Source: Pseudomonadota bacterium (GTDB lineage Bacteria; Pseudomonadota; Alphaproteobacteria; Sphingomonadales; Sphingomonadaceae). From it: DNA of 64,000 nucleotides. Of this stretch, positions 1-64,000 are shown one piece after another. The notes beneath the pieces were generated by a model. The model saw only the letters and a program-made list of their open reading frames with translations, made no database searches and had not been told where the DNA came from. Position numbers and translations under genes: made by a program. The stretch lies in NCBI GenBank assembly GCA_039818985.1, contig JBCBSU010000001.1, forward strand, positions 1,576,367 through 1,640,366, read 5' to 3'. Each line of letters opens with the position of its first letter. The stretch's first letter is position 1.

Positions 1-192
1 AAATTCGAAGCCTATCTGATCATCTATGCCCTGTCTCTCGGTGCCGTCGAACGCGGCTCGAAATATCTCGTCCAGTTCCCCGGTGTCGGTGGCTGGCTGC
101 TATTCCTGTGCTGTACCGGCGCGGTGTTCCTCGCCGGCGCCAAGATACTCGACGCCATCGACTATCAGCGCGCCTACGGCCCCGATCATTAA
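1..192 (+). CDS. C-terminal part of an unidentified membrane protein
   Basis: The reading frame is open from the first base and stops with TAA at 190-192, giving the last 63 residues of a protein whose start lies outside the window. The visible part has a hydrophobic stretch (VGGWLLFLCCTGAVFLAG) that would form one membrane helix, with a short polar tail (DAIDYQRAYGPDH). An earlier stretch (AYLIIYALSLGAV) is also hydrophobic. I do not recognise the family. It runs toward the 3' end of the tmRNA gene on the opposite strand and is separated from it by only a few tens of bases. Confidence 0.6.
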   Translation, partial: KFEAYLIIYALSLGAVERGSKYLVQFPGVGGWLLFLCCTGAVFLAGAKILDAIDYQRAYGPDH

Positions 193-214
193 CCAGCATT
201 GCCAGCGATGTGAG

Positions 215-560
215 AGAGGGTCAGGGGTTTCTGTTGCCCGGCACCCCTGAAGCCGCTGGAATCCCTTCTGTTGCCCGGTGGGTCCGACCGCGCAAATTAC
301 TTTCTAATCTCTAGCCGTTAGGCCGCATGATTAGGCAGCAAGTGCGAGTGCTTCGTTATCGTTTGCACTTATTGGTTTTGAGCCTTTAACGGGTTACTCA
401 GCCCGAACGAAAACACCGCTTTTCAACACACGTCGATCCTGGTTCGGCCCCGTCAGAAACCCCGGAAACCGGGATATATGGTGGAGCCGCCGGGTACTGC
501 CCCCGGGTCCGCTGTGCCTATTGTACGCTGCACTTTATCGTCATAGTCCGCCGAAACGGA
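215..560 (-). ncRNA. ssrA: Two-piece (permuted) tmRNA
   Basis: The tmRNA rescues stalled ribosomes with SmpB. The alphaproteobacterial form is circularly permuted: on the minus strand the acceptor piece comes first and ends in CCA at 481-479, and the coding piece starts at 451 with GGGGCCG. These ends rebuild a 7-bp acceptor stem (GGGGCCG with CGGCUCC). The acceptor carries a T-arm-like hairpin (CCGGG and CCCGG). Coding positions 431-424 can pair over 8 bp, with wobbles, to acceptor positions 530-523. The tag frame lies at 366-331. The 3' part of the coding piece has a 13-nt motif twice (229-241 and 266-278), one copy in the loop of a CAGGGGT/ACCCCTG stem (222-249). The outer ends given here are estimates, and the spacer between the pieces should be removed by processing. 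Confidence 0.9.
331..366 (-). other. tmRNA proteolysis tag reading frame
   Basis: Read on the minus strand from 366, the codons give Ala-Asn-Asp-Asn-Glu-Ala-Leu-Ala-Leu-Ala-Ala and then TAA at 333-331. This is a typical alphaproteobacterial tag: it begins AND and ends in the Leu-Ala-Ala degron read by ClpXP. The first Ala codon would be the resume codon. Confidence 0.9.
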
Positions 561-601
561 CAGACCCTATATAACGCGGGAAAACTGAATGAAAAGTGAT
601 C

Positions 602-621
602 GTAGCGGCAAAGGCCGCTAC
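602..621 (-). terminator. Likely terminator of mscL
   Basis: Perfect 8-bp GC-rich inverted repeat GTAGCGGC (602-609) and GCCGCTAC (614-621) with a 4-nt loop, 34 bases past the mscL stop codon. On the minus strand it is followed by a short T-rich stretch (CACTTTTC) a few bases later, so the U-tract is weak. Confidence 0.5.
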
Positions 622-654
622 AGATCATCCATCATCCCAGAAAACAGCCGAAAA

Positions 655-1101
655 TTACTGTTTCTTCAGCTCTTCAAGAATTTTTTCCAGCAACTCGGTC
701 TCGCTCGGGCCTTCGGGCTCGGGCGCGGCTTCCTCTTCTTCCTTTTTCTTCGCCGCCTCGATCATCTTGTTGGCCTGGCGTACCATCAGGAAGATCACAA
801 AGGCGAGGATGACAAAGTTGATCAACACGGTGATGAACTGGCCATAGCCAAGCAGTGGCACACCGGCCTCTTTCAGATCGGCATAGCTGGTCAGCGATCC
901 TTCATAGCCTTCGGGCACCGGCCCGAGCAGGATGAAGCTGTTGGCAAAGTCTGCACCGCCGAAAATCGCACCGACAACCGGCATGATGATATCCTGCGTC
1001 AGCGAGGTGGTGATGGTGGCGAAGGCACCACCGATAATGACCGCAACCGCCAGATCGATAACATTGCCGCGGGCGATAAAATCCCTGAATTCTGCGAACA
1101 T
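655..1101 (-). CDS. mscL: Large-conductance mechanosensitive channel MscL
   Basis: Inner-membrane homopentameric channel that opens under high membrane tension to release solutes during hypo-osmotic shock. At 148 residues it has the family's normal length. The N-terminal amphipathic helix (FAEFRDFIARGNVIDLAVAV) leads into the gate-forming first membrane helix (about 15-45). A periplasmic loop follows, then the second helix (about 85-110, FITVLINFVILAFVIFLMV) and a charged C-terminal helix containing KKKEEEEAAPEPEG. It is a single gene upstream of the tmRNA on the same strand, followed by a hairpin at 602-621. Confidence 0.95.
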   Translation of the reverse strand: MFAEFRDFIARGNVIDLAVAVIIGGAFATITTSLTQDIIMPVVGAIFGGADFANSFILLGPVPEGYEGSLTSYADLKEAGVPLLGYGQFITVLINFVILAFVIFLMVRQANKMIEAAKKKEEEEAAPEPEGPSETELLEKILEELKKQ

Positions 1102-1258
1102 GCTGAAACTCCCTAGATATCAGCGGCATCTCTAGCCATGGCACCGCAAATGTCGAGGAGAAAATACCGTGATTTCATAGCCGCTGATAGGGCTTTACAA
1201 TTGAAAAAGCGCTGTGTTGTTCTTATATAACGCTAACAGTTCTGAGGAGGGATATTTC

Positions 1259-1846
1259 ATGCGATTCTGGAAGTTTCTGGCGCTGGCCGCCGCGACGATC
1301 ACCCTGTCCGCCTGCGGCATCAACAGCGTGCCCACCGCGGAAGAAGCCGCCAAGGCCGAATGGGCCAATGTCGAGGCCGCTTATCAACGCCGCTCCGACC
1401 TGATTCCCAATCTGGTGAACACGGTCAAAGCCGCCGCAGCATCGGAAGAGGAAATATTGACCCAGGTAACCGAAGCCAGGGCCAGGGCCACATCGATCCA
1501 GGTCAGCGCCAATGATCTGACCGATGCCAGCAAGATTGGTGAATTTGCCGCAGCACAGGAACAGCTGGGTGCCGGCCTTGGCCGCCTGCTCGCCAGCTTC
1601 GAGGCCTATCCGCAGATCCAGTCCAACGCCAATTTCCGCGACCTGCAAAGCCAGCTCGAAGGCACGGAAAACCGGATCAATATCGCGCGTCGCGATTATA
1701 ATGAGGCGGTGCGCAAATATAACACCACCATCCGCACATTCCCCGACGCGATCGGTGCCAAGCTGATCCATGGTGCCGAACCTATGGCACCGTTCGAGGC
1801 TGCTCCGGGCTCGGAAACCGCACCTACGGTTGAATTTGGCGGGTGA
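1259..1846 (+). CDS. LemA family lipoprotein
   Basis: LemA proteins are envelope-anchored helical-bundle proteins whose molecular role is unsettled. I chose ATG 1259 because a GAGGAGG ribosome-binding site lies about 10 bases upstream and because it starts a clear lipoprotein signal: a positively charged start, a hydrophobic core and lipobox LSAC with the lipidated Cys at residue 19. The conserved core follows (VEAAYQRRSDLIPNLVNTVK). The protein is 195 residues. Its stop codon overlaps the GTG start of the next gene (GTGA), so lemA and the TPM genes are surely co-transcribed, an association common in bacteria. Confidence 0.93.
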   Translation: MRFWKFLALAAATITLSACGINSVPTAEEAAKAEWANVEAAYQRRSDLIPNLVNTVKAAAASEEEILTQVTEARARATSIQVSANDLTDASKIGEFAAAQEQLGAGLGRLLASFEAYPQIQSNANFRDLQSQLEGTENRINIARRDYNEAVRKYNTTIRTFPDAIGAKLIHGAEPMAPFEAAPGSETAPTVEFGG

Positions 1847-2664
1847 TTGCTCGCGTCAAATATCTCGCCATTATTCTCGCGCTGCTTGTCGGCGCGAGCC
1901 TTGGTGGTCTTGCCAGAGCACAGGACTTTCCCGAGCTCACAGGACGCGTTGTAGATCAGGCCAATCTGCTGACCGACAGTCAGGAGCAGCAGCTTACCGC
2001 TCAGCTGGCGGCGCTGGAGGCCAATTCAACGCGGCAGCTGGTGGTTGCCACGGTCAATAGCCTGCAGGACTATCCCATCGAGGACTATGGCTATCAGCTG
2101 GGCCGCACATGGGGGATCGGCCAAGCCGATAGCGGCGGCGATGCCGAGAAAGACAATGGCGTCATCCTGCTGGTTGCGCCGAATGAGCGCAAGGTGCGGA
2201 TCGAGGTCGGCTATGGCCTCGAACCGATACTGACTGATGCGCTGTCCAGCCGGATCATCAATGACGATATCCTGCCGTTTTTCCGTGATGGCGATTATGC
2301 CGCAGGCATTGCCGCCGGCACCGACGGCCTGCTGACGCAACTTACCCTACCCGAGGAAGAGGCACGGCAAAATGCGCTGGCCGCAGAACGTTCCGATCGT
2401 CAGGACAATCGTTCGGGAAATGCCGGAATGCTGATCTTCTGGCTCGCCATATTGTTCTTCTTCGTGCTGCCAGCCCTCTTCTCGCGCCGTAAAGGCCGCA
2501 AGTATAAGAACGGCTCGGCCGGTCCCATCATCATCTGGGGCGGCGGTGGCTGGGGCGGCGGCTCTTCCGGTGGATCTTCCTGGGGCGGTGGCGGCTTTGG
2601 CGGCGGCGGTTTCGGAGGCGGTGGCGGCGGCTTTGGCGGCGGCGGCGCCTCCGGTGGCTGGTGA
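1843..2664 (+). CDS. Secreted TPM-domain protein with glycine-rich tail (YgcG family)
   Basis: This 273-residue protein has a Sec signal peptide (cleavage near Ala26-Gln27) and a TPM domain at about 30-170 (TGRVVDQANLLTD... GVILLVAPNERKVRIEVGYG...). One membrane helix follows at about 200-215, then a basic stop-transfer patch (RRKGRKYKNG) and a C-terminal tail made almost entirely of Gly with Ser, Trp and Phe. Related TPM domains act in photosystem II repair in chloroplasts or as phosphatases; the bacterial function is not established. The start is GTG, overlapping the lemA stop by 4 bases. The glycine codons vary, so the tail is not a simple slippage tract. Confidence 0.88.
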   Translation: MIARVKYLAIILALLVGASLGGLARAQDFPELTGRVVDQANLLTDSQEQQLTAQLAALEANSTRQLVVATVNSLQDYPIEDYGYQLGRTWGIGQADSGGDAEKDNGVILLVAPNERKVRIEVGYGLEPILTDALSSRIINDDILPFFRDGDYAAGIAAGTDGLLTQLTLPEEEARQNALAAERSDRQDNRSGNAGMLIFWLAILFFFVLPALFSRRKGRKYKNGSAGPIIIWGGGGWGGGSSGGSSWGGGGFGGGGFGGGGGGFGGGGASGGW

Positions 2665-2680
2665 TTGAGGGAAACTGGTA

Positions 2681-3364
2681 ATGGCAAAAGTCAATCAGAT
2701 GACGCCGCATGATCATGAACTGGTCAGCAATGCGGTCAGCAAGGCAGAGCAGACCACCGATGGCGAGATCGTCACCATCGTGACCGAAAAGTCCGACGCC
2801 TATCATGATGTCGGGCTACACTATGCGCTGGGACTGCTGTTCCTCTTCCTCTCCAGCCTGGCGATCTTCCCCAGTTTCTGGATCGATGCCAGTGCACTGG
2901 TCGCGAGCGGCTGGAAGACCCGCTATACCACAGCGCAATATATGACACTGATGCTGGGCATGAGCCTGCTCATCTTCCTTGCAGGGCGCTACCTTTTTGC
3001 CTGGATGCCGCTGCGCATGGCGGTCACCCCCAAGGCGACCAAGGAGCGTCGGGTGCGTCGCCGCGCCATACAGTATTTCAAGGTCGGTGCCGAACGCCGC
3101 ACCATGGCGCTGACCGGCATATTGATCTATCTTTCCATGGCTGAACACCGGGCCGAGATTGTCGCCGATGATGCCATTGCCAACAAGGTCGACCCCGAAG
3201 TCTGGGGCGATGCAATGGCGGCGCTGATAGACGGTGCAAAGCGCGGCGAACCGGGTGAAGGGATGGCCGCCGCAGTCGAGAAGGTCGGTGTCGTTCTGAG
3301 CGAACACTTCCCGAAGAGCGATGCCAACCCCAATGAGCTGCCCGACAGGCTGATTGAGCTTTAA
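2681..3364 (+). CDS. Second TPM-domain membrane protein
   Basis: This 227-residue protein begins with a TPM-like segment without a signal peptide (VSNAVSKAEQTTDGEIVTIVTEKSDAYHDV). Two membrane helices follow at about 45-65 and 88-108. The second half of the TPM fold comes after them (VRRRAIQYFKVGAERRTMALTGILIYLSMAEHRAEIVADDAI). Membrane helices inserted within the domain mark the second of the two TPM paralogues often encoded beside LemA. It lies 16 bases after the previous gene and has a GGGA ribosome-binding site, so it belongs to the lemA operon. The biochemical role is unknown. Confidence 0.85.
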   Translation: MAKVNQMTPHDHELVSNAVSKAEQTTDGEIVTIVTEKSDAYHDVGLHYALGLLFLFLSSLAIFPSFWIDASALVASGWKTRYTTAQYMTLMLGMSLLIFLAGRYLFAWMPLRMAVTPKATKERRVRRRAIQYFKVGAERRTMALTGILIYLSMAEHRAEIVADDAIANKVDPEVWGDAMAALIDGAKRGEPGEGMAAAVEKVGVVLSEHFPKSDANPNELPDRLIEL

Positions 3365-3396
3365 TTTTCCCCCTCTTCTTCAGAAAGCGCAGCGGC

Positions 3397-3930
3397 ATGA
3401 CCGATCATTTCGACCATGATCATCCCGTCGAGATTATGTGGCAGGGGCGCTTTATCACCACCCACCGCAAAGGACGTTGGGAATATGTCTCGCGCAGCCG
3501 GGGCATAGAGGCCGGGGTATTGCTGGCGCTGGTCGGGGGTGATGTATTGCTGGTTGAGCAATATCGCGTGCCCTTGGGCTGCAATTGTCTCGAACTGCCT
3601 GCGGGTCTGATCGGCGATGATGAAGGCGAGGAAGACCCGGAAAGCGCGGCCGCGCGCGAACTGGAAGAGGAGACCGGCTATCGCCCCGGCAAGATGGAAC
3701 CACTGGGCCTTTTCTATTCCTCACCGGGCATGGTCAGCGAGAGCTTTCACCTGTTCCGCGCCACCGAATGTGTGAAGGTCTCCGATGGCGGCGGGGTCGA
3801 TGGCGAGAATATCACCGTACACCGGGTGCCGCTCAATGGCGTTGCCGACTTTATCGATGCCAAGCGCGCGAAAGGATGCGGCATTGATACCCGCATGCTG
3901 TTACTACTCGGCAGCGATATACTGAAATAG
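3397..3930 (+). CDS. Nudix hydrolase (ADP-ribose pyrophosphatase-like)
   Basis: Cytoplasmic hydrolase of nucleoside diphosphates linked to another moiety. The 177-residue protein contains an exact Nudix box at residues 73-95 (G-x5-E-x7-RELEEETGY) with the catalytic glutamates of REL-EE. The preceding LELPAGLI and the following YSSPGMVSESFHLF are typical of the ADP-sugar pyrophosphatase subgroup, so ADP-ribose is the most likely substrate; that is inferred. It starts 32 bases after the second TPM gene on the same strand and may be the last member of that operon. Confidence 0.88.
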   Translation: MTDHFDHDHPVEIMWQGRFITTHRKGRWEYVSRSRGIEAGVLLALVGGDVLLVEQYRVPLGCNCLELPAGLIGDDEGEEDPESAAARELEEETGYRPGKMEPLGLFYSSPGMVSESFHLFRATECVKVSDGGGVDGENITVHRVPLNGVADFIDAKRAKGCGIDTRMLLLLGSDILK

Positions 3931-3951
3931 CGTTCGCGCTAACCGCAATAA

Positions 3952-4230
3952 TCAGCCGAAATTATCGGCATAGGCCTGGATTTTCAGGCTCCGTCGCGGT
4001 GTGTGGACAATACGCGCGGATATGCCATATTTCTCGGCATAGGCCTTGGCGGCCTCGCAATTGGGGAATTTCAACCGCAGCTGCTGTTTCGTATCGCCTG
4101 ATCCGGCCCAACCGGTCAGCGGATCGGGCTTCTTGGCTTCCGCAGGCTCGAATTCCAATATCCACTGGTCGGTCAGGGCACGCCCCGACTGCATGGCGTT
4201 TTTCGGATTCTGATAGATACGTGCGGGCAT
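3952..4230 (-). CDS. Complex I accessory subunit, NDUFS4-like
   Basis: The 92-residue protein matches the ETC complex I conserved-region family, the bacterial relatives of the mitochondrial 18-kDa subunit NDUFS4. Recognisable pieces are ARIYQNPKNAMQSG, WILEFEP, DPLTGWAGSGDT, LKFPNCEAAKAYAEKYG and the C-terminal RSLKIQAYADNFG. In alphaproteobacteria the gene usually stands alone, away from the nuo operon, as here. It would sit on the peripheral arm of NADH dehydrogenase. It is convergent with the Nudix gene, with 21 bases between the stops. Confidence 0.88.
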   Translation of the reverse strand: MPARIYQNPKNAMQSGRALTDQWILEFEPAEAKKPDPLTGWAGSGDTKQQLRLKFPNCEAAKAYAEKYGISARIVHTPRRSLKIQAYADNFG

Positions 4231-4277
4231 GGTCGGTTCCTGAGGTCTCGTCTCGCAATCATGGTTGCAACAAATGC

Positions 4278-4297
4278 GGTTGCGCTCTGCCGCAACC
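4278..4297. terminator. Hairpin downstream of hrpB
   Basis: Inverted repeat GGTTGCG (4278-4284) and CGCAACC (4291-4297) with a 6-nt loop, between the stop of hrpB and the start of the NDUFS4-like gene. No clear T-run follows on the minus strand, so this is a weak terminator candidate. Confidence 0.3.
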
Positions 4298-4328
4298 CTT
4301 TGGGGCGGTCAATAGCGACGTTATGGGC

Positions 4329-6809
4329 TCAGGCCTTTTTCCCGTTGCCGGAACGCGCCTGGGCATTTTTGGTCCGCATATCGGCTATAGCAGAAACCGG
4401 GTTTTCCGGCCAGACATGCTTGGGATAGCGCCCCTTCATGTCACGGCGCACATCGGTCCAACTGCCCGACCAGAAGGCTGGCAGGTCACGCGTCGTCTGC
4501 ACCACCCGACCAGCCGGAGACGTCAGGTTCAACACCAACGCAATGGCCGGGCGGCCGATGGCAGGATGTTCGGCCAGCCCGTACAGCGCCTGCACTCGCA
4601 GCGTGACGCTGGGGGCGGCATCGGCGGCGTAGTCGATCACATGGCGTGTCCCTGCCGGGCTGGTGAAATGCGTCGGGGCCATGGTGTCGATGGTCTGCAG
4701 CGTATCCCAGTCGAGCAGGCCGCGCAGATGTGAGTCGAGCGTAGCGCTATCCAGACCGGTAAAGCGGCGGCGACCGGCAAGAGCCGGCGCAAGCCACTGG
4801 TCGAGCGTATCGCGCAAGGCTCCATCCGACAGCGCCTCGACATCGCAATAGGACGCGCGCTGCCGCAGCGCTTTGGCCGATTCCGGCCATGGAAGCACAT
4901 CCAGGCCATGATCGGCAACATATTGAATCAATGCCGCTGTAGCGGCATCCGGATCGGGACTGGCGATGGGCACACTGGCGAGCCGAATTGCTCCCAGCTT
5001 GCGCTCAAGCCGGGCTTCGACGCGATCAGCTTCGGCATTGTAACTGAGCTGCTCGGTCTCGACGATCCGGTCAGTGCACCAGTGCAGCGTATCGGCTTCG
5101 GACAGTGCCATGGCGCTGGCTATCCGCGCCGATGCTGCCTCACCCTGGGCATGACCGACCACCAGCCACTCCGCTGCCTTCAGGCTGGAGTCGGTTTCGA
5201 GCCGATAACGTCGCCCACCCGCTGATGACCAATATTCGCCCTGCCCGTCCTGCCGCCGCGCCAGCCGGTCGGGAAAAGCCTGAACCAGCAAAATTGCAGG
5301 CGGCGCATCGCGCAAATCAACCCCTCCATTCTGTGGTGCCTCTGCCCTCGCCATTTTGGCCCAGCGGGCAGCAAGCTTGCGCGCATTCTGGCTGCGCCTG
5401 TCTGCCGCATCCGCAAAATGTCGCAAACGGTGCTCGAGATCGATGCTGTCGCCGCCGAGCCCGCGCTCCTGCAACAGCAATGCGATGCGGGCAGCACTCT
5501 CCGCCTGACCGGAGCGTACGGCAACAATCAGCATATGCGCCAGTGGCGGCGGCAGCGGCAGCGCGGCCATAGATCGACCATGCGACGTGATCGCCCCGTC
5601 ATCGTCAATCGCGCCGAAACGCTGCAGCGCGTTCGTCGCGACAGCCAGCGCAGCCAGTGGCGGTGGATCGAGCCAGGGCAAGGCCGCAGGGTCGCGCGCT
5701 CCCCAGAGGCTGCATTGCAGCACCAATGGCATCAGGTCGCTGTCGCTGATCTCGGGGGTGTCAAAGACCGGAAAGCCCTTGGTCGCCGCTTCCTCCCAGG
5801 CGCGATAGACAATGCCCGGTGCCTGACGTCCGGCACGACCTGCGCGCTGCGTCACCGAAGCCTGGCTGGCGCGTTCGGTCACCAGCCTTGTATCGCCCGA
5901 TTTGAGATCGAAATGCGCCTTGCGTGCCATGCCACTGTCGACCACGACGCAGACGCCATCGATGGTCAGGCTGGTCTCGGCAATATTGGTGGAGAGGATC
6001 AGCTTGCGCCGTCCCTCGCCATCGCGGCGGATGGCACGCCGCTGCTCGGCACTCGACAGACCGCCATGCAGCGGCACCAGCGCGATACTATCATCGATCA
6101 TATGCGCCAGCCGTCGCTCGGTAGCCCGGATATCGCCAATGCCGGGCAGGAAACAGAGGATATCGCCTTCGGTTTCGGCCAAGGCCTGCGTCGCAATCCG
6201 GGCCATGCTGACCGCGAGGGGTTGGCGGCTATCGCGACCGACATGATGAAAGGTCAGCGGATAGCTGCGCCCCTCGCTGGTGATCACCGGCGCATTGCCC
6301 ATCAGCGCGGCATAGCGTTCACCATCGACCGTTGCGGACATAGCCAGCAGCCGCAAATCGGGCCGCAGCGCCGTCTGGGCTTCGAGCGCCAACGCCAGAC
6401 CGAAATCGCTGTTGAGGCTGCGCTCATGCACCTCGTCGAACAGCACTGCCGATACATCGGGCAGATCGGGCTGGCGCTGTATCTGTTGCAGGAACACACC
6501 CTCGGTCATCACCACCACTCGCGTGGTACTGCTGGTGCGGCTGTCCATCCGGGTCATATAACCATAGGTTGCGCCAACAGTTTCACCCGCCAGTTCCGCC
6601 ATCCGCTCCGCCGCCCCGCGCGCCGCCACCCGGCGCGGCGATAACAGGAATATCCTGCCACTGAGCCATCGCTGTTCCAGCAATTCCGGCGCTACAGCGG
6701 TGGTCTTGCCCGCCCCCGGGGGTGCGACCAACACCGCATTAGTGGTATCGGCCAGCACCGCCATCAACTTGGGCAGTACCGATGCTATCGGCAGGCCAAC
6801 ACTGCTCAT
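4329..6809 (-). CDS. hrpB: ATP-dependent RNA helicase HrpB
   Basis: DEAH-box helicase of 826 residues, the normal length for HrpB. Visible motifs are Walker A PGAGKTT at 31-37, the DEAH-type box as DEVH at 125-128, MSATVDG (motif III), and the C-terminal helicase motifs STNIAETSLTIDGV and SVTQRAGRAGRQAPG. A long HrpB-specific C-terminal region follows, including the WPENPVSAI segment near the end. Its physiological RNA target is not established. It is the last gene of a minus-strand unit with the polyprenyl synthase and an acetyltransferase; its start overlaps the acetyltransferase stop by 4 bases. Confidence 0.95.
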   Translation of the reverse strand: MSSVGLPIASVLPKLMAVLADTTNAVLVAPPGAGKTTAVAPELLEQRWLSGRIFLLSPRRVAARGAAERMAELAGETVGATYGYMTRMDSRTSSTTRVVVMTEGVFLQQIQRQPDLPDVSAVLFDEVHERSLNSDFGLALALEAQTALRPDLRLLAMSATVDGERYAALMGNAPVITSEGRSYPLTFHHVGRDSRQPLAVSMARIATQALAETEGDILCFLPGIGDIRATERRLAHMIDDSIALVPLHGGLSSAEQRRAIRRDGEGRRKLILSTNIAETSLTIDGVCVVVDSGMARKAHFDLKSGDTRLVTERASQASVTQRAGRAGRQAPGIVYRAWEEAATKGFPVFDTPEISDSDLMPLVLQCSLWGARDPAALPWLDPPPLAALAVATNALQRFGAIDDDGAITSHGRSMAALPLPPPLAHMLIVAVRSGQAESAARIALLLQERGLGGDSIDLEHRLRHFADAADRRSQNARKLAARWAKMARAEAPQNGGVDLRDAPPAILLVQAFPDRLARRQDGQGEYWSSAGGRRYRLETDSSLKAAEWLVVGHAQGEAASARIASAMALSEADTLHWCTDRIVETEQLSYNAEADRVEARLERKLGAIRLASVPIASPDPDAATAALIQYVADHGLDVLPWPESAKALRQRASYCDVEALSDGALRDTLDQWLAPALAGRRRFTGLDSATLDSHLRGLLDWDTLQTIDTMAPTHFTSPAGTRHVIDYAADAAPSVTLRVQALYGLAEHPAIGRPAIALVLNLTSPAGRVVQTTRDLPAFWSGSWTDVRRDMKGRYPKHVWPENPVSAIADMRTKNAQARSGNGKKA

Positions 6810-7336
6810 GGGTCAATGGCGAGCCGCATCGCACAGCGGGTCTCGCGTGCCAGTCCGTTATCCGCCTCATTCTGCAGATGCTGTTCCAGATAGCCGGGCA
6901 TATCCTCCTCCAGCATGGCAAAGCCGTAACGCGCATAAAATGGCGCATTCCATGGCACTGCGCGGAAGGTGGTCAGCGTGATTGCGCCAAAACCATGGTC
7001 GCGGGCAAATTGCTGCGCTGTATCCAGCAGGGTGCGCCCTACCCCCTTGCCCTGCCACTGGCTGCTCACGGACAGTTCCTGAATATAGATATCGCTCGAA
7101 CGGCTATCGGTTTGCAAGAAGCCGATTGGCGCTTCACCGGTGCTGTCCAGCGCCAGCCAGGCTGGCCCTTTCTGCAACATGTATTCGCGTTCTTCCGCGT
7201 CCGGAACATCGGCGCTGGCGATATGCGCATAATCGGGCAGATCGGCAAAAGCGGCAGCGGCATCGATCTCGATCGCCGGTAGCGCATGACAATCAGCAGC
7301 CTGCAATGGTCTGATTGTAAATCGCTTTTCCGGCAA
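6806..7336 (-). CDS. GNAT family N-acetyltransferase
   Basis: This 176-residue protein has the GNAT acetyl-CoA-binding segment IQELSVSSQWQGKGVGRTLLDTAQQFA (R/Q-x-x-G-x-G/A as QGKGVG) and the C-terminal WNAPFYARYGFAML strand pair. The acceptor substrate cannot be told from sequence. The first possible codon is TTG at 7336; no ATG occurs early enough to give a complete domain, so a TTG start is likely. It lies 5 bases after the polyprenyl synthase stop and overlaps hrpB by 4 bases, indicating one transcript. Confidence 0.85.
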   Translation of the reverse strand: MPEKRFTIRPLQAADCHALPAIEIDAAAAFADLPDYAHIASADVPDAEEREYMLQKGPAWLALDSTGEAPIGFLQTDSRSSDIYIQELSVSSQWQGKGVGRTLLDTAQQFARDHGFGAITLTTFRAVPWNAPFYARYGFAMLEEDMPGYLEQHLQNEADNGLARETRCAMRLAIDP

Positions 7337-7341
7337 CTGTG

Positions 7342-8355
7342 CTAATATCCCCGCGAAATGGCAAAGGCGACTGTTTCGGTCATCGCTGCCTTGGCATCGC
7401 CCGAGGGAAAGCCGGCAATAGCATCGATGGCCCGCTGGCCATAAAGTCGCGCGCGCTCAATGGTATCGTCCACCGCGCCATTGTCGCGCATCAGGCGGAT
7501 GGCATGGGCCAGATCCTCATCGCTCGAGCGGTGGCCAGCAATCGCATCTTCCCAGAATTTGCGCTCTTCGGTATCGCCGCGCGCATAGGAGAGGATGATC
7601 GGCAGCGTTACCTTGCCCTCGCGAAAATCATCGCCAACCCCCTTGCCCATCGTCTCGGAATCGGATGTGTAATCGATCGCATCGTCTATCAGCTGGAACG
7701 CAATCCCCAGATTGCGACCATAGGCATCAAGCGCCAGTTCGGTCGCCTCATCGCGCTCGGCAACCACCGCAGAAATGCGGCAGGCGGCTGCGAACAGCGC
7801 TGCCGTCTTGGCACCGATGATCGACAGATAGCGCTCCTCATCGGTCTCGATACGGCGCTGGGCGGTCAACTGGTCAACCTCACCCTCGGCAATCACCGCC
7901 GATGCGTTGGAAAGGATGCGTAGCACTTTGAGCGAACCATCCTCAACCATCAGTTCGAATGAGCGACTAAACAGAAAATCGCCGACCAGTACCGTCGCCG
8001 GATTACCGAACACCAGATTGGCCGCCGTCTTGCCGCGGCGCATATCCGATCCGTCGACAACATCATCATGCAGCAGCGTCGCGGTATGGATGAACTCCAC
8101 TGCCGCAGCCAGCTTGTGATGGCGCGTACCGGGATAATCGAGCAGCTTGGCGCTCGCCAGTGTCAGCATCGGTCGCATCCGCTTGCCGCCACCGGCTATC
8201 AGATGGCCGGCAAGCTCCGGAATAAGGGGGATTTCCGACTGCATCCGCTCCAATATGATGCTGTTCACCGCGTTCATATCCTGCGCCACCAGTGCCATGA
8301 TGGGGTTAAGCGATGGATTGTTGTCGCGGTGAAGCGGATGCACGGTTGCAGTCAT
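7342..8355 (-). CDS. ispB: Long-chain polyprenyl diphosphate synthase (octaprenyl/decaprenyl type)
   Basis: Cytoplasmic trans-prenyltransferase that makes the side chain of ubiquinone. The protein is 337 residues from ATG 8355, chosen because the upstream extension is atypical and the family begins shortly before ALVAQDMNAVN. Both aspartate-rich motifs are present: LLHDDVVDGSDMRRG (first, DDxxD) and FQLIDDAIDY (second), with the GGGKRMRP substrate-binding segment. Ubiquinone with 8-10 isoprene units is usual in this group, so chain length is left open. It is divergent from chorismate mutase and leads the unit ispB-acetyltransferase-hrpB. Confidence 0.92.
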   Translation of the reverse strand: MTATVHPLHRDNNPSLNPIMALVAQDMNAVNSIILERMQSEIPLIPELAGHLIAGGGKRMRPMLTLASAKLLDYPGTRHHKLAAAVEFIHTATLLHDDVVDGSDMRRGKTAANLVFGNPATVLVGDFLFSRSFELMVEDGSLKVLRILSNASAVIAEGEVDQLTAQRRIETDEERYLSIIGAKTAALFAAACRISAVVAERDEATELALDAYGRNLGIAFQLIDDAIDYTSDSETMGKGVGDDFREGKVTLPIILSYARGDTEERKFWEDAIAGHRSSDEDLAHAIRLMRDNGAVDDTIERARLYGQRAIDAIAGFPSGDAKAAMTETVAFAISRGY

Positions 8356-8441
8356 GTGCGGTGATTTGGCAATCTGCAGGCTATATGGCAAGCCCTAAGC
8401 GTATTAACATGCGGCAAACGCCCGCTGCACAGGAATCGACC

Positions 8442-8735
8442 ATGGCCGACGACCCGATCTTATCCGCCTACCGCCAGAGCATCGACAATATCGACGCGGC
8501 GCTGGTCTTCATGCTGGCCGAGCGCTTCAAGATCACCCAGGCGGTGGGCGAGCACAAGGCCCGGTCCGAACTCGCCCCGGCCGACCCCGAGCGCGAGCAG
8601 CGGCAGATTGCCCGCCTCAAGCAGCTGGCACTGGATGCCAATCTCGATCCGGAATTCTCGGCGAAATTCCTGCGCTTCATCATTGATGAAGTGATCCGCC
8701 ACCATGAGCGATTGCGTGATGGCGTGGACGGTTAG
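8442..8735 (+). CDS. Chorismate mutase (AroQ type)
   Basis: Converts chorismate to prephenate, the branch step to Phe and Tyr. The 97-residue protein is the all-helical AroQ type: YRQSIDNIDAALVFMLAERFKITQAVGEHKA carries the first active-site Arg and Lys, and FSAKFLRFIIDEVIRHHERLRDG the C-terminal helix. ATG 8442 is preceded by AGGA at a good distance; an in-frame ATG at 8409 would add 11 residues and is less likely. It is a stand-alone domain with no prephenate dehydratase or dehydrogenase fused. It is divergent from ispB with 86 bases between the starts. Confidence 0.9.
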   Translation: MADDPILSAYRQSIDNIDAALVFMLAERFKITQAVGEHKARSELAPADPEREQRQIARLKQLALDANLDPEFSAKFLRFIIDEVIRHHERLRDGVDG

Positions 8736-8785
8736 CGATAGAATCTGCAGAGTGAATGGGTTGTCATGATCGTCACTATGGAGAC

Positions 8786-9697
8786 CTAAAGAAGATCTGC
8801 AGCAGCCTCTGTCATTAACATGAAATCATGCCCGACATCTGGAACCACCTGAAACGACCAAGCGAAATCCAGATTCTCTGCCTTTGCGATGCTCTGGCCT
8901 GCATTGAAGAAATTCCCCCCACGCTCCAGCCGGTTGGCACCTTGACGCAGTGCCGCTTTTGAAACATCCAGCGACCCAGTGTCAGTCGCTGTATCCTGTT
9001 CTCCGACCAAGACAATCAGTTTCTTCTCAATAGCTTGAGCAGATAGAGAATAGCCTTTGGGCAGTGTGTAGGGATAATCACCAGTGGTATCCGAGAAGGA
9101 ATAAACACCTGCATTTGCCGCAATCGCAATATTCAGACGCTCGTCAGGATAAAACAGCACCATGCGGTGGACAAATTGACCGCCGCCCGAGTGGCCAAAC
9201 ATATCATATTTCTCAATGCGAAAGTCATTATCAGACTCAATTTTCTCAATAATATTGTCGATGACCTGAAACGCCCATTCTTCTCGCGGGTTCTTTTCAC
9301 CAAAAAGGCCGAATAAGTTACCGTCCTGATAATCAATGGTCGTATATTTGTAGAATTTGTTGTGAAATTCGGGTGCTATAATGAGAATGTTCTTTTGATC
9401 GGCAATATCCAGCCATGCATCGAGATAGTCTTTCGCATTTCGTGACATACCATGCATCACGAAGAGAACCTGGTCTCCCGCTTGCCAGTCCTCAGGCCTA
9501 TGCGTCCAGACCCGGATTCTCTTCCTGTCTGTATTTTTATAGGCGGTCATCACAAAATGCCCGGTTCCGGCAGAGACTGTTGCATCAGGCGTGAGTGCAG
9601 GCCCTCGAGGCAAAAGATGCTTGTAGCTGCAACCGGTCGACACAAATGTGATAACGCACAGGCTGATAAAAATAGCGGCTATGCCAAGTTTTTTCAT
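8786..9697 (-). CDS. Putative alpha/beta-hydrolase lipoprotein
   Basis: The 303-residue protein has a lipoprotein signal ending in STGC (Cys23) and an alpha/beta-hydrolase fold. The pieces are VLFVMHGMSRNAKDY (oxyanion strand), FGHSGGGQFVHRM (nucleophile elbow with Ser near 170), IVLVGEQDTATDTG (acid) and a late VPDVGHDFM (His). The overall pattern resembles polyhydroxybutyrate-depolymerase or feruloyl-esterase-type hydrolases, but the substrate is unknown. ATG 9697 gives the cleanest signal peptide. The gene is visibly richer in A/T than its neighbours upstream and may have been acquired with the next two genes. Confidence 0.75.
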   Translation of the reverse strand: MKKLGIAAIFISLCVITFVSTGCSYKHLLPRGPALTPDATVSAGTGHFVMTAYKNTDRKRIRVWTHRPEDWQAGDQVLFVMHGMSRNAKDYLDAWLDIADQKNILIIAPEFHNKFYKYTTIDYQDGNLFGLFGEKNPREEWAFQVIDNIIEKIESDNDFRIEKYDMFGHSGGGQFVHRMVLFYPDERLNIAIAANAGVYSFSDTTGDYPYTLPKGYSLSAQAIEKKLIVLVGEQDTATDTGSLDVSKAALRQGANRLERGGNFFNAGQSIAKAENLDFAWSFQVVPDVGHDFMLMTEAAADLL

Positions 9698-9865
9698 CAA
9701 TTCTCATCCCGCAAAACATGCTTGAGGCACGCACTGGACGGCGCGCAATAAGTGCAGGGCTTGATGAAAATCGGTGGTTCTTCCAGCATGCTGGGACGAA
9801 ACGAAAAGATTTGTGACGAATGGATATCGTTAGAGCGCCAGCCAAGCTAAGCGCATAATCAGCGA

Positions 9866-10789
9866 TCAGGCCAGATGGTTTTTGGGAAGTGAGTGCAAGC
9901 GCTTTTGATTCTGCAGATCTGCAAGATCATACAGGATCGATTTTACCCGGGATCGCGATACCGGGATCAGGCGTGTGGTACCACGCAACCTCAGCCGCTT
10001 GTCTTGTGCATCACCGGTGATGTTCAACACCTTGTCCAGATTGACCATATGTGACCGGTGGCTTTGTCGATAATGCGCGATATGGTTTACCTGCTGCAAA
10101 AACGCAGTGAATGTAGACCGGATCAGTATCTCCGGATCTGTCAGCCTTGAGTCCAAAACGATCTGCACATAATTTCCCTCCGCCGATGCGCAGATAAAAT
10201 CGCCAGATTTGAAAACAAGCGGAGGTTCATTCCCCTCCCTTGCAATATGGATGATAGGCTCATCCGTCATAATATTTCCGGTCTGACTCATCTTTGGGGT
10301 GTTTCTACCCAGCATTTTCGCCATTTCCCGGATTACCAACACTGTTCGTGTGACAACCACCAAAAGCGGTGTGACTGTCAGTGCAAAATAGAGAAAAAGT
10401 ACGGCATTTGATAATGATATCGGGACCTGACCTTGTCCTATACGCAGCGCATAAACTGTCATGCTTGCTGCGATTGTGACGGCTAGTGTCGTTGCAATTT
10501 CCACATAAAGGCGTTTGCTGCGAAAACGCGGATATTTCCGCAAAAAGCCTGAGGCCAGCCGATAAAAGCCATAGGTGTACAGGAAGACGATGATTGCTGT
10601 GCTGATGGATACAAAAACCAGGTCGGGCAGGCTGGATTCGTCTAGCTGAAAAGGCTGATACAGGACGATGAATATCGCAAGGAAAAGAGTGCTCCCTGCA
10701 ACGACTTTGCTCAATATGCGGTCATCAAGCTCCAAAACAGAGCTGGCCTTAAGCGCAGTTCCAACCGTCTCTAAAGTCGATAAAGCCAT
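9866..10789 (-). CDS. Membrane-bound LytTR-family transcription regulator
   Basis: The 307-residue protein has about four membrane helices in its first 175 residues (LFLAIFIVLY, FVSISTAIIVFLYTYGFY, IATTLAVTIAASMTVYAL, NAVLFLYFALTVTPLLVVV). A C-terminal LytTR DNA-binding domain follows at about 195-295 (FICASAEGNYVQIVLDS... RSTFTAFLQQVNHIAHYRQSHRSHMVNLDKV... RLIPVSRSRVKSI). Such one-piece membrane LytTR proteins control nearby genes in many alphaproteobacteria. It lies between a hydrolase and an S41 peptidase on the same strand, which are the obvious candidate targets. It does not look like a two-component response regulator: no receiver domain is present. Confidence 0.85.
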   Translation of the reverse strand: MALSTLETVGTALKASSVLELDDRILSKVVAGSTLFLAIFIVLYQPFQLDESSLPDLVFVSISTAIIVFLYTYGFYRLASGFLRKYPRFRSKRLYVEIATTLAVTIAASMTVYALRIGQGQVPISLSNAVLFLYFALTVTPLLVVVTRTVLVIREMAKMLGRNTPKMSQTGNIMTDEPIIHIAREGNEPPLVFKSGDFICASAEGNYVQIVLDSRLTDPEILIRSTFTAFLQQVNHIAHYRQSHRSHMVNLDKVLNITGDAQDKRLRLRGTTRLIPVSRSRVKSILYDLADLQNQKRLHSLPKNHLA

Positions 10790-10869
10790 GATGGTCTGTA
10801 CGATAATCCTGCAATGGTTAGATAGACGAATTTACAGCAACAGCTTGCCAATTCCAAAATTCTGCTTCG

Positions 10870-12246
10870 CTATATACGCCGCAAAAACGCCGCATCGCTC
10901 TCCCCCTTATCCTGCAGAATATCCGGCATCACAGGCCCAACACGCGCATCGCCACTGGGCCTGAGAAATTCACGTGTCGCGATATAGGCGTTGAACCCGG
11001 TTGTGGGTAAACGTGTTGGCATCATATTGCCGGTTTGATTGGCAAAGCCACCGGTGGGCGTGCCGATCAGCCTGGCAATGCCATGATCCTGCATTGCTGT
11101 CGCAAAGAGGATGGATGCCGAATAGCTCAGTTCATCTATCCAGACATAGCTTTGCCCGCTGAACCGCTGGTCGGGTGAAACAGGCTCTATCTGCTCTGCA
11201 TCCATATCGAATTCGCGCATGGTTCCTGGCTCGCCATACCATCCCAATATACCATTATTGTCTTCATTCAGCTTTTCGCGCGCCCGGGCCACTTGCGTAA
11301 CCGGCTTGTCGATGAGGCGACTTATGATCTGTGCGCCAGCATCGCTCTGCCCCCCGGTATTGCCGCGAATATCAATCACCAGCCTGTCTGTACCGCGCCT
11401 GTTCAGTTGGGCGAAGCAATCCGCAATCTGTTTCTCAAAAAAAGCCGGGTCTTCATCGACATCAAAGGTCGGCACGCGCAGCACAGCCATGCCGGGCATG
11501 GGCCAGGCAATCTCGGGCACATAGCGGGTCTTGGCATCATCAGCCTCCCAGGGATCGCCCGATTTCCACACGATTTGGCGCGTCGCACTGCCCTCCCGCA
11601 TGACAATGGAGAAGCGGTCGCGCCAGCCAAGCACGCAATCAAGCCATTGGGGCAGCAGCAGGGAAAGAATATAGCCACGCAATATCTCGGTTTCGCCATG
11701 GCTATAGGGCCTGATCCGCCCCAATATCCGGGAAGCATCAACACCATTTATCGCGAGTATCTCGGCTCCGCCTTTCAGCAACGGATATTCGCTGCCCTGA
11801 TGTGTCCAGCTGCTGCGCAGGGAGAAGCTGCCGTCAGGATTCACATCCACACCGAAAGGAAATTGCTTGTCCATGTCATCATAGGGACCACGGCCATTAA
11901 GTGATGGCATCAAAAGAGTATGGGCATCGCGGAAATAGGGATTCATCCTGCCGAATGCCCGGAACGCATCTTGTCGGCTAAGAGGTTGCGTAATTGAGGC
12001 GGCGACGGCCTGAAATGCGGTTTCGGTCGCATCATCCAGCTGATTGTGGCCATGCCATCGCGGATGCCTTTGCAACAGCGCCTGTCGCCATATTTTCAGA
12101 TCCTTTTTCAAGGCTTCAAGCGCAAATGGCCCCGGTGCCGATGACGGTTCTTTCATGATCAGAAAACCGGTGCCTGCCGTAGCGGCTATAGTGGCAACCG
12201 CGCCGCCGCCTATGAGCGCCTTGCGGCGTGTCAGCTGGATGCTCAT
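10870..12246 (-). CDS. S41-family peptidase with twin-arginine-like signal
   Basis: The 458-residue protein starts at ATG 12246, giving a signal with LTRRKALIGGG followed by a hydrophobic stretch, a plausible Tat or Sec signal. The C-terminal half resembles tail-specific (S41) proteases: RLVIDIRGNTGGQSDAGAQII, then YVWIDELSYSASILFATAMQDHGIARLIGTPTGG, where a Ser of LSYSAS would be the nucleophile. No PDZ domain is obvious. It is the first gene of an A/T-rich minus-strand trio and is preceded by a palindrome-rich region. The substrate is unknown. Confidence 0.82.
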   Translation of the reverse strand: MSIQLTRRKALIGGGAVATIAATAGTGFLIMKEPSSAPGPFALEALKKDLKIWRQALLQRHPRWHGHNQLDDATETAFQAVAASITQPLSRQDAFRAFGRMNPYFRDAHTLLMPSLNGRGPYDDMDKQFPFGVDVNPDGSFSLRSSWTHQGSEYPLLKGGAEILAINGVDASRILGRIRPYSHGETEILRGYILSLLLPQWLDCVLGWRDRFSIVMREGSATRQIVWKSGDPWEADDAKTRYVPEIAWPMPGMAVLRVPTFDVDEDPAFFEKQIADCFAQLNRRGTDRLVIDIRGNTGGQSDAGAQIISRLIDKPVTQVARAREKLNEDNNGILGWYGEPGTMREFDMDAEQIEPVSPDQRFSGQSYVWIDELSYSASILFATAMQDHGIARLIGTPTGGFANQTGNMMPTRLPTTGFNAYIATREFLRPSGDARVGPVMPDILQDKGESDAAFLRRI

Positions 12247-12715
12247 AGCAGCACCCCGATATTGCAGTTGGGCAGCTTGGCAGTGGTCAAATTGTACATC
12301 ATTCAGAGAACCTTTTTGCAGCGGAAGCACATGGCATCAGGAATCATTATCGATAATCGATATCATCGACTATAGATGCTTTATTGATAGTCAATAATTT
12401 AATTATTGATAAACAATGTTTATAGCTTTGCGACTGCTGTCGCCGCCACTCGCTTTGCTCCCTGAATGTGCCTCATGTCCTACGCCCGGTCCCGCCTGCT
12501 ATTATCGCAGCAACTCTTGCTTATCTGTTTTTCTGATGCTGGCATTTCGGTGCATATCCGCACATGGTCTCACCCCGTAACAATAGCGATACAGTGGATT
12601 AAAAACACATATTTTTCAGCATATTAGAGGCGTCAACTTACCCGGAACTCATGGGTGACAGCGTGTCACCCTGTGTCACTCTTTACTGGAATGGATGGAG
12701 TCTTCCAGACAGGGC
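12247..12715. promoter_or_regulatory. A/T-rich intergenic region with clustered palindromes
   Basis: No convincing gene lies in these 469 bases between the S41 peptidase start and the histidine kinase stop. The part nearest the peptidase has a perfect 12-bp palindrome ATTATCGATAAT (12346-12357), an inverted repeat TTATTGA-tag-TCAATAA (12381-12397) and a further TTATTGATAA copy just after it. The shared core TAT(C/T)GATA at roughly helical spacing suggests operator sites upstream of the peptidase gene. The LytTR regulator two genes away is a possible binder, but that is only an inference. The remainder (12420-12715) shows nothing recognisable. Confidence 0.4.
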
Positions 12716-14263
12716 TTACGCTGCCAAAGGCAGTTTTATCCGCACCAACAAACCGCCCAGGTCTTCGCTTTCTTCGAGCGTAACTGTGCCATCATAAATC
12801 TCGACGACATCGCGGACGATGGCGAGGCCCAGTCCGGTGCCGGGTTTGCTGGTGTCGAGCCGGGCGCCGCGATCGAAAATATGATCGCGCTCTTCAGCCG
12901 GAATGCCGGTGCCGTCATCCTCGACCCAGATTTCGGCATTTTCGCCGGCGCTATCGACACCGATGGTCACGAACACGCTGCCGCCACCATATTTGGCAGC
13001 GTTCTCGATAACATTGCCGAGAATCTCGTCGAGATCCTGACGTTCGACGCTGACGGCAATATCGCGCTTACCGTCAAGATCGAAACGCACATGCGAATAA
13101 AGCCGGGTCACCGCGCGTTCGACCGCCTCGACGCTTTGCCACACATTGGCACGGCTATGCGCATGACCACGCCGACCGACCGCGCGCGCGCGAGCCAGAT
13201 GGTGATCAACCTGGCGGCGCATCACCCGCGCCTCGCGAATCACGGTATCGGAAAGGTCATCCGCCTGCGCCGTTGCCGCATTCATCACCACCGTAAGCGG
13301 CGTTTTCAGCGCGTGCGCCAGATTGCCGGCATGACGACGCGCTTCCTCGGCCTGGCGCTCATTATGTTCGAGCAGCGCGTTGAGTTCATCGACCATCGGC
13401 ATGACTTCGCGCGGCAGGCTTTCGGTCACCCGGTCCTGCTGGCCGGTGCGCATCGCATAAATCGCCTGACGAACGCGTCGCAGCGGCCACAGCCCGTAAA
13501 AGGTCTGCAATGTCGCCAGGATGATCAGTCCAAGGCCGAGCAGCACGAAGCTGTAGAAGATCGTCTGACGGACATCGGCAAGCTGTTCATCCAGCTCATT
13601 GCGGCTCTGCGCCACCATGAACCACCATTGGACATCCGATCCGGGCAGATAAATCCCGCGCTCGATTACCCGCAAAACGCCATCATTGCGTGGCTGGATC
13701 GATGATGAGCGCACCTCTGCCGGCTCATCGCCATCGAGAACATCGCCGGCCGGCTCGGTAAGCTGGGTGATCTTGGTGGTATCATAGATATAGGCCGCTT
13801 CGGCTCCGCTGTCAGCGCGCGGCGTCAGGCTGCGGTCCCAGAGCGAACGTGACGGGAAATCCTGATGTCCGTCGCCACTAATCTGCCAGTACAGACCGCT
13901 ATCGGGTTCGAGGAAGCGCTGGTCGCCCAGCGGTCGGTTGAACAGCACCTCACCGTCAGGCCCGATCTCGGCGGAGGTGATCATGGCGTTCAGCACATAT
14001 TCGAGCTGCTCATCGAAATTGGCGGTGATGGTGGTGGTCAATATGCGATCGAGGATCAGGCCGCCGCCGAAGAGCAGTACCAATATCCATGCCGCCGCGA
14101 TGCTGATCATGCGGCGGTTTAGCGAGCCGGTATGCGGCGGCGTTACCTGTCCGGCAGAGGGATCTCCTGCCGCACCTCCGGTCATTTCCTGTAATGCTGG
14201 CCGAGCGGGCAAATCCGGTGCGGTCACCGGAGTAAATCTGTCCTCGGGATCGCGGTCAGCCAT
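12716..14263 (-). CDS. Sensor histidine kinase (PhoQ/FeuQ-like)
   Basis: Inner-membrane sensor of 515 residues. Membrane helices lie at about 53-72 and 235-257 around a periplasmic sensor domain of about 160 residues, followed by a HAMP-like linker. The dimerisation helix has HALKTP with the phospho-accepting His317, and the ATPase domain shows NVIENAAKYGG (N box), VEDDGTGIP (G1) and KPGTGLGLAIV (G2). The N-terminal 50 residues are a polar, proline-rich cytoplasmic extension. It overlaps the response regulator by 8 bases, so the two are translated together. FeuQ-like identity is inferred from gene order with a PepSY protein. Confidence 0.9.
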   Translation of the reverse strand: MADRDPEDRFTPVTAPDLPARPALQEMTGGAAGDPSAGQVTPPHTGSLNRRMISIAAAWILVLLFGGGLILDRILTTTITANFDEQLEYVLNAMITSAEIGPDGEVLFNRPLGDQRFLEPDSGLYWQISGDGHQDFPSRSLWDRSLTPRADSGAEAAYIYDTTKITQLTEPAGDVLDGDEPAEVRSSSIQPRNDGVLRVIERGIYLPGSDVQWWFMVAQSRNELDEQLADVRQTIFYSFVLLGLGLIILATLQTFYGLWPLRRVRQAIYAMRTGQQDRVTESLPREVMPMVDELNALLEHNERQAEEARRHAGNLAHALKTPLTVVMNAATAQADDLSDTVIREARVMRRQVDHHLARARAVGRRGHAHSRANVWQSVEAVERAVTRLYSHVRFDLDGKRDIAVSVERQDLDEILGNVIENAAKYGGGSVFVTIGVDSAGENAEIWVEDDGTGIPAEERDHIFDRGARLDTSKPGTGLGLAIVRDVVEIYDGTVTLEESEDLGGLLVRIKLPLAA

Positions 14264-14930
14264 CCCGCTCTTCTGGGTCTTCCAGACTATAGCCCAGACC
14301 TCGGATGGTGGTGATCACATCGCTGCCCAGCTTCTTGCGGATGCGAGTAACGAACACCTCTATAGTATTGGAATCACGGTCGAAATCCTGATCGTAAATG
14401 TGCTCGATCAGCTCGGTGCGTGACACGACCTTGCCCTTGTGGTGCATCAGATAGGATAGCAGTTTATATTCCTGCGCGGTGAGCTTTACCGGCTCGCCTG
14501 CCAGCGTGACCTTGCCCGAGCGCGTATCGAGCCGCACTTCTCCAGCGGTCAACTCCGAGCTGGCATTGCCGGTGGAACGGCGGATCAGCGCCCGCAACCG
14601 TGCGATCAGTTCCTCGGTCTGGAACGGCTTGGCGAGATAGTCATCGGCACCGGCATCGAGCCCGGCAACTTTGTCGGACCAGCTGTCACGCGCCGTCAGT
14701 ACCAGTACTGGAAAAGTGCGCCCTTCGCGCCGCCACATGGTCAGCACCGTCAGTCCGTCAATCTCCGGCAGGCCGAGGTCGAGGATCACCGCGTCGTAAT
14801 TTTCCGTCGAGCCAAGAAAATGGCCGTCTTCGCCATCGGTCGACAGATCAACCGCATAGCCCGATCCTTCCAGCGTCGTCTTGAGCTGCTGGCCCAATGT
14901 TGGCTCATCCTCGACAATCAATAGCCGCAT
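14256..14930 (-). CDS. OmpR-family response regulator (FeuP-like)
   Basis: DNA-binding partner of the kinase, 224 residues. The receiver domain shows VEDEP at 6-10, the phosphorylation site Asp51 (VILDLGLPEIDG), LTARDSW and the conserved Lys in LAKPFQ. The C-terminal winged helix has LTAQEYKLLSYLMHHKGKVVSRTELIEHIYDQDFDRDSNTIEVFVTRIRKKLG, the PhoP/OmpR type. The first gene of the operon is probably the PepSY gene 107 bases upstream, or transcription starts in that gap. In Rhizobiaceae FeuP-FeuQ control cyclic glucan export and envelope genes; the targets here are unknown. Confidence 0.92.
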   Translation of the reverse strand: MRLLIVEDEPTLGQQLKTTLEGSGYAVDLSTDGEDGHFLGSTENYDAVILDLGLPEIDGLTVLTMWRREGRTFPVLVLTARDSWSDKVAGLDAGADDYLAKPFQTEELIARLRALIRRSTGNASSELTAGEVRLDTRSGKVTLAGEPVKLTAQEYKLLSYLMHHKGKVVSRTELIEHIYDQDFDRDSNTIEVFVTRIRKKLGSDVITTIRGLGYSLEDPEERDG

Positions 14931-15037
14931 GACATTCTCCCTGTCTCAGGCCGGTGCCCCGATTCATATCTCACCGGGCAAGCCATATTATTATAGCTGA
15001 GGTCAAGTTTTTTGGGCAAATTACGGAAATGTCGGGC

Positions 15038-15355
15038 TCAGCCGCGCTGGCGCAGGATACGACCGGTGCGGCCATCGACATCGACAAACACCACATGATT
15101 GTTGTCGCGGATAAATTTGAGGCGATAGATTCGCGTTCGCGGGTCAAATTCGGGACCCAGATAGGTCATGCCCTTCATCCTGGGCAGCACTGCGGCCTCA
15201 ATCTCTTTCAGCGACTTGACCTGGCCGTCGAGCATCTGCTGGCGCGCATTTTCTTCGGCGCCACGGCGTTGCGCCTGTGCATCGTCCACAGCCAGTGGAG
15301 TCAGCAATGCAATGCCCAGCGGCAGCAGGAACAGACGCAAGGAAGAATAGACCAT
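15038..15355 (-). CDS. Small periplasmic PepSY-like protein (FeuN-like position)
   Basis: The 105-residue protein has a Sec signal peptide (FLLPLGIALLTPLAVDDAQA, cleavage near residue 28). One PepSY-like unit follows: VKSLKEIEAAVLPRMKGMTYLGPEFDPRTRIYRLKFIRDNNHVVFVDVDGRTGRILRQRG, with the typical ending in which a strand is followed by D-x-x-T/G-G-x-I. It lies directly upstream of the response regulator and kinase on the same strand. In Sinorhizobium a small periplasmic PepSY protein, FeuN, inhibits the FeuP-FeuQ pathway. The matching gene order suggests a similar job here, which is an inference. Confidence 0.78.
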   Translation of the reverse strand: MVYSSLRLFLLPLGIALLTPLAVDDAQAQRRGAEENARQQMLDGQVKSLKEIEAAVLPRMKGMTYLGPEFDPRTRIYRLKFIRDNNHVVFVDVDGRTGRILRQRG

Positions 15356-15369
15356 CCGATTGCAATAGC

Positions 15370-15383
15370 TTCAATCGATTGAA
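15370..15383. promoter_or_regulatory. 14-bp perfect palindrome in a divergent promoter region
   Basis: TTCAATCGATTGAA reads the same on both strands. It lies 15 bases upstream of the PepSY gene start and 91 bases upstream of the ABC-F gene start, in the only space where both promoters can sit. It could be an operator for either gene, perhaps for autoregulation of the two-component unit. Confidence 0.4.
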
Positions 15384-15473
15384 TAGCAAGTGAATGGCAC
15401 AATCCCGGCATCCATGCGGGATTGTGGCGGCGCTGCTTGTATCGCCAGCCGCAACACCTTATGCGCTTGCACC

Positions 15474-17297
15474 ATGGCGACACCCCCTATCCTCTCGCAT
15501 GAAGGCCTTGGTCTTATCCAGGGCAGCGGCTGGCTGTTTCAGGATATCGACCTGCATATCGGCCCGCGCGACCGGCTGGCGCTGATCGGGCGCAATGGCG
15601 CAGGCAAGACGACGCTGTTGCGGCTGATCGCCGACGAGATCGAGTCGGATCGCGGCAAACGTACCATCGTTCCGGGTACCAAAGTCGTTATGCTGCCTCA
15701 GGACCCCGACTTTTCCAGCCATGAACGGCTGATCGATTATGCAACACATGGCGATAATGGTCCGCCCGAACATGGTGCACGCGCCATTGCCGACCAGATC
15801 GGCATTGACCTCGACCGGGCTTCGGCCAGCGCCAGTGGCGGCGAGAAGCGCCGCGCCGCCATCTGTCGTACGCTCGCGCAGGACCCGGACCTGCTGCTGC
15901 TCGACGAGCCGACCAACCATCTCGACCTTGCCGCGATCAACTGGCTGGAGGACTGGCTGGGCAGATATAGCGGCGCGTTTATTGCGATCTCGCATGACCG
16001 GACATTTCTTACCCGACTGACAAAGCAGACCTTGTGGCTCGACCGGGGCGCGCTGCGGCGTCGCGAGATCGGTTTTGGCGGCTATGATGCGTGGATGGAA
16101 AAAGTCTATGCCGAAGAAGCGCGGGCAGCGGAAAAGCTCGATGCCAAGCTGAAGATCGAGGCGCACTGGCTGGAGCGTGGCGTCACCGCGCGGCGCAAGC
16201 GCAATCAGGGCCGGCTGGAAAAACTCTATGAAATGCGGGCCCAGCGCGCTGCCATGCTCGGCCCCAGCGGCAAGGCCAAGCTGGCTGTGGTCAGCGATGA
16301 TGTGCGCACCAAGTCGGTGATCGTCGCCGAGGATATTTCCAAATCCTTCGGAGAAGGCGAGGAGAAGCGCAGCGTCATCCGCAATTTCAGCCTGCGTATT
16401 CAGCGCGGTGACCGTATCGGCGTGGTCGGTCATAATGGTGCGGGAAAGACGACTCTGCTCAAGCTGCTCACCGGCGATCTGGAACCTGATAGCGGCAGCG
16501 TCACCCATGCCAAAACGCTGGACGGGGTAATCATTGACCAGCAACGCAGCCTGATGGCGCCGGACAAGCGGGTACGCGATGTGCTGGCCGAGGGCGGCGA
16601 CTGGATCGATGTACGCGGAGTGCGCAAACATGTGCAGGGCTATCTCAAGGAGTTCCTTTTCGATCCCGGCATTGTCGACACCAAGGTCGGCATATTGTCC
16701 GGCGGTGAGCGGTCGCGGCTATTGCTGGCGCGCGAATTTGCGCGTGCTTCCAATCTGCTGGTGCTCGACGAGCCGACCAATGACCTCGACCTGGAAACAC
16801 TCGACCTGCTGCAGGAAGTCATCGCCGATTATGACGGTACGGTCCTGATCGTCAGCCATGACCGGGATTTTCTCGACAAGACGGTAACCGTGACGCTTGG
16901 GCTGGATGGCTCGGGCTTTGTCGATATCGTCGCCGGCGGCTATGCCGACTGGGAGAAGAAGCGGCATGACAATAAACGGCAAAAACCATCTGAAAAAGCA
17001 GGTAAATCATCGACTCACGAAAAGGCACAGCCGCGTGCCCGAAAAGCGGGAAAGACCAAGCTCAGCTACAAGGATCAGCGCGACTATGATCGGCTGCCCG
17101 ATCATATAACCACGCTGGAAACAGAGATGGCCGATATCGAGATGCAGTTGGCCGATCCTGATCTGTACAGCCGCGATGCCGAACTATTCGCAACACTCAC
17201 CGCGCGTCTCGATGCAAAACGCGCGGACAAAGAGGCGGCAGAAGAACGCTGGCTGTTGCTGGCCGAAGAAGTCGAAGCGATGGCAGAACAATCCTGA
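15474..17297 (+). CDS. ABC-F family ATPase (Uup-like)
   Basis: Soluble ATPase with two ABC domains and no membrane segments, 607 residues. Domain 1 has GRNGAGKTT, signature SASGGEKRRAA and LLLLDEPTNHLDL. Domain 2 has GHNGAGKTT, signature LSGGERSRL and LLVLDEPTNDLDL. A charged interdomain linker carries VTARRKRNQGRLEKLYEMRAQ. The C-terminal extension ends in a coiled coil (LPDHITTLETEMADIEMQLADPDLYSRDAELFATLTARL), as in Uup. ABC-F proteins act on the ribosome, and Uup also protects against transposon excision in E. coli. ATG 15474 fits the family start; an upstream extension is unrelated. Confidence 0.93.
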   Translation: MATPPILSHEGLGLIQGSGWLFQDIDLHIGPRDRLALIGRNGAGKTTLLRLIADEIESDRGKRTIVPGTKVVMLPQDPDFSSHERLIDYATHGDNGPPEHGARAIADQIGIDLDRASASASGGEKRRAAICRTLAQDPDLLLLDEPTNHLDLAAINWLEDWLGRYSGAFIAISHDRTFLTRLTKQTLWLDRGALRRREIGFGGYDAWMEKVYAEEARAAEKLDAKLKIEAHWLERGVTARRKRNQGRLEKLYEMRAQRAAMLGPSGKAKLAVVSDDVRTKSVIVAEDISKSFGEGEEKRSVIRNFSLRIQRGDRIGVVGHNGAGKTTLLKLLTGDLEPDSGSVTHAKTLDGVIIDQQRSLMAPDKRVRDVLAEGGDWIDVRGVRKHVQGYLKEFLFDPGIVDTKVGILSGGERSRLLLAREFARASNLLVLDEPTNDLDLETLDLLQEVIADYDGTVLIVSHDRDFLDKTVTVTLGLDGSGFVDIVAGGYADWEKKRHDNKRQKPSEKAGKSSTHEKAQPRARKAGKTKLSYKDQRDYDRLPDHITTLETEMADIEMQLADPDLYSRDAELFATLTARLDAKRADKEAAEERWLLLAEEVEAMAEQS

Positions 17298-17324
17298 GGA
17301 TAGCAGCCTAACCTTCTGCTATCC
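17298..17324. terminator. Bidirectional hairpin between convergent genes
   Basis: Perfect 9-bp inverted repeat GGATAGCAG (17298-17306) and CTGCTATCC (17316-17324) directly after the ABC-F stop codon. It overlaps the last codons of the convergent DUF6456 gene (stop at 17308-17310), so a terminator and a coding end share the same bases. No long T-run is present. Confidence 0.5.
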
Positions 17325-17775
17325 GGTAATAATCGGCAATGCGGTCAAGTGCCATACGCAGCACCAGCTTTCCCGATCGAGTCGGCCAACCCAGATCTTT
17401 CTCGACCGTCGGTATCGACTCGCAGGCACAGATTACGCGCCAGCAAAGGTCGTTCATATCGCGGCCGACCGCCTGCATCGCTTCCTCGAAGCGACGGCGT
17501 GCAGCGATGGCACGTTCACCCGGTTCAAGCTGCTCGGGCGGGCCGCGCCGACGGCGGCTGTCTACCAATGGTGACCAGCGCATGGTGGCGATGCCGTCAA
17601 ATTGCGCCCGCTCCCAGTCATCACGTAGCGTCTCCCCCGCATCGAACTGGCGGCGAGTGAGATAGCCCCGGGCATGAAGCCAGGAAATCGGGGATTCGGC
17701 GAGGTTTTTCCCAGGCCGTGGTGGCTGCGGCATGGGGATCTTGCTGCGTGATCGCGGTGTGGTCGCCTTTCCCAT
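17308..17775 (-). CDS. DUF6456-like protein of unknown function
   Basis: From ATG 17775 (GGAG five bases upstream) the protein is 155 residues: a basic, proline-rich start (KATTPRSRSKIPMPQPPRPGKN), then SPISWLHARGYLTRRQFDAGETLRDDWERAQFDG and AIAARRRFEEAMQAVGRDMNDLCWRVICACESIPTVEKDLGWPTRSGKLVLRMALDRIADYY. The last part looks like a helix-turn-helix-type helical domain. It resembles the alphaproteobacterial family called DUF6456, which has no firm function but looks DNA-associated. It is divergent from an XRE regulator with 89 bases between the starts, a pairing that suggests joint control. Confidence 0.65.
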   Translation of the reverse strand: MGKATTPRSRSKIPMPQPPRPGKNLAESPISWLHARGYLTRRQFDAGETLRDDWERAQFDGIATMRWSPLVDSRRRRGPPEQLEPGERAIAARRRFEEAMQAVGRDMNDLCWRVICACESIPTVEKDLGWPTRSGKLVLRMALDRIADYYRIAEG

Positions 17776-17864
17776 AGAATCTCCAATAGGGTTCTTTTGA
17801 GATTGCATATTGCCATTTTGGCCTGTCTGTAGGAAAGCCGTCAGGCACAAGAGGTGGGCAAAGT

Positions 17865-18428
17865 ATGCGCAATTACATCCGGGCCATTCGCAAGGAACAG
17901 GGGCTGACACTGGCCGAACTGGCCGAACGCTGCGATCCGCCGACCACAGCGCAGACCATCGGGCGGCTGGAAACCGGGGTCCGCACCCTGTCGCTGACCT
18001 GGCTTGAGCGGATTGCCAAAGCGCTTGATGTCGACAGCGATATCCTGCTGGCACGACAGGATGATCCGGTCACCGAACTGGTCGCCATTGTTGACGGTGA
18101 TGGTGCCCGTGCCCCGTCACGGCTGGAGAAAATCGCCCCGCCCCGGACCGCAGACACCCAAGTGGCAATGCGCATGGCCATCTCCATTGGCGACTATCGC
18201 GCCGGTGACCAGCTCTGGCTCAAGCGGCTGGAAAAAGACGATTTTACCGCCGCGCTGAACCGCGACATATTGGTACCCCGACCAGCCGGTCGCTTCATTT
18301 TCGGGCGGTTGCTGGCGCTCGAAGCTGATCGGATGCAGATATTGCCGCTCGCCGCCAGTGCCCGGCAACAGATCATCAACGCGCCCGACTGGATCGGCGT
18401 CGCCATGCAGCTGTTGCGCAGCCTTTAG
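17865..18428 (+). CDS. XRE-family transcription regulator with S24-like C-terminus
   Basis: The 187-residue protein starts with a helix-turn-helix domain at about 1-62 (MRNYIRAIRKEQGLTLAELAERC... TIGRLETGVRTLSLTWLERIAKALDV). The C-terminal part (ISIGDYRAGDQLWLKRLEKDDFTAALNRDILVPRP... FIFGRLLALEADRMQILPL) resembles the LexA/CI peptidase fold. I do not see the Ser-Lys dyad that would make it self-cleaving. GAGG at 17850 supports the start. It probably regulates itself and the divergent DUF6456 gene. The glycosyltransferase follows after 14 bases. Confidence 0.8.
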   Translation: MRNYIRAIRKEQGLTLAELAERCDPPTTAQTIGRLETGVRTLSLTWLERIAKALDVDSDILLARQDDPVTELVAIVDGDGARAPSRLEKIAPPRTADTQVAMRMAISIGDYRAGDQLWLKRLEKDDFTAALNRDILVPRPAGRFIFGRLLALEADRMQILPLAASARQQIINAPDWIGVAMQLLRSL

Positions 18429-18442
18429 CAGCGACAACTGCG

Positions 18443-19636
18443 ATGCGCATCCTGACACTGGCCACGCTCTATCCCAATCCATCGCAGCCGAATTTCGGCA
18501 TTTTTGTCGCGCGCCAGGCCCAGCATCTGCACCGGTTGCCCGACACCGATGTGACGGTCATCAATCCGGTCAGCCTGCCGCCCTTTCCATTAAGCCGATT
18601 GCAACGCTTTCGCTATGCGGCGCGGCTATCGGGCGATGGCATTGAGGCGCAACCGGGCGATTGCCCACCAATCCACCGCGTCGCGTTTCAGTCGATGCCT
18701 GGCATGGCTGCGCGCAACAATGCGGCGAGCATTGCCCGTGCCGTCATGCCGCTGGCGAAGAAGCTGCATGCCGCGCAACCGTTCAACCTGATCGATGCCG
18801 AATTCTTCTATCCCGATGGACCTGCTGCGGCATTGATCGCCGACGCACTGGGCGTTCCCTACACCATCAAGGCACGGGGTGCGGATATCCACTATTGGGG
18901 TATCCAGACCGCCAGCGCCAAACAGATACTGCCTGCCGCCCAAGGTGCGGCGGCGCTGCTGGCGGTGTCGCAGGCTCTGGCCGACGATATGGCAGCGCTG
19001 GGAATGGCGCGCGACAAGATCCATGTCCATTATACCGGCTGCGACCAGCAGCGTTTTCATCCCGATGCCGAGCGGACAATCCCCCTGCCTTTCGCTGATA
19101 ACACACCTTATGCCATCACTGTCGGTGCGCTGATCGCGCGCAAGAACCCGCATCTGATTATCGAAGCGCTACAGGCGGTGCCCGATATGCATCATGTCTT
19201 TGTCGGCGATGGCGAAGAGCGCGAGCGGCTCGAACGCCAAGCGGCGGCGTTGGCTCTGACCGAACGCGTGCATTTTCTCGGAGCCGTGCCGCATGACAGC
19301 CTGCCCGGCCTGCTCGCAGGCGCGAGCATGCTGGTGCTGCCATCACAATCTGAAGGGCTGGCCAATGCCTGGGTCGAGGCGCTGGCCTGCGGCACGCCGA
19401 TTGTCATCAGCGAGGCTGGCGGCGCGCGCGAGCTGGTAACCAGCGATGTTGCGGGGCGGATTGTGGCGCAGCAGCCGGACGCGATTGCCGAGGCGATGCG
19501 TGCGCTGCTTGATCAATCACCCGATCCGCAACAGGTGCGCGGTAGCGTGACCCATTTCACCTGGGAACGTAATGCCGAGGAATTACGGGCAATATTTGCC
19601 AGGGTATCAGCTCTGGACGGTCAGCCCAGTGGATAG
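18443..19636 (+). CDS. Glycosyltransferase family 4
   Basis: Cytoplasmic or membrane-associated GT-B glycosyltransferase of 397 residues. The N-terminal acceptor domain starts MRILTLATLYPNPSQPNFGIFVARQ. The C-terminal donor domain shows VGALIARKNPHLIIEALQ, HHVFVGDGEERERLERQAAAL, VHFLGAVPHDSLPGLLAGASMLVLPSQSEGLANAWVEALACGTPIV, with the E-x7-E motif of GT4 enzymes. The product is probably an exported polysaccharide or glycolipid; no other sugar genes lie nearby, so the substrate is open. Its last 16 bases overlap the convergent Mth938 gene. Confidence 0.88.
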   Translation: MRILTLATLYPNPSQPNFGIFVARQAQHLHRLPDTDVTVINPVSLPPFPLSRLQRFRYAARLSGDGIEAQPGDCPPIHRVAFQSMPGMAARNNAASIARAVMPLAKKLHAAQPFNLIDAEFFYPDGPAAALIADALGVPYTIKARGADIHYWGIQTASAKQILPAAQGAAALLAVSQALADDMAALGMARDKIHVHYTGCDQQRFHPDAERTIPLPFADNTPYAITVGALIARKNPHLIIEALQAVPDMHHVFVGDGEERERLERQAAALALTERVHFLGAVPHDSLPGLLAGASMLVLPSQSEGLANAWVEALACGTPIVISEAGGARELVTSDVAGRIVAQQPDAIAEAMRALLDQSPDPQQVRGSVTHFTWERNAEELRAIFARVSALDGQPSG

Positions 19637-19998
19637 AGCGCGGCGCTGATCCAGCGCTCCTCAGCACGCATCAGGCCCCAGGTACGGGCAGCAGCACGGC
19701 TGTCCATCACCTCAAGGCCGATATTGCGTTCCTCCAGCGCTCGGCGTAGCGCCGCAGGCGGATGTTCAAGCCTTGGACCGGAACCGAGCAGGACAAATTC
19801 GGGGGCCGGCTCAAGTGCCAGTGCAGTATCGAGTGCTGTGATATCAAGGGCGTCAAGCGCAGGCGGCGTCCAGTCGAGCGCATTATCGGGGAGCAGGACC
19901 AGGCCGCCGGGCACGATGCGGTCAGCGACGCGATAGCCCGACGGGCCAATGGCGCTGATCACCGGGCCTTCAATATCCTCGCGGCGTATTTCGACCAC
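19621..19998 (-). CDS. Mth938-domain protein, NDUFAF3-like
   Basis: The 125-residue protein (GTG start) belongs to the Mth938/DUF498 family: GPVISAIGPSGYRVADRIVPGGLVLLP, PAPEFVLLGSGPRLEHPPAALRRALEERNIGLEVMDSRAAARTWGLMRAEERWISAALYPLG. The family includes human NDUFAF3, a complex I assembly factor, and alphaproteobacterial members are typically encoded directly after secDF, as here. The bacterial function is not proven. Its start lies 25 bases after secF, so it is very likely the last gene of the yajC-secD-secF operon. Confidence 0.85.
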   Translation of the reverse strand: MVEIRREDIEGPVISAIGPSGYRVADRIVPGGLVLLPDNALDWTPPALDALDITALDTALALEPAPEFVLLGSGPRLEHPPAALRRALEERNIGLEVMDSRAAARTWGLMRAEERWISAALYPLG

Positions 19999-20023
19999 AG
20001 CTCAGCACTCCAGCAGCAGGATA

Positions 20024-21022
20024 TCAGGGCTGCGCGCCATCATAGCCTTCGGCAAGGCGCCGCTGGGCCTTTTCGCTGTCGGATTCGACCGGCAGGAAGC
20101 TGTCCGGACCAACCCCCAGCCAGATCAGCACCGGCGAGGCGATGTAGACCGAGGAATAGGTGCCGACAATAACGCCCAGCAGCATTGCTGCACTGAAGCC
20201 GAAGATAACATCCGGGCCTAGGAACACCAGCGACACCAGCACAAAGACCATGGTCAGGCTGGTGCTGACAGTACGCGCCAGCGTCTCGTTGAGTGACAGA
20301 TCAAGCAGATTGGCGATTTCCATCTTGCGGTATTTGCGCAGATTCTCGCGGATACGGTCATCAATGACGATGGTATCGTTGAGCGAATAGCCGATAATGG
20401 TGAGCAATGCTGCAATGATGTTGAGGTTGAACTCGATCTGGGTCAGCGCGAAAAAGCCGAAGGTCAGGGCGACATCGTGAAACAGCGCGAACAATGCGCC
20501 AACGCCGAACTGCCACTCGAAGCGGAACCAGATATAGATCGAGATGGCGATCAATGCGAAGATCAGCGAATAGACACCGGTGGTGAGCAATTCGCCCGAG
20601 ACCTTGCCCGAAACCGCATCGACCCCGTCAATCCGTGCCCCCTGATCAGCGAAGGTTTCGGTGATTGTGCTGGTGATGGCGATGGTGGCGCTGTCAGCTT
20701 CCTGCAATTCATCACCCGCCTCGGCATTCAGCCGCATGCGGATGGCGACCTCATTGGCCTCACCGAAACGCTGGATATTGGCCTCACCGAGATTGAGCGC
20801 GGCTATGCTCTCGCGCAATTCGACAATCGGCGCTTCCTCGACTTCCTCGAAGGTGACGCGGATCTGCTGGCCACCGACGAAATCGACACCGAAATTAAGG
20901 CCATTGGTGAACACCAGCGCGATTGAGCCGATAATCAGCAACAGGCTGAGCCCGACCGCCGGATTACGCAGTTTGAGAAAGCCGATATTGGTGGTTTCGG
21001 GAACCAGTTTGAGAAGTTTCAT
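20024..21022 (-). CDS. secF: Protein translocase subunit SecF
   Basis: Inner-membrane partner of SecD that uses the proton motive force to help pull proteins across through SecYEG. The 332-residue protein has the N-terminal helix (LRNPAVGLSLLLIIGSIALVFT), the GLNFGVDFVGGQQIRVTF motif, a periplasmic domain, and five further helices including the conserved GYSLNDTIVIDDRIRENLR and LARTVSTSLTMVFVLVSLV. The start at 21022 (MKLLKLVPETTNIG) is 13 bases after secD. Confidence 0.95.
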   Translation of the reverse strand: MKLLKLVPETTNIGFLKLRNPAVGLSLLLIIGSIALVFTNGLNFGVDFVGGQQIRVTFEEVEEAPIVELRESIAALNLGEANIQRFGEANEVAIRMRLNAEAGDELQEADSATIAITSTITETFADQGARIDGVDAVSGKVSGELLTTGVYSLIFALIAISIYIWFRFEWQFGVGALFALFHDVALTFGFFALTQIEFNLNIIAALLTIIGYSLNDTIVIDDRIRENLRKYRKMEIANLLDLSLNETLARTVSTSLTMVFVLVSLVFLGPDVIFGFSAAMLLGVIVGTYSSVYIASPVLIWLGVGPDSFLPVESDSEKAQRRLAEGYDGAQP

Positions 21023-21035
21023 CTGTCCGGCCTCC

Positions 21036-22646
21036 CTATATCCGCAGCTCTTTGGGCCGCGACCGGCGCAGCCAGCCGGCAACAAACATGCGGGTAATGA
21101 AGACGGCGGTAAACACCGATGTGACGATGCCGACGATCAACACGATGGCAAAGCCCTTGATCGGACCCGAGCCGAAGAAGAACAGCAGGCCGCCAGCAAT
21201 CACATTGGTGACATTGGCATCGTAAATGGCACGCGAGGCTTCGCGATAGCCGACCTCGATCGCCTGAATGATACGGCGACCATTGCGCCGTTCTTCACCG
21301 ATACGTTCATTGATCAGCACATTGGCGTCGACAGCAGAACCGACGGTGAGGATGAAGCCGGCAATACCCGGCAGCGTCAGGGTTGCGTTGAGCAGCGCCA
21401 TGATACCGAGGATCAGGAACAGGTTCAGCACCAGCGCGATATTGGCATAGACGCCAAACCGGCCATAGACGAGCACCATATAGAGCAGCACCACCGCGGT
21501 GCCGATCAGTCCGGCAATCACACCGGCGCGAATCGATTCGGCACCGAGATCGGCCCCGACGGTGCGCTCCTCGACCACCTTGAGCTCGACCGGCAAGGCC
21601 CCGGAGCGCAGCTGGATCGCCAACTGGTTGGCAGTCTCGACGGTGAAACCGCCGGAAATCTGTGCCGACCCGCCAAGAATGGGCTCGTTGAATGTCGGTG
21701 CGGAAATGACCTCGCCATCGAGGATGATGGCAAATTGCCGCCCGGTATTCTCGGTGCTGAGCTTGGCGAAAGTCTGTGCGCCCTGATTGTCAAACTGGAT
21801 ATTCACCACCGGCTGGCCGGGATTTTGCGGATCGAAACCCTGTTGCGCTCCGGTCAGCCGGTCGCCCTTGATACCGCCCAGACGGCGCACGGCGATGTTG
21901 GGCTGGCCGCTCAACTCACCATCAACAAAGGGATAGACCTCACTGCCGATGCGAGCACGTCCAGCGAACGTTTCATTCGGATCGGCCTGATTGTCGACCA
22001 GCTTGAACTCGAGCTTCGCGGTGCGGCCCAGCAGCTCTTTCAGCTCTTCCGGGTCCTGCAGGCCCGGCACCTGCACCACGATGCGCTCGGCACCCTGGCG
22101 GATAATGGTCGGCTCCCGGGTACCAAGCTCGTCGATACGGCGCCGCACCACTTCAACCGCCGAATTCATTGCATCCTCGACCGCCTGGTCGAGACCGGCA
22201 CCGGTTGGGGTCAGCACGAAGCGGGTGGTATCGCGCACCTCGATATCCCAGTCACGCTGACCGGTAAGGCCGGCACCGCTGGTCAAAGGCAATATCGCCT
22301 CGCGCGCCGCATCGACCTGTTTGGCATCACGCACCATGAAGGACAGCGCACCATTTTCGACCGAAATCTCGCCAATGCGGATTTCGGGTTCGGCATTGGC
22401 CAGCGCATTGCGCACCGCGCCTTCCATATTCTCGGTTTGCTCCTTCTGCACATCGGCAGGATCGGCCTCGAGAAGAATGTGGCTGCCGCCGGCAAGATCA
22501 AGACCCAGATTGACGGTCTCCTGCGGCAGGAATGACGGCCAATATTCCATCACCTTTGCGGGGAGCAGGCTGGGCAACGACAGCACCACACCGACCACCA
22601 GTATCAGTGTCAGGGAAATCGTCTTCCAGGGAGGAAAATCGAGCAT
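21036..22646 (-). CDS. secD: Protein translocase subunit SecD
   Basis: The 536-residue inner-membrane protein has an N-terminal helix (WKTISLTLILVVGVVLSLPSL), the GLDLAGGSHILLEAD motif, and a large periplasmic P1 domain. Five C-terminal helices follow, with the motifs VGADLGAESIRAG, LTLPGIAGFILTVGSAVDANVLINERIGEERR and ASRAIYDANVTNVIAG. SecD works with SecF at a late step of protein export. It lies between yajC (85 bases upstream) and secF (13 bases downstream) on the same strand. Confidence 0.96.
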   Translation of the reverse strand: MLDFPPWKTISLTLILVVGVVLSLPSLLPAKVMEYWPSFLPQETVNLGLDLAGGSHILLEADPADVQKEQTENMEGAVRNALANAEPEIRIGEISVENGALSFMVRDAKQVDAAREAILPLTSGAGLTGQRDWDIEVRDTTRFVLTPTGAGLDQAVEDAMNSAVEVVRRRIDELGTREPTIIRQGAERIVVQVPGLQDPEELKELLGRTAKLEFKLVDNQADPNETFAGRARIGSEVYPFVDGELSGQPNIAVRRLGGIKGDRLTGAQQGFDPQNPGQPVVNIQFDNQGAQTFAKLSTENTGRQFAIILDGEVISAPTFNEPILGGSAQISGGFTVETANQLAIQLRSGALPVELKVVEERTVGADLGAESIRAGVIAGLIGTAVVLLYMVLVYGRFGVYANIALVLNLFLILGIMALLNATLTLPGIAGFILTVGSAVDANVLINERIGEERRNGRRIIQAIEVGYREASRAIYDANVTNVIAGGLLFFFGSGPIKGFAIVLIVGIVTSVFTAVFITRMFVAGWLRRSRPKELRI

Positions 22647-22731
22647 GTTCGGATCTTTCAGTCGCGAGGCAGCGGATCAGCGGACGGATGTGGATCTGCC
22701 CGGTTGCTGGGCATGACGGTTATGAGGCACC

Positions 22732-23061
22732 TCAGTCATTGGCCGCCTTGCCGCCCGGCGGCACGATATCGGCGAGGGTCGACTTGACCGCCTTGACCTT
22801 GGTGCCGCCGCCCAGATCGATTTCGACATAATCGTCATCGGCCTTGATAACCTTGCCCATCAGGCCGCCACCAGTGACCACCTGGTCGCCGCGTTTTACG
22901 GCCGAAATCTTTTCCTGATGCTGTTTCATCCGCTTTTGCTGCGGCCGGATCAGCAGAAAATAGAAGATGATGAAGATGAGTACCAGCGGCAGCAGGCTGA
23001 CCCATGCAGGTGCGGCACCGGGGGTTGCGGCTGCCAGGGTAGTGAAGATAATAGTGTCCAT
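22732..23061 (-). CDS. yajC: Sec translocon accessory subunit YajC
   Basis: The 109-residue protein has one membrane helix (WVSLLPLVLIFIIFYFLLIRPQQKRMKQHQ) and the conserved cytoplasmic segment ISAVKRGDQVVTGGGLMGKVIKADDDYVEIDLGGGTKVKAVKSTLADI. YajC joins the SecDF complex at the translocon. It is the first gene of the yajC-secD-secF-Mth938 operon; the promoter should lie in 23062-23320, where I see no other gene. Confidence 0.94.
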   Translation of the reverse strand: MDTIIFTTLAAATPGAAPAWVSLLPLVLIFIIFYFLLIRPQQKRMKQHQEKISAVKRGDQVVTGGGLMGKVIKADDDYVEIDLGGGTKVKAVKSTLADIVPPGGKAAND

Positions 23062-23320
23062 ATCCGTGCTTCTTCATTGCAGTGCGGGCGCTGTGGCGCG
23101 CGGTAATATCAGGCTGATATATGGCGCGATGCCGTCGCCACAAGGACGATGCAGGCTGGCGAACCAATTCCGCATCGCCAGGCACCCTATCATTATGTGC
23201 GGCGCGCCTATCAGCAATTGCAGCACGTGGCAATAAACATGACGGTGGCGAGACCAGCATAGATGGCAGGCCGCAGCGCTTGCCAAAGGCGCCAACGCCT
23301 TTTATAGGCGCTGCCTCGGT

Positions 23321-23397
23321 CGGGACGTAGCGCAGCCTGGTAGCGCATCACACTGGGGGTGTGGGGGTCGGAGGTTCGAATCCTCTCGTCCCGACCA
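23321..23397 (+). tRNA. tRNA-Pro (GGG anticodon)
   Basis: A 77-nt cloverleaf with the CCA end encoded. The acceptor stem is CGGGACG with CGTCCCG, the anticodon loop CTGGGGG holds GGG at positions 34-36, and the T arm contains GGTTCGAATCC. It decodes CCC and CCU. It lies 170 bases upstream of the endolysin gene. I found no repeat of its 3' end nearby that would mark an integration site. Confidence 0.95.
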
Positions 23398-23567
23398 GTT
23401 CTCCCCCACATTGTACAATCACAAATCAGCTTTTCGCCGTATCACATATGGCGCCGATATTGGCACGGATGCTGTTATGGCGAAGATCGGTAATAGGAAA
23501 ACAAAGCATTTTCCTACAGTTATCCAAATAGGTTATTCACCAGGGATCACATCTTGGAGATTGCCTG

Positions 23568-24167
23568 ATGCTGTTGTCCTATACCCCCATCGAATATAAA
23601 TCCGCCGATCCGCAAGCCTGCCCTGCCACCGTCGAGCAGCTGATAAATGGCGTCATCGCGCGCGAGGGCGGTTATAGCAATCATCCCGCCGATCGCGGCG
23701 GTGAGACAAATTGGGGCATCACCCATAAAGTGGCCCGCCAGCATGGCTATCATGGGCCGATGCGCGACATGCCGCGCGAGCGCGCGGTGGAAATCTACAC
23801 GCGAATCTACTGGTTGCGCCCGGGATTCGACGGGCTTGCCGCAGATGCTCCCACAGTGGCTGCGGAACTATTCGATATCGGCGTCAATATGGGACCAGGC
23901 ATCGCCATTGGTTTTCTGCAACGTGCGCTCAACGCGCTCAATCGCGGCGAGAAGGACTATGCCGACATCGCCATTGATCGCGTTATCGGTGAACAGACGG
24001 TCGGCGCACTGCACCGCTTCATCCGCAGGCGCGGTCAGGCTGGGGAATCAGTGCTGCTGCGTGCCATCGATTCGCTCCAGGGCGCGCGATACATCCAGCT
24101 TGCCGAATCACGTCCGGCCAATGAGGCGTTTCTCTATGGCTGGCTGGCGCACCGTACCCGTCCGTGA
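23568..24167 (+). CDS. Phage-type endolysin, glycoside hydrolase family 108
   Basis: Peptidoglycan-degrading N-acetylmuramidase of 199 residues. The catalytic segment is VIAREGGYSNHPADRGGETNWGIT with the likely catalytic Glu33 in EGGY. The following helices (RERAVEIYTRIYWLRPGFDGL, AAELFDIGVNMGPGIAIGFLQRALN) are typical, and a C-terminal peptidoglycan-binding-type region begins about residue 115. No signal peptide is present, so release needs the holin encoded 51 bases downstream. GGAG eight bases before ATG 23568 supports the start. No other phage genes are nearby, which fits the detached lysis module of a gene transfer agent better than a prophage. Confidence 0.87.
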   Translation: MLLSYTPIEYKSADPQACPATVEQLINGVIAREGGYSNHPADRGGETNWGITHKVARQHGYHGPMRDMPRERAVEIYTRIYWLRPGFDGLAADAPTVAAELFDIGVNMGPGIAIGFLQRALNALNRGEKDYADIAIDRVIGEQTVGALHRFIRRRGQAGESVLLRAIDSLQGARYIQLAESRPANEAFLYGWLAHRTRP

Positions 24168-24218
24168 CAGCGGTGCGCATGAGCGCCGCAAAATATTCAG
24201 CAAGCAAGAGGTCAAATC

Positions 24219-24629
24219 ATGTCTCTCATTGATACGATTATTTCACCAGTCGCCAAGCTGATCGACAAGATTATCCCCGATCCGCAGGCGCGCGACAAGG
24301 CCAAGTTGGAACTGCTCAAACTGCAGGGCAGCCAGGAGCTGAAAGAGGTGGAAACGCGAATCGCCGCGATCATGGCAGAGGCGCAATCCGCCGATCCATG
24401 GACCAGCCGGGCACGTCCAAGCTTCCTTTATGTCATGTATGTGATGATATTGTGGGCGATTCCCATGGGGTTGATCGCCAGCGTCCGTCCCGAAACCGCC
24501 CACGCCATCGCCAACGGCATGAATGCCTACCTTTCCGGCATTCCCGAGCCCTTATATGCGCTGTTTGGCACCGGATATCTGGGCTATACCGTGGCCCGGC
24601 AATGGGGCAAAAATCGCGGTGTCCAGTGA
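24219..24629 (+). CDS. Holin of the 3-TM gene-transfer-agent release type
   Basis: The 136-residue protein has an amphipathic N-terminal region (SPVAKLIDKIIPDPQARDKAKLELLKLQGSQELKEVETRIAAIMAEAQSADPWTSRARPSFLYVMYVMILWAIPMG) and then two to three membrane segments ending at LYALFGTGYLGYTVARQWGK. DPWTSRARP just before the first helix is characteristic of the holin family used for gene-transfer-agent release. It would form pores that let the upstream endolysin reach the wall. AGAGG lies at a good distance from ATG 24219. Confidence 0.83.
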   Translation: MSLIDTIISPVAKLIDKIIPDPQARDKAKLELLKLQGSQELKEVETRIAAIMAEAQSADPWTSRARPSFLYVMYVMILWAIPMGLIASVRPETAHAIANGMNAYLSGIPEPLYALFGTGYLGYTVARQWGKNRGVQ

Positions 24630-24645
24630 GCCGCAGCGCGCTGCA

Positions 24646-24680
24646 ATGCAAAAAAATCTATCGGTCATGCGAAAAAATCT
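24646..24680. repeat. Direct repeat with 21-bp phasing upstream of the cysteine-rich lipoprotein
   Basis: ATGCAAAAAAATCT (24646-24659) and ATGCGAAAAAATCT (24667-24680) differ at one base and start 21 bases apart, two helical turns. The second copy also lies in an inverted repeat GTCATGC (24664-24670) and GCATGAC (24682-24688). The sites sit 76-110 bases upstream of the lipoprotein start and just after the holin gene, a sensible place for an activator or repressor dimer. Confidence 0.5.
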
Positions 24681-24755
24681 TGCATGACGAGGGAGGCTGA
24701 CCGTAAAAAGCCCACTCTTGTTTACAAGTTTACATAAACCTGAAGGGGAATGAAG

Positions 24756-25043
24756 ATGAAGAATAGCAACCTGGGTAAGATGCTCGCCATCGCTGGCGGC
24801 CTCGCTCTCGCAACGGCTTGTACGCCGGAAGAAGCTGCAGAAGCTGGCTGCTGCGCCGCTGAAGCTGTAGGCTGTGCCGCTTGTGGCGCTGCATGTGCCG
24901 CTGCTTGCGGTGCTGAAGCTGTGGGTTGTGCTGCTTGCGCAGCTGCTGACGCTGTCACCGGTGAATGCGGTGCCTGTGGTGCATGCGGCGCCTGTGGTGC
25001 TTGCGGCGCCTGTGGTGCTGAAGGCGAATGCGCCGCTGAATAA
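24756..25043 (+). CDS. Small lipoprotein with cysteine at every third residue
   Basis: Unrecognised 95-residue protein. Residues 1-22 form a lipoprotein-like signal (MLAIAGGLALATAC, Cys22). The mature part contains 15 more cysteines in an Ala/Gly background with Glu and Asp: 32, 33, 40, 43, 47, 51, 58, 61, then 71, 74, 77, 80, 83, 86 and 92. EAVGCAAC occurs twice (36-43 and 54-61). The five Gly-Ala-Cys units at 72-86 use mixed synonymous codons, so the protein repeat is being kept rather than arising from DNA slippage. ATG 24756 is chosen over 24750 because AAGGGG ends 7 bases before it. It shares the three-residue cysteine period with 45502-45786. A periplasmic metal- or thiol-buffering role is possible but unproven. 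Confidence 0.75.
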   Translation: MKNSNLGKMLAIAGGLALATACTPEEAAEAGCCAAEAVGCAACGAACAAACGAEAVGCAACAAADAVTGECGACGACGACGACGACGAEGECAAE

Positions 25044-25164
25044 TCCGGGCCTGACCCAGATTATTTGATGCAAATCAAGGACGGTCGACTGTCCGCCATT
25101 ATGTGTTGGTTTTCCCTTAGCTGATTGTTTATCGTTCAGCGCTTATCAGGAAAACGGAACCATA

Positions 25165-25773
25165 ATGAGCGAAGCAGTCGACCGTCTTTTTGCGTTAACC
25201 GGGCAGATCGTCAAGGAAGGCGTCTCCCTTATCCCGCGGGTTGTCCCGCCGGATGTGCCCTTTGTGCAATATCAGCACTATCCCAAGGGCGATTGCATCG
25301 CGCCGGGCAACAAGTCGCGATGGTTCTATCATGCACATAAGCCGGAAGAGCGCGAGGAAGGCGAGCACGGGCATTTTCACATGTTCCTGCCGCTCGACAT
25401 GTTCAAAGGTGTCGAGCCGCTGATCAAGCCGGAGCACAAGAAAAACAAAAAAGGCAAATTTCCGGCCAAGGTGGTGCATTTCGCCGCGCTTGGTTTCAAC
25501 ACCGATGGCATGCCGCTCTACTGGTTCACCACCAACTACTGGGTGACCTTCGAATATATGATGCCCGCTGATGCCATCGCCCAGCGGCTGAAGAACTTCA
25601 GCATGAAGGACGCCCCGGGCGACCCGCTGGTCAATGACTGGCTGACGGCTGCGGTCGAGGTATTCCACGATCCGATCATCGACCTGCTCGAGAAACGCGA
25701 CAAGGTTCTCGCCGAAGGCAATTATATGGACAAGTCGGCCGAAATCCCCTCACGCATGGATTTCGATCTTTAG
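25165..25773 (+). CDS. Uncharacterised protein with HGHFH motif
   Basis: The 202-residue soluble protein has no signal peptide. Striking parts are SRWFYHAHKPEEREEGEHGHFHMFLPLDMF (several closely spaced His and acidic residues, suggestive of a metal site), VVHFAALGFNTDGMPLYWFTTNYWVTFEYMMPADAIAQRL and DPLVNDWLTAAVEVFHDPIIDLLEKRDKVL. It resembles a family of alphaproteobacterial proteins of unknown function, possibly the one called DUF6969, but I cannot confirm that. It begins 121 bases after the cysteine-rich lipoprotein on the same strand and could share its transcript. Confidence 0.7.
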   Translation: MSEAVDRLFALTGQIVKEGVSLIPRVVPPDVPFVQYQHYPKGDCIAPGNKSRWFYHAHKPEEREEGEHGHFHMFLPLDMFKGVEPLIKPEHKKNKKGKFPAKVVHFAALGFNTDGMPLYWFTTNYWVTFEYMMPADAIAQRLKNFSMKDAPGDPLVNDWLTAAVEVFHDPIIDLLEKRDKVLAEGNYMDKSAEIPSRMDFDL

Positions 25774-25847
25774 CTAGTCGGCTCGCGCTGCATTCACAGA
25801 ATAAATTGCTGCTAAAGCAAAAATGGTACGCCCGAGAGATGCAACAT

Positions 25848-25864
25848 CGAACCCGCAGGGTTCG
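25848..25864. repeat. Short perfect hairpin between a gene end and tRNA-Arg
   Basis: CGAACCC (25848-25854) and GGGTTCG (25858-25864) can form a 7-bp stem with a 3-nt loop. It lies downstream of the HGHFH gene and downstream of tRNA-Arg, so it could end either transcript, although there is no T-run. The sequence also resembles a tRNA T-arm. Confidence 0.3.
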
Positions 25865-25932
25865 CAAGGCCAACCGGCCGCCCGCAGCAGCCCCGGAGCG
25901 GAGCGTAGGGAATGGCGCGAGGATTGAAAAAA

Positions 25933-26009
25933 TGGCGCGCCCGACAGGATTCGAACCTGTGGCCCCCAGATTAGGAATCTGGTGCTCTATCCTGCTGAGC
26001 TACGGGCGC
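25933..26009 (-). tRNA. tRNA-Arg (CCT anticodon)
   Basis: A 77-nt cloverleaf on the minus strand with encoded CCA (25935-25933). The acceptor stem is GCGCCCG with CGGGCGC, the anticodon loop TTCCTAA carries CCT, and the T arm is GGTTCGAATCC. It reads the rare Arg codon AGG. Confidence 0.95.
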
Positions 26010-26078
26010 AGCCGGGGGTCGGAATAATCGCGCGCGCGGTGCAATGCAATCACCATTACTACCGGCGAGAGCGAAATA

Positions 26079-26645
26079 TCAGTTCTGTTTCTCAGGCGGT
26101 TGTACCGGAAATGGTAAAGGCATCAGAGCAACACCTTCCTCAATCAACGCTTCAGCTTCTTCACCGCTGGCCTCACCATGGATCTGTTCCTGCTCGACCT
26201 CGCCATAATGCATCGCCCTTGCCTGCTCGGCAAAATCGCATCCGACCCATTTCGACTGTGCCAGCGCCTTTGACTGCGCCTTGGCCAGCGCTGATAACAA
26301 CCGTTTCATATCGGCCGGTGCCGCATCTTTGGGGGTATTCGCAACTGTTACATCACTCCTGCCATTATCGGAAACCGCAGCAGGAGCGGAAGGCATAGAT
26401 GGTGCTGGCACCTGTGGTGGTGCAGCCTCATCATTTATCACCATGTCGGTTGCTGCAACACTCGGATGCTGGTTGCCCTTGCGTCCGACATTGGGCGCCA
26501 TCACCGCCTTGGTCACCTCGGTATCGCCACATATCGGGCAACATAGCAGACCATCGGCATGCTGGCGGTCATAATCCTCTGAAGAGCCGAACCAGCCTTC
26601 AAATACATGGCCGTTCTTGCGGCATTGCAGGTCGAAAACAATCAT
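26079..26645 (-). CDS. DUF1178 family protein
   Basis: The 188-residue protein starts MIVFDLQCRKNGHVFEGWFGSSEDYDRQHADGLLCCPICGDTEVTKAVMAPNVG, the DUF1178 signature with two Cys pairs (C8 alone and CCPIC), likely a zinc-ribbon-like fold. A low-complexity Pro/Ala linker follows, then MKRLLSALAKAQSKALAQSKWVGCDFAEQARAMHYGEVEQEQIHGEASGEEAEALIEEGVALMPLPFP. The function is unknown. It is the third gene of the grxC-nitrilase-DUF1178 run, an order common in alphaproteobacteria. Confidence 0.88.
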   Translation of the reverse strand: MIVFDLQCRKNGHVFEGWFGSSEDYDRQHADGLLCCPICGDTEVTKAVMAPNVGRKGNQHPSVAATDMVINDEAAPPQVPAPSMPSAPAAVSDNGRSDVTVANTPKDAAPADMKRLLSALAKAQSKALAQSKWVGCDFAEQARAMHYGEVEQEQIHGEASGEEAEALIEEGVALMPLPFPVQPPEKQN

Positions 26646-26651
26646 GATTGT

Positions 26652-27506
26652 CTATCCATCGTCCTCACGCTTTAGAGTGATGGGACGGGTATTGGCAAGC
26701 GCCGGCAGCTTGCGGCGAACATCAGTTATGCGCCCGCGGTCAACATCGACCAGCGCCAGCCCGGGTTGATCGTCCATCTCAAGCAGCACCTCGCCCCACG
26801 GGTCAACGACCATCGAATGACCCCAGGTACTGCGTCCGTCCTGATGGCTGCCGCATTGCGCGGCCGCGACGACAAAGGCCTGCGCCTCTATCGCCCGGGC
26901 ACGGATCAGCACCGACCAGTGGTCACGCCCGGTGGGCACGGTAAACGCTGCAGGTATAGCTATGATGTCGGGTCGATAATCGGCAAGCCCCCGGTAAAAG
27001 GCCGGAAAACGCACATCATAACAGACAGAAAGCCCGAGCATGCCCACCGGTGTTTCACAGGCGACAATCTCATCGCCGGCGCCATAGACAGCGGATTCGC
27101 GCCAGTCGTCATCACCGCCCAGTTCGACATCAAAAAGATGGATCTTGTCATAACGGGCCTGCACGACGCCCTGACTGTCGATCACCAGCGAACGGTTACG
27201 CCATTTGCCGTCACCATGCGCCACTGGATGCGATCCGAGCGCCAGCCACAAGCCGTGCCGGGCCGCAGCAGCGCACATCGCCACAATGAACCCACTCTCT
27301 TCCTCGGCAACAATATGGGGCGCGGCGCGGATGCGCTTGCGATCAAGCAGGCCCGCCATTTCCGGGGTAAACAGCATCACGGCGCCGCCATCTGCAGCCT
27401 GCGCCATTGCGCCATCAATGGCATCGGCATTGGTGCGCCAGTCAGTGCCGCTGGTCATCTGCAGCACCGCGATACGCCGTGTTTCGGAAGTGTCCGGGCT
27501 GGCCAT
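26652..27506 (-). CDS. Carbon-nitrogen hydrolase (Nit1/NitFhit-type amidase)
   Basis: The 284-residue nitrilase-superfamily enzyme has the Glu-Lys-Cys triad in LFTPEMAGLL, ARYDKIHLFDVEL and GLSVCYDVRFPAFYRGLA. ARAIEAQAFVVAAAQCG and STWGHSMVVDPWGEVL are typical of the Nit branch, whose mammalian and yeast members repair deaminated glutathione. The glutaredoxin gene immediately upstream fits a link to glutathione metabolism; the substrate remains an inference. Its ATG follows directly on the grxC stop codon (TGAATG). Confidence 0.88.
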   Translation of the reverse strand: MASPDTSETRRIAVLQMTSGTDWRTNADAIDGAMAQAADGGAVMLFTPEMAGLLDRKRIRAAPHIVAEEESGFIVAMCAAAARHGLWLALGSHPVAHGDGKWRNRSLVIDSQGVVQARYDKIHLFDVELGGDDDWRESAVYGAGDEIVACETPVGMLGLSVCYDVRFPAFYRGLADYRPDIIAIPAAFTVPTGRDHWSVLIRARAIEAQAFVVAAAQCGSHQDGRSTWGHSMVVDPWGEVLLEMDDQPGLALVDVDRGRITDVRRKLPALANTRPITLKREDDG

Positions 27507-27764
27507 TCAGGCGGCGAGCAGCGAATCCAGCTTGCCCGCCTGTTCGAGCGCGGTAAGATCATCTGAACCGCCAACATGCTGGCCATTGATGAAAATCTGC
27601 GGCACCGTGGTACGGCCATTGGCGCGCTGGATCATCTCTTCGCGCTTGGGACCGCCCATGGAAATCTCATATTCTTCATATTCTGCGCCTTTTTGCTGCA
27701 ACAGTGCCTTGGCACGATAGCAATAGGGGCAGGTGAACTTGCTGTATATTTCGACTTTCGCCAT
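27507..27764 (-). CDS. grxC: Glutaredoxin 3
   Basis: The 85-residue glutathione-dependent disulfide reductase has the dithiol active site CPYC (KFTCPYCYRAK), the TVPQIFINGQHVGGSDDL cis-Pro and glutathione-binding segment, and normal length. ATG 27764 (MAKVEIYSKFTCPYC) is the family start. It leads the grxC-nitrilase-DUF1178 unit and begins 55 bases after the comF stop. Confidence 0.95.
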   Translation of the reverse strand: MAKVEIYSKFTCPYCYRAKALLQQKGAEYEEYEISMGGPKREEMIQRANGRTTVPQIFINGQHVGGSDDLTALEQAGKLDSLLAA

Positions 27765-27819
27765 AGAATTGCGCTCCGTTATTTGCCTCCAAATGGGGCT
27801 GCTATGCCGCAAAAGCAAG

Positions 27820-28596
27820 TCACCCACCTGTTCCCGCCTCTCCGGCGGCCAGCACCCGGGCCCAGCAGGCAATCACCACCTTTTGCGCTCCTGCCTGTTT
27901 GAGCAGCCTGACACAGGCATTCGCCGTCGCGCCGGTGGTATAAACGTCATCGACCAGCAACAGAGTGCGGCCAGACAGCACATTCCGGGCTTGAGGTGCC
28001 AGCGCAAAGGCACCGCGCACCGCAGCTTCGCGTTCGCGCGCCCGCATTGCCTTGAGCGGCGGCGTTGCCTTGGTACGCAGCAACAGATCGTCACGCATCT
28101 CCAGGCCGGTCATGTCACCCAGCGCGCGGCCAATAAGCTGTGCCTGGTTGAAACTGCGGCGCCAGATACGCCAGCGGTGCAGCGGCACAGGAATAATCAG
28201 CGTGTCCACCGGCATATCGGCAATGCGACTGGCAAGAAAATGCGCGATGAGCTTGGCCAGACCAATGCGCCCGGCATGTTTCAGCCGTAACACCACAGCG
28301 CGCGAGACATCATCATAGGCAACCACCGCCCGGATACCGTCATGCACGGGTGCTTTTTCGATACATCCGGCACATTGTAGCTTGGCATCCGGGTCATGAG
28401 CTGCATTACCAAGTGGCACCCCGCAACTGCTGCATTGCGGCGCGCTGATGAAATCCAGTTCAGACCAGCATGACGGACAGAAGCTGTTGGGATCCGCCAC
28501 CATCTCGCCGCATAGCGGGCATCGCGGCGGCAGCAGCAGATCAAGCGCCGGAGCGATTACAGCTGCCATTGGATAGTTTTGCCGATTGCTCGCCAT
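27820..28596 (-). CDS. ComF family phosphoribosyltransferase-like protein
   Basis: This 258-residue protein has a four-Cys zinc motif near the N-terminus (CPLCGEMVADPNSFCPSCW), a second Cys set (CSSCG and CAGC), and a C-terminal PRPP-binding loop TLLLVDDVYTTGATANA. ComF proteins act in DNA uptake in competent species and are kept widely in non-competent ones. The start is taken at 28596 with AAGGGA just upstream; a start at 28569 is also possible. It is divergent from the NDUFAF5-like gene with 58 bases between the starts. Confidence 0.87.
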   Translation of the reverse strand: MASNRQNYPMAAVIAPALDLLLPPRCPLCGEMVADPNSFCPSCWSELDFISAPQCSSCGVPLGNAAHDPDAKLQCAGCIEKAPVHDGIRAVVAYDDVSRAVVLRLKHAGRIGLAKLIAHFLASRIADMPVDTLIIPVPLHRWRIWRRSFNQAQLIGRALGDMTGLEMRDDLLLRTKATPPLKAMRAREREAAVRGAFALAPQARNVLSGRTLLLVDDVYTTGATANACVRLLKQAGAQKVVIACWARVLAAGEAGTGG

Positions 28597-28654
28597 AGTC
28601 CCTTGTCGCGCCAATCGCGACGCGGCACAAGGCCTGCAGACTACAGGAAGCGAT

Positions 28655-29524
28655 ATGAGCGATAACAGCCCCAAGGACATTTTCGATACCCGGCGCCAGC
28701 GGCTTTACCGTCAGCGTGCAACAGCAATCACTGCGCGTGACCCGGCAGCCGATATCCTGTCATCGCTGATGGCCGAGGAGATCGTCGCTCGACTGGAACT
28801 GGTAACGCGCGATTTTCGCCATGCGCTGATCATCGGCAATGCGCCTGAGAGCCTGACCACTGCACTGACACATCAGAATATCTCTATCAGTCGCTGCGAT
28901 ATAGCCGCTTCGGGTGTTGCCGGAGTGCAGCCCCTGGAACGCTGGGACAGATTGCCCCAGGATATTGAAACGCCCGACCTTGTCATCAGTATTGGCATAT
29001 TGGATGCCGTCAATGACCTGCCCGGGCTGCTGATCCAGCTGCGCCGGGCGCTGAAGCCCGATGGACTGTTTCTCGCAGCGATGCTTGGTTCGGGCAGTCT
29101 GGCAAGGTTAAAGGCAGCGATGCTGGCTGCCGATGGCGCGCAGGTGACACCGCATATCCACCCGCAGATCGATGTCCGCGCTGCGGGCAATTTGCTCAGC
29201 CGCTGCGGCTTCACCATGCCAGTTAGCGATGGTGACAGCCTGCGCTTGCGCTATTTCGACATGATGCAGCTAATACGCGACATTCGCGCCTTTGGCGGCA
29301 GCAACGCACTGGCTACGCCATTGCATCCGCTGGGCCAGTCGGGCCTGGAACGCGCGCAGCAGGCGTTCGCTGCACAGGCCGATGCCGATGGCAAGACGGA
29401 AGAGCAGATCGAACTGATATGGATGAGCGGTTGGGCTCCCTCGCCCGACCAGCCAAAGCCTGCGCGACGCGGCAGCGCAACCGCCTCACTCGCCGATGCC
29501 TTGCGCAAACCGCCAAAACAATAG
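28655..29524 (+). CDS. NDUFAF5-like methyltransferase-fold protein
   Basis: The 289-residue protein matches the NDUFAF5/BioC-type family along its length: DLVISIGILDAVNDLPGLLIQLRRALKPDGLFLAAMLGSGSLARLKAAMLAAD, HIHPQIDVRAAGNLLSRCGFTMP and YFDMMQLIRDIRAFGGSNAL align closely by eye with human NDUFAF5, a complex I assembly factor that hydroxylates an arginine of NDUFS7. The usual glycine-rich SAM motif is degenerate here (HALIIGNAPESLTTAL instead of LDLGCGRG). AGGA upstream supports ATG 28655. It is divergent from comF and is followed by a strong hairpin. Confidence 0.83.
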   Translation: MSDNSPKDIFDTRRQRLYRQRATAITARDPAADILSSLMAEEIVARLELVTRDFRHALIIGNAPESLTTALTHQNISISRCDIAASGVAGVQPLERWDRLPQDIETPDLVISIGILDAVNDLPGLLIQLRRALKPDGLFLAAMLGSGSLARLKAAMLAADGAQVTPHIHPQIDVRAAGNLLSRCGFTMPVSDGDSLRLRYFDMMQLIRDIRAFGGSNALATPLHPLGQSGLERAQQAFAAQADADGKTEEQIELIWMSGWAPSPDQPKPARRGSATASLADALRKPPKQ

Positions 29525-29544
29525 GGCCCGCACGAAGCGGGCCC
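29524..29544. terminator. Convergent terminator hairpin
   Basis: Perfect 8-bp all-GC stem GGGCCCGC (29524-29531) and GCGGGCCC (29537-29544) with loop ACGAA, starting at the last base of the NDUFAF5-like stop codon and 29 bases from the stop of the convergent SPOR gene. There is no clear T-run, so it may act as a barrier in both directions. Confidence 0.55.
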
Positions 29545-29573
29545 AGTCGATACATTGCTCGTTCTGATCGGGT

Positions 29574-31100
29574 TTAGCGGCGCATCGCCAGTTTGGTACC
29601 GGCAACCGATTTACCGGCCTTGCGGACAATGCAACTGCCGCCGCGTGCCTTCAGCCCATCGCACATTGCCAGCGCAGTCTGACGGTTACCGAAACCGACA
29701 GCCGACAGCCGATGCAATGTCCGGCCCTTGGAAGTCACCGGGGTACTGACATGATCAAAACCGCTCAGAGCGCCATATTTGCCGGTATAATAGGACCAGG
29801 CACGATCCGCCTTGGATGCGGATGAGAATGCGCCAAGCTGTACGATATAGGTGCCTTCACGCAGTGTATTGCTGCTGGCAGGGCGGAAGGCGGCACGGGT
29901 CGCTGGCTTGGCTGCTGCCTTGGCGGTGGCCGATGCCGTCGGCGCTTTGGCGGCCGGTTTCGATGCCGCAGTGGCGGCCTTTACCGGAGTATCGGTGGCT
30001 TTGCCTGCGGGTTTGCCAGCCGCCGGAACCGAGACGGGTTTTGCAGCGGGTTTGGGTGCTGCGGTATCAGCCTTTACCGGTGCCGCAACAGTCGGCTTTG
30101 CTGCCGGCTTGCCCATGGCTTCGAGTGTGCGCGGCTGTGTCACGCGCACAGCTTCAGCTTTGGCCGCCGGCGGCGCGCTACGGATTGGTTTTTTCGGCGC
30201 TGCAATGACCGGAACCGGTGCTGCGGCAGCCAGTTCGACAGGCTTTTTGGGCAGTGCCCGCTGCTGTGCGGCCGGAACCGCGACGGTTTCAACAGGCTCG
30301 CGCTTCTCCGGCTTCTTCGCCGGTACCGGTTTACCAGTCATGACCGCTTGGGTAACAGCAACTGCCTTGGCATTTTCTGTCTGCTCGACCAGCGCCAGTT
30401 CTAACGGCTGACCAGCATCCGAGCCATCGGGAGTGACACCCAATACTGAGGCAACACGCAGATATCCAAGATCAGGACGCGCCGTGCGGGCCCATTTGAG
30501 GATACGCGCATTGGTCTCTTCGGGCGAAATGTCCTGCTGTGCCACCAGTTTCGATTCGCGCCAGCGACCGTCAAGAGCATAGGCATAAGCAAGATTCTGG
30601 CGCACCTTCGGCGAGTTGACACCACTACGGACCAGGTCCTCGAGGATCTTGACCCCCTGTTTGGTATCGCCCGCAAGCGCCATAGCCAGACCGAAATCGC
30701 TCGCAGGAACGTTATTACGATGATCCGAGAGCAGGTTGCGCGCGTTATCATTCTTGCCGATGGCGATTTTCGCCAGCGCCAGGCTGATGACAGTCCGGGC
30801 GCTGCTGTCGCCCAGTTCCATCGCGTCTTCAAAGGTCTTTTCTGCCGAGAGGAAACGGCCCGATGCGAGATAGGCCTGCGCCAGAACCGCACGGCTTTCG
30901 GCATCGCGTGGAGCAATGCGCACAGCCTCTTCACCCCGGGTGATAGCCTTAACCGGCTGGCCCCTGGCGATCGATTTCTCGGCCTTGGCCGACAGCGACT
31001 GCGGCCGCCCCGTCTGACTGCTGCCGGTGCAACTCGCAAGCGTAGCCCCCATGATCAGTGAGGAAACCGCGACTTTCCATACAACCTTGCTTGTCATCAT
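29574..31100 (-). CDS. TPR lipoprotein with C-terminal SPOR domain
   Basis: The 508-residue protein begins with a lipoprotein signal (VVWKVAVSSLIMGATLASC, Cys near 24). TPR-like helical repeats cover about 40-230 (ARGQPVKAITRGEEAVRIAPRDAESRAVLAQAYLASGRFLSAEKTFEDAM...), a long Ala/Pro/Lys-rich linker covers about 270-420, and a SPOR domain ends the protein (GTYIVQLGAFSSASKADRAWSYYTGKYG... VGFGNRQTALAMCDGLKARGGSCIVRKA). SPOR domains bind peptidoglycan stripped of stem peptides at division sites. It is the last gene of a unit with the ParA and RHH-like genes. ATG 31100 is favoured because the upstream extension is polar. Confidence 0.85.
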   Translation of the reverse strand: MMTSKVVWKVAVSSLIMGATLASCTGSSQTGRPQSLSAKAEKSIARGQPVKAITRGEEAVRIAPRDAESRAVLAQAYLASGRFLSAEKTFEDAMELGDSSARTVISLALAKIAIGKNDNARNLLSDHRNNVPASDFGLAMALAGDTKQGVKILEDLVRSGVNSPKVRQNLAYAYALDGRWRESKLVAQQDISPEETNARILKWARTARPDLGYLRVASVLGVTPDGSDAGQPLELALVEQTENAKAVAVTQAVMTGKPVPAKKPEKREPVETVAVPAAQQRALPKKPVELAAAAPVPVIAAPKKPIRSAPPAAKAEAVRVTQPRTLEAMGKPAAKPTVAAPVKADTAAPKPAAKPVSVPAAGKPAGKATDTPVKAATAASKPAAKAPTASATAKAAAKPATRAAFRPASSNTLREGTYIVQLGAFSSASKADRAWSYYTGKYGALSGFDHVSTPVTSKGRTLHRLSAVGFGNRQTALAMCDGLKARGGSCIVRKAGKSVAGTKLAMRR

Positions 31101-31162
31101 CCTGTTCCTGTCTTGCCCCAATGCTGTGTTGGCCCCAGGGCCATGATCCTGTTGGTTACTGT

Positions 31163-31948
31163 TCACGCCTTCTTTGCCGTTGCCGGAAGCTGGCCTGCCA
31201 GCGCATCAATCTCGGGCAGGCTGCCCAGCATCTCGTCCAGTGCCTGTGTCACCAGTTGCTGAGCCGACTGGTTGTGCACCGCACAGGCCAGTCGCAGCCG
31301 CAAATGCCGCTGCGGATCGAGACGCAATGTGAATGCCGCACGCTTGCCCGCTGCATCGCCCCTGGCGGCTTTGGCAACACGCTTCGGCCTGGCTGGAGCA
31401 GCCGGCTTTTTCTGCTGCACCACAGCCGGCTCGGAGGGTTTTTCCGCCGGTTGTTCGACAGGCACAGTCTGCGATGCTGCTTTGCTTTCGGGCATGACCG
31501 GCTGCGATGCGCCAGGCTTGCGCGAAAGGATGGAACCGATGCCACGCGGTTTTTCTGTCTCGGCACTGGCCTGATCCGGCACATCGCTAACGGGCGTCGG
31601 CGCGCTTTTTTCCTGCTGCTCATCATGGTCCGGATCGGGCTCAACAGCCTCGCTGTCCGGCTGCAGTTTCTGCTTCAGAGCATCCTGCTGTTTCACCACC
31701 TCCGGAATGGCACCGGCAAGCGGATTGGCCTTGCGCTCGTCATCACCGTCAGCCTTGTCGGAAATGGGCGTTGGTGATTGCGGCGGATTGACGTCATAGC
31801 CCATATCGTTCCAGCCCAGGTCTTCATGACCGCTGGTATCGGCAGGTGCCGCAGAGAAATTGATCTGCCTGCGCATCGCCGGCCGCGCCGCACCTTTACG
31901 GGCGAGCAGGGATGAGGACAGAGAAGCCAGTGGTTTGGGATCACCCAT
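31163..31948 (-). CDS. Disordered protein with C-terminal ribbon-helix-helix-like domain
   Basis: Unrecognised 261-residue protein. The first 190 residues are polar and low-complexity (Pro, Ser, Ala, Lys, Glu), apparently disordered. The C-terminal 65 residues (GKRAAFTLRLDPQRHLRLRLACAVHNQSAQQLVTQALDEMLGSLPEID) look like a ribbon-helix-helix fold: a beta strand FTLRLD followed by two helices. It lies 14 bases downstream of the ParA gene and upstream of the SPOR lipoprotein on the same strand. A ParB- or McdB-like partner that stimulates or anchors ParA is plausible, but there is no direct evidence. Confidence 0.65.
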   Translation of the reverse strand: MGDPKPLASLSSSLLARKGAARPAMRRQINFSAAPADTSGHEDLGWNDMGYDVNPPQSPTPISDKADGDDERKANPLAGAIPEVVKQQDALKQKLQPDSEAVEPDPDHDEQQEKSAPTPVSDVPDQASAETEKPRGIGSILSRKPGASQPVMPESKAASQTVPVEQPAEKPSEPAVVQQKKPAAPARPKRVAKAARGDAAGKRAAFTLRLDPQRHLRLRLACAVHNQSAQQLVTQALDEMLGSLPEIDALAGQLPATAKKA

Positions 31949-31963
31949 GATCTTTGTCTTTCC

Positions 31964-32692
31964 TCACGATCCTGCGATGCGACGGCCAAAGCCACCCATT
32001 GGGCGCGGTGCGCCTGCCATGGGCGATGCCGCAGCGGCGGCGGTCGGAGCGGTGAAAATGGTGCGACGGAAGTTTTTCTCCAGCCTGTCGGAGATATAGT
32101 TCCAAAGTGCGCCCACCTCGGCAGCAGACTTGCTGTTGGGGTCGACTTCCATCACCGTGCGGCCATCGATCATCGAGGCGGCAAAGTCGGTGCGGTGATG
32201 CAGCGTGGTCGGTGCCACTGTGCCATGCTGTGACAATGCGACAGCGGCTTCGGAGGTGATTTTCGCCTTGGGAGTCGCGGCGTTGACGACAAATACCAAC
32301 GGTTTTCCTGCACGTTCGCACAGATCGACCGTGGCTCCGACGGCGCGCAGATCATGCGGGCTGGGCCGTGTCGGCACGACAATCAGCTCGGCTACAGAGA
32401 TCACGCTCTGGATCGCCATGGTGATCGCCGGCGGGGTATCGATGACTGCCAGCTTGAACCCCTGCTGGCGCAGCACAGCGAGATCAGAAGCAAGCCGGGC
32501 AACAGTGGTCTGGGCAAAGGCCGGATATTCCGCTTCGCGCTCATTCCACCAGTCGGCAAGCGAGCCCTGAGGATCGATATCGATCAGGACAACCGGGCCT
32601 GCCCCGGAAAGCTGGGCCTGTACTGCCAGATGCCCGGACAATGTGGTTTTGCCCGAGCCACCTTTTTGTGATGCCAATGCGAGTACGCGCAC
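31964..32692 (-). CDS. Orphan ParA/MinD-family ATPase
   Basis: The 242-residue protein starts at GTG 32692, preceded by AAGGGGA. It has the deviant Walker A motif QKGGSGKTT with the signature Lys at residue 10, VVLIDIDPQGSLADWW (switch I), LAVIDTPPA (Walker B) and the late FVVNAATPK. A basic region (LEKNFRRTIF) and an Ala/Pro/Gly tail follow. ParA ATPases position DNA or protein cargos in the cell. No parB or parS-like site is adjacent, and the neighbours are an RHH-like protein and SPOR proteins, so a cargo other than the chromosome origin is likely. Confidence 0.85.
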   Translation of the reverse strand: MRVLALASQKGGSGKTTLSGHLAVQAQLSGAGPVVLIDIDPQGSLADWWNEREAEYPAFAQTTVARLASDLAVLRQQGFKLAVIDTPPAITMAIQSVISVAELIVVPTRPSPHDLRAVGATVDLCERAGKPLVFVVNAATPKAKITSEAAVALSQHGTVAPTTLHHRTDFAASMIDGRTVMEVDPNSKSAAEVGALWNYISDRLEKNFRRTIFTAPTAAAAASPMAGAPRPMGGFGRRIAGS

Positions 32693-32936
32693 AGTTATCC
32701 CCTTAAATCGCAAGTTTTCGGGAATGGTTTCGCAGAACAGACCTAATTTTGAGTTAACGGCGCTGCGGATCGTCAGGCGAACAGCCGGATGACGGGGCAT
32801 AAATCCTTTGCTAATATCTCATTAGCTATAGTGGTTTTCGATGATTGGCCCCGGCACCGCTGTCATGGCGATAATGGAGCCGCCGGAGAGCATTATCGCG
32901 TTAACCGGATGCCGGATCCGGCCCAGGAGTTGAGAA

Positions 32937-34064
32937 ATGACAGACATGCCCCTTTCCCTTCGTCCGATCGCAGCGCTTCTGGCGCTGGCGCTGGCAGTCG
33001 GGCCGATGCCCGCGCTGGCCGATGTCAAAGCCGGAGTCGATGCCTGGGAGCGGGGCGATTATGATACGGCGGTGGCCGAGTGGCGGCAGCCAGCGCTTGA
33101 CGGCAATCCCGATGCCCAGTTCAATCTCGGCCAGGCCTATAAATTCGGCCGCGGCGTACCGATGGATCTCAATATCGCTGCGGACTGGTTCCGCAAGGCT
33201 GCCGAACAGGGCCATTTGCAGGCAGGCGACAATTACGGTCTGATCCTGTTCCAGAATAATCGTCGCCGCGATGCCATACCCTGGCTCGAAGCCTCGGCGA
33301 AGCGCGGTGAACCAAGGGCACAATATCTGCTTGGCACGGCCCATTTCAATGGCGATCTGGTGACCAAGGACTGGGTCCGCGCCTATGCGCTGATGACCCG
33401 GGCTTCGGCTTCGGGCTTGCCTCAGGCATCGAAAAACCTGGCAGCGATGGATCAGTATATCCCGCTTGATCAGCGGCAAAGGGGTCTCGCACTTGCAGGC
33501 GAGCTCGAAGAACAGGCGACGCGTGAGCGCCAGCGGCAACTGGCAGCGGCAACATTGCCACCCGCAGACCAGGGGACGCGCGATGCAGCAACGCAGGCTG
33601 TGCGCACGCCGCCGGCGCCGCCGCGCACCATTCCCTCAACCCAGCTTCCACCCTCTTCGGTAGCGACACGCCCAGCCGCGCCGCGCCAGCCAGAAGTAGT
33701 CGATATAGCGACCGTCAACCCGGCCAATGCCGGGGCCGATTTTGCCGGAGGTTCAACCCCGGCACCCAGGGCTTCGGTACCTGTTGCCAGAACCGCTCCG
33801 GCCACACGCCCGACAGCGCAGGCTGCGCGTAGCGGCAACTGGCGGGTACAGCTCGGTGCGTTCAGCAGCCAGGCCAAGGCGGAAGCCCTTTGGACCCGGC
33901 TAGAGCAGCGCAATTCGGCACTGGTCCAGCTTCAGCCTTATCTGGTAAAGGCCGGCAAGGTCACCCGGCTTCAGGCTGGCCCTTTTGGCTCACGCGGCGA
34001 GGCGGATCGGCTTTGCAGCAGCCTGAAAGCCACCGGCCAAGATTGTTTCACCGTACGCAAATAG
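32937..34064 (+). CDS. Secreted SEL1-repeat protein with C-terminal SPOR domain
   Basis: The 375-residue protein has a Sec signal peptide (LALALAVGPMPALA, cleavage near 28). SEL1/TPR-type repeats cover about 30-170 (WRQPALDGNPDAQFNLGQAYKFGRGVPMDLNIAADWFRKAAEQGH... AYALMTRASASGLPQA). A Pro/Ala-rich linker follows, and a SPOR domain covers about 298-375 (GNWRVQLGAFSSQAKAEALWTRLEQR... LQAGPFGSRGEADRLCSSLKATGQDCFTVRK). It is a second peptidoglycan-binding protein next to the divergent ParA unit (244 bases between the starts). AGGAG seven bases upstream supports ATG 32937. Confidence 0.87.
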   Translation: MTDMPLSLRPIAALLALALAVGPMPALADVKAGVDAWERGDYDTAVAEWRQPALDGNPDAQFNLGQAYKFGRGVPMDLNIAADWFRKAAEQGHLQAGDNYGLILFQNNRRRDAIPWLEASAKRGEPRAQYLLGTAHFNGDLVTKDWVRAYALMTRASASGLPQASKNLAAMDQYIPLDQRQRGLALAGELEEQATRERQRQLAAATLPPADQGTRDAATQAVRTPPAPPRTIPSTQLPPSSVATRPAAPRQPEVVDIATVNPANAGADFAGGSTPAPRASVPVARTAPATRPTAQAARSGNWRVQLGAFSSQAKAEALWTRLEQRNSALVQLQPYLVKAGKVTRLQAGPFGSRGEADRLCSSLKATGQDCFTVRK

Positions 34065-34080
34065 GCGGCATGGCGGGCAT

Positions 34081-34995
34081 TTAGTCGATAGCAGCCCATT
34101 GCGCGCGCGGCATGCCAAGTGCGTGCAGCACAGCGGTCAGGCCGTTATGGCGGATGGCAAAATCGGCGGCGTCTGCGGCAACCGGCTTGCCGCGATAGGC
34201 AACGCTGAAGCCGGCGGCATCGAGCATCGGAATATCATTGGCACCATCACCCAGGGCCATGGTCGTTTCGGGCGCCAGTTTCAGTGTTTCGCGCTCGCGT
34301 TCCAGCACATGCGCTTTCATCGCGGCATCGACCAGCGGCCCCGATACAGTCCCCAGCAAATGGCCATGCTCGACATCAAGCCGGTTGGCGACCACACCCT
34401 GAAGCCCGATTTCCGCCGCCACCGGGTCGGCAAAATGGTGAAAACCGCCCGAGACCAGTACCGTTTCCACCCCGAATTTGCGCAATGTCTGTACCAGGGT
34501 GCGGGCACCAGGATTGGGGCGCACACGCTCGGCCAGGCATTCGGCAATGACGTGCTCAGGCAGCCCTTCCAGCAGCGCGACGCGCTCCTTCAGTGACGCG
34601 GCAAAGTCCAGATCACCCTGCATCGCGCGTTCGGTAATCGTGGTCACCGCATCGCGCATCCCGGCATAATCGGCGAGCTCGTCGATACACTCCTGTCCGA
34701 TCATGGTGCTGTCCATATCCGATAGCATCAGCCGGGGCATTGGCGCATCGACGGAACGAATGGCGATATCGATATGCCCGGTCAGCGGTGTCAGTGCTGT
34801 GCGAACAGCAGCGATATTCTCATGGGTTGCCCCATTGAGCGGCAGGCGCGCGACCTGCTCCGGCTCAATCCATTCCCATTGCCCGGCAGCAAATCCCGCA
34901 TCGGCGAGCAGGCTTAACCCGCTGTCGCGATCCGCCGCCGTCAATCCGGGGGATGGCGCATCAGGATTTGCTGCTATGAGCGTGACTATGAGCAT
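34081..34995 (-). CDS. serB: Phosphoserine phosphatase
   Basis: Last step of serine biosynthesis. The 304-residue HAD-family enzyme has the nucleophile motif DMDST ([24 protein letters not shown]), motif [10 protein letters not shown], and motif III with [10 protein letters not shown], plus an N-terminal ACT-like region. ATG 34995 ([11 protein letters not shown]) is chosen from the family start; it makes the 5' end overlap the divergent miaA gene by up to 20 bases. The 3' end is convergent with the SEL1-SPOR gene (16 bases between). Confidence 0.93.
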
Positions 34996-35962
34996 CGACC
35001 ATTCCCCTGAAACCATAATCGGCAAACCGGCTGTAGCGCTTATTGCCGGGCCGACCGCCAGCGGCAAGAGCGGATTGGCGGTGACGCTGGCGCAACGGCT
35101 GGAAAGTACCGGCCAACGGGCCATGGTCATCAATGCCGATGCCAGCCAGGTCTATCGCGACCTTGCGATACTCTCCGCCCGCCCCGATGCACAGGAAATG
35201 GCCGGTATCGACCATCGGCTCTTCGGCTATCGCGACGGTGCAGAACCGTTCTCGGCAGCCGACTGGGCCGCTGATGCCCGCAGCGCAATCGCATCAGCGC
35301 ATAACAGTGGCATCATCCCGATATTGGTCGGCGGCACCGGCCTGTATCTGCGCACCCTGCTCTATGGTATTGCGCCAATCCCCGATATCGACCCCGATAT
35401 ACGGGGAGATGTGCGCGCTCTGTCGACACCAGCGGCCTGGGCTGCACTCGAGCATGAAGACCCGGCCGCCGCCGCCAATCTTCACCCCAATGATACCAGC
35501 CGCATCCAGCGCGCACTCGAGGTGATACGCAGCTCGGGCCGCAGCATCCAATATTGGCGACGGCAAAAGAGCGGCGGTATTGGTGCGGACATAGCCCTCG
35601 CGCCACTTATCCTGCTACCGCCCCGCGACTGGCTCTATGCCCGGTGTGATCAGCGCTTCATCGCCATGCTCGATCATGGTGCGGTGGATGAGGTCAGGGC
35701 GCTGGTGGCGCGCAACCTTGCCGATGACCTGCCGGTGATGCGTGCTATTGGCGTGCCGCAAATCCGCGCCTTTGTTGCAGCGGATATCGACCGCGACACT
35801 ATGGTCGAACAGGGGCAGATGGAGACGCGGCGCTATGCCAAACGGCAATATACCTGGTTCGGCAATCAGCCGGACAGTGACTGGCAACGGTGCAGAGACA
35901 CCATAAATAATGAAAATGCCGATGATTTAGTAATAAAATTATATGATAAAATGTTGACATGA
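34976..35962 (+). CDS. miaA: tRNA dimethylallyltransferase
   Basis: Adds the dimethylallyl group to A37 of tRNAs reading UNN codons. The 328-residue protein has the P-loop [62 protein letters not shown] and [12 protein letters not shown], all typical. Two starts are possible, ATG 34976 (AGGA upstream) and ATG 34988. Either overlaps the divergent serB coding sequence, so both promoters must lie inside the opposite gene. The end of the gene is noticeably A/T-rich. Confidence 0.93.
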
Positions 35963-36060
35963 CATTTTATGATTCATATCAGGCCAAGGTTGCTGCGTCG
36001 CAACATCCTGCCTATCGCTGCCATATTGGCTTCATGACATACAGGAAAAGGTGAAGAATC

Positions 36061-37812
36061 GTGGCCGAAAAAACCGGCGCCGAAATATTGGTGGAAGCTC
36101 TGGTCGATCAGGGAGTCGAGGTGATTTTCGGCTATCCCGGCGGCGCGGTGCTGCCGATTTACGACGCCATTTTTCAGCATACAAAGCTGCGCCATATCCT
36201 TGTGCGGCATGAACAGGGTGCGGCGCATGCCGCCGAAGGCTATGCCCGTGCCACCGGCAAGCCCGGCGTGGTGCTGGTCACCTCCGGCCCCGGCGCCACC
36301 AACACCATTACCGGCATTGCCGATGCCTTTATGGACTCGATCCCGATGGTCGTCATCACCGGCCAGGTGCCGACGACACTGATCGGTACCGATGCGTTTC
36401 AGGAAGCTGATACCGTTGGGCTGACCCGCCACTGCTCCAAGCATAATTTCCTGATCAAGGATCCAGCAAAGCTCGGCGCGGCGGTGCATGACGCATTCTA
36501 TATCGCCACCAGCGGTCGCCCCGGCCCGGTGGTGGTCGATATCCCGAAAAATGTGCAGGTCGCCAGCGCCGAATCCAGCGCCAGGCCGGTCACCGAGCAC
36601 AAGACCTATCGTCCGGCCCATGCTCCCGATAATGACGATGTCGCTGCCACGCTCACACTTCTCAAACAGGCCAAAAGGCCGATCCTCTATACCGGTGGCG
36701 GTATCATCAACAGCGGCCCCGAAGCGAGCACACAGCTACGGCGGCTCGCCAAACTGACCGGTGCCCCGGTGACATCAACACTGATGGGCCTGGGTGCCTT
36801 CCCTGCTTCGGAACCGCAATGGCTCGGCATGCTGGGTATGCACGGCACCTATGAGGCCAATCTGGCGATGAACCGCGCCGATCTGATCCTTTGTCTCGGC
36901 GCGCGTTTCGACGACCGGGTCACCGGTCGCCTCGATGCCTTTTCGCCCAACTCCACCAAAGTGCATGTCGATATAGACCGTTCGTCGATCAACAAGAATG
37001 TGACTGTCGACCTGCCGGTGGTTGCTGATGTCGGCGCTTTTATCGAAGCGCTATGCGATCGCTGGGAAGCGGAAAGCTGCAAGCCGCAGGATTATTCCGA
37101 ATGGTGGTCACGCATCAAAGGCTGGCGCGCACGCGAGTCCCTCTCCTATCCTGAGGATGATGGCCCGGTCATCATGCCGCAGCGTGCCATTGCACAGCTC
37201 TATGAGGCCGCAAAAACGCATGATGCGATCATCACCACTGAAGTGGGTCAGCATCAGATGTGGGCGGCGCAACATTATCATTTCGAGGGGCCGAACAAAT
37301 GGCTCACCAGCGGTGGCCTCGGCACCATGGGCTATGGTCTGCCTGCCGCCATCGGCGCGCAGATCGCCTGCCCCGATGCGCTGGTCATCGACATTGCCGG
37401 CGAGGCCTCGATCCAGATGAACATTCAGGAGCTGGCGACGGCAACCCAGTACAAGCTGCCGGTCAAAATCTTCATCCTCAACAATGAATATATGGGCATG
37501 GTGCGCCAATGGCAGCAGCTCAACCATGGCAGCCGCTATTCGGAAAGCTATTCCGACGCCCTGCCCGATTTCGTTGCGCTGGCCGAAGCCTATGGCTGGA
37601 CCGGCATTCGCATCGAAAAGCGCGATGAACTGGATGACGGCATTACCCGGATGATCGAGACACCGGGACCGGTGATGGTCGACTGTCGTGTCGCCAAGCT
37701 GGCCAATTGCTTCCCGATGATTCCCTCGGGCGCGGCGCATACCGAGATCATGCTGCATGGCGATGATGATGTGACCGGCGAGGCCGAAGACGAAGCCAAG
37801 GCGCTGGTCTGA
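36061..37812 (+). CDS. ilvB: Acetolactate synthase large subunit
   Basis: Thiamine-diphosphate enzyme for the first common step to Ile, Val and Leu. The 583-residue protein has the catalytic Glu in [21 protein letters not shown], the FAD region ([24 protein letters not shown]) and the cofactor motif in [18 protein letters not shown] followed by [12 protein letters not shown]. The GEA in place of GDG is usual in alphaproteobacterial enzymes. The start is GTG at 36061. It is first of ilvB-ilvH-ilvC; a leader region of about 100 bases shows no obvious leader peptide or attenuator. Confidence 0.95.
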
Positions 37813-38327
37813 TGCACATAAAGGAAGAAATCGCCGAACGGCATGTGCTGACCGTTATCGTCGACAATGAGGCCGGCATATTGGCCCGCATCGCCGGCAT
37901 GTTCACCGCGCGCGGCTATAATATCGAGAGCCTGACCGTGGCCGATATCAGCGAGGATCATACGATCAGCCGTATCACCATCGCCACCAACGGCCCGCCA
38001 ACGGTGATCGAACAGATCATTGCCCAGCTCGACCGGCTGATCCCGGTGCACAGCGTCTCCGATCTTACAGAACGCGGCCCGCATGTTCAGCGCGAGCTGG
38101 CGCTGGTCAAGGTCGCGGGTGTCGGCGATCATCGTATCGAGGCGCTGCGGCTGGCCGATGTCTATCGCGCCCGCGTCGTCGATGCCACCACCGAGAGCTT
38201 TGTCTTCGAGATTACCGGCGGGCCGCGAAAGATCGGCACCTTTATCGACCTGATGCGCAAGGTCGGACTGGTTGAGGTCGGTCGCACCGGCGTGGTCGCC
38301 ATAGCCCGTGGCCCTGATGCTGGATAA
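37812..38327 (+). CDS. ilvH: Acetolactate synthase small (regulatory) subunit
   Basis: The 171-residue protein has an N-terminal ACT domain (HVLTVIVDNEAGILARIAGMFTARGYNIESLTVADI), which binds valine for feedback inhibition, and a C-terminal domain (RELALVKVAG... VVDATTESFVFEITGGPRKIGTFIDLMRKVGLVEVGRTGVVAIARG). Its ATG shares the final A of the ilvB stop (TGATG), so the two subunits are translationally coupled. Confidence 0.95.
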   Translation: MHIKEEIAERHVLTVIVDNEAGILARIAGMFTARGYNIESLTVADISEDHTISRITIATNGPPTVIEQIIAQLDRLIPVHSVSDLTERGPHVQRELALVKVAGVGDHRIEALRLADVYRARVVDATTESFVFEITGGPRKIGTFIDLMRKVGLVEVGRTGVVAIARGPDAG

Positions 38328-38340
38328 CCCAGAGATTTAA

Positions 38341-39411
<1,071 letters not shown>

Positions 39412-39540
39412 CGCCCGACCCGAAAATGATCAGCGGAGAATAATGCATATCGCAACGCCCTAAAGTGCTGCAAAGGCATAGTTACGATATTAACCTTGGT
39501 CGCAAACGTAGTTTCAACATTGCACCTGTATTGATGTGCC

Positions 39541-40368
39541 ATGCTTTCAGCGGTGCGCCTTGATGCAAAGATGAAGTGGAGAATCCTCAAAATAGTGGGG
39601 TTCTCTGTTGCTGTGTCGGTAACTTTCACCTGCAGCGCCTATTATGCACTATACGGTATCGATCAGCAATTCTATCCGGCAGCCGCTTTTGCAGTGCTGG
39701 TGCCCATTCTGTGCAGCCTTCCCGTTGGCTATTATCTGACCGTGCAGGGTCACAGGCTGCAATTGCTCAACGCGGAATTGTCCGCATCGCGTGAGCAGAT
39801 GATCCGGTTGAACGACAAGTTGTAATATGAAGCATCGCATGACGCCATGACCGGGTTGTTCAACCGCCGCCACTTTCTTGCCCGGCTGGAACAACGCCTC
39901 GATGCGGCAAGTGATGATGTGCTGTTGTTGATCGACGCCGATCATTTCAAGAGAATAAATGATGATTTCGGCCATCATAAGGGTGATGAAGCGTTGCATA
40001 TCATCGCGGATATTTTGCGCAATATAGACGACGGCAACCATGTTGCCGGCAGGATTGGTGGTGAAGAATTTGCCCTGATCATCCGGAACAAGGGCCTTCA
40101 GCAAGCATCAATAATCGCCGAGATGATTCGACAGCGTATTGAATCGGCGCAATTTGAAGGCATCACAGCAATACCGCACAGGCTCACCGTCAGCATAGGA
40201 ATGGGCCGGTTGAAGGAAGTCGATCGAGAACACCCATTTCGCAAGGTTGATGCCGCGCTTTACACTGCCAAGCATAATGGCCGCAATCGGGTCGCTATCT
40301 ACAACCCCTCACAGCACAAACGAAGAACATCACAAAGCGCCGCCGGTTCACCCATAGCAGCGGAATAG
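39541..40368 (+). pseudogene. Membrane diguanylate cyclase split by one in-frame stop
   Basis: The first part (39541-39825, 94 residues) has two membrane helices and a short coiled segment (LLNAELSASREQMIRLNDKL) ending in TAA at 39823-39825. In the same frame the sequence continues at once with YEASHDAMTGLFNRRHFLARLEQRL, the normal start of a GGDEF domain, up to 40368. The second half has GGEEF and IDADHFKRINDDFGHHKGDEAL, so the catalytic site is intact. The inhibitory RxxD site before GGEEF is absent. A single CAA-to-TAA change would explain the break. ATG 39847 could start a 173-residue soluble GGDEF piece. It is a pseudogene, a readthrough gene or a sequencing error. Confidence 0.8.
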
Positions 40369-40434
40369 AAGCGCACGCTTTCCTCATTTTGCCTTCCCCC
40401 TTTGTCCGCGTTAAGCTGCACATGGGGGAATGTG

Positions 40435-43400
40435 ATGCTGAACATCGTCCGGCTTTGGATATTGTGTCTCGCTCTGTGTGTCGCCGCACCGGCTGCGGCG
40501 CAATGGCAGCGTCCCGGGGATGACGATCCGGAAATCGCAGCGCAGCGGGCAAAGGTGTTCAGTACATCGTCAGCCGAACGAGCAATCGAGTCCGAAAAAC
40601 TCATCGCGCTGATGGCCGCGCGCTTCGGTGAAGACAGTCCGGAATATGCCGGCGAGTTGCAACTGCATGCCGTCAATCTTATCTCAGCCCAGCGCAGCCC
40701 CGAAGCACAGCGCATATTGCAAGACCTCATTCCCCGTCTGATCGCAATGCACGGTGCGGATTCGTCCGAGGTCGCCTTTGCCCGACGCGACTATTCAATA
40801 GCCTTGCGGATAAACGGCTTTACCGCTGAAGCGGAGCCGGTAGAGCGCGCCTATGTCGATAAGCTGGCGGATATCGCCTATGGCTGCGGCCGGATCGAAC
40901 AAACGAACATCGCTGGCATTGAGGGCAGCATCATTCGCGGCTGCTCGCACGACGAAAGGAGCCTGGGCACCGCGCTGATCGTCCATGGCAACATCCTGCA
41001 TGACCTAGGCAGAACCGATGAGGCCGTTGCGAGGTTCGAGGCGGTCATCGCCCGCTTCACCCCGCGCTGGGAAGGATGCGAGAGCGAAATATGGGGCACC
41101 AAATGCAGCCGCGCCGAGGAAAATCGCCGCGCATTCATGGCGGAATATGCCCGCTTTCTGCAGAATGTGAAACGCAATGATGACGCGATGGCCATATTGC
41201 GCGGCAATCTGATGCCAAGGCTGAAGGCGTTGGCGACGTGCGAGGCAAAATCCTGCGAGGCAGACTATGATCTGCTTCGCGACTTCCGCAACTATCGCGA
41301 TTTCCTGGTCAAAATCGACATGTTCAGCGCGTTGCAGGACATGGACAATCGCTGGTTGTCCATTCTGGCTAATGCCCCTGCCTATGCGCCCGACCCGACC
41401 GGTGACACCAGCTATTTTGATACACGCTACAGTGAGATCATGGATGCCATTCTTGATGATTATGCCAAGCGTGCCGTGGGAAGTGGCGATATCGAGCAGG
41501 CACTGGCCCTGTTGAAACCGCTGGGGCAGGAGAATCTGGTCACTGATCGCATGGCAAGCGCCAATCGCGACACCAGGATAGCCAGACTCGATACAGCCAT
41601 TAAACAGGCTGCCGGGATAGGTGATGATGATCTGCGTGAGCGACTTCTTGACGAGAAGGCAGCGCTGATCGCCCAGCAATCAGGTGAACAATCGCATGAG
41701 CTTGTCAGATTCTGGCGCGACACAGCATTTCAATGGCGGCTTGCCGATAAATATGCCCGCGCCGAAAATGCGTATCGCAAAGCCCTTGCGGTATCGCGTG
41801 CAGGCTTTGGCGACGGCCATTTTGAGGTCTGGCACAGCCTCAACCGCTACGCCGATATGCTCATCCAGATCGGGAGAACAGATGATGCCATTGCCATGAT
41901 GCGTGACATATTGGCCCATCCCGATAACGATATCATGCCAATCTATAATGACCCGATGCAGTCACGCTTGCTGTCTGACGGATTTATTGACCCTTACGCC
42001 ACGCTCAACGAGCTGAAAGCCACCTTTGCCACATTGCTGCTGGACAATGGCACAGAGGCCGATCTGGCACTTGAAGCGGCGCGTCATGCAGCGACCGGGG
42101 TGCGCGCCTATCGTGATTCCCTTGGTTTTTCGCGCAGTGACGAGAAACGCCTGAGCTATGAAACCAGCGATCCATGGGCTTATGGCGGCGTACCCAGATA
42201 TCGTGATTATTTCATCTTGCTCGCTGATGCGCTGTGGACGGTGAATCAGGATAATAGGGCAAATAGCGAGGCAGCCTTTATCGCGTTGCAGGAAGCAATG
42301 ATTGGTACAACCAGTCGCGCCGTTGCCAAAGCCGCAGCAGAACGCGCTGCAGAACGCGGTGGCGTTGATGAACTCCTGAATGAACGTGCGCTGATAGACA
42401 CCGAGATCGACGAACTTGAAAGCCGCTATTATGGGCGCAGCACAGGACTGACCCGAGAGGGACGGCGCGGCCGCGATCTGCGTAATTATATCCTTCGCAA
42501 GCGCGCAGAACTGGGCATTGAAGATGCCCCAACGCTGGCACAGGGCGATCTCGCCAGTGACCGACAAGCGCGTGAAGCGATCTATAACGCAATCCGCCGC
42601 AAGAATTTTCGCCGCAGCGAAATCAACCAGGCGATTGCCGTCGCCGCGCCCGGCTATTTCGAGCTGGTGCGCCCCAGGCCGCTTGATCTGGCCAGCGCGC
42701 AAGCGATGCTGGGGGCGGATGAAGCCTTCCTGCTGGTGGTGCCTTCCGCACGGGGTATTCACACGCTGTTGCTGACTGGCGAAAGCGTGCAATGGCAAAG
42801 ATCCGCACTAAGTGAAGCAGAGCTAAACGCGCATGTTCGCCGTCTGCTCTGGGATCTTGGTGCCAATGTACAGGTGAGCGAGGAGGAAAATGCCCGCTGG
42901 CTCGGTGAAGGCGAAGGCCCCTACCCCTTTGATCGCGCCACCGCGCATCTGCTTTATCGCGAACTTGTGGCGCCCTTCGCCCGGCAGATAGCAGGAAAGC
43001 GCCATCTCTTTGTTGCCGCAACCGGGGCGCTGTCATCGTTACCCTTTGGCGTTCTCGTTACCGAGCAGCCGGTGGGAGCCGATGGTGATGCCGATATCCT
43101 GCGCGCAACGCCATGGCTTGCCGACCGGATTGCGTTGGTCCAGCTGCCATCTTTCCAGTCACTGCAATTGCTACGCGCCTTAGAGCAGGACAGCGACGTC
43201 GGCGACGAAGCCATGATGCTGGGTTTTGGTGACCCGGTACTTGACGGGGAGCCTGCAAATCGCGGCACCAGCGCGCGCCAGCGCCTGACTCGCGCCGGTG
43301 GCGCCACACCGATGAGTATATGGCGTAATAATGGCGGCACTTCAGCCAGTCTGCGGCTGGCCGATCCGGAGAAGCTGCGCAAACTGGCACGTCTGCCAGG

Positions 43401-43998
43401 CACTAAACGCGAATTGCGCGCCATGGAACGGGTTTTCGGCATCGGTCGCACCCGGCTTTTTCTCGCCGAGAAAGCCACCGAGACCAACATAAAGAACACC
43501 GATCTCGGCAATCTGTCGGTGCTGTTCCTTGCCACCCATGGCCTCGTCGCCGGCGAGATGGAAGGCGAAATTGCCGAGCCTGGCTTGCTCTTTACCCCGC
43601 CTCAAATAGCCACACAGGCCGATGACGGGCTGTTAACCGCCTCCGAAGTGACAGCCTTGCCGCTGGACGTGCAATGGGTGATCCTGTCGGCCTGCAACAC
43701 CGCCGCGGGTGACGGCAGCGAGGGAGCAGAAGGTCTTTCGGGACTGGCCCGATCGTTCTTCTATGCCGGAGCGGAAAGCCTGCTCGCCTCGCACTGGCCG
43801 GTACGCGACGATGTCGCTGCGGTGATGACGGTAAGGCTGTTCGAATTGCAGCGCGATAACCCCGGCTGGTCACGCGCCGAGGCGCTGCAGGCGGCGATGG
43901 CCGCGGTGCGCAATGACCGCCGCGCCGATGACGATCTGGCAAGCTGGTCGCATCCCAGCGCCTGGGCACCATTTTCCTATATCGGTGATATCCGATGA
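40435..43998 (+). CDS. Large secreted TPR-CHAT protein
   Basis: The 1187-residue protein starts at ATG 40435 (GGGGGA upstream) with a Sec signal peptide (LCLALCVAAPAAAQ). A long helical region of TPR-like repeats follows (for example FRWRLADKYARAENAYRKALAVSRAGFGDGHFEVWHSLNRYADMLIQIGRTDDAIAMM). The last 330 residues are a CHAT domain: FLATHG (His1035) and ILSACNTAAGDGSEGAEGLSGLARSFFYAGAESLLASHWPVRD (Cys1087), the caspase-like dyad. CHAT domains are peptidases or peptidase-like. Export of such a protein out of the cytoplasm is unlike defence-system caspases. No obvious partner gene lies nearby. Confidence 0.85.
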   Translation: MLNIVRLWILCLALCVAAPAAAQWQRPGDDDPEIAAQRAKVFSTSSAERAIESEKLIALMAARFGEDSPEYAGELQLHAVNLISAQRSPEAQRILQDLIPRLIAMHGADSSEVAFARRDYSIALRINGFTAEAEPVERAYVDKLADIAYGCGRIEQTNIAGIEGSIIRGCSHDERSLGTALIVHGNILHDLGRTDEAVARFEAVIARFTPRWEGCESEIWGTKCSRAEENRRAFMAEYARFLQNVKRNDDAMAILRGNLMPRLKALATCEAKSCEADYDLLRDFRNYRDFLVKIDMFSALQDMDNRWLSILANAPAYAPDPTGDTSYFDTRYSEIMDAILDDYAKRAVGSGDIEQALALLKPLGQENLVTDRMASANRDTRIARLDTAIKQAAGIGDDDLRERLLDEKAALIAQQSGEQSHELVRFWRDTAFQWRLADKYARAENAYRKALAVSRAGFGDGHFEVWHSLNRYADMLIQIGRTDDAIAMMRDILAHPDNDIMPIYNDPMQSRLLSDGFIDPYATLNELKATFATLLLDNGTEADLALEAARHAATGVRAYRDSLGFSRSDEKRLSYETSDPWAYGGVPRYRDYFILLADALWTVNQDNRANSEAAFIALQEAMIGTTSRAVAKAAAERAAERGGVDELLNERALIDTEIDELESRYYGRSTGLTREGRRGRDLRNYILRKRAELGIEDAPTLAQGDLASDRQAREAIYNAIRRKNFRRSEINQAIAVAAPGYFELVRPRPLDLASAQAMLGADEAFLLVVPSARGIHTLLLTGESVQWQRSALSEAELNAHVRRLLWDLGANVQVSEEENARWLGEGEGPYPFDRATAHLLYRELVAPFARQIAGKRHLFVAATGALSSLPFGVLVTEQPVGADGDADILRATPWLADRIALVQLPSFQSLQLLRALEQDSDVGDEAMMLGFGDPVLDGEPANRGTSARQRLTRAGGATPMSIWRNNGGTSASLRLADPEKLRKLARLPGTKRELRAMERVFGIGRTRLFLAEKATETNIKNTDLGNLSVLFLATHGLVAGEMEGEIAEPGLLFTPPQIATQADDGLLTASEVTALPLDVQWVILSACNTAAGDGSEGAEGLSGLARSFFYAGAESLLASHWPVRDDVAAVMTVRLFELQRDNPGWSRAEALQAAMAAVRNDRRADDDLASWSHPSAWAPFSYIGDIR

Positions 43999-44092
43999 CA
44001 CCGCCGCGATGCCCTTTTCGGCAAGACTGGCGAAACCGGCGACACTGCATTATGTAATGCGGGCCGTTTCAGCCAATAGGAGAACTCCCCCG

Positions 44093-44719
44093 ATGAAAAA
44101 AGCTCTTGTCTTCGCTTCCCTTCTCGTCGCCACACCGCTTATCGCCCAGTCGGCACCACAGGTCCCCGGCCAGGTCGATGCAAACCGCGTCACCGCCGGC
44201 ACCTATGCCACCGATCCCGGCCATACGCTGATCGGCTGGCGCGTCAGCCATTTCGGTTTCAACGACTATTTCGGCATTTTCGGTGACGCCACCGGAACGC
44301 TCACCATCGACCCCGCCAATCTCGGCGCCGCCAGGGTCGATATCACTATTCCGGTCAGCAAGGTGACCACCGCCAGTGCCGGCCTGACTGAACATCTGCT
44401 GCGCCCCGGCAAGGATGGCGGCCCGGCTGACTTTTTCGGCCCCGAGCCGGCGGATGCGCGCTTCGTTTCGACCGCCGTGGTCGTAGACGGCATGACTGCC
44501 AAGATCACCGGCGATCTCACGCTCAACGGCGTTACCAAGCCGGTCACCCTGGATAGTGAATTCACCGGCGCCGGCACCAATCCGTTCAACCGAAAGGAAA
44601 CGGTCGGCTTTGAGGCGACCACAACGATCAAACGCAGCGATTTCAACGTGAATTACGGTATTCCGTTTGTCAGCGATGAGGTCGAACTGGATATCTCGGT
44701 CGCATTTGAGAAGCAGTAA
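44093..44719 (+). CDS. YceI family periplasmic protein
   Basis: The 208-residue protein has a signal peptide (MKKALVFASLLVATPLIAQS) and a YceI lipocalin-like beta barrel: ATDPGHTLIGWRVSHFGFNDYFGIFGDATGTLTID, TGDLTLNGVTKPVTLDSEF, GFEATTTIKRSDFNVNYGIPFVSDEVELDISVAFEK. The family binds isoprenoid or polyprenyl-like lipids. AGGAG upstream fixes ATG 44093. A strong terminator follows. Confidence 0.92.
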   Translation: MKKALVFASLLVATPLIAQSAPQVPGQVDANRVTAGTYATDPGHTLIGWRVSHFGFNDYFGIFGDATGTLTIDPANLGAARVDITIPVSKVTTASAGLTEHLLRPGKDGGPADFFGPEPADARFVSTAVVVDGMTAKITGDLTLNGVTKPVTLDSEFTGAGTNPFNRKETVGFEATTTIKRSDFNVNYGIPFVSDEVELDISVAFEKQ

Positions 44720-44737
44720 GCCACCAGTTCTCAGCAT

Positions 44738-44776
44738 AAAAAAGGGGCGCTGCCTTGTGGCAAGCGCCCCTTTTTT
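44738..44776. terminator. Bidirectional intrinsic terminator
   Basis: An A6 run, then GGGGCGCT (44744-44751) paired with AGCGCCCC (44763-44770), extended by GCC/GGC past a one-base bulge, with a 4-nt loop, then T7 (44771-44777). This is a classic intrinsic terminator in both directions between yceI and the convergent YHS gene. Confidence 0.9.
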
Positions 44777-44793
44777 TAGAGAATTAGCGTTGC

Positions 44794-45333
44794 TTATGCT
44801 TTGTAGTGCTCGCTGGCATCGTGCTGGGGATAGTTTACGTCGCCCTGCTCGATGAATTTCTCTTTTTCCGGAGCCCAGTTGCTCTTCACTTCTTCGTTGA
44901 AGTTCAAATAGAGCTTGCCATCGACAATCTCGTAGACATTCGGATCGCCGGGTGCGAGCGCATCCTTTGCACCAATGGCCCAAGCGCAATAGCCACCATA
45001 AGCAGGTGCGAATTTGGCAGGATCACCGGCAAATTCCTTGGCATTTTCTTCGCTGGCAAAACGATAATCATAGCCCTGATAGACCACAACATGGTCTTCG
45101 CTGCCTTCGACCGGAACACCGTCACCCTGAAAATAGGACACCGCGTCATAGCCCGACAGCGCCAGCGTTTCGCCAGGCTCTGCGGTATAGACCGGACCGG
45201 CCGGCTGACCGCCCAGATCGGCGACAATGCTGCTGGAGGCAGCGGCAATGTCATCGGCCGGGGCATCGGTAGCACCACCACAGGCGGCAAGGGCAAGGCT
45301 GGCTACAGCCGCGAACAAAATCGATTTCTTCAT
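44794..45333 (-). CDS. YHS-domain lipoprotein
   Basis: The 179-residue protein begins with a lipoprotein signal (ILFAAVASLALAAC, Cys near 18; GGAG nine bases before ATG 45333). After a short linker comes a YHS-type domain: TLALSGYDAVSYFQGDGVPVEGSEDHVVVYQGYDYRFASEENAKEFAGDPAKFAPAYGGYCAWAIGAKDALAPGDPNVYEIVDGKLYLNFNEEVKSNWAPEKEKFIEQGDVNYP. The single Cys of YGGYCAWA is the conserved family residue. Such proteins are often labelled YHS-domain (seleno)proteins, and metal binding is suspected. It is the third gene of a minus-strand cluster with the cysteine-periodic protein and a second YHS protein, and has its own upstream region with a promoter-like motif. Confidence 0.85.
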   Translation of the reverse strand: MKKSILFAAVASLALAACGGATDAPADDIAAASSSIVADLGGQPAGPVYTAEPGETLALSGYDAVSYFQGDGVPVEGSEDHVVVYQGYDYRFASEENAKEFAGDPAKFAPAYGGYCAWAIGAKDALAPGDPNVYEIVDGKLYLNFNEEVKSNWAPEKEKFIEQGDVNYPQHDASEHYKA

Positions 45334-45369
45334 GATAATAAACTCCTTGATTGCGTTATCATATGGCTG

Positions 45370-45395
45370 TTCGCGCATCGTTGCGCAGGCGTTAC
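45370..45395 (-). promoter_or_regulatory. ECF sigma-like promoter motif upstream of the YHS lipoprotein
   Basis: On the minus strand GTAACG (45395-45390) is followed after exactly 16 bases by CGAA (45373-45370). This differs at one base from GTAACC-N16-CGAA, the motif described for SigF of Caulobacter, an ECF factor induced by copper and other metals. The distance from CGAA to the ATG is 36 bases. The match is visual only and no sigF-like gene is in the window. Confidence 0.3.
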
Positions 45396-45448
45396 ACTTG
45401 CATCAGAAAAAATATTCTGTCTTCCCAAAACAATCCTTCGAAATACGC

Positions 45449-45484
45449 AAAGGGCCTTCGCCCGTCAGGGAGCGAAGGCCCTTT
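45449..45484 (-). terminator. Terminator of the cysteine-periodic gene
   Basis: A 13-bp inverted repeat: AAAGGGCCTTCGC (45449-45461) and GCGAAGGCCCTTT (45472-45484) with a 10-nt loop, 17 bases past the stop codon. It separates this gene from the downstream YHS lipoprotein, so the latter needs its own promoter or readthrough. The T-run on the minus strand is interrupted. Confidence 0.75.
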
Positions 45485-45501
45485 TACCGATACCGGACAG
45501 G

Positions 45502-45786
45502 TTACTTGGACGCCGAGCAGGCACCACAGGCTGAGCAAGCGCCGCAGGCTGAACACGCACCACAGGCTGAGCAGGCATCATCCGAGGCACTGCACGCGCC
45601 ACAGGCACCACAATCGGCAGAGCAGGCGGAACAAGCAGCGCAGCCGCTGCACGCGCTGCAGGCCGAGCAGCCGGCACAAGCATTCTGATGCGCGGGGGTT
45701 TCAAACGCGGCTTGCGCCGGTGCGGCGGCAATCGTCATTCCGCCGGCAACGGTCATCATCGCGGCGACAGTTTTCATCATGGACAT
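45502..45786 (-). CDS. Secreted protein with strict three-residue cysteine repeat
   Basis: Unrecognised 94-residue protein. Residues 1-27 form a Sec signal (MMTVAGGMTIAAAPAQA). The mature part contains 17 cysteines: 37 to 55 at every third residue (seven), 59, 62, 65, then 72 to 90 at every third residue (seven). The spacers are only Ser, Ala, Gly and a few Asp (units such as CSACGA). Codons vary, so the protein pattern is under selection. A three-residue period would put all thiols on one face of an extended or polyglycine-II-like helix, or let many metal ions or disulfides be held. GGAG six bases upstream fixes ATG 45786. It lies between two YHS-domain genes and resembles 24756-25043. Metal buffering is a guess. 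Confidence 0.78.
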   Translation of the reverse strand: MSMMKTVAAMMTVAGGMTIAAAPAQAAFETPAHQNACAGCSACSACSGCAACSACSADCGACGACSASDDACSACGACSACGACSACGACSASK

Positions 45787-45892
45787 GGTTTTCTCCAGTT
45801 CAGGGACAGGGATGGTATTAAGGGAAAAGCGGTGCCGGAGCCGAGAATGCGGCCCAGGAAGATGCAACCTGCCCCGGCACCTATCGGTGGTT

Positions 45893-46372
45893 TCAGCCAC
45901 CGAATTTCGCATTGTCAGGAATGGACGGCCATTGTGCATCCGCCTTGGCGATAAAGCCGGGGACGTCCTTCAGCCAGGTCTGCTGCACATTCTTGTTGAA
46001 ATTGAGATACAGCTTGCCGTCGACAACTTTGTACAGCAGCGGATCACCCGGGGCGAGCGAGCCGCGCGACATGGCCCAGGCACAATGGCCGCCATATTGC
46101 GGCGCAAAGGCGGTCGGGTTCTGTTTGAACTTCGTGGCATTGGCTGCCGAGGCGAAGAAATAGTTGGCGCCTTTATAAGACACTTTGAATTTGTCCGAGC
46201 CGCGCACCGGCTGTCCATTGCCCTCAAAATAGGACACGACATCATAGCCACTGACGGCGGTATTGCCTTCCAGGCCGGTAAAGGTCGGACCGGCAATGGC
46301 AGCGCTGGTCAATGCAGCGCCGGTGGTGGTCGCCGCCAGAACCAGGGCGAGCGAAGTCATTAAAGTCTTCAT
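45893..46372 (-). CDS. Periplasmic YHS-domain protein
   Basis: The 159-residue protein has a Sec signal peptide (LMTSLALVLAATTTGAALTSAAIA) and one YHS-type domain: GLEGNTAVSGYDVVSYFEGNGQPVRGSDKFKVSYKGANYFFASAANATKFKQNPTAFAPQYGGHCAWAMSRGSLAPGDPLLYKVVDGKLYLNFNKNVQQTWLKDVPGFIAKADAQWP. It has the same conserved Cys (YGGHCAWA) as the YHS lipoprotein at 44794-45333; the two are clear paralogues. AGGA precedes ATG 46372. It is the first gene of the cluster, with the cysteine-periodic gene 106 bases downstream. Confidence 0.87.
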   Translation of the reverse strand: MKTLMTSLALVLAATTTGAALTSAAIAGPTFTGLEGNTAVSGYDVVSYFEGNGQPVRGSDKFKVSYKGANYFFASAANATKFKQNPTAFAPQYGGHCAWAMSRGSLAPGDPLLYKVVDGKLYLNFNKNVQQTWLKDVPGFIAKADAQWPSIPDNAKFGG

Positions 46373-46401
46373 GGCATTTATCCTTGCATAGGGGTAGCGC
46401 A

Positions 46402-46422
46402 TTCAAAACGCTTGGTTTTGAA
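46402..46422. promoter_or_regulatory. 8-bp-arm palindrome upstream of the YHS/cysteine cluster
   Basis: TTCAAAAC (46402-46409) and GTTTTGAA (46415-46422), perfect arms around a 5-nt spacer, 30 bases upstream of the start codon at 46372. It could be an operator or a hairpin in the 5' untranslated region that responds to the inducing signal. Confidence 0.4.
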
Positions 46423-46717
46423 CAGGTATTGCGAGACATAACTGTCACCATGAGCTTCGCCGCAGGAGCGGATAAGGTTTCATTGGGCGATAAAAATTTT
46501 CAGCACTTTGCGGTTTCGCCTTGCATGCGGCGACCGGCTGAGCCACGCTGGAACTATGAAAACAGGTACTGGCATTCTGGATCTACGACTTACGCGCCCT
46601 TGGGCGTGAACCGTGCCGCGCAGCTGCCCGGCGCAACATGCCCAGGGACAATTTTCGATAGATATGATCCGCCAGCGCCGCTGATGGCGCGCCACCAATG
46701 AGCATATAGAATCCATC
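46423..46717. other. Divergent intergenic region between the YHS gene and leuA
   Basis: These 295 bases hold no frame that looks like a real gene in composition or family. They should contain the minus-strand promoter for the YHS cluster and the plus-strand promoter for leuA. A short hairpin-prone stretch (CGCCAGCGCCGCTGATGGCG) lies about 50 bases upstream of leuA. I see no leucine-rich leader peptide. Confidence 0.5.
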
Positions 46718-48373
46718 ATGCTGAAAGACCCGTCACAAAAATATCGCCCCTTCCCGCTCATCGACTTGCCCGACCGGCAATGGCCCGACCGGCAGATCAC
46801 GCAACCGCCGCGCTGGCTCTCAACCGATTTGCGCGATGGCAACCAGGCGCTGATCGACCCGATGAATGCCGAAAAGAAACAGCGCTATTTCAACTTGCTG
46901 GTACAGATCGGGCTGAAAGAAATAGAGGTCGGTTTTCCTTCCGCAGGCGAGACCGAATTCTCCTTTATCCGTGGACTGGTCGACAGCGGCAATATCCCCG
47001 AAGACGTCACAGTGCAGGTGCTGACCCAATCGCGCCGAGACCTGATCGAACGCAGTTTCGAGAGCCTGGCAGGGGTACACCGCGCCATAGTGCATCTGTA
47101 TAATGCCGTGTCTCCCGCATGGCGCGAGATTGTTTTCGGGCTCGATCGCACCGGGGTGTGCGATATTGCCGTCAGCGGCGCCGAAATCCTGATGGAGCAG
47201 GCGGCGCGCTACCTGGAGACCGACTGGCGTTTCGAATATTCGCCCGAGACCTTTTCCACCGCCGAGCTCGATTTCTCGCTCGAGGTCTGCGAGGCGGTGA
47301 TCAGTGTGATCCAGCCAACGCCCGAAAAGCCGCTGATCCTAAACCTGCCCGCTACAGTCGAGGCCGCGACACCGAATATCTATGCCGATCAGATCGAATG
47401 GTTCTGCCGCCATATCTCGCGCCGCGACAGTGTCATCATCAGCCTGCATCCGCATAATGATCGTGGTTCAGGTGTCGCTGCCGCCGAGCTCGGGCTGATG
47501 GCAGGGGCCGACCGCATTGAAGGCTGCCTGTTCGGCAATGGCGAACGGACCGGCAATGTCGATCTGGTTACGCTGGCGCTCAATATGTACACGCAAGGCA
47601 TCGATCCGGGGTTGGATTTTTCCGACATGGACGCCATTGTGAGGACCGCCGAGCATTGCAACCAGCTGCCGGTGCCTGCACGCCACCCCTATGCCGGTGA
47701 GCTTGTTTTCACCGCCTTTTCCGGTAGCCATCAGGACGCGATCAAAAAAGGCTTTGCCGATCAGGAAAAACGCAACGATCCGCATTGGCGCGTGCCGTAC
47801 CTGCCCATCGACCCTGCCGATCTGGGCCGCGATTATGAAGCGGTGATCCGCGTCAATTCGCAAAGCGGCAAAGGCGGCGTTGCCTGGGTACTGCAACAGG
47901 ATTATGGCCTGCGCCTGCCGAAAAAGCTCCAGGCGCATTTCAGCCGCGCGGTGCAGAAACTCGCCGATGACCTTGGTCGCGAGCTGCATTCGCAGGATAT
48001 CTGGCAATGTTTCACCCGCTATTATCATCTCGATGGCAGCGGTGCCTGGCAACTCGGTGACTATGCGGAACAGCGCAAGGGCAGCGATTATCTGCTCACC
48101 GGCACGGTGACCGGTCCCGGCGGCGATATCGCGATTAGCGGCCGCGGCAATGGCCTGATGTCGAGCGTGGTCAACGCACTGTCGCAGACGCTGGAGCATG
48201 CTATTGATATTATCGACTATCGCGAACATGCCATCGGCCATGGGTCGGACGCCCGCGCCGCTGCCTATGTCGAGGTGCTGATCGACAATCACCGCCATTT
48301 CGGTGTCGGCATCAATGAAGATGTTGCCACGGCCTCGCTGGAGGCGCTGCTAAGCGCGCTGAATTCCGTCTGA
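46718..48373 (+). CDS. leuA: 2-Isopropylmalate synthase
   Basis: First committed step of leucine synthesis: acetyl-CoA plus 2-ketoisovalerate. At 551 residues this is the long LeuA type 2 form. Motifs are [17 protein letters not shown] (metal and substrate), [60 protein letters not shown], and a C-terminal LeuA dimer domain for leucine inhibition ([29 protein letters not shown]). It is a single gene, apart from the other leu genes. Confidence 0.95.
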
Positions 48374-48516
48374 TCCTCCTCCCCGTCCCAGGGAGGATTA
48401 CAATTTAACCGATCACTTAAATCGCGTTGACCCCTACGGTCATTACACTATGACGGAACAACCGCGCTGCCGCGCCGTTCACTTACCACTATCCCGAACA
48501 TCCGGAGAGAGACACC

Positions 48517-49512
48517 ATGGCCCTGCCCCCGCTTTTCGACAATCTACGCCTGCCGATCATTGGCTCGCCGCTGTTTATCGTATCCGGCCCGGAGCTGGTC
48601 ATTGCGCAGTGCAAGGCCGGTATCGTCGGCTCCTTCCCTGCGCTCAACGCGCGACCGCAAGCCTTGCTCGATGAGTGGCTGCACCAGATTACCGAGGAAC
48701 TGGCGGCGCATAATCGTGATAATCCTGATCGTCCTGCCGCGCCTTATGCGGTGAACCAGATTGTCCATAAATCGAATGACAGACTTGAGCAGGATATGGC
48801 CACCTGTGCCAAATGGCAGGTACCAATGGTCATCACCTCCCTCGGCGCCATCGAGGATCTTAACAAGGCGGTGCACAGCTGGGGCGGCATCACCATGCAC
48901 GATGTCATCAACGATCGTTTCGCCCATAAAGCGATTGAAAAAGGCGCGGATGGCCTGATCCCGGTTGCGGCAGGCGCAGGCGGCCATGCGGGCACGACTT
49001 CGCCCTTCGGCCTGATGCAGGAAATCCGCGAATGGTTTGACGGCCCGGTTGCCCTGTCTGGCTCCATAGGCACCGGCGCGTCCGTGCTTGGCGCACAGGC
49101 CATGGGCGCTGATCTCGGCTATATCGGTTCAGCTTTCATTGCCACCAAGGAAGCCAATGCGGACAGCGGTTATAAAGGCGGCATTGTCGAGGGCCGCGCC
49201 TCCGATATCGTCTATTCCAACCTGTTCACCGGCGTGCATGGCAATTATCTGCGCCAGTCGATCGAGAATGCCGGTATGGACCCGGACAACCTGCCCGATG
49301 GCGATTATAGCACGATGAATTTCGGTTCGGGCGGCAATACCGACAAAAAGGCCTGGAAAGACATTTGGGGCAGCGGTCAGGGCATTGGCGCGGTCAAGGA
49401 AGTGCTGAGCGTCGCCGACATGGTCGATCGGCTTGAGCGCGAATATCTCGAAGCCAAGGCCCGCATGGACAGCATCGCCAGTGCCGGATGGAAGGAACTG
49501 GCAACGGTCTAA
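48517..49512 (+). CDS. NAD(P)H-dependent flavin oxidoreductase (nitronate monooxygenase-like)
   Basis: FMN-dependent TIM-barrel enzyme of 331 residues. It begins LRLPIIGSPLFIVSGPELVIAQCKAGIVGSFPALNARP, and has GVIT-like ITSLGAIEDL, the phosphate-binding GLIPVAAGAGGHAGTTSPFGLMQEIREWF with the His of GGHAG, and SGSIGTGASVLGAQAMGADLGYIGSAFIATKEANAD. The family includes nitronate monooxygenases and 2-enoyl reductase-like enzymes; substrate and catalytic class cannot be settled here. GGAGAG upstream of ATG 48517 supports the start. Confidence 0.87.
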   Translation: MALPPLFDNLRLPIIGSPLFIVSGPELVIAQCKAGIVGSFPALNARPQALLDEWLHQITEELAAHNRDNPDRPAAPYAVNQIVHKSNDRLEQDMATCAKWQVPMVITSLGAIEDLNKAVHSWGGITMHDVINDRFAHKAIEKGADGLIPVAAGAGGHAGTTSPFGLMQEIREWFDGPVALSGSIGTGASVLGAQAMGADLGYIGSAFIATKEANADSGYKGGIVEGRASDIVYSNLFTGVHGNYLRQSIENAGMDPDNLPDGDYSTMNFGSGGNTDKKAWKDIWGSGQGIGAVKEVLSVADMVDRLEREYLEAKARMDSIASAGWKELATV

Positions 49513-49542
49513 CATTCATCCTTCCCGTTCTTGGCGAGGATA

Positions 49543-51465
49543 TTAAATTTCTACCTGGCTGCCCAGTTCTACCACCCGGTTGGTCGGTAGCCGGAAGAAG
49601 TCCATCGGCCCGGCGGAATTGCGCAACATCCAGGCGAATATCTTCTCGCGCCATAGCGGCATTTTTGGCTTTTCCGATGCCAGAAGCGTCTGGCGCGACA
49701 GAAAGAAGCTGGTCTGCATCATGTCAAATGGCAGGCCGCACTGCTTTACCTGTTTCAGCGCCTTGGGAATGTCGGTTTTCTGCATGAAACCGAAGCGCAG
49801 GATCAGTCGGTAAAAACCGCTGCCCAGATCGTCGACCTTGCAGCGTTCGGACGGCTCGATAAAGGGCACCTGCTCGATCTTCACGGTCAGCACCACAACC
49901 CGCTCATGAATCACCTTGTTGTGCTTCATATTGTGCAGCAATGCGGGTGGCACACCAGCAGAACTGGACGCCATGAAGATCGCGGTGCCCGGTACCCGGG
50001 TGGCGCTGTTCTTCGCCGACTTGGCGAAGATCTCGAGCGGCAGTGCACCATCATCCATGTTCTCACGCATCACCTTGCGCCCGCGTGACCAGGTGGTGAG
50101 CATGGTAAAGGCAATGGCACCGATCATCAGCGGGAACCAGCCACCATCGGGCACTTTGGTCAGATTGGCGGTGAAATAGGAAAAGTCGACGATGAAGAAT
50201 ATCGCCAGCATCGGCACCGCATACCAGGCACGCCATTTCCAGACCGCCAACACCAGCACCGCCAGCAGACAGGTGTCTATGGTCATCGCGCCGGTCACGG
50301 CAATGCCATAAGCCGATGCGAGATTGGATGAATTGCCGAAGGTCAGCACCAGAATGATCACCGCCGTCATCAGCATCCAGTTGATCACCGGGATATAAAT
50401 CTGCCCGGCTTCGGAGGCGCTGGTATGCTTGATCGAAAGGCGCGGTACAAAGCCCAGCTGGATCGCCTGATGGGTGATCGAGAATGCGCCGGAGATCACC
50501 GCCTGGCTGGCAATAAAGGTTGCCACCGTCGCCAGCAGTACAAGCGGCAGGCGCAGAAATTCGGGTGCCAACAGGAAGAACGGATTCTGGATGACTTCGG
50601 CGGCTTCCGGCCCGCTTAGCCGGTCGATCATCGCCGCCTGTCCGAAATAGTTGAGCAGCAGGGCCGGCATGACAAAGCCGAACCAGGACAGCCGCATCGG
50701 ACCGCGACCAAAATGGCCGATATCGGCATAGAGCGCTGCCGAGCCGGTCACCGCCAGCACCACAGAACCGAGCGCGAGGAACGCCTCCCAGCCATCGGTG
50801 ATGAAGAACTGCACCGCATACCAGGGGTTGAGCGCCAGCAATATTCCGGGGTTCTGGGTGATCTGGATCGTGCCCAATGTCGCAATGACCGAGAAATAGA
50901 CGATCATCACCGGCGCGAACAGCGCGCCTATCTTGGCGGTACCGCGCGATTGCAGCACGAACAGGAACACCAGCAGCGCCAGCGCAATCGGGATCACCAG
51001 TGGCGTCAGATCGGAATTGACTACGGTCAGCCCCTCGACCGCCGACAGCACCGAAATTGCCGGAGTAATCATGCTGTCGCCGTAGAATAAAGCGGTGGCA
51101 AAAACGCCGAGCAGAATCAGCAAGGCGCCATAGCGGCTACCGCTGACATTGCGCTGAATCAGGGCCACCAGTGCCAGTGAACCGCCCTGCCCCTTATTGT
51201 CGGCACGCATCAATATGGTCACATACTGGATCGCCACCACCAGCGTCATAGACCAGAAAATCAGGCTGACCACGCCAAAGACATGCAGCTTGTCGAGCGC
51301 CAGATTATGCGCCCCGACAAAGGTCTCGCGAAAGGCGTAAAGCGGGCTGGTGCCGATATCGCCGAAGACAATACCTATCGCCCCCAGCGCGAGCTTCCAT
51401 GTCGCGCCATGCTGGTCCGGCTGTGCTCGCCGTGCCGAAAATTCGGCTTTAACCTTGGAGGCCAT
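49543..51465 (-). CDS. kup: Potassium uptake protein Kup
   Basis: The 640-residue inner-membrane K+/H+ symporter has about twelve membrane helices. Family motifs are [25 protein letters not shown] at the start, [34 protein letters not shown] and [16 protein letters not shown]. The C-terminal soluble domain contains [37 protein letters not shown]. It is a single gene convergent with the flavin oxidoreductase; 162 bases separate its start from the ccm operon end. Confidence 0.95.
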
Positions 51466-51627
51466 ATTCCGTCGTCATTGCGTATCGGGATTTCCGGATC
51501 GGTGCATCACCGGTCCTCCCGGTATCTCCCTGTTGTGGGGCCGTGTCTGAATATCGCGATATTCAATAGGCTGGCGCCATTATCATGGCCGATGGTGCAG
51601 TGCAATATGTGTCCGCCGAAAGCCGAC

Positions 51628-52320
51628 TCAGGCCTCGGGCTGTTCCGTATCGGGACTGCCCGATTCCGGTTTTTTGTCAGTGCCTTGTCCAGGTAACTGA
51701 GTTGGCCCGATCATGCTGTCGATACGCGCCAGACGCTGTTCCAGATCGGCACGCCACGGGGCATCTTCGGGCGAGCGGTCATAAAGCTCTTTCCAGATCG
51801 CGCGTGCATCTTCGAGTCGTCCGCTCTGTGCCAGTGAAAGCCCCATGAAAAAAGGCGGTGCCGGATGCTCGGGCGACAATGTCGCCGCGCGCTGAAAGGC
51901 GAATTGCGATGCCGGTGTCAGCAGCCCGTCACTATGCCCGACCAGAGCATTGCCCAGCGCAACCCAAAGATCGACATTTTCGGGGTGGTCCTTGACAGCA
52001 TTACGCAACACTTTGGCAGCTGCGGTATATTTGCCCTGTCGGCTCTGGGCATCGGCAAGAATAAGCCATTGCTGCGCATCGCCAAAGCGCTCACCCATGG
52101 CGTTGCGCGTGGCCAGCAACGCCTCATCGGCTTCGGCAGCTTCTTCGCGCGGCGCCTTGTTCGCGCTCTCCAGTGTCGGCGAACCCTGCCAGGCATAACC
52201 GGCAATGCCAAGGAACAGCGCCGCTGCGATCAGCTGCATCCCGGCCATGGGCGGACGGGCGATGACATAAACCGCGATCAGCGCCAGCAGGCCGATAATC
52301 CCGATAAACAGCAGCGCCAT
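51628..52320 (-). CDS. ccmI: Cytochrome c biogenesis protein CcmI (CycH-like TPR)
   Basis: The 230-residue protein has two N-terminal membrane helices (LLFIGIIGLLALIAVYVIA and LIAAALFLGIAGYAWQG). A periplasmic TPR domain follows (AQQWLILADAQSRQGKYTAAAKVLRNAVKDHPENVDLWVALGNAL... LSLAQSGRLEDARAIWKELYDRSPEDAPW). It would hold apocytochrome c for the CcmF/CcmH haem lyase. It is the last gene of the ccm run and overlaps ccmH by one base (TAATG). Confidence 0.88.
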   Translation of the reverse strand: MALLFIGIIGLLALIAVYVIARPPMAGMQLIAAALFLGIAGYAWQGSPTLESANKAPREEAAEADEALLATRNAMGERFGDAQQWLILADAQSRQGKYTAAAKVLRNAVKDHPENVDLWVALGNALVGHSDGLLTPASQFAFQRAATLSPEHPAPPFFMGLSLAQSGRLEDARAIWKELYDRSPEDAPWRADLEQRLARIDSMIGPTQLPGQGTDKKPESGSPDTEQPEA

Positions 52321-52748
52321 TATTCCGTAACCTCACTATCGGAAGCAGCGCCGGTGAAACGCCGCCGCGCCAGAAACAGGCCTAGAGCGAGGAACAGGAT
52401 CGGCGCTACCCAGAGCGGCCAGGTCACGGCATTGAGCTGCGGTGCATAGGATACCCAGTCGCCATAGCGCTCGATCATCCAGGTACGGATCTGCTCCGGC
52501 GATTCCCCGGCAGCGATGCGCGTACGCACCTGATGACGCATGTCACCTGCCATCGGCGCATCCGAATCCGCGATCGACTGGCTCTGGCACTTCAGGCAGC
52601 GCAGGCTCTCCATCAGCGCCTTGGCCTCGGCCTCCTGCATCGGATTATCGAGCTGGCGATAGGCATAGGGCGCGGGCGGCAGGCTGTCCTGTCCAACCGC
52701 AATTGACGCAGAAATGAGCATCACGAGAAACAGCATCACCCGGATCAT
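52320..52748 (-). CDS. ccmH: Cytochrome c-type biogenesis protein CcmH
   Basis: The 142-residue protein has a signal sequence or N-terminal helix, the thioredoxin-like motif LRCLKCQSQSIADSDAPMAGDMRHQVR (LRCxxCQ), IRTWMIERYGDWVSYAP, and a C-terminal helix (LWVAPILFLALGLFLA). CcmH keeps apocytochrome thiols reduced for haem attachment in the periplasm. It overlaps ccmG by 4 bases and ccmI by 1. Confidence 0.94.
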   Translation of the reverse strand: MIRVMLFLVMLISASIAVGQDSLPPAPYAYRQLDNPMQEAEAKALMESLRCLKCQSQSIADSDAPMAGDMRHQVRTRIAAGESPEQIRTWMIERYGDWVSYAPQLNAVTWPLWVAPILFLALGLFLARRRFTGAASDSEVTE

Positions 52749-53311
52749 TGGCGCGCCTCTTCCAGCTTTTCGAGGATCAGCGGCACGGCGTCCTCGCGGA
52801 TTTCGCCAATATGCTGATGCACGATCCTCCCCTGCCCGTCGATGACAAAGGTCTCGGGCACACCTGACGAACCGATGGCCAGCTGGATAGAGCTGATATT
52901 GTCGGCGCCTATGCGGCTATAGGGATTGCCGTTACGCGCCAGAAATGCCTGCACATCGGCAGGGCGGTCGCGAATGGCGACACCATGGATAATCACACCC
53001 GAACGCGCCAGCTGTTCGAGCTGCGGCGCCTCGATGATGCAAGGTACGCACCAGCTGGCAAAGATGTTGAGCAGCTTCGGCTGGCCATCAGTGAAATCCG
53101 CCTGTTTCAGACCGCCACTGCCTTCAATCGCGGGTGGCAGGTCGAATACCGGCAGATCCTGCCCCACCAGCTTGGAAGTGATGACCCGGTCGGTCGGATT
53201 GGCGAGACTGAACGCGGCAATCGCCAGCAAAAGCGCAAACAGGCCAAGCGGCAACCAGATCAGCCAGCCGCGCGATTTCAGCGATTGTGTTTCGGTCATG
53301 CTCTTGCTCAT
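52745..53311 (-). CDS. ccmG: Thiol:disulfide interchange protein CcmG/DsbE
   Basis: The 188-residue membrane-anchored thioredoxin-like protein has one N-terminal helix (GWLIWLPLGLFALLLAIAAFSL), the DLPVFDLPPA segment, and the active site FASWCVPC. IGSSGVPETFVIDGQGRIVHQHIGEI has the cis-Pro loop. It supplies reductant to CcmH and apocytochrome c. It overlaps ccmF and ccmH by 4 bases each. Confidence 0.94.
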   Translation of the reverse strand: MSKSMTETQSLKSRGWLIWLPLGLFALLLAIAAFSLANPTDRVITSKLVGQDLPVFDLPPAIEGSGGLKQADFTDGQPKLLNIFASWCVPCIIEAPQLEQLARSGVIIHGVAIRDRPADVQAFLARNGNPYSRIGADNISSIQLAIGSSGVPETFVIDGQGRIVHQHIGEIREDAVPLILEKLEEARQ

Positions 53312-55278
53312 GCGGGAACCGCCTGCCCTGCCGCTTCGGGCGCGGCACTGCTACGGCGCACCGGACGACGGCGGCTGAGCTGGAACATGCGTCCGATCAG
53401 CGCCAGCAGGCCACCCAGCCCGATCATGATGCCACCATACCAGATCAGCGGCACAAAGGGTTTCCACCACAGCCGCAATTGCCAGCGGCCATCGGGCGCG
53501 CGCTCGCCAAGCACTGCGTAAAGCTGGCCGTCCCAGCGGGTGACCAGAGCCGCTTCGCTGGTATTGGTCGGTGGTGATGAGAACATCCGCGCCTGTGGCG
53601 CCAGCTCAACCGGCTCGCCATCGCCGCGCTGGGCAGAAAGCCGCGACTCAAGTGCAGTCCAATTGCGCCCGGCAACCGGCTCGACCGCAAGCAGCGTAAT
53701 ACTCCAGTCGCCGACCTGATGGCTCTCACCAATTGACGACGCAACCAGCGTTTCCATGGTGAAGGCTGATTCCGAGGCCATGCCGGCCATCGTCACCGCC
53801 ACGCCGAGATGCGCCACCACCATGCCCCAGACCGGCAGCGAAGCGCGTTTGGTCTGGCTGCGAAACAGCGGCATCACACTGGCCACCGCCAGCATTGCCG
53901 CCATCGTCAGGCCAAGCGTCGGCAATATCCCCGCTGCGGGACCAAAGATCACTGTCAGCAGCAGCGCCAGAGCCCCAGCGGCCGATGGTAGCGCCGCGGC
54001 GGACATCAGCTGCGCCTTGTCGCTCTTGCGCCAGCGCAGCATCGGGCCGACCGCCATGATCAAAACCATCGGCACGAAGAAGATGGCCGAGGCCGGATTG
54101 AAATAGGGCGGGCCGATCGAGACCTTGGTGCCCGTCGCTTCTGTTACCAGCGGATAGAGCGTACCCATCAGCACGATCGCCAATATGCCCATCAGCAGCA
54201 GATTGTTGGCCACCAGAGCGGCCTCGCGGCTGAGAAACTGGAATTTCGTTCCCTCCTGAACCGTACTGGCGCGCAGGCCAAACAGTGCCAGCGCACCGCC
54301 AATATAGATGGCGAGCAGCACCAGGATGAAGCTGCCGCGTTCAGGATCGACGGCAAAGGCATGGACGCTGGTCAGCACCCCCGAACGCACCAGAAAGGTG
54401 CCGACCATCGACATGGAAAAGGCCACCACTGCCAGCATCACGGTCCACGCCTTGAGCGCGCCGCGATTGGCGAGAACCGTGACCGAATGCAGCAGTGCCG
54501 TCGCCGCCAGCCATGGCATCAGCGACGCATTCTCCACCGGGTCCCAGAACCACCAGCCGCCCCAGCCCAGCTCATAATAGGCCCAATAGCTGCCGGCGGT
54601 GATGCCCAGCGTCAGAAATATCCACGCGCCCAGCACCCAGGGCCGCATCGCGCGGGCAAAGGTCGGTCCGACCTCGCGGGTCACCAGCGCGCCGACGGCA
54701 AAGGAAAAGGCGATGGAAAGACCAACATAGCCGAAATAGAGCGTCGGCGGATGAAAGGCGAGGCCCGGGTCCTGCAATAAGGGATTGAGCCCTGCCCCTT
54801 CCAGCGGCGTCGGCAAAATCCGCTCGAACGGATTGGAAGACAGCAGCAAAAAGGCATAAAAGCCGATGCTGACAAAGGCCTGCGCCGCCAACGTCGCGAT
54901 CATCATCGCCTGGCTGATACGCTTTTCCAGCATCGCCACCAGCGCGCCCGACATCGCCATCACCGTCACCCATAACAGCATCGAGCCTTCGTGATTGCCC
55001 CATGCACCAGCCAGCTTGTAGAGCCAGGGTTTCAGCGAATGGCTGTTGGTCGCGACCAGCTTGACCGACAGATCGGTGACCCAGAAAATCTGGATCAGGC
55101 AGAGGAAAGACAGCGCCACCATGACGCCCTGGACAATGGCTAGCGGCCGCACCACCGTTGCCAGTGTTGCGCTGGTGCCAGCGTCGCCGCCGCGCAGAAT
55201 AATGATCCCGATAGCCAGTTGCATCACCGCCAGTGCAGCGGCGAACCATAACAGGCCGAGACCGATTTCAGCGATCAT
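53308..55278 (-). CDS. ccmF: Haem lyase subunit CcmF
   Basis: Large inner-membrane protein of 656 residues with many helices. It has the tryptophan-rich haem motif WGGWWFWDPVENASLMPWLAATALLHS, the NHEGSMLLWV segment, FLVRSGVLTSVHAFAVDPERGSFIL, and a periplasmic domain near the C-terminus. CcmF joins haem from CcmE to the CxxCH motif of c-type cytochromes. It overlaps ccmE and ccmG by 4 bases each. Confidence 0.96.
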   Translation of the reverse strand: MIAEIGLGLLWFAAALAVMQLAIGIIILRGGDAGTSATLATVVRPLAIVQGVMVALSFLCLIQIFWVTDLSVKLVATNSHSLKPWLYKLAGAWGNHEGSMLLWVTVMAMSGALVAMLEKRISQAMMIATLAAQAFVSIGFYAFLLLSSNPFERILPTPLEGAGLNPLLQDPGLAFHPPTLYFGYVGLSIAFSFAVGALVTREVGPTFARAMRPWVLGAWIFLTLGITAGSYWAYYELGWGGWWFWDPVENASLMPWLAATALLHSVTVLANRGALKAWTVMLAVVAFSMSMVGTFLVRSGVLTSVHAFAVDPERGSFILVLLAIYIGGALALFGLRASTVQEGTKFQFLSREAALVANNLLLMGILAIVLMGTLYPLVTEATGTKVSIGPPYFNPASAIFFVPMVLIMAVGPMLRWRKSDKAQLMSAAALPSAAGALALLLTVIFGPAAGILPTLGLTMAAMLAVASVMPLFRSQTKRASLPVWGMVVAHLGVAVTMAGMASESAFTMETLVASSIGESHQVGDWSITLLAVEPVAGRNWTALESRLSAQRGDGEPVELAPQARMFSSPPTNTSEAALVTRWDGQLYAVLGERAPDGRWQLRLWWKPFVPLIWYGGIMIGLGGLLALIGRMFQLSRRRPVRRSSAAPEAAGQAVPA

Positions 55279-55739
55279 TCGCGCGCGCTTCCCGCCCTGG
55301 CGGTGCTCGCGGCAATGGCTTCCTTGTCCAGGCCTTCCAGCTCACGCGGCATGTAATTTTCATCATGCTTGGCGAGCAGATTGTCGGCGACAAAGGTCAG
55401 ACCATCGGCGGCTAAGCGTCCCTCGGCGACAACACCGGACCCCTCGACGAACAGATCGGGAGTGATGCCGGTATAGGTAACCGGGATTGTTGCCTTGCCA
55501 TCGCCGACGATGAAATTCACCGTGATGCCATCGGATGCGGTCCGGATAGAACCCTGTTGCACCATGCCACCGAGACGAATGGCCTGGTCTGGCGAGACAC
55601 CTGCATCGGCAAGTTCCGAGGGCGTGTAGAAATAGGAGGCCTGCTCGCGCAGCGCATAGCCGGCGAGGAATACCGCCACCAGCACGATGGCAACGGCGCT
55701 CAATATCAGCACCAGCCGTTGATGTTTGGCCTGGATCAT
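55275..55739 (-). CDS. ccmE: Haem chaperone CcmE
   Basis: The 154-residue membrane-anchored periplasmic OB-fold protein has an N-terminal helix (LVLILSAVAIVLVAVFLAGYAL), ASYFYTPSELADAGVSPDQAIRLGGMVQQGSI, and the haem-binding His and Tyr in NLLAKHDENYMPREL. CcmE carries haem covalently from CcmC to CcmF. It overlaps ccmD by 4 bases. Confidence 0.95.
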   Translation of the reverse strand: MIQAKHQRLVLILSAVAIVLVAVFLAGYALREQASYFYTPSELADAGVSPDQAIRLGGMVQQGSIRTASDGITVNFIVGDGKATIPVTYTGITPDLFVEGSGVVAEGRLAADGLTFVADNLLAKHDENYMPRELEGLDKEAIAASTARAGSARE

Positions 55740-55864
55740 TTGCGTTTCAGCTCCTCAAGCCGCTTTTCAGCGCGGCGCTGGGCCATCAGGCACCAGGCGA
55801 TGATCGCCACGCTGCCGCCAATGCCCAATATATAGACGGCAATGACATAGGACCACTGGTTCAC
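55736..55864 (-). CDS. ccmD: Haem exporter protein CcmD
   Basis: Only 42 residues: one membrane helix (WSYVIAVYILGIGGSVAIIAWCLMAQ) followed by a charged tail (RRAEKRLEELKRK), the typical CcmD layout. The start is GTG at 55864, overlapping the ccmC stop (GTGA), and its stop overlaps the ccmE start. It stabilises the CcmC-CcmE haem-release complex. Confidence 0.9.
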   Translation of the reverse strand: MNQWSYVIAVYILGIGGSVAIIAWCLMAQRRAEKRLEELKRK

Positions 55865-56592
55865 GCCATTGCCTTTCGGCGCAGTCGCGCCTCGATACGG
55901 ATCTCCGCCAGCAATTGCCGCATGCGCAGCAGGACCAGCGCCCCGAATATAAGGCTGAATCCCAGAACCGCTATCCCTAAAGGCCAGAGAAAGGCCTGAT
56001 CGATGGCCGATTTGCCAACGCTGATGCTGGCCGGCTGGTGCAGGCTGTTCCACCATTCCACCGAGCGGTTGACGATTGGCACGCTGACCGCGCCGACCAT
56101 GCCGAATATCGCGGCAATGCGCGCGGTGCCGGTGCGTCCGGCAGCCGCCTCGCGCTGCGCCTCGGCAGCAATTGCCATATAGCCGAGATAGAGCAGAAAC
56201 AGCACCAGCATCGAGGTCAACCGTCCGTCCCATACCCACCATGTGCCCCAGGTCGGGCGCGCCCAGATGGCGCCGGTCACCAGGCAGATCAGTGCGAAAA
56301 AAGCACCGGGAAGCGCCGATGCACGGGCCGCAATACCGGCCAGCGGATGGCGCCACACCAGCTCGACCAGGCTGGCGATGGCGATGCTGGTCCACCCCGC
56401 CATACCCAGCCACGCAGCGGGCACATGAATATACATGATGCGTACCGTCTCACCCATGAGCCGGTCTGCCGGAGTAGCGAACAACCCCATCCACAGCGCA
56501 ACGGCGACGAGAATAATGCCTGATAGCAGCAAGACCGGCGTCAGCGGCCTGGCGATCGACAGGAAACGATTGGGATTTGCAAAACCATGCAT
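55861..56592 (-). CDS. ccmC: Haem exporter/handling protein CcmC
   Basis: The 243-residue inner-membrane protein has six helices and the haem-binding tryptophan motif in WARPTWGTWWVWDGRLTSMLVLFLLYLGYMA, plus MYIHVPAAWLGMAGW. It loads haem onto CcmE. It is the first gene of the ccmC-D-E-F-G-H-I operon. The ATPase and permease genes ccmA and ccmB are not in the window, so they must be elsewhere if the system is complete. Confidence 0.95.
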   Translation of the reverse strand: MHGFANPNRFLSIARPLTPVLLLSGIILVAVALWMGLFATPADRLMGETVRIMYIHVPAAWLGMAGWTSIAIASLVELVWRHPLAGIAARASALPGAFFALICLVTGAIWARPTWGTWWVWDGRLTSMLVLFLLYLGYMAIAAEAQREAAAGRTGTARIAAIFGMVGAVSVPIVNRSVEWWNSLHQPASISVGKSAIDQAFLWPLGIAVLGFSLIFGALVLLRMRQLLAEIRIEARLRRKAMA

Positions 56593-56760
56593 TGTTCAAA
56601 ACCGGTATAGCGGATCACCGAGTGATCGTCTTGGTGCATCCTGTTGCCATGAGCGCGGGGCAGTCTCAAGCGTAATTAGCGCTTTGGTCAGGCAATAATG
56701 TGGTCCGCGTCACAGTTGCTATCAGGGCATTACAGGAAAGTGGACCATCCTGTAGCGTGG

Positions 56761-57828
56761 TCAGGCACGCCCGATCCGCTGCTGCGCCATGGCATCGGCG
56801 ACGTCCGCCGCCGGCATATCGCGCGCGCTGCTTTCCTGCCAGATCGCTTTCAGACGGTCGGGGATGCGTCCCACACGTTCCATGACCTGTTCGCGCGAAC
56901 AGGGTTCGCCATCGCGCTGTGCAAGATATTCCAGCGCGACGCTGATGATCCCGCCAGCATTGATGACATAATCGGGGGCATAGACAATGCCATGCTGATG
57001 CAGAAGTTGCGCATTCTCGGCGCGGGCGAGCTGATTGTTGGCGCCACCAGCAATGATTTTCGACTTGAGCGCCGGGATAGTCTGCTCATCGAGTATCGCG
57101 CCAAGTGCATTGGGGCTGAAGACATCGGCATCAACAGTCATGATCGCATCGCTGTCGACATGCTCGGCACCAAGCTCATCGGCGAGCGCTGCCGCGCGAT
57201 CAATATTGACATCGGCAAGCACCAGTCGGGCTCCATCCGCAGCCAGCAAACGCGCCAGACCGCCGCCAACGCTGCCCACGCCCTGCACCGCAATCCGCAC
57301 ATCGCGCACGCTATCTGTTTTAAGGCCCTCGGCTACTGCAGCCTTGACGCCGAGATAGACGCCATGTGCAGTAAACGGGCCCGGATCACCGCCAGCGCTG
57401 GAGGCATCGCTGACCGGCAGGCCGGAAACATAGCTGGTCCGTTGCGAAACAGCGACCATATCGGCATCGGTAATGCCGACATCTTCTGCGGTGACATAAC
57501 GCCCGCCCAGCCCTTCAATCGCATCGCCAAAGGCGGCCAGCATCTCGGGTGTCTTGGTGCCCTGCGCATCGGCGAGAATAACCGCTTTGCCACCGCCCAT
57601 GGGCAGACCGGCCATTGCGTTCTTGTAGCTCATACCGCGCGACAGGCGCAGCGCATCGGTCACCGCATGTTCGCGGTGAGCATAATGCCAGAAACGGGTG
57701 CCGCCGGCGCCGGGGCCGAGCGCGGTGGAGTGCAGCGCGATGATGGCGCTCAGACCCGAGTCCCGGTCATGCACAAAATGCACCACCTCATGATCGTCAA
57801 AATCAGGCAGATCCCAAACCGACGTCAC
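56761..57828 (-). CDS. Leu/Phe/Val dehydrogenase family protein
   Basis: NAD-dependent oxidative deamination of branched-chain or aromatic amino acids. The 355-residue enzyme (GTG start) has the glycine-rich substrate loop GPGAGGTRFW, the catalytic Lys regions MSYKNAMAGLPMGGGKAVIL, and a Rossmann motif VQGVGSVGGGLARLLAADGARLVLADV. NNQLARAENAQLL and APDYVINAGGIISVALEY are typical. The exact substrate within Leu/Val/Phe cannot be fixed. It stands alone between ccmC and tRNA-His. Confidence 0.9.
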   Translation of the reverse strand: MTSVWDLPDFDDHEVVHFVHDRDSGLSAIIALHSTALGPGAGGTRFWHYAHREHAVTDALRLSRGMSYKNAMAGLPMGGGKAVILADAQGTKTPEMLAAFGDAIEGLGGRYVTAEDVGITDADMVAVSQRTSYVSGLPVSDASSAGGDPGPFTAHGVYLGVKAAVAEGLKTDSVRDVRIAVQGVGSVGGGLARLLAADGARLVLADVNIDRAAALADELGAEHVDSDAIMTVDADVFSPNALGAILDEQTIPALKSKIIAGGANNQLARAENAQLLHQHGIVYAPDYVINAGGIISVALEYLAQRDGEPCSREQVMERVGRIPDRLKAIWQESSARDMPAADVADAMAQQRIGRA

Positions 57829-57918
57829 TGCATGTCCCCTATCGGCGCGTCATGGCCATATACCGCAGGCAGCGGCATCTCGTACGATGCGACACGGTTG
57901 ACAATGCTATCGGGAAAA

Positions 57919-57996
57919 TGGGGCGATCGAGGGGTCTCGAACCCCCGACCTCCGGTACCACAAACCGGCGCTCTAACCAACTGAGCTACGATCGCC
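57919..57996 (-). tRNA. tRNA-His (GTG anticodon)
   Basis: On the minus strand, a 78-nt cloverleaf with encoded CCA (57921-57919). The extra G at position -1 (57996) faces the discriminator C, the hallmark of tRNA-His. The anticodon loop TTGTGGT carries GTG and the acceptor stem is GCGATCG with CGATCGC. Confidence 0.95.
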
Positions 57997-58151
57997 ATAT
58001 CCCGCGACAGGAAACTGCATCCGCGTGCGCCGCGCTCTTTAAGGGTCGGTTTCGACAACCGTCAAGCGGGGAATCCGTTGCTTTTCGTTTCTTGCGCATA
58101 TTGGCCGATAGCAAAAGCGAAGTTTTCGTCAAGCGCGGCAGAAGGAAATAT

Positions 58152-59153
58152 TCAATCGCTGTCCCAGCGGCGCCAGACAACCCGCGACGGCTCGATATTG
58201 CCATCGATCAATGCACGCTCGACCAGCACAGCATCGCCCAGTGTAACCCGCGTTTCCAAACCATACCAGCGAGTGTTGAGCACCGCCTGCTGCTGAACCC
58301 CGGCATTGACTTCCGGCTGGCCGCTCTCGACCATCTGCCAGAAGGAGAATACACTGCCAAAGCCCTGAGGCGGCCGGGTTGCGAGTATTTCGCGTATCCG
58401 GCGCAGCGGATATTGCGACGGCAGCAGCATCGCGATCAGCGGAAACTGGTCCTGCCGCACCTGATTGATGTTGATCCGCGACATCTCAGCTGCCGGCAGA
58501 GCACACAACCATGGCCGCAGGCGGTCAAAGGTCACCGAGTCCATTCCGCGCACTGCGCGCAACTCGCCAATATCGTTGATCAGCTGGCCAGCGGTGCGAT
58601 AGGGCTCGTCCTCGCGCAGGTAAAAGCCATCCTCAGCACCGCCCGGATTTTCCTGGGCATCGGTGTCGATCCAGTCGGCAATTGCCGCCGCCAGCGCACG
58701 GCCGTCACGCGCATCGATCTGAACGATATTGGCGAGCCGGACAAATTGCTCCATCGCCTCGGGCCGGGTCGACAGAAGACCGCTCTCTCCCGTGACCAGT
58801 GAATTGATGTTGAAGCAGGTGGCCGCGTCACGCACCGTTATCTCGGCAGCACCACGTTCCAGCGGCACTTGTTGCTGCAGTCCCTCCGGAGTAAGGCCAA
58901 TGGGCGGCAAGCGGCCACCCTGTCTTTTCAGGTCCGTAATCTGCCGCATCGCCAATGCCTCGATGCCCAGTGCCGACCAGCGTGCCGTCTCGCGATCAGC
59001 ACCGTTGACGGCCAGCCGAGTCGCCAGCGTCGAGCGCTCGAGCATCAGTGCGGCAATTACAGAGAGAACCGCCACCAGCAGCAATACGGTCAGCAGCGCC
59101 GCACCACGCTCGGACCGGTTGCCAGGGTGCGTAGAGGGTAAGCGGACCTTCAT
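58152..59153 (-). CDS. gspK: Type II secretion minor pseudopilin GspK
   Basis: The 333-residue protein has the pseudopilin N-terminus (ERGAALLTVLLLVAVLSVIAALMLERSTLATRLA), but with a large globular insertion, as expected for GspK, which caps the pseudopilus tip with GspI and GspJ. Recognisable pieces are FNINSLVTGESG, IADWIDTDAQENPGGAEDGFYLREDEPYRTAGQLINDIGELRAVRGMD and MSRININ. It is last in gspI-gspJ-gspK; its start overlaps the gspJ stop by 4 bases. Confidence 0.9.
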   Translation of the reverse strand: MKVRLPSTHPGNRSERGAALLTVLLLVAVLSVIAALMLERSTLATRLAVNGADRETARWSALGIEALAMRQITDLKRQGGRLPPIGLTPEGLQQQVPLERGAAEITVRDAATCFNINSLVTGESGLLSTRPEAMEQFVRLANIVQIDARDGRALAAAIADWIDTDAQENPGGAEDGFYLREDEPYRTAGQLINDIGELRAVRGMDSVTFDRLRPWLCALPAAEMSRININQVRQDQFPLIAMLLPSQYPLRRIREILATRPPQGFGSVFSFWQMVESGQPEVNAGVQQQAVLNTRWYGLETRVTLGDAVLVERALIDGNIEPSRVVWRRWDSD

Positions 59154-59776
59154 CGGCGATATCCCGTACCCACAGGGGTAACGATACGCACAGGTGGCTG
59201 ACCGGTGCGTGATATGGTCAGTTCCACTGCCAGCGGCTGGTCGAGAATATTGTCGACCAGCCAGTCATCCTGCCACTGGCCGTTGGAGAGACGATAGCGG
59301 ATAGCGACATCTTCGACATCGTCGCCGATCACCGTCTCGCGTCCTGCATCGCTGCCATCGACATGGATGAAAGCAAAGCGGCTGAGACGATTATCGGCAA
59401 AGCGATATTCGATGCGCTGAACGGTGCTGCCCCCGACCTCGCCATTGTCGTCCATCATCTGCACACCGCCGCGGACAAATCCGGCAAGCACCTCCTCATC
59501 GGTATAAAAGGCTGGACGCGGATTGCCGCGTGCATCGCGCACCGGTCGCTGCAGCGCCAGCGCCATGTCCTGGCGCATGATGGTGGTGAAGCGCCGCAAC
59601 TTGGATATCTCGGCAGACTTTTCACGGGCCATGTTTTCGCTGTCGGCACTGATCCTGAGCAGCGCCACCGCCGCGCCGGAAAGCAGCGCGAAGATGAAAA
59701 GCGCAATCATCATCTCGATCAGGGTGAAACCCGCACTGGCACGGCCTTGTGGTCTGGCGCAGCCCTGCTCGCTCAT
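59150..59776 (-). CDS. gspJ: Type II secretion minor pseudopilin GspJ
   Basis: The 208-residue protein has a prepilin leader and cleavage motif (GRASAGFTLIEMMIALFIFALLSGAAVALLRISADS) with the Glu at +5. RQDMALALQRPVRDARGNPRPAF and RIEYRFADNRLSRFAF are typical of GspJ. ATG 59776 is chosen because it overlaps the gspI stop (ATGA) and gives a normal leader. Confidence 0.9.
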   Translation of the reverse strand: MSEQGCARPQGRASAGFTLIEMMIALFIFALLSGAAVALLRISADSENMAREKSAEISKLRRFTTIMRQDMALALQRPVRDARGNPRPAFYTDEEVLAGFVRGGVQMMDDNGEVGGSTVQRIEYRFADNRLSRFAFIHVDGSDAGRETVIGDDVEDVAIRYRLSNGQWQDDWLVDNILDQPLAVELTISRTGQPPVRIVTPVGTGYRR

Positions 59777-60219
59777 GGCTCGGCCCTGCGGATGACTTCC
59801 AGTGTATAACCACGACCGCTGCCGGTCGGCTCGGCGTTGCGTACGGTAATGGCGACCCGCAGCAACAGCCCTTCGGCCTCGGGGACGACGGTCTGCTCCC
59901 ATTTGAAAAGGCGGCCGGCATTTTCACGTTCGCCCTGGTCTTCACCCAAAGGGGGAGGCAGCGGATCGGTCAACACTTCGGCGGCAATATTCTGGGCCAC
60001 CAGTTCCTGCATCAGCCGGTCATCAAGCGTCGCCGTCTGCGACAGGGTGAAGCTGGTCAAACGGATCAGCGCCAGCGCTGCCAGCCCGAAGATGGCAAGC
60101 GCGATCATCATTTCCAGCAGCGTGAAACCTCTGGCATCGGCACTGCCTTGGTGATCACGACGGACAGGAAAAATGTGCACCGGGAAAAGCATAGCTCCGC
60201 TATAATTTGGTTGGCGCAT
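59773..60219 (-). CDS. gspI: Type II secretion minor pseudopilin GspI
   Basis: The protein has the prepilin motif ARGFTLLEMMIALAIFGLAALALIRLTSFTLSQ, QELVAQNIAAEVLTDPLPPP, and a C-terminal RNAEPTGSGRGYTLEVI. ATG 60219 gives 148 residues with a leader of about 30; ATG 60192 would give a more usual 22-residue leader but has a ribosome-binding site too close. It is the first of gspI-J-K. The other gsp genes are not in the window. Confidence 0.85.
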   Translation of the reverse strand: MRQPNYSGAMLFPVHIFPVRRDHQGSADARGFTLLEMMIALAIFGLAALALIRLTSFTLSQTATLDDRLMQELVAQNIAAEVLTDPLPPPLGEDQGERENAGRLFKWEQTVVPEAEGLLLRVAITVRNAEPTGSGRGYTLEVIRRAEP

Positions 60220-60284
60220 GAATGCAGCACCCTATTTGCTTTCGCTGCAATTTGGCTAAAACGGAGAATATGGAGACTCGAACC

Positions 60285-60938
60285 ATGGAAAACCGGCCTG
60301 CCCCTGCTACAGGCAGCAATCAGTGCGATGTTGCCACGCTGATCGCCAACCCCGGGGTGCAAAAGGTGCCGAGCCCCAAGCTGGAACTGTTTATTTACAA
60401 GAACTTCCTTGATCCAGAGAGTTGCGCCCATCTGGTGAAACTGATTGATGCTGATCGCCGGCCTTCGACGATCGCCGACCCTAATGGCGATGACTATTTC
60501 CGCACCAGCGAGACATGCGACCTCAACCATGAAGACCCCGTTGTCGCTGCGCTGGACAAGAAGCTTTCAGAACTGTCGGGCATAGAACAGAAATATGGCG
60601 AGACACTGCAAGGCCAGCGCTATGCCGTCGGACAGGAATTCAAGGCACATACCGATTATTTCGAGCCGGGCGGTCAGGATTATGACCGTTATTGCTCGGT
60701 TGCCGGCCAGCGGACATGGACTTTCACCGTGTATTTGAATGAGGTCGATGCTGGCGGCGCGACACGATTCAAAGCGATAAAGAAAACCGTGCAGCCGGAA
60801 ACCGGCAAGCTGCTTGGATGGAATAATCGCCGGCCCGATGGCAGCGTCAACCCAACCACTATCCATCACGGGATGAAGGTGCGCAAGGGCGTCAAATATA
60901 TCATCACCAAATGGTATCGCGAGAAACCGTGGCGCTAA
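60285..60938 (+). CDS. 2OG-Fe(II) oxygenase, prolyl 4-hydroxylase type
   Basis: The 217-residue cytoplasmic protein has the double-stranded beta-helix iron site: His and Asp in FKAHTDYFEPGGQDYD, the distal His in TTIHHGMKVRKGVKYIITKWYREKPW, with the Lys of KGVKY for 2-oxoglutarate. LELFIYKNFLDPESCAHLVKLID and FRTSETCDL also match the P4H-alpha family. The protein substrate is unknown. ATG 60285 has GGAG eight bases upstream; ATG 60270 is also possible. It is divergent from gspI with 65 bases between the starts. Confidence 0.87.
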   Translation: MENRPAPATGSNQCDVATLIANPGVQKVPSPKLELFIYKNFLDPESCAHLVKLIDADRRPSTIADPNGDDYFRTSETCDLNHEDPVVAALDKKLSELSGIEQKYGETLQGQRYAVGQEFKAHTDYFEPGGQDYDRYCSVAGQRTWTFTVYLNEVDAGGATRFKAIKKTVQPETGKLLGWNNRRPDGSVNPTTIHHGMKVRKGVKYIITKWYREKPWR

Positions 60939-60984
60939 GCACGGTGCCATGCGCTTCGATATCCTTTGACGGGTTGTAACGGCG

Positions 60985-62214
60985 GTGAATGGGAAAACCC
61001 GTTACCAGCCCGGTCCGGCACTGCTGGTCACCGCTGCCTTTATCGGTCCCGGTACAGTCACCACTGCGACCCTGGCAGGCAACCAATATGGCTTTGCCCT
61101 TTTATGGGCGCTGCTGTTCGCCACCATCGCCACCATCATCCTGCAGAATATGGCGGGGACAGTCGGCATGGTCCGCGGCCAGGGGCTGGCCGAGGCGATG
61201 CTGGCGACATCGGGTAGCGTCGCAGGGCGTATCATCATCGCGCTGCTGTTGCTGGTGGCACTGGCCGTCGGCAATGCCGCCTATGAAGCAGGCAATATCG
61301 CTGGTGCGGTTATCGGTTTCGACCTGCTTTTCGGTGACGCTGCAACAGACAGGTCGCTATCGGTCGGCCTGATCGCCATTCTGGCAATGATCGCGCTGCT
61401 ATGGCCGGGGCGCAAGGCTTTGATCGGCCTGCTCACGGCACTGGTACTGGTGATGAGCCTCGCTTTCCTTGCAACCGCGATCCTCTCCGGTGTTGATCTG
61501 CAAGCCTTTATCCGCGGTTTCCTACCCGTCATCCCGCAAGGCGGGACACTGACTGCCATCGCCCTGATCGGCACCACTATCGTGCCTTATAACCTGTTTC
61601 TGCATGCGGCACTGGCGCGGCAGCGCTGGCCACAGGCCAACACGGAAGCGCTCTGCGAAATGCGCAACGACACTATCGGCGCGGTGACACTGGGCGGGAT
61701 TGTCTCCATCGCCATATTGTCCACCGCCGCAACCCATTTCGCCGCGCATGGCGTCGCGATTGATGGTCCAGCTGACCTGGCGCTGCAGCTGGAACCGCTG
61801 GCGGGTGCCTATGCCCCTCTGCTGCTCGGCACCGGGTTGTTCGCCGCCGGGCTGACCTCGGCGATCACAGCACCTTTGGCGACCGGAATCATCGTCACCG
61901 AGATCGCTTCCAGCCTGTTTGCACTTTCTGCTGACAAGGCATGGGTCGAGCGGATAGTGGCACTGACTATAGTCTGTATCGGTGCCATTATCGCCATTAG
62001 CGGGACTTCTATCATCGCCATTATCGTCACCGCCCAGGCAGCCAATGGGCTGTTGCTGCCGGTCGTCGCCATCATGCTGTATCGCCTGCATTATCATGGT
62101 CCACAGGCCGTTGCGGGCAAACATGTAACAAGACTTGCAGGATTGCTGGTCATTGTTATAGCGTCGCTTCTCGGGTCGCGACTAATTGCCAGAAGCCTCG
62201 GGATATGGGGATAA
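60985..62214 (+). CDS. Nramp-family transporter with altered metal site
   Basis: The 409-residue inner-membrane protein (GTG start) has about eleven helices with the Nramp fold. The canonical metal-binding DPGN of the first helix is replaced by GPGT (FIGPGTVTTATLAGNQYGFALLWALLFATIATIILQNMAG). The MPH motif of helix 6 is replaced by VPY (IALIGTTIVPYNLFLHAALARQRW). The Asp, Asn and Met ligands of manganese/iron transporters are thus missing, so the substrate may not be Mn or Fe. It is followed 8 bases later by pxpA, suggesting a shared transcript. Confidence 0.85.
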   Translation: MNGKTRYQPGPALLVTAAFIGPGTVTTATLAGNQYGFALLWALLFATIATIILQNMAGTVGMVRGQGLAEAMLATSGSVAGRIIIALLLLVALAVGNAAYEAGNIAGAVIGFDLLFGDAATDRSLSVGLIAILAMIALLWPGRKALIGLLTALVLVMSLAFLATAILSGVDLQAFIRGFLPVIPQGGTLTAIALIGTTIVPYNLFLHAALARQRWPQANTEALCEMRNDTIGAVTLGGIVSIAILSTAATHFAAHGVAIDGPADLALQLEPLAGAYAPLLLGTGLFAAGLTSAITAPLATGIIVTEIASSLFALSADKAWVERIVALTIVCIGAIIAISGTSIIAIIVTAQAANGLLLPVVAIMLYRLHYHGPQAVAGKHVTRLAGLLVIVIASLLGSRLIARSLGIWG

Positions 62215-62221
62215 TGCGGCG

Positions 62222-63004
62222 ATGACAGAATATCGTATCGATCTCAATGCCGATCTTGGCGAAGCGGACAGCGTCGATGCCCTGGTTGCGGACCGGGCGA
62301 TCATGCCGGTTATTTCCAGCTGCAGCATCGCTTGTGGTGGCCATATCGGCAATGCGGCAACCATGCGCACGACATTGCAGCTGGCGGCGCACCATGATGT
62401 CACCGCCGGAGCGCACCCCTCCTACCCCGATCGCGCCAATTTCGGCAGGGTATCGATGGACATGGCGGCACCAGAATTGCGCGACAGCCTGGTCGCACAG
62501 ATAGGCGCTCTCATGAACATTGCCGGAGAACTCGGCATCCGGCTACGCCATATCAAACCGCATGGCGCGCTATATAATGACGCAGCCGGCAACCCGGTGC
62601 TGGCGCAACAACTTATACGCATTTTTTCCGAGGCATTCCCTGACCTTGCGATTGTCGGATTGGCGGGCGGTGCGATGGAACAGGCAGCAGCAACGGCTGG
62701 AAAAGACTATATCCCCGAGGCCTTTGCTGATCGCCGCTACACCGATAACAGCCATTTGCAACCGCGCAGTGAGCCCGGCGCGGTCATCACCGATTGGCAA
62801 GAGCAGGCGGAACAGGCGCTGGCCATCGCGTTGCGGCATCGCGTTGCCAGCAACAGCGGCAGACCCGTTGCCGTCAGGGCGCAGACTCTCTGCCTGCATG
62901 GCGATACACCGGGCGCAGCAGAAAATGCTGCCAAAGTTCGACAGGCACTGGAAGCCAAAGGCGTCACCATCGAAAGCAACGCTCTCAGGAGCCCTGCTCT
63001 ATGA
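62222..63004 (+). CDS. pxpA: 5-Oxoprolinase subunit A
   Basis: The 260-residue LamB/YcsF-family protein: IDLNADLGEADS at the start, MPVISSCSIACGGHIGNAATMRTTLQLAAHHDVTAGAHPSYPDRANFGRVSMD, LRHIKPHGALYNDAA, FADRRYTDNSHLQPRSEPGAVI, QTLCLHGDTPGA. With PxpB and PxpC it forms the ATP-dependent 5-oxoprolinase that turns 5-oxoproline into glutamate. It overlaps pxpB by 4 bases. Confidence 0.93.
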   Translation: MTEYRIDLNADLGEADSVDALVADRAIMPVISSCSIACGGHIGNAATMRTTLQLAAHHDVTAGAHPSYPDRANFGRVSMDMAAPELRDSLVAQIGALMNIAGELGIRLRHIKPHGALYNDAAGNPVLAQQLIRIFSEAFPDLAIVGLAGGAMEQAAATAGKDYIPEAFADRRYTDNSHLQPRSEPGAVITDWQEQAEQALAIALRHRVASNSGRPVAVRAQTLCLHGDTPGAAENAAKVRQALEAKGVTIESNALRSPAL

Positions 63005-63681
63005 CCGCGATGCGCCAGCAAAGGCTGGCCAGCGGCGAAGACTGGTTCGCAATACCGGTCAATGGCTGGCAAGCCATGACCGCGCTGCAATCGGCTGCAA
63101 TCGACCAGGCTTTCTGGGAAGCGGTTGTTGCCGGTCAGTCAATGCTGACTTTGCGCTATGATCCGGCCAAGGTGACTTATAAACAGGCGCGTGCCGCTGC
63201 GCTGGCTTTGGTGGAAAGCAGCGACAGAAAAGCTCCGGATATAGCCGTACAGCATCATAGCCTGCCATTGCACATCGACACCGAGACGGCACCGGACATC
63301 ACCATGGTGACGGAGCAACTCGGTATTGCTCCCCAAGGCCTGGCTGCATGGCTGTCCGACCGGGTCTATCGGGTATCGCTGGCCGGGTTCCAGCCGGGCT
63401 TCGCTTATCTGGAAGATATGGGTGAAGACAGCATTCCCGATCTACCAAGGCTGGCGACCCCGCGCCTCACGGTCGCCGCCGGCAGTTTTGGTTTGCGCGG
63501 ACGACAGGCCTGTCTTTATGCTCATAATGGCCCTGGCGGCTGGCCTATAGTCGGACGCACAAATACGTCACTGTTCACGCCGGACAATCGCCGTTCGCCA
63601 GCGTTGCTCTCCATCGGTGACACCGTAGCCTTCACGATCATCAGCGATGACGATCATGGCAGCGGAGCGACCAATGGCTGA
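63001..63681 (+). CDS. pxpB: 5-Oxoprolinase subunit B
   Basis: The 226-residue KipI-family protein: ATG 63001 overlaps the pxpA stop. The C-terminal cyclophilin-like part shows VYRVSLAGFQPGFAYLEDMGEDSIPDLPRLATPRLTVAAGSFGLRGRQACLYAHNGPGGWPIVGRTNTSLFTPDNRRSPALLSIGDTVAF, the standard PxpB signature. The N-terminal part is less conserved. It pairs with PxpC, whose start lies 8 bases inside its 3' end. Confidence 0.92.
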   Translation: MTAMRQQRLASGEDWFAIPVNGWQAMTALQSAAIDQAFWEAVVAGQSMLTLRYDPAKVTYKQARAAALALVESSDRKAPDIAVQHHSLPLHIDTETAPDITMVTEQLGIAPQGLAAWLSDRVYRVSLAGFQPGFAYLEDMGEDSIPDLPRLATPRLTVAAGSFGLRGRQACLYAHNGPGGWPIVGRTNTSLFTPDNRRSPALLSIGDTVAFTIISDDDHGSGATNG

Positions 63682-64000
63682 AGCGGCACTGGTAATCGAG
63701 GAAGCCGGCCTGGCAATGACGATACAGGGACGGCCATTCCGTACCGCGCGTCATCATGGTGTGCCGCTGGCCGGGCCTGCCGATGCTGTTGCCTGCACCA
63801 TGGCCAATTGGCTGGCCGGGAATCCAGCCGGCAGCCCGGCGCTCGAATGGGCGCTGTCCGGCTTTTCGGGTCACGTCACCATCGATACCGCTCTGGGTAT
63901 CGCTGGTGCTGTCGGCAGCCTAACCATCAGCGGCCAACCCCATAACCCGCATGAGACCGCACTGGTGAAATCGGGTGACCATATCCGCATTACACCGTCA
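63674..64000 (+). CDS. pxpC: 5-Oxoprolinase subunit C, N-terminal part
   Basis: KipA-family protein cut by the window edge after 109 residues. It starts at ATG 63674, overlapping pxpB by 8 bases, and reads LVIEEAGLAMTIQGRPFRTARHHGVPLAGPADAVACTMANWLAGNPAGSPALEWALSGFSGHVTID, matching the PxpC beginning (a-x-x-D-x-G-R-x-G-x-x-x-x-G-x-x-x-x-G-P-x-D-x-x-A), although the usual first Gly-rich stretch is somewhat altered (QGRPFRTARHHG). Confidence 0.85.
   Translation, partial: MAEAALVIEEAGLAMTIQGRPFRTARHHGVPLAGPADAVACTMANWLAGNPAGSPALEWALSGFSGHVTIDTALGIAGAVGSLTISGQPHNPHETALVKSGDHIRITPS

Follow-up and report, generated by a model that had tools for sequence, protein, structure and literature searches.

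A small exported protein with cysteine at nearly every third residue, encoded between two exported YHS-domain proteins, raises the question of what so dense an array of thiols does in the bacterial envelope. The three genes lie on the minus strand of the window, by which we mean the whole stretch of 64,000 nucleotides that was analysed. A first-pass annotation had proposed that they may form an envelope system for thiol or metal buffering, and all three were found as it had described them (Table 1). Both flanking products score above the cut-offs of NCBIfam NF041384, 'YHS domain-containing (seleno)protein' (70 bits), and of Pfam YHS (30.3 bits; 40.2 bits for the exported protein and 30.6 for the lipoprotein), and so belong to the family to which they had been assigned. 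No Pfam or NCBIfam model matches the 94-residue protein between them at E values up to 1. Its export was judged by eye from a typical signal sequence, as were the other export and lipoprotein assignments here, from signal sequence and lipobox.

The regularity of the cysteines is pronounced. Successive gaps are six of three residues, then 4, 3, 3 and 7, then six of three again; that is, the 17 cysteines comprise two series of seven spaced exactly three residues apart, as the annotation had noted, plus a run of three. When the mature part was shuffled 20,000 times, no more than eight gaps of three arose, against 14 in the protein, and none of the shuffles equals its periodicity. Since its Cys (TGC 10, TGT 7), Ala, Gly and Ser codons are synonymously mixed, the repeat is maintained at the protein level. 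A strong hairpin follows the Cys-repeat gene, so the YHS lipoprotein is probably on a separate transcript, and the three genes probably constitute two transcription units. Neither this hairpin nor the one beyond the lipoprotein gene was listed by a consensus terminator scan, and consensus scans for sigma-70 promoters and terminators gave no excess over shuffles.

Table 1. Features of the window, with position, strand and the basis of each call.
Feature	Position	Strand	Basis
Exported YHS protein (NF041384 family), first gene of YHS-Cys transcript	45893..46372	-	NF041384 148.5 bits
Exported Cys-repeat protein, 94 aa, 17 Cys	45502..45786	-	ORF and Cys spacing
YHS lipoprotein, lipobox LAAC by eye, probably own transcript	44794..45333	-	NF041384 130.5 bits (scored on the longer ORF 44794-45378), upstream hairpin
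Terminator-like hairpin 3' of Cys-repeat gene	45436..45490	-	-29.1 kcal/mol, z -5.0
Terminator-like hairpin and T run, 3' of YHS lipoprotein gene	44730..44785	-	-29.3 kcal/mol, z -5.2
Sigma-F-like site GAAACC-N16-CGAA, 9/10, ~110 bp 5' of exported YHS start	46456..46481	-	consensus match
Sigma-F-like site GTAACG-N16-CGAA, 9/10, ~62 bp 5' of YHS lipoprotein start	45370..45395	-	consensus match
Cys-repeat lipoprotein (by eye, lipobox ATAC), the second Cys-repeat protein of the window, 97 aa, 16 Cys	24750..25043	+	similarity to 94-residue protein
DUF6969 protein, no signal peptide by eye	25165..25773	+	PF22308 181.7 bits (cut-off 27)

The pairing of YHS and Cys-repeat genes recurs in relatives. 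A scan of named genomes for YHS homologues matched 594 stretches, 572 of them relatives; the best 80 were taken as 78 loci, which therefore lean toward close relatives. Among these 78 loci (best 80 of 572 relatives), a small exported Cys-repeat gene stands after the exported YHS gene, on the same strand, in 24. The genomes are related, and this and all other counts across loci or genomes do not represent independent events. The order YHS, Cys-repeat, YHS lipoprotein is preserved in at least nine loci (L044-L050, L053 and L065, with L050 being Parasphingorhabdus marina DSM 22363) and is found also in a genome of the same genus (G002, locus L003). Two other genomes (G069 and G232) show the order YHS lipoprotein, Cys-repeat+YHS fusion, Cys-repeat protein, and in this fusion there is a direct physical link between the two modules. 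The annotation had made its proposal depend on a conserved co-occurrence of Cys-repeat and YHS genes, and this is borne out both by adjacency and by fusion. Re-inspection of L023, L027 and L028 confirmed a Cys-repeat export gene in each; the loci of six genomes with weak BLAST matches (G026, G034, G182, G251, G258 and G279; E 2e-4 to 1e-3), which were left out of the later counts, have none. Erythrobacter-type genomes carry an altered repeat unit, for example NPCAA or CAASA, and a DUF6969 gene follows the repeat gene in six of the 78 loci (L052, L057, L058, L061, L068 and L093; best 80 of 572 relatives).

On the YHS side, a single cysteine is invariant across 51 aligned proteins. Selenocysteine-containing members of the family appear in table rows of PMC13188914 and PMC9312934, which suggests a redox-active cysteine. 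A search of PDB folds with a model of the YHS protein gave chain 9d2f_A as best match (Z 6.9, rmsd 2.4, 59 aligned), the same chain that was matched by sequence; the match gives no function for the protein.

The more general association, which the annotation did not mention, lies about 20 kb away, where a second Cys-repeat gene has a DUF6969 gene as its partner. Within its genome the 94-residue protein has just one further match, the 97-residue lipoprotein that this gene encodes, and DUF6969 is single-copy there. Searches with alignment A1 matched 18 of 396 genomes of the order and 8 of 385 of the class (25 distinct genomes). Of these, 23 were carried forward, with G537 (order set) and G872 (class set) excluded as spurious; on later inspection the loci of both lacked a Cys-repeat export gene. 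DUF6969 is present in all 23, including those where it does not adjoin the match, against a background of 30 of 249 family genomes and 11 of 299 phylum genomes. In G757 and G643, which have Cys-repeat matches, DUF6969 has no Cys-repeat gene closer than about 4 kb. The family search returned 31 DUF6969 matches in 30 genomes (two in G121, and one match without a locus), and in 28 of the 30 loci a Cys-repeat exported gene with at least five cysteines is immediately upstream (27 by script, and L181 by reading). In the two exceptions the upstream gene has the same signal sequence but three cysteines (L172) or one (L187). Across the phylum sample, eight of 11 DUF6969 genes have a Cys-repeat gene within about 1.5 kb, in three cases with repeats of only four cysteines (G1119, G1198 and G1156); one of the 11 is at a contig end, and G589 and G604 have no Cys-repeat gene within about 5 kb. 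Repeat units are diverse (CxxC, NPCAA, EGCCAA, CAACGAA), while the density of cysteine is maintained.

If the association is this tight, what can be said of DUF6969 itself? Among 58 distinct sequences, which range down to 22% pairwise identity, conservation reaches 90% or more at H38, D43, H56, H58, E67, H68, H70, H72, H105, N124, R178 and D179, seven of them histidines and the others Asp, Glu, Asn and Arg. This His/Asp/Glu core looks like a metal or active site, though the likeness is proof of neither. In an AF2 model of good quality (pLDDT 85.8, pTM 0.86), built from only 7 sequences, the predicted strands would place H68, H70 and H72 on one face of a sheet. Foldseek found no PDB match to this seven-sequence model at E 0.001 or better, and the best VIA-align hit, a LolA-superfamily chain (Z 3.5, rmsd 5.2, 83 aligned), neither proves nor excludes a known fold. 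The DUF6969 alignment matched no PDB sequence at E up to 1, and the term 'DUF6969' had no match in a literature search that covered few subscription journals.

We put forward, at slightly less than even chances, the reading that DUF6969 acts in the cytosol as a metal-dependent maturation enzyme of a new kind, with the dense Cys-repeat segments of exported proteins as its substrates. These would then make up a class of modified thiol proteins parallel to MNIO/bufferins and, in Sphingomonadales, largely under sigma-F-type control in response to metal stress. The segments that it acts on would be found standing alone, lipid-anchored, or joined to a YHS, cytochrome P460 or cytochrome c domain. Alternatively, the Cys-repeat proteins might be unmodified exported metallothioneins that bind metal through plain thiols, with DUF6969 serving as regulator, chaperone or thiol protectant rather than maturase. 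Widely varying repeat units at a maintained cysteine density are expected of simple chelation, and no known enzyme fold was matched by the DUF6969 model, made from seven sequences. However, the very tight association with DUF6969 and the invariant His-rich core of the latter suggest specific chemistry on the protein or its cysteines, and we consider the metallothionein alternative unlikely.

Evidence bearing on the conditions under which these genes are expressed comes from upstream sequences. According to PMC3511200, the Caulobacter sigma-F site is GTAACC-N16-CGAA, and most of the regulon is made up of two bufferin-type operons and a YedY system, with a response to Cr and Cd; a response to Cu, and the copper sensitivity of the sigF mutant, are described in PMC8224329. 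The sites before the two YHS genes of the window are two of the four 9-of-10 sites within its 64 kb, and the one before the exported YHS gene is conserved upstream of YHS genes in relatives. The motif found there, TGAAACC-N16-CGAA[AG]C, has a core one base off the Caulobacter site. It matches 11 times in 1.36 Mb of locus DNA (nine distinct places), always upstream of YHS genes, and eight times in the 78 named loci (best 80 of 572 relatives) against 0.05 expected.

Of 23 exported YHS genes that have a Cys partner, 22 are preceded by a site matching at nine positions or more, compared with 2.9% of random windows and 2 of 20 control loci, the latter chosen by hand among the 54 loci lacking such a partner and lying mostly outside Sphingomonadales. 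The 23 are those of the 24 loci that remain when L062 is excluded, with the starts of L046, L058, L065, L069 and L108 placed by eye; in the one miss (L060, 7/10) the region searched was that before the first gene, a YHS lipoprotein. Exact sites are also found upstream of YHS genes that have no Cys partner (L066, L070-L073, L076-L079 and L111). Nine of these (L066, L070-L073 and L076-L079) are Sphingomonadales loci, so the comparison with the 20 controls makes the link to the Cys gene look stronger than it is, and the site goes with YHS genes generally instead of marking the Cys gene. Among YHS-lipoprotein genes, 10 of 21 have a 9- or 10-of-10 site. For Cys-DUF6969 operons (28, being the 30 family DUF6969 loci minus L181 and the window's own), an exact site is present in 11 and the remaining 17 reach at most 7/10; their aligned upstream regions gave no usable common motif. 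The window's own Cys-DUF6969 operon has no sigma-F-like site (best 7/10), nor has the start of the genome's bufferin operon (best 6/10). An exact site lies upstream of nrsF in the same genome. In all, 33 of 36 distinct exact sites precede YHS genes (20), Cys-repeat/DUF6969 genes (12) or NrsF (1), with three elsewhere; 3.2 are expected in total from base shuffles of all loci, a figure that includes duplicates whereas the 36 are distinct. A literature search for SigF, YHS and Sphingo gave nothing relevant among the matches listed.

The sigma-F-like sites upstream of YHS genes and of many Cys-repeat/DUF6969 operons lend indirect support to the envelope thiol or metal buffering role that had been proposed, if they are used as promoters; that the three genes probably make up two transcripts had gone unremarked. 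The combined picture suggests a previously undescribed mode of extracytoplasmic handling of metal or thiol stress by Cys-repeat, DUF6969 and YHS proteins. More specifically, we lean, if only slightly, towards the view that the window holds two arms of a single envelope metal-stress system, bufferin-like in action but working without MNIO, with DUF6969 as its candidate cytosolic maturase. One arm would consist of the exported YHS and Cys-repeat proteins, from one transcript, and the YHS lipoprotein, from its own, each transcript with a sigma-F-like site before it; the other would consist of the Cys-repeat lipoprotein with DUF6969. Copper or a similar soft-metal stress would act through a sigma-F/NrsF-type system to bring about export of the thiol-dense proteins, which would bind the metal either at the membrane or within the periplasm. 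Before export, DUF6969 would act in the cytosol on the Cys-repeat precursors, either modifying them or protecting their thiols. The YHS protein, with one invariant cysteine that is selenocysteine in some relatives, may be the extracytoplasmic redox or metal-transfer partner of the Cys-repeat protein.

Several observations run against the two-arm reading: neither the window's Cys-DUF6969 operon nor the start of the bufferin operon has a sigma-F site, 17 of the 28 other Cys-DUF6969 operons reach at most 7/10, YHS genes lacking a Cys partner have exact sites too, DUF6969 has no confident match among solved structures, the partner genes in L187 and L172 retain one and three cysteines respectively, and links to cytochromes and to rhodanese and sulfur transport would fit a redox or sulfur role equally well. 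Those links are found at several loci. A fusion of cytochrome P460 with a Cys repeat lies beside DUF6969 in L193 (above the Pfam cut-off) and L156 (below it), and in L191 and L192 the C-terminus resembles the P460 fusions and has a CYECH motif, with no Pfam match. In L158 the repeat is fused to a SoxA/TsdA-type cytochrome c. Rhodanese is encoded near DUF6969 in L155, L161 and L162, sulfur transport proteins in L161 and L162, and an FGE-sulfatase protein in L157. No match for cytochrome P460 with 'cysteine-rich' came from a literature search covering few subscription journals.

Because of these cytochrome and rhodanese links, a role in redox reactions or in detoxification of sulfur or nitrogen compounds is a real rival to metal buffering: the repeats would serve extracytoplasmic redox proteins such as YHS, cytochrome c and cytochrome P460 as thiol or persulfide relays, with metal stress mattering only through oxidative damage. 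Selenocysteine in some YHS relatives (a table row of PMC13188914) agrees with such a role. Conversely, the sigma-F-like sites indicate a metal regulon, and in Caulobacter the induction of sigma-F by Cu was, in PMC8224329, common to both media, in one of which there was little oxidative stress response. Cytochrome c fusions, moreover, are known in bufferins too (PMC12452194). We give the redox alternative a small chance of being correct.

The two-arm reading assigns the Cys-repeat proteins no MNIO, and the relation to bufferins can be stated from the genome itself. An ECF sigma gene and NrsF are clustered there with a complete set of bufferin genes in one operon: DUF2282 twice, DUF2063, DoxX and the genome's only MNIO, 909 kb from the window genes on the same contig. 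The annotation was therefore right that no MNIO is adjacent. The neighbours of the window's Cys-repeat genes are YHS, YceI-like, leuA-like and DUF6969 genes, with MNIO, DUF2063 and DoxX not among them, and Pfam finds no DUF2282 domain (Buf1) in the 94-residue protein at E up to 1. Lacking DUF2282, MNIO and DUF2063, the system is not a bufferin by membership, in keeping with the earlier statement that this is not a standard bufferin operon; for Buf2 (6/12 Cys) the criterion is a profile of the authors of PMC12452194. That the genome's MNIO acts in trans on the repeat proteins, as on bufferins, is very improbable: there is one such enzyme, inside the bufferin operon, and precursors away from MNIO genes are known (PMC12452194), but the 94-residue protein has no match to DUF2282 or to anything else in Pfam and NCBIfam, and of 33 genomes that carry Cys-repeat genes, DUF6969 or both, MNIO is matched in 18 and in 15 it is not, whereas all 33 have DUF6969, ten of them having been picked for it and 23 by Cys-repeat match. 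As the general modifying enzyme, MNIO in trans was rejected on the 15 genomes without a match.

Likenesses to bufferins are nonetheless several: small exported Cys-containing proteins, sigma-F-like promoter sites, variants that are lipoproteins or cytochrome fusions and, if DUF6969 is one, a dedicated cytosolic partner. What differs here is the dense Cys repeat, the partnership with DUF6969 and YHS, and the absence of DUF2282 and of adjoining MNIO or DUF2063. Neither YHS nor DUF6969 is mentioned in the main text of PMC12452194, the paper on the MNIO landscape. The window's YHS proteins are members of the NF041384 family, here tied to a Cys-repeat gene and in two genomes fused to the repeat. 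Metallothioneins are small proteins of very high cysteine content. The Cys-repeat proteins share this richness, and differ in being exported or lipid-anchored, in a near-perfect three-residue period and in having a DUF6969 partner. Three uncharacterised families (Cys-repeat exported proteins, DUF6969 and YHS-(seleno)proteins) are in this way connected to one likely regulon, each with a role that can be tested. Should DUF6969 prove to modify Cys repeats, it would constitute a second, MNIO-independent bacterial route to modified thiol proteins for metal stress, and might explain why, in other parts of the phylum, such segments are attached to cytochrome P460 and cytochrome c proteins.

One further family with periodic cysteines is CefA (NF038108, 'Cys-every-fifth RiPP peptide'), whose period is five where that of the window proteins is three. 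Literature searches covering few subscription journals found no paper for 'Cys-every-fifth' and, for CefA as a RiPP, only an unrelated fungal match. CefA was rejected as the family of the window's Cys proteins, neither of which matches the model. In 299 phylum genomes the model has 13 matches at E 0.001 or better, only one of them over the cut-off; the Erythrobacter-type relative in L058 passes it, with 34.2 bits against a cut-off of 30.

One region of locus L157 encodes DUF6969 together with an FGE-sulfatase protein and an NPCAA-repeat protein, which forms a curious parallel to the Buf1/cytochrome c/FGE-sulfatase fusions reported for bufferins (PMC12452194). The genome to which the window belongs itself carries a complete bufferin operon (locus L200), which adjoins an ECF sigma gene and NrsF and includes two DUF2282 genes, one of them coding for a protein of 244 residues with two DUF2282 stretches.

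The partner gene upstream of DUF6969 in locus L187 has the signal sequence typical of such partners, and a sigma-F site that matches exactly, but it encodes only one Cys; the Cys repeat may have been lost here. The Cys-DUF6969 operon of the window is preceded by a glycosyl hydrolase 108/peptidoglycan-binding gene and one for a GTA-holin, and genes that look holin-like in sequence also lie upstream of this operon in L168, L171, L172, L175, L180, L182 and L183. The L046 contig is labelled as an uncultured Sulfitobacter MAG, and its YHS-Cys cluster is of the Sphingomonadaceae form; the contig is possibly misbinned.

Coordinates of the features in the window and in other loci
Source	Positions	Strand	Feature	Placement
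L157	5878-7387		NPCAA-repeat protein, FGE-sulfatase protein and DUF6969	one region
L200	8840-12187 and 12437-13849		complete bufferin operon	window's genome
L187	1078-1389		DUF6969 partner gene with single Cys	
Window	23568-24629	+	glycosyl hydrolase 108/peptidoglycan-binding gene and GTA-holin gene	just upstream of 24750
Window	40402-43998	+	TPR/CHAT-domain protein, 1198 residues	adjoins YHS-Cys cluster
Window	43913-44719	+	YceI-like protein	adjoins YHS-Cys cluster
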